Shown here in pieces: positions 1-25,000 of a stretch of 25,000 bases of DNA. The notes under the pieces are model-generated. The model was given only the letters and a program-made list of their open reading frames with translations. It was not told where the DNA came from and did not search any database. Made by a program: the position numbers and the translations under genes. The number at the start of each line of letters is the position of its first letter. Position 1 is the first letter of the stretch. This DNA is from Anaeromyces robustus (lineage: Eukaryota; Neocallimastigomycota; Neocallimastigomycetes; Neocallimastigales; Neocallimastigaceae): the NCBI GenBank assembly GCA_002104895.1, contig MCFG01000043.1:1-25000 (forward strand). The letters are read 5' to 3'.

Positions 1-9052
<9,052 letters not shown>

Positions 9053-9110
9053 TTAGAATTATTATCTTTTTTTTTTTTTTTTTTATTTTTTAATAGTTAT
9101 ATACAGGTAA
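9053..9110 (-). promoter_or_regulatory. Putative promoter and A-rich leader of the receptor gene
   Basis: Reading on the minus strand, a TATA-like TATATAAC lies near 9095-9104 and is followed by an 18-nt A run (T run at 9067-9084) just before the ATG at 9052. A TATA element, an oligo-T/A stretch and an A-rich leader are the usual Dictyostelium arrangement. In DNA this AT-rich a TATA match alone is weak evidence. Confidence 0.35.
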
Positions 9111-9928
9111 AGAAGGTTATGTATGTATGTATGTGTACAGGTAATAAAAGAGATAAAAAAAAAAGTAGATTTTAATAGTATTGGTATATTCTTATTGTAT
9201 TATTATTCCACATATAATATATATTTTCTAGTATGATGCCCTTTATCTTTTTTCCATATAATAAATACTTATATATATATATATATATTTCTCTTATATT
9301 CTTTTCTTTAAAATAATTTTAGATTTTTATATTATTATTATTATAATTATTATTTATTAATTTTTTTTTTTTTCGTAATATATATAAATGAAAAATTTAT
9401 TACATTTAAGTAATATGTATTTTATAAAAAAAAAAGTGGTCTATTATATATATATATTATATATATGTATTTTTTTTTTTTTACAGTATATAAAGCAATA
9501 ATAATAATAATTTATTTATTAAAATAATTTCATTTTATTATTATTATTATTATATACATATATATTTTTAAAAATGCTTTTTTTTTTTCTACAAATAAAA
9601 TACAATAATTAATGTATAAAATAAGTAAATAAAAAAGAAAAATTCTGCAAATATTGCAAAGATAAAATTTTAAATAAAATATGAAATCTTTTTATTATTA
9701 TTATTATTATTAAAGATAATCATAATAATAATAATAATAAATAATATTTTTTTAATTATTTATTTATTTAATCTTTTTTTTTTTTTTTTAAAGATATAAT
9801 TAATAGTAAATATAATATAATAATGTTTTAAGTTTATGTATTATGGTTATACTTAACATAATAATAATAATAAAAAAAAAATATTATATATGCTAATATA
9901 GTTTTTTCATTAAACTTTTATTCATTAA

Positions 9929-9970
<42 letters not shown>

Positions 9971-10573
9971 AAATTTTTAAATATGGAATCTATAGAGTAT
10001 AAAAATTATATATATAATGTTAATGTATAAATATTTAAGTATTTGGGTATAAAAAAACTAAAAATTATTTTTAATTTTTAGTTTTTATTATTTTTTTTTA
10101 TTTTATTTTTTATTTATTGTTTTTTTTTATTAATGTTAACGTTATATATGAAGAGATATATAAACCATTTAAATGCCAATACTTTTTAACAATAACAATA
10201 ATAACAAAAAAGAATAATAACAATAATTATTTAAATCATATATCCATATTATAAAGAAAAATTTTAATTTTTAAAACTTATATATTTTAAGATATCTGTA
10301 TTCTTTTTTTTTTTTTTTTTTTTAAGATTATATTTTGAGATTATATAATTTTATAGTAAAACTTTAAATTTTTTTTACCTAAAAAAAAAAAAATAAAAAC
10401 TTAATTAATTATATAGAATGATATATAATTTAAATATTATAATTATAATTATAATTATAATTATAATATTTTATTATTATTATTTTCTCCAATTTTTTTT
10501 TTTTTTCCTTCTAATGATCGGAAATTTATATTACTATATATAATCTCACACGTATTATAATTTTAATTAATAA

Positions 10574-10588
10574 TAGAATAATAGATTA

Positions 10589-10630
<42 letters not shown>

Positions 10631-10691
10631 TAATTTTAATTATATTAGAATAATAATTAATAATTATAATAATAATTAATCTATTATTCTA
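10574..10691. repeat. Perfect 26-bp inverted repeat (palindrome with 66-bp centre)
   Basis: The 26 nt at 10574-10599, starting TAGAATAATAGATTAATT, are the exact reverse complement of 10666-10691, ending CTATTATTCTA. The 66-bp centre contains (TTA)n and a further partial copy of the arm around 10646-10665. The arms carry non-repetitive sequence, so they are not just microsatellite self-complementarity. It could be a MITE-like remnant or a cruciform or hairpin former. Confidence 0.8.
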
Positions 10692-11436
10692 ATATTTATT
10701 ATTCTTTTTAATCTTTACTATATTTATTTAATATTTAATTTATTAAAAAATAAAAATGACAAAAAAAGGATGCTTTTATATATATATATATATATATAAT
10801 TTATATATATTTTCTTTTTTTATTTATTTATTTAAATTGATAAAAAAAATATTGAAAAATGAATATCAAAAAAAAAAAAAAGGAAAAAAAAATAAAAAAA
10901 GATTAAAACGATTTTTTATAATAATTATTACATATTATAATTATTAATATTAAAAGAAAAAGAAGAAAAAAACGACTAAAAAAAAAAAAGTTATTCTTGA
11001 TTAATTAAATGAATATAAAAAATTAATAAATAATAATATAAATATAAATATAAAAAAAATAAAAATAAAAATAATTGTATTTTTGTTTTGTTTTTTTTTG
11101 TGCTTTGATATACAAATTGTTGTATTGTTTTTTTTTTTTTGTTACAAATTAATTTTGAGTTTTTAATACTTAAAAATGATGGAGTTTTTTTTTTTTTTTT
11201 TTCATAAATATATATAATAATAAAAATTTTTGTTAAGTAATTTTATATCTTTTTTTTTTTTTTTTTTCTAAAAAAAAAAAAATTATAATATATTTTTTTA
11301 ATGATAGTTTATATATATATATTATATTAATTTTTTTTATATATATTTTATTATAATTATATATTCTATTCTTTTTTTTTTTATCTTGTTTTTTCTTTTA
11401 TTTATTTTATTTATTTATTTTTCTTATATTTTTATT

Positions 11437-11442
11437 TTTATT
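11437..11442 (-). terminator. Poly(A) signal AATAAA after the SAXO-like stop
   Basis: On the minus strand AATAAAAATAAA follows the TAG stop (11445-11443) immediately. AATAAA is the common Dictyostelium polyadenylation signal. Given local A/T content, chance occurrence is likely too. Confidence 0.4.
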
Positions 11443-14012
11443 CTATACACTAGCTTTAGAAGTAGATGCTTCAAGTGCTGTTTTAACTGCTTCTGGATTA
11501 ACTTTATTATTTTGTAATACTTCCAATTTGAAATATTGATGTCCATTTGGAAGTTTACCAAGTGGAATATCCATATTAGCTCTTTTAATTACCTCACATA
11601 CTTCTATTAAATTTTAATAATAATAGTTTGGATTGTTTTATTATAATTATTAGGATATGATGATAAATAACAATGCAAAAATAATAATATTTAAAATGAT
11701 ATTAATATGTTAATATATTATTCATAAATATTAAATGAAATTTAATAATATATAATAATTATAATTAATAATTATAATCATATAATCATAATAATATATA
11801 TATATAAAATAAAAAAAATAAAAAAAATTCAAAAATTTTACTCATTGGTTTATAATTATGTTTATCATGAGATTCACTAAGGAAATCACGATTATCTGGT
11901 TCACGAATATATTTATAATTTGGACCATAACCTTTAGGTATTTCACATCTACCAGGATCTTTATAATCAGTTTGAGTTAAAGATTTAGCTTCAAATTTAC
12001 CAGGTTTTGGTACATATTGTTTTAATTTACATAATTGTTTTGGTACCGATTTTGGTGTATAAGTTGTTTTATAAGTACTTTCTCCTTCAAATTTACCTGA
12101 AGGTACATAACCTTCTTTTTCTTTAATAAATTTCTTTTGAAGTGGCCATTTAATATAATCGGTACGATTACTTGTAGTACCATCAAATGGTAATTTATTT
12201 GGTACATAGGGTTTTGGTGGCTAATTATTAAATATTAAATTTTAATTAAAAAAAATTAAAATTTATTAAATAATTTTTTTTAATTAAATTTATTTTAGAT
12301 ATGACAGATAAAAAAATTAGATAAAAATAGGAAATAATAAAAAGTATTATGGTAATTATTAAAATTATAATAATAATAATAATAATAAAAATAGTTAATA
12401 AAAATTAATATTATAATATTATTTTTAAATATTATATAAATATAAATAATATATATATATATATATTATTATTATTATTATATTTACTATTTGTTCACGA
12501 GTATGAACAGGTAAAGGAACATAAGTAGTTGAATTAATACTTTTAAAATCTCTATCATCTGGAATACTAACAAAAGTTGTTTTTGGTTTAACAATATTCT
12601 TTTCAACGGCCCATGGTCTATAGGAATCTACATGAGTAGTTAGAGAATCTAATTTTTCTTTGGATGGAATATATTGAGTCTTTGGCTATTCATATATGAT
12701 TTTTTAAAAAATAAATAAATATATAATAAATAAAAAAGAATATAAAGAAAAGAGCAAACAAAAAATAAATAATAAATATATGTTAAATAATATATAATAT
12801 ATTTAGTATTATATATATATATATATATAAAATTAATAATTATAATTATTAATATAATAGTTATAAAAAAGAAAAAAAAAAGTATGTATGTATATTTATA
12901 TAATAATTATAAAGATAAAAAAAATGATATATTTATATATATTTATATAAATATTTATATTATAATATAAATAATATAATTAATTATTTCATTTATATAT
13001 ATAATATATATATTACTTTAACACGATTAAGAGGAACTTTCATTTCTATATAATCTGAATGATGAGTACTTTTAAAATCACGATCATCTTTAGGTGAAAT
13101 ATAAGTAGTTTTTTCTTTAGGAGGTCTAATTTGAATTTCCCAAGGTCTATAATCATCTTTAGTGGTTGTCGTACCAGTTTTACCTTTACTTGGAATATAT
13201 TCTTTTCTAGGAGGTTTAGTTAAAGGTTTAACTTCCCAAGGTTTATAATCTGAAGTAAAAGTACTTTCTCCAACAAATTTTGTATTTGGTAAAAGTTGAC
13301 TTTCATGATGAACTCTTGGATCAGGTTTAACTTTCCATTCAGGATAATCCGCTTTAAATGTTGTAGTACCATCAAATTTATTTTTATTTGGAATATATTT
13401 ACTTAATGCTTTCTATAAAATGAAAAATTATAATAATAATAATAATAATTAAAAACAAACAAACAAAACAAACAAAAAAATTGAATTGAAAAAGAAATTA
13501 TAGATGTCATTTGAATTGAATATGTTTAAATATAATGAAATATAATGAAATATATATTGTATTTGTATTAAATGAATGAATGAAATTAATAGGAATGATA
13601 TTTTAATATATAAATCATTTTTTTTTTTGGGTGTGTGTGTGTGTGAATTTTATATATATAGTTTATAATAATTAATTGATATTAAAATATTTTTCATTAT
13701 AATATATAAAACATTTTTGGAAAACCAAATTGTTTTTATATTAAAGATAGAAAAAGAAAATATATATATATAAATATATATTAATAAAGGATAAAAATAT
13801 TAGTATTAATTTTTTTATATGAATTATATGAATTATATTAATTATTAAATTATAATATATATATATATATTGTTTTATCAAAAAATAAAATAAAAATAAA
13901 ATAAAAATAATTAATATAAAAAGGAAAAAATAAAATAAAAATAAAAATAAAATAAAAAATAAAATTTATTATTTAATTATAAATAATATTGAAATTATTA
14001 TTTATAATTAAA

Positions 14013-14055
<43 letters not shown>

Positions 14056-14350
14056 AATAATATTTATATAATATATATTATTTAAATTATGTTCCAAAAT
14101 GATTAATAAATAATAATATAATTAAAATTTATAAATATAATATTATTCAAATTAAATAAATTTTGAGAAATTTTAAAAAAAAAATATATTAAAAAAAGTA
14201 TATATTTATTTAATATATAATAATCATAAGGATAATTTTTTTTAAAATATTAATAAAAAAAATTTTCCTTGATTTAATAATAATATATTAAATAAAATTT
14301 CAAAAAAAAAAAAAAAAAAAAGGAAAAATATAAAAATATAAAAATAAAAT

Positions 14351-14400
<50 letters not shown>

Positions 14401-15422
14401 TTTTTTTAATTAATATATTAATAAAACTTACGACTGTTCTTTTCTCGAGAGGATGTTTAACATATTCTTCTTGATAACTTGTAATGCCATCAAATTTTCC
14501 ACTATTTTTATAAACAAATTCTTTTTTATAATTGGGTTGTCTAAAAGCTTCTTTCTTAATATAATTATCCGAATATTCTGATTATTCATATTATGTTTTT
14601 TTTTTTTTTTTTTTATTATTAATTTATTTATTTATATTTCAATTTATAATAATAATAATATATATGTATATATATATGTAGATGAGTTTAGATTTATTAT
14701 TATTTTTTTTGTGACGGTTATTTTGAAATTTAAAATAATTTTTTTAATAAAATATAATAATAGAATAGAATATATCAATTTATATAAATAAATAAATAAA
14801 TAAAAAAGGAAAAAGTGAAAATATTAATAATAGCATAATAATAGATATAACACTACAACGATATTTGAAAAGAAAAAAAAATTTCTTTTTCTTTCTTTAT
14901 TTTATCTTTAAAAATATCTATATTTATAATATATATTTATATGTATGTATAATTTATTTACCAGTACACTTTTCCATTGGAGGTCCAGATTTTCTTTTTG
15001 AAACTTGACAATGATGCTTATGACAAGTACAAACTATTATTAATTATTATTTTAAATTTAATAATTAAAAAAAAAAAGTATAAATAAATTGTATTATACT
15101 AGATCTTATTTTTTTCTTTCCTATCTTTTTTATATAAAATATCTTTTTTTTTTTTTTTTCATATATTAAACACTTTTTATTTTTCATGTATATTTTAATT
15201 TATTAAAATTTCCTTATATATCGAAATATATATTATATTATATTATAATGATGAGAATATATATTTCTTTTTTTTTTTTTTTTATATATATGAATCATGA
15301 TAATATATATATATTTTATCTTTTATTTTTTATATTTTATATTTTATATTTTTATATTAACCTTCACAGACACATCTGTGATCGCTGGACATTTCGATCG
15401 GGGAAAATATTTGTTTTGTCAT
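11443..15422 (-). CDS. SAXO/FAM154-like microtubule-stabilising protein with Mn-type repeats (7 exons, complete)
   Basis: Exons on the minus strand: 15422-15362, 15033-14962, 14577-14432, 13412-13017, 12685-12488, 12220-11842 and 11603-11443. All introns are GT-AG and in phase, giving 470 aa with stop TAG. Residues 17-29 read CVCEVCTCHKHHC, matching the N-terminal Cys motif of animal SAXO proteins (C-x-C-E-x-C-x-C-x-x-H-x-C). From about residue 52 to 420 some eleven spaced repeats follow, of the form KFDGTTTFKADYPEW or DDRDFKSTHHSDY, the Mn-like microtubule-binding modules of this family. In other eukaryotes these proteins bind and stabilise ciliary and centriolar microtubules. The last 50 residues (KLPNGHQYFKLEVLQ onward) look like a separate tail of unknown role. 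The start is the first ATG after an A/G-rich leader. Exon 1 is visibly richer in G+C than its surroundings. Confidence 0.88.
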
Positions 15423-15472
15423 TTTGGCAATTTCTTCTTCTTTCTTTCTTCCTTTTTATATATATATATTTT
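15423..15472 (-). promoter_or_regulatory. Putative promoter/leader of the SAXO-like gene
   Basis: On the minus strand TATATATATATAAAAAGG (about 15472-15455) precedes a purine-rich leader of GAA/AAG units and then the ATG at 15422. The spacing from TATA to ATG is short, so the true start of transcription may lie further upstream. Confidence 0.3.
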
Positions 15473-18400
15473 ATTTTTATAATTAAATATTTATTAAATT
15501 TATTCTTCCTAGATATATATTTTAAAAAGTATTGAATCTTTTTTTTTTATTATTATTATTATTAAACTAATATTGTTTTAATTTTTGATGATGAGTTGAT
15601 TAAAAAGTAAAGCAAAAAATAGAAAATAAATAAATAAAATGTTATATAATTGCAATAGTAATAAATAATATTAAAAAAAATATATATTGTAAGAACAAAA
15701 ACAAAAACAAAAAAAAAAATATTGAGTTTGATTGTTTAATGGATTGAATTTTTTTTTTTTTTTGGTTTTATTATTAATAATTATTTTATATATATATTAT
15801 TTTGTGAAAAATGATTTATTTTTTTATTATTATAAAAATAACAAAAAAGATTAATAAACTTATTAATGAAAAAGAAAAAAAAATGCTTTTTTTTTTTTTT
15901 TTTTTTTGCTATTATTTGACTGAATAGATATTACTTAAAATTAAATAAAAAAAAAATTTTTTTTTTTTCTAATTAGTAGAATTAAAAATTATTGTTTCTT
16001 TGATTTGATTTTTTCTTTTTTCTTTTTCTTTATGTAAATATATACTATTTATTTCTTATTTTATCATTATTAATTTTATTATATTTTTTTATGATATTAT
16101 TTTATATATTATTATTATTATTATTATATATATAAAATAATTGATAAAATGAAGAAAAAAAATAAAAAAAAATTTAGAAGAAAAATAAAAAGAAAAATAA
16201 AATAAAATAAAATAAAAAAAAAGTTATTTAATAATAATTTTATAATTAAATGGAATAACTATTTTTATTTTACTTTTGAAATCAAAATAAAAAAAGAAAG
16301 TTTTTTTTTATGGAAAAAAAATGAATAATATTATATAATATTATAATAAAATAAAATAAAATAATATAAAATAAAAATAAAAAATAAAATAATAAAAAAA
16401 AATAAAAATATATTAAATATAATAATAATAAATAATTATTAACAATAATAATATTTATTTTTTTTATTTTTATTATCATACAATTAATAATTTCATTATT
16501 TCTTTCTAATAATTTTTTTTATCTCGGTATATCGTATATTTTTTTTTTTTTATTCAAGTTTTATTTAATCTTATTAATTATAAAAAATAAATTAAAATAA
16601 AAAGTAATTAAAATATTATAATAAAACTTTAAAATATATATATATATAAAATGATTAACTTTTTTTTTTATTTATTTATTAATAATTAATTAACTTTCTT
16701 TTATATATATTTTATAAATATATATATTATACATATTCATATATCTTTTAATTTTAAATATTGTTTTTTTTCAAATAATTATTACTTGGAGAAATAATTA
16801 ATTTTAATAATATTAATATTAATGATAATATGTAAAATTGGTTTTTCTTTTTTCTTTTTTTTTTTTCCTTGAATAGTTTCTTTTTTATAATATTATATAT
16901 AGGATTTAAAAGGACATAAAAAAATTTTAAATATTAAAGTAAAAAAGAAAAAGAAAAAATATTAAATATAAATAAAATAAAATAAAATAGAAGTATATAT
17001 ATATATTTAATATATTAAAATATAAAATATTAAAATGATACTAATTATATCTTTTTTAATGAAAATATAAAATAAAATATTATTCTTTATTATTTTTTTT
17101 TATTTTAATAATTTACAAAAAAAAAAAAAAAAATAAAAAATAAAAAAAAAAAAATAAAAAAGTTCATGCCTTTCTATTTTTATATTTTTGATTCTTTGAA
17201 TAAAGAAAATTTTCATGGATTTATAACTTTAATGAAAATAAAGTTTTTATAATTTTTATTTTTTTTTATTATAATAAAATCAAAATTTAAAAATGTATAT
17301 TTATATATATATATATACATAAAAAAGATAATTTTATATTTTATATATAATTATAATTTTAATATTTTATAAATTTAATATTATTATCTAGTAATTTTTA
17401 TTTTATTTTATTTTATTTTATTTTTTTCGAGTCATTGAATTAAATGAATATTATTACCTTTTTTTTTTTTTTATTTGAAATATAAAGTAACTTGGAAAAA
17501 AAAAAGTAAAAATTTTCTGATTATAAATTAATGAAAAGTTAAAGTGAAATAGTAATTTTTTTTTTAATTTTAATTATTTCAACATCTATTTAATTATTAT
17601 TATTCTTTCGAATTAATTATTATAATTTTTACAATACTATATATATATATTTTAAAGAAAAAAAAAAAGGTAAAAGAATATAGAAAATATAAATATAAAA
17701 ATTATTTGAAATGAAATAAATTGAAAGAAAAAAAAATTTTTTTTATTATATTTTTATTATAAATAGTAATAAGTTGTTATTATTTAATTGAAAAAAATTT
17801 TTACTAAAATAATATAATAAAATAAAATAATAATATTTTATATTTTTTATTTTATATTAATGATTAAAGTTTTATATTGTATGAACTTGTAAAATCACAT
17901 TTTAAATATTAAAATAAAATTATATATTAAAATAATAAGTTTTTTTTTTTTTTTTATTTAATATTTTTAAAATAATAATAAAATATCGATAAATTTTTTT
18001 TTCTTGTAATAAAATTTTTCCATGCATATTTATTAATTATACTTAATTTATTTTATACAAAAATTGATATTTAATAATATCCAAAAAAAAAAAAAAAAAT
18101 AAAAATAAAAATAAATAAATAAATGATATTGTTTATAATAAATTATAACTGTATATAATTGTATATAAAAATGTCTATAGGCTTGGACTTTACATTTTTT
18201 TTATAATAAATAATTAATTTAATTGAAACCAAATTAACAAGAAAATTAGAATTAATATTTATTATTTAATATATATATCTATTTTTATGAGCTATTTATA
18301 TTATTTCTTTAAAGGTTTTATTTTTTATACCAAATATTTAAATTTTAATTTTAATTTTTATATTTTTTTTTAAATAATTCTTTTAAATAATTTTTTTTTA

Positions 18401-18800
18401 TAATTTTTCATAATAACACTAAGTCCCAGAAGATTCATTAAAAAAGTATAATTATTATAATTATTATTAATTATATCATTCAATAAATACTAAATACTGG
18501 TTTAAAAAAATTAGTTATAAAAGGAAATATTATTAAAAATAATTATTATTATTATATTCTTTTCTTTTTTTTTTCAAGATATCTTAAAAATGATTCTCTA
18601 TTGATTATAATGAATATAGAATATAATTGAATATAATTTATATATTTATTGTATTTTTTTTTCAATTATTCATTTTTCATTTCATTTAATTTTTATTATA
18701 ATGAATTTTTTTTTTTCAATACTTAAAAAAAAAAAATTATTATATCAATCTTTTGAATGATATATTTTTAAAAACAAATCTCTTTAAGTTTTTTAAAATT

Positions 18801-18834
18801 TCATCATCTTCTTGATATATTTAAAAGATGATGA
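18801..18834. repeat. Perfect 10-bp hairpin
   Basis: TCATCATCTT at 18801-18810 pairs exactly with AAGATGATGA at 18825-18834 across a 14-nt loop. It lies directly beside the longer inverted repeat that starts at 18834. Confidence 0.75.
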
Positions 18835-18911
18835 ATTTGGAATGAATATTTTTTTTATCATTATTATTATTATCATTATTATTATTATTAAAAAGATATT
18901 CATTCCAAATT
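18834..18911. repeat. Perfect 16-bp inverted repeat with 46-bp loop
   Basis: AATTTGGAATGAATAT at 18834-18849 is the exact reverse complement of 18896-18911. The stem can be extended inward by one T-G pair and five T-A pairs, to about 22 bp. The loop is mostly (TTA)n with two TCA interruptions. The arm sequence is mixed rather than simple repeat, which makes chance pairing less likely. Confidence 0.8.
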
Positions 18912-19442
18912 AAAAAAAAAAAAAAAATAAACTATAGATTTATATTATAATTAAAGTTTATTTCATAAAAAAAATTACAATACCATAAAACATTTTAATA
19001 ATAATTATAATTAAAAAATTATAAATATAATTTTTTATTTATTATTCTTTAAAGTTATTTAGTTTAATTAATTATTGTTAAAAAAAAACAAAAAAAAAAA
19101 AAAAAAAGTTCAATATAAATAAATAAATTAAAATTATTATTTACAAAAAAAAAAATAATAAAATAAATAAAATAATAATAAGAAAAATAAAAAATAGTTC
19201 ATTAATAAAATTTAATTAAAAAAAAAAAAAAAAAAAAAAAGATTAAAAGATTAATGAAGAAATATAATATTGAATAATTAATCAATTCATCAACCAACTA
19301 AAAAGATTCAAAAAATAATAATAAATAATGGTAAATGAAAGAAAAGTTTTTGTTTTAATAATGATTAAAAAAAATAAAAATAAAAATAAAATAAAATAAG
19401 AATAAAATAAAATAAACCATTTATTATTCCTTTAGTCAAATT

Positions 19443-19537
19443 AATTAAAAATGCATATAATTAAAAATGCATATAATTATTAAATGCAATAAAAAAATTT
19501 TTTTTATTTTTTGTTTTTTTTTACTGCATTTTTAATT
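19443..19537. repeat. Direct and inverted copies of AATTAAAAATGCA
   Basis: The 13-mer AATTAAAAATGCA occurs at 19443-19455 and 19459-19471 in direct orientation and as its exact reverse complement at 19525-19537. A shortened direct copy (TTAAATGCA) lies just before 19490. The region between the arms is an A run followed by T runs, so a nested hairpin is possible. Confidence 0.65.
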
Positions 19538-20164
19538 ATTAAATTTATTAGGATTGTTATTTTATTTTAATTAAAAAAAATTGGAATTATTGTTCAAGTT
19601 CAGTTCCTATTATTTCAAGGTTAAAAAAAAAAATAAAATAAAAAAATAAATAAAAAAGGAAAAAATTAAAAAATTAAAAGCAATAAAAAAAAAACTAATT
19701 AATTAAAAATAAAAAAAAATAAAGTTTTTTTTTTTTTTAATTAATTAATTATTATTTAACAATTGATTTTTTATTTTATTTTTATTTTATTTTATTTTAT
19801 TTTATTTTATTAATTTTTTTTTTTTATTAATTTTTTTTTTTAAAATTAAATAAATGATAGTAATTTTTATTTTTATTTTTATTTTTATTTATTTATTAAT
19901 ATCATTTATTTTTTTTTTTTTTATTTTTGGTTCTATTTTAGTGTATTTGGGTATAAATTATTTATATTATTTATATATATAATAATTTATTTTTATTTTT
20001 ATTTTATTTTTATTTTTTAATTCTTTTTCAATTTTTTTTTTTATTTTTGAAAATGAATTTGCTTTGTGTTTTTTTTATTTTTTATTTTTTATTTTTTTTT
20101 TAGTAGGTATTATTTTATTTTTAATTTTTTTTTGCTTTATTTTATTAAGTAATTGTTAAAAGCA

Positions 20165-20168
<4 letters not shown>

Positions 20169-20203
<35 letters not shown>

Positions 20204-20432
20204 GCACACAATTTGTACGTCAACTTTATTGAATTTAAATATTAAAATACATGAATCATAAAAAAAACACATAATGAAAAAAAATGATACTAAAAAAAAA
20301 AAAATAAAAACCAGTAAAATATTATAGATAATAATAGATAATACTGGAGGAAAAAAAGAAGTATAATAATATTTAAAAACAATAAATCCATACAGCCCTT
20401 AATTCTAAATATAGAATTAAAGTAAAATTGAT
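20169..20432 (-). other. Retroelement 3' UTR and poly(A) tail
   Basis: The UTR contains two possible stem-loops. TTAATTCTA (20399-20407) pairs with TAGAATTAA (20412-20420) across a 4-nt loop, 12 nt beyond the stop codon. CCAGTA (20311-20316) pairs with TACTGG (20342-20347). The last mixed-sequence bases before the tail are TTGTGTGCCAT on the element strand. In non-LTR elements the 3' UTR is often what the reverse transcriptase recognises; here that role is inferred. Confidence 0.7.
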
Positions 20433-23400
20433 CTATCCTATTCCACTAGGGTCGGAAATAGGATCGGCATTTGCCCTACTAGGCTGTCCTACTGTGTTAT
20501 CAGCATTGACGTTCCTGGAGAGGTTGGTTTTAAATTTATTGAATAATATATGTTGTCTTTTACAGACAACAGGCATGATATCATTCAATAGAGCCGCAGA
20601 TCGCAACAAGAATGGGGATTTTGAATAAGTACCAGATTCAGTCTGACACTTAAACAAACATTCCCATTCCTTTTTGTATGGACTATTGTTAATTCTATCA
20701 CTAAAACCATAATCTCTACCACCAATTAAAAAAATATATATTCTATACCTATTAACTATTTTTTTACTACCTAATATATCTATATTACTTATACTATTAT
20801 TACTACTTTTATAACCCTTAACAATATTATTTATTCTATTATCCACACTAGGGTTATTACTGGTCCTAACTAAACTATTAAAAAGACTATCTAAAAAATA
20901 AAAAAAATTTCTATCTAAATCAGAGAAGTGATCAATACGAAGATTTTTAAATAAGAAACAATTTATAAACCAATGATCAATTCTCTGATAACTGTCACAA
21001 TGGAAACAACATGAACAACAATTAGGACAAGAATTATTAATCATTTTAGCAGCTTTTGCAACTCTAGCATCAATTTTATATCCACATCTTGCCCTAAGTA
21101 TCCACCGAAAACCTTTGCTATATTCAGGAAATTCTAGATTAAGCTTTAAGTAACTTCTTGATTCTTCAAAGTTGTACAATTTATAAGTTTTAGCTTTAAT
21201 TGATTTATCACTGTTCATGTCTCTGTCCCAATAGAATTCCATAATTTCTTTAGTAGAGGATGAAATATTGTTTAATTTATCATTTAATATTTTACTTTCT
21301 TTGTCCCAAGTCCATTTTCTTGTTGTAGCAACATTATTAACTATCTTTGAGATAATGCAGTTGGAGTCCTTCCACTTATTAAAACATCTAACCTGAGCTA
21401 AAGCACATTTACCAGAAAGTGGAGGAATATTGAGTTCTTTTGAGATGCAATAAATAGAAACAAAAGAATTAGGTTTCGAGTAGCCTAAAATCCAATAAAA
21501 ACCTTTGTTAATTATTGTTTGTGTAGAACTAGTATTGTTTTTGTTAGAACCAAGCAAAGGCGCGTAATAGGAAACTTGTCCAATAACTTTTGCAGAGAAT
21601 AAAGTTCTTTTAAGAGGAATAGGAATCAGATCATTTTTTAAAAAACCTTGAATTGAAAACAAAGCCTTACTAACTTTATTTTTCATTTTACTAATAACGA
21701 ATTTTAAATCTAGAGTTTTGTGAAAGGGAACACCAAGGTAAGTATAACAATCTGTTTTAGGGATTGCGATTCCTGTTAAATAAAAGGTAGGGTCCTCTCT
21801 AAGAATATATTCCGAATTTTCATGTCTAACAGCTAATGTGCCACATTTATTAATTCCAAAAGTCATCTCGTTGTCCTTAGCCCATTTACTAACTGAGCGA
21901 AGAAGTTTGTTCATACGAGATCTACTAGGGGCACAAAGAACAATATCATCAGCAAATAATCCTCCACAACAATATTCAGTATCTATTTTCACACCATTAT
22001 GCAGGCAATCGTTGAAGATGTCGTTGATAAACAAATTAAAAAGTATAGGAGATAAGGGACATCCTTGTCGAACTCCTTTAAGTATTCTGAAAGAATCGGA
22101 AAATTGTCCATTAATTTTAACACAAGCTTTGGAAGACAGATATAGGTTCTCCAAAAATTGAAAGCATTTTCCTTGTATACCAAGAGTATAAATTTTCGAC
22201 AAGATGTTATATATGGGCACAGAATCGTAAGCTTTTTTAAGGTCCAGAAAAGCTATATAAGTATCTTCCCCTTTGAATTTACGTCTTTGACAAATAGAAA
22301 GAATAGAGATATAAAGACTAATACATTCTTCCTTATTCCGAAAGCCAAATTGTTCTGGTCTGATGAATCCATGACTTATACCATATTCAGAAATTCTAGA
22401 AGCAATAATTTTTGAAAGAATCTTAATACCATTATTGATAAGTGAGATACCACGATAGTTATCACAATTAGAAAGATCGCCTTTTTTTGGAATAGAAACA
22501 ATGGATGCATTATTCCAAAAAATAGGAAAATCACCATTCCAAATACGATTAATTAAGAAATAGAAACAATTAAGACCAGCCGGAACATAGGAATCATTAT
22601 TTACAGAGTCATTCGAAGAGGAATCAGGAATTAAAGCTTTATAAAATTCAATAGGGATACCATCGGGACCCGAGGCTTTAAAGTTAGGGATAGAAAGGAT
22701 GGCCTTTTTGATTTCTTCAATGCTGATATCTTGGTTAATATCCCATACTATGTTATTTCCACTCTTTATACGATTAATAGCGGGAGAATTCTTCCAGAAT
22801 TTTTTATTCATGCTATGTCCAGTAGAGTCATAACTAAGTTTCTTATAATAATTGCACCAAACATCTAATTGATCTTTAGTACTATACACTAAGTTATCTT
22901 GGTGGTCTCTGATAGGATGAGGTATAAATAACTCCTGATTGTTATTTTTAATATTCTTCTTAATCCATGACCATGATTTTCTGCTGTCATTTTTTAAGGT
23001 AGCCTCGCAGCCTACTTTAATCCAAAATAAATAGTTTTGTCTTCTAAATTCATTACATTTTTTATGAATAGATTGGCATAATTTATTATAAGATGCAACA
23101 AGGATAATAAATTGATTAGGTTCATAATCCAAATGGCTCTTTTTAATTTGTCGATACTTCAAGCTTTTGATTCTTTGAAGACAGTAAATATTACGTGACA
23201 TATGGAACATTGATTTCCTAATTTCAGTAGAAGATGTAATTTCAAGGTCCTCTGCAATTGAATTAGAAGTATTAATAAACTTATCAACTAGATCATCAAT
23301 AGAAAGAGAAGGATTATTAAAGATCTCATTATTTAAAATAGCAAACTTGTTATTGTCAACAATATCGTTTTTCATTTCCTTACAGCGAATTCTATTCCAT

Positions 23401-24710
23401 TGAACAACCTTTTTTGGGTGAGTAAAGGAGAGATCAACAAAATTTTTCTTACAATATACTAACATTGGTTTATGATCAGAGACTGGGTGATAATCAATAA
23501 AGGAAGCATAAGATATAAGGTTCAACATTTTATAATTAACCAAAGCATGATCAATATCTGAAGATAAATTACCTTGAACCCAAGAGATTCTTGAACTATT
23601 GAGAGGTAAAATTATCCAACCATTAATCGGTGATATTTTTTCTTCAAGGTCCACTGTTTTCATGTTAAAATCCCCAACAAGAATAGAAGCATGATCACGA
23701 TGAATATTAAGCCAATCAATAACTTCTGCTAAAGCACACTTCACTTGTGTAGAATGAGAGCTGACAGGGATATATACATTTCCAACAGAGCATTTAGAGT
23801 CGTATATATTATAATTAGTTAAGGAAATAATGTAATTAAATGAATTCTCTTCAAGTATTGCTTGACAAGATTTATGATAACCTAAAAATAAACCTCTCAT
23901 GCCTGGAATACTATCAACGGCTCTTCTAACAAAATATCGGTAATTGGGAATAGTGACTTTACATGGTTGACTACTATTGGCACCAGAACCGTTCTTTGTT
24001 TCTTGAAAACAGAGAAAAAGAGGTTTGAATAATGTGATAAAGTATTCGATACTATCTTTCTTTTCGTGGTTCCATCCATTGGTATTCCAACTGAGACAAA
24101 AAGTAAACTTATCTTTGATAGAATTAAGAGTGTTGAGATTAGAGTGTATACTAACTAATGAGTTGCGTTGGAAAGAATCTGAAGTATTAGATTGTGAGGA
24201 TGTTGTAGTAGAATTACTTTGGTTATTAATTGAATCATTTAAGTTTGTTGTAGAATTTCTTTGGTTATTGATTGAATCATTTAAGTTTGTTGTAGACTTA
24301 CTTTGGTTATTAATTGAATCATTTAAGTTTGTTGTAGAAGAAAATAGTTGATTTCTGATCTGTTGAAGTGACCTTTTACGAATATAATGAGTGCAATTAC
24401 TATACGACAAGCTAGCATTTGAGATATATGATACAAATTTCTTTTTGAAATCATCGAATTTAAAGTCAGATGATAAAACTTTGATCCTAAAATACCAACC
24501 TCTAGAACACATAGATCGTTTAACTGAAAGAATGTACTTGTTGAATTCCTTAAGATTTGATTCCAGAAAATCCATCATATATGCATTGGTCCATGAGTGA
24601 AGGCCATTGATGAAGATAATGCTAGTGTTGTTAATATCAGTTCCATAACAGCGGAATCCACGAACAAAAACATTGCTATTTTCGTTACTATTATAAAAAT
24701 TTCGTACCAT
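20433..24710 (-). CDS. Non-LTR retrotransposon endonuclease/reverse transcriptase polyprotein
   Basis: 1425 aa, intact, ATG at 24710 and TAG at 20435-20433. Residues 30-95 look like an RRM-like or ORF1-type fold (inference). Residues 124-180 are a Ser/Thr/Asn-rich linker with three 14-residue repeats. Residues 203-418 are an APE-type endonuclease: LSWNTNGW with N209, QET with E237, GDFN at 346-349, SDIDHALV at 384-391 and SDH with H413. Residues 660-1000 are the reverse transcriptase: SGPDGIPIEFY, IPKKGDLSNCDNYRGISL, motif A FLDLKKAYDS (D823), motif B RQGCPLSPILFN and motif C FADD (D921, D922). At 1228-1251 CPNC followed by HWFINC gives a C-x2-C...H-x4-C zinc-binding type motif. Near 1366 PFLLRSAALLNDIMP resembles the conserved tail of other non-LTR elements. 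All catalytic residues are present, so the copy may be functional. Its product would nick target DNA and copy element RNA into it. Confidence 0.95.
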   Translation of the reverse strand: MVRNFYNSNENSNVFVRGFRCYGTDINNTSIIFINGLHSWTNAYMMDFLESNLKEFNKYILSVKRSMCSRGWYFRIKVLSSDFKFDDFKKKFVSYISNASLSYSNCTHYIRKRSLQQIRNQLFSSTTNLNDSINNQSKSTTNLNDSINNQRNSTTNLNDSINNQSNSTTTSSQSNTSDSFQRNSLVSIHSNLNTLNSIKDKFTFCLSWNTNGWNHEKKDSIEYFITLFKPLFLCFQETKNGSGANSSQPCKVTIPNYRYFVRRAVDSIPGMRGLFLGYHKSCQAILEENSFNYIISLTNYNIYDSKCSVGNVYIPVSSHSTQVKCALAEVIDWLNIHRDHASILVGDFNMKTVDLEEKISPINGWIILPLNSSRISWVQGNLSSDIDHALVNYKMLNLISYASFIDYHPVSDHKPMLVYCKKNFVDLSFTHPKKVVQWNRIRCKEMKNDIVDNNKFAILNNEIFNNPSLSIDDLVDKFINTSNSIAEDLEITSSTEIRKSMFHMSRNIYCLQRIKSLKYRQIKKSHLDYEPNQFIILVASYNKLCQSIHKKCNEFRRQNYLFWIKVGCEATLKNDSRKSWSWIKKNIKNNNQELFIPHPIRDHQDNLVYSTKDQLDVWCNYYKKLSYDSTGHSMNKKFWKNSPAINRIKSGNNIVWDINQDISIEEIKKAILSIPNFKASGPDGIPIEFYKALIPDSSSNDSVNNDSYVPAGLNCFYFLINRIWNGDFPIFWNNASIVSIPKKGDLSNCDNYRGISLINNGIKILSKIIASRISEYGISHGFIRPEQFGFRNKEECISLYISILSICQRRKFKGEDTYIAFLDLKKAYDSVPIYNILSKIYTLGIQGKCFQFLENLYLSSKACVKINGQFSDSFRILKGVRQGCPLSPILFNLFINDIFNDCLHNGVKIDTEYCCGGLFADDIVLCAPSRSRMNKLLRSVSKWAKDNEMTFGINKCGTLAVRHENSEYILREDPTFYLTGIAIPKTDCYTYLGVPFHKTLDLKFVISKMKNKVSKALFSIQGFLKNDLIPIPLKRTLFSAKVIGQVSYYAPLLGSNKNNTSSTQTIINKGFYWILGYSKPNSFVSIYCISKELNIPPLSGKCALAQVRCFNKWKDSNCIISKIVNNVATTRKWTWDKESKILNDKLNNISSSTKEIMEFYWDRDMNSDKSIKAKTYKLYNFEESRSYLKLNLEFPEYSKGFRWILRARCGYKIDARVAKAAKMINNSCPNCCSCCFHCDSYQRIDHWFINCFLFKNLRIDHFSDLDRNFFYFLDSLFNSLVRTSNNPSVDNRINNIVKGYKSSNNSISNIDILGSKKIVNRYRIYIFLIGGRDYGFSDRINNSPYKKEWECLFKCQTESGTYSKSPFLLRSAALLNDIMPVVCKRQHILFNKFKTNLSRNVNADNTVGQPSRANADPISDPSGIG
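24213..24338 (-). repeat. Three tandem 42-bp repeats inside the retroelement ORF
   Basis: Three units encode STTNLNDSINNQSK, STTNLNDSINNQRN and STTNLNDSINNQSN (residues 125-166), differing at one or two positions. The frame is kept, so the repeat lengthens the linker between the N-terminal region and the endonuclease. The high identity points to recent expansion. Confidence 0.92.
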
Positions 24711-24909
24711 TATGATCTATATTTAATATTGATGAAAAAAATAAAAAAAGTAAAATGAAAGTACTAAACTAAAAAAATCGAGTTAAAAATGTAGACTAGT
24801 AATAACTGAATGTAAATTTTTTCTTTTTTTTTTTTTCTTTTGTTTAAATTTATCAATTGTTTATCTTCTTTACTCTATTATAAAAACACTTGTAGAATAT
24901 TGATAGTTG
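24711..24909 (-). other. Retroelement leader or inter-ORF spacer
   Basis: Non-coding AT-rich sequence before the retroelement ATG, with an A-rich tract (T-rich 24818-24842 on plus) and stops in every frame. It is either the 5' UTR or the ORF1-ORF2 spacer; the window edge prevents a decision. Confidence 0.55.
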
Positions 24910-24999
24910 TTATAAAAATCTCTTTTTGCGAATGTAAATATATTTGAAATCTTGTAAATTCTTAAATTCATGAAAATTAAAAAAAAAGTTAAAGGTGAA
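24910..24999 (-). CDS. Possible C-terminal end of an upstream retroelement ORF (ORF1)
   Basis: One minus-strand frame is open from the window edge for 29 codons to a TAA at 24912-24910, ending in FKYIYIRKKRFL. TRE elements carry an ORF1 before the endonuclease/RT ORF, so this may be its end. The stretch is short, Phe/Asn-rich and in AT-rich DNA, so chance is a real alternative, and a 198-bp non-coding gap would separate it from the next ATG. Confidence 0.2.
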   Translation of the reverse strand, partial: FTFNFFFNFHEFKNLQDFKYIYIRKKRFL

Positions 25000-25000
25000 G

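Follow-up and report, generated by a model that had tools for sequence, protein, structure and literature searches.

A pair of SAXO1/2-family genes in a genome pointing to a flagellated anaerobic gut fungus

The gene at 11443..15422 of the window (the whole analysed stretch of DNA, 25,000 nucleotides) is, judging by its predicted product, a genuine member of the SAXO1/2 family. By analogy with characterized relatives, that product is very probably an ordinary axonemal or basal-body microtubule stabiliser, of SAXO1/2 type, belonging to a flagellated gut fungus.

Gene Structure and Family Assignment

The gene lies on the minus strand, starts at 15422 and stops at 11443, and is divided into seven exons by six introns (328, 384, 1019, 331, 267 and 238 bases), all six of which have GT-AG borders. 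The spliced frame of 1413 bases codes for 470 amino acids with no internal stop, codon 45 being split by intron 2, and the GC content of the coding sequence is 29.9% vs 15.9% for the whole window. The coordinates and the 470-aa length proposed by the first-pass annotation, as well as its description of the gene as intact, are borne out by the gene model, the parts of which are as follows:

11443..15422, minus strand: SAXO1/2-family gene, whole coding region with introns, 470 aa (gene model, Pfam PF05217 and PDB SAXO1 match)
15362..15422, minus strand: exon 1, start codon and first part of the cysteine motif (gene model)
14962..15033, minus strand: exon 2, remainder of the cysteine motif CVCEVCTCHKHHC, ending just past T44, the first residue of Mn-like motif 1 (gene model, motif positions)
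14432..14577, minus strand: exon 3, remainder of Mn-like motif 1, plus motif 2 (gene model, motif positions)
13017..13412, minus strand: exon 4, 396 bases or 132 aa, i.e., four 33-aa units, motifs 3-6 (gene model; paralogue exon equally long)
12488..12685, minus strand: exon 5, 198 bases or 66 aa, i.e., two 33-aa units, motifs 7-8 (gene model; paralogue exon equally long)
11842..12220, minus strand: exon 6, motifs 9-12 (gene model, motif positions)
11443..11603, minus strand: exon 7, C-terminal tail and stop (gene model)
15008..15374, minus strand: SAXO "motif 1" cysteine cluster, residues 17-29, split by intron 1 (motif scan; published motif in PMC3280300)

A decayed gene or pseudogene was ruled out, as the frame stays open through all seven exons and the layout is kept in a paralogue located on another contig.

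The assignment to SAXO/FAM154, already proposed by the first-pass annotation, is upheld by profile and sequence searches. The 470-aa protein matches PF05217 (SAXO1-2, "Stabilizer of axonemal microtubules 1/2") with 70.3 bits (E 2.2e-19; curated Pfam cut-off 26.5 bits), and the sole further Pfam row, SspK, stays below its cut-off (E 0.79). In the PDB sequence search seven of 177,635 distinct sequences were found at E up to 1: the best is SAXO1 (8ou0_D, 477 aa, E 6.3e-24), followed by two STOP-named chains (E 1.1e-9 and 1.4e-7), a flagellar associated protein (E 2.7e-5), two sequences of SPM1 (E 2.9e-5 and 3.2e-5), which is a Toxoplasma protein (PMC8144581), and, no better than chance, an outer dynein arm light chain (E 0.22). 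When viral contigs were scanned with the SAXO protein, five stretches fitted a pattern and none was confirmed.

The general composition of the protein resembles that of published SAXOs, with some departures. Its pI is basic (9.45; 8.25-9.05 in published SAXOs), and its proline content of 9.8% lies slightly below the 11.6, 13.2 and 20% of three published members, for which no threshold is stated (PMC3280300). A Cys-Pro (CP) motif, described as a C-terminal feature from a limited set of SAXOs (PMC3280300), occurs nowhere in the 470 residues; for family membership this absence ranks as secondary to the PF05217 profile match.

Cysteine Motif and Mn-Like Repeats

Residues 17-29 form a cysteine cluster, CVCEVCTCHKHHC, that corresponds to SAXO motif 1 (PMC3280300). 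The cluster fits a relaxed pattern written for the present analysis, CxCxxCxCxK[HC]xC; from the literal published motif of 15 positions it differs at five, all of them non-cysteine, with the five cysteines in place. The N-terminal motif seen by the first-pass annotation is present, in a form that fits the relaxed pattern.

The cluster is followed by an array of [TS]x5Y sites, of which there are 12, at residues 44, 77, 110, 143, 175, 208, 241, 274, 307, 339, 371 and 408, with spacings of 33, 33, 33, 32, 33, 33, 33, 33, 32, 32 and 37. "About eleven" Mn-like repeats had been noted before; the array stands, while the count is raised to 12, 11 of which are in unbroken register. A chance origin of the repeats was ruled out by shuffling: the shuffled protein contains 4.16 [TS]x5Y sites on average and reached 12 in one of 5000 shuffles, and the longest unbroken run of [TS]x5[YF] at 32/33-residue steps, 11 in the protein, never exceeded 4 in 20,000 shuffles. 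The stricter [TS][TS]x4[YF], which is the published Mn-motif syntax (PMC10973386), occurs at eight sites, a number found in none of 5000 shuffles (mean 0.99, maximum 7).

A Diverged Paralogue with the Same Register

A second SAXO gene is encoded on the minus strand at C556:35932-38485. It also consists of seven exons with GT-AG borders at all introns, codes for 455 aa and matches PF05217 with 61.8 bits (E 8.3e-17). SAXO genes on contigs other than C556 and that of the window (C368) were found neither by protein search (10 matches, E up to 0.001) nor with PF05217 (4 matches, E up to 1); both searches worked exon by exon, and only one of the four PF05217 rows exceeded the cut-off on its own.

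Aligned over 438 columns, the two proteins share 34% identity, and yet the architecture of their genes is closely similar. Intron phases are equal at six of six introns, exons 2, 4 and 5 have the same length in both (72, 396 and 198 bases), for exons 1, 3 and 6 the difference is three bases apiece, and exon 7 measures 161 vs 119. The paralogue carries 12 in-register units (at 45, 77, 110, 143, 175, 208, 241, 274, 307, 339, 371 and 405; a 13th [TS]x5Y, at 349, is off register and left out of this count) and an 11-motif run at 32/33 residues, with a shuffle maximum of 4 in 20,000. Between motifs 2 and 11 all nine spacings are the same in both proteins, and the first and the last differ (33 vs 32 and 37 vs 34, the 470-aa protein being given first). 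An RDF variant in units 6, 8 and 12 is common to both, and CP is found in the paralogue at residues 36 and 71 only. Since the register is intact in two strongly diverged copies, these comparisons argue for selection on motif spacing and not for decay.

Exons 4 and 5 comprise, in both paralogues, whole multiples of the 33-residue repeat (four and two units), which may be a vestige of the way the array expanded.

Could one of the two copies act outside the flagellum, e.g., in the walled thallus, on stable microtubules of the cytoplasm or the spindle? Such a division of labour would agree with the low identity, with the different net charge (+29 for the 470-aa protein, +7 for the paralogue) and pI (9.45 and 8.61), and with the activity of the Mn-motif proteins MAP6 and SPM1 outside cilia (PMC12228683; PMC8144581). 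However, human SAXO1 and SAXO2 are also 34% identical and both are thought to be ciliary or flagellar (PMC9564825), and a non-flagellar paralogue is considered unlikely.

Other Features of the Window

At 20433-24710, on the minus strand, lies an intact 1425-aa ORF of a non-LTR (LINE-like) element with endonuclease and reverse transcriptase domains. At least 48 matches to it, the window copy included, are present in the genome (33 of 3667 candidates scored), 45 of them at 94-100% identity and many stop-free. As the copies are nearly identical and often free of stops, the family looks recently active.

The region of about 2-9052, on the minus strand, has a signal-peptide-like start at 9052 and secreted repeat-like exons, and is possibly a single large multi-exon receptor gene. 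Within this candidate gene the open frame 1983-2750 contains an EGF-like stretch, and its membrane segments, joined by eye, resemble the class C GPCR domain 7tm_3 (E 2e-7; 31.4 bits vs a cut-off of 33.5); two membrane segments, each taken alone, and the exon 4532-4939 gave no family. A long (AAT)n/(ATT)n tract at 2402-2757, which can be read through in several frames, as poly-Asn, poly-Ile, poly-Leu or poly-Tyr, lies within or beside the receptor-like gene.

The Host Genome

The genome that was searched comprises 70,169,043 bases in 769 contigs, and the window belongs to a contig (C368) of 265,797 bases. A profile search with CBM_10 (PF02013), which we take to be the fungal dockerin domain, gave at least 150 domains over the cut-off (150 of 683 candidates scored), a count of domains, several of which fall in one protein. 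The genome also has three genes for xylose isomerase; one of them was compared with PDB 5nh4, presumably the Piromyces enzyme, and gave a gap-free alignment of 436 residues (E 2.1e-287). Bacterial relatives also score well, so that this match alone is not decisive for the host. For anaerobic fungi, 234-632 dockerin proteins, assemblies of 56-201 Mb and, in seven tabulated genomes, a genomic GC of 16-22% with a coding GC of 26.2-29.1% have been reported, and the assembly of Anaeromyces robustus is given as 71.69 Mb in 1035 scaffolds (PMC12341934). Taken together, the genome content is pointing to an anaerobic gut fungus of the Neocallimastigomycota.

The life cycle of these fungi switches between zoospores with flagella and an immotile thallus (PMC7609409), and the phylum is described as having the broadest flagellar toolkit among fungi, with centriole-associated modules reduced (PMC13358043). 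In agreement with this, five of the six ciliary families tested besides SAXO were matched in the genome over the cut-off: SAS-6_N (one match, E 2.1e-16), Radial_spoke (E 1.1e-43), IFT46 (E 5.5e-19, two contigs), DM10 (E 1.1e-32) and ParcG/PACRG (E 1.2e-44). None of the ciliary searches gave a match in 14 control genomes, those named being bacteria and as such uninformative on eukaryotes. The two IFT46-like loci lie at C57:109510-110794 and C432:25664-26741. SPACA9 is a luminal partner of SAXO in human cilia; a search for it found no match in a run that lacked a positive control and in which the control genomes were silent too.

The SAXO gene thus occurs in a flagellated host, as is indicated by the ciliary families of the genome and the zoospores of the phylum (PMC7609409). 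The first-pass annotation had started from the opposite premise, a cilium-free amoeba of the dictyostelids, and had proposed for the protein a cytoplasmic, spindle or centrosome-corona role, or that of a relic. Low GC, homopolymer-rich introns and AAT repeats, all of which are met here, are Dictyostelium-like features. Very low GC is typical of anaerobic fungi as well and is by itself no sign of Dictyostelium, and a literature search found, among the papers listed and judged by titles and abstract openings, no SAXO protein reported from Dictyostelium. A dictyostelid origin is ruled out by the CBM_10 domains, the xylose isomerase close to 5nh4, the five ciliary families and the 70.2 Mb assembly; with flagella in the phylum and ciliary genes in the genome the premise of a cilium-free host is wrong, the chance that the gene is a dictyostelid SAXO with such a non-ciliary role is practically nil, and the cytoplasmic, spindle or relic role becomes needless.

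Ciliates are neighbours of rumen fungi, and it might be asked if the SAXO gene entered the assembly as a contaminant, derived from some other rumen organism with flagella or cilia. Against this stand the length of the contig and the copies of the LINE family (pieces 91-100% identical) that are found on the CBM_10 contigs C212, C390, C235, C77 and C37 as well as on the IFT46 contig C57, and which imply that contig C368 belongs to the same genome. In addition, the paralogue, whose intron phases are the same, is located on another long contig (430,182 bases). Contamination is accordingly regarded as extremely improbable, and the gene is treated below as that of the flagellated fungus.

Proposed Mechanism and Relation to Known Systems

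The way in which a SAXO of the flagellated fungus would act can be outlined from its solved relatives. In Toxoplasma SPM1 the density that follows a protofilament is unbroken, and accounting for it takes all 32 residues of each unit; at the intradimer interface the unit forms a short helix, with the conserved T/S at one end and F/Y at the other (PMC8144581). The Mn motifs of SAXO sit 8 nm apart (PMC9564825). By these examples the chain would be stretched along a protofilament, most likely at its luminal face; each Mn-like motif would form a short helix at the interface within one tubulin dimer, and one 33-residue unit would span one 8-nm dimer. The protein would in this manner hold consecutive dimers together like a staple and lend stability to microtubules of the zoospore flagellum, either those of the doublets or those of the basal body, as may be expected from TbSAXO of Trypanosoma brucei, which is axonemal, stabilises microtubules and has a role in motility (PMC3280300). 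An AlphaFold prediction of exon 4, made with a two-sequence alignment including the paralogous exon, was uninformative (mean pLDDT 52.6, pTM 0.12).

The closest likeness is to SAXO1/SAXO2 (FAM154A/B), with which the protein shares the N-terminal cysteine cluster, the basic pI and the length (470 aa vs the 477-aa PDB chain), and mouse Saxo1 also has 12 Mn-like motifs (PMC3280300); what differs is the fungal host, the literal motif 1 and the C-terminal CP, the latter two being unmatched. TbSAXO likewise begins with motif 1 and continues with linear Mn-like repeats, but has 6 of them instead of 12 (PMC3280300). SPM1 is built from tandem Mn units of about 32 residues and was solved as a luminal filament along the protofilament, whereas it has 6 units, belongs to cortical, non-axonemal microtubules (PMC8144581) and is a weak sequence match (E 2.9e-5). 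MAP6 and MAP6d1 (STOP) also carry the Mn motif, stabilise microtubules and target the lumen; they have fewer Mn motifs, two in MAP6d1 (PMC12228683), and are described as being without SAXO motif 1 (PMC3280300).

By analogy, 12 motifs at 8 nm each would make a chain of about 96 nm, the length of one axonemal repeat. That such a chain is a 96-nm molecular ruler, by which the fungal SAXOs would help to phase the docking of 96-nm structures on the doublet, is quite unlikely. The idea draws on the strict register, which has its nine inner spacings in common between two proteins of only 34% identity; a ruler role is speculative, since 12 motifs are present in mouse Saxo1 too, TbSAXO has only 6 (PMC3280300), and those of FAP363 are spread across two protofilaments (PMC8144581).

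Concluding Remarks

In the published account of a 2012 BLAST survey SAXO was not found in fungi, and the link between SAXO and flagella had exceptions, i.e., its presence in non-flagellated Cryptosporidium and three flagellates in which it was missed (PMC3280300). A report of a fungal SAXO was not found in our literature search, which covered publications, and the word "saxo" is absent from the main text of a 2026 atlas of the fungal flagellum, which may nevertheless include SAXO under another label (PMC13358043). Set against the 2012 survey, the occurrence of two SAXO genes in a fungus is mildly new, while the family and the probable role are ordinary. The apparent paradox of a SAXO without cilia is gone, and its place is taken by the consistent picture of two SAXO paralogues in a fungus that swims with flagella, a host in which the presence of SAXO is to be expected.
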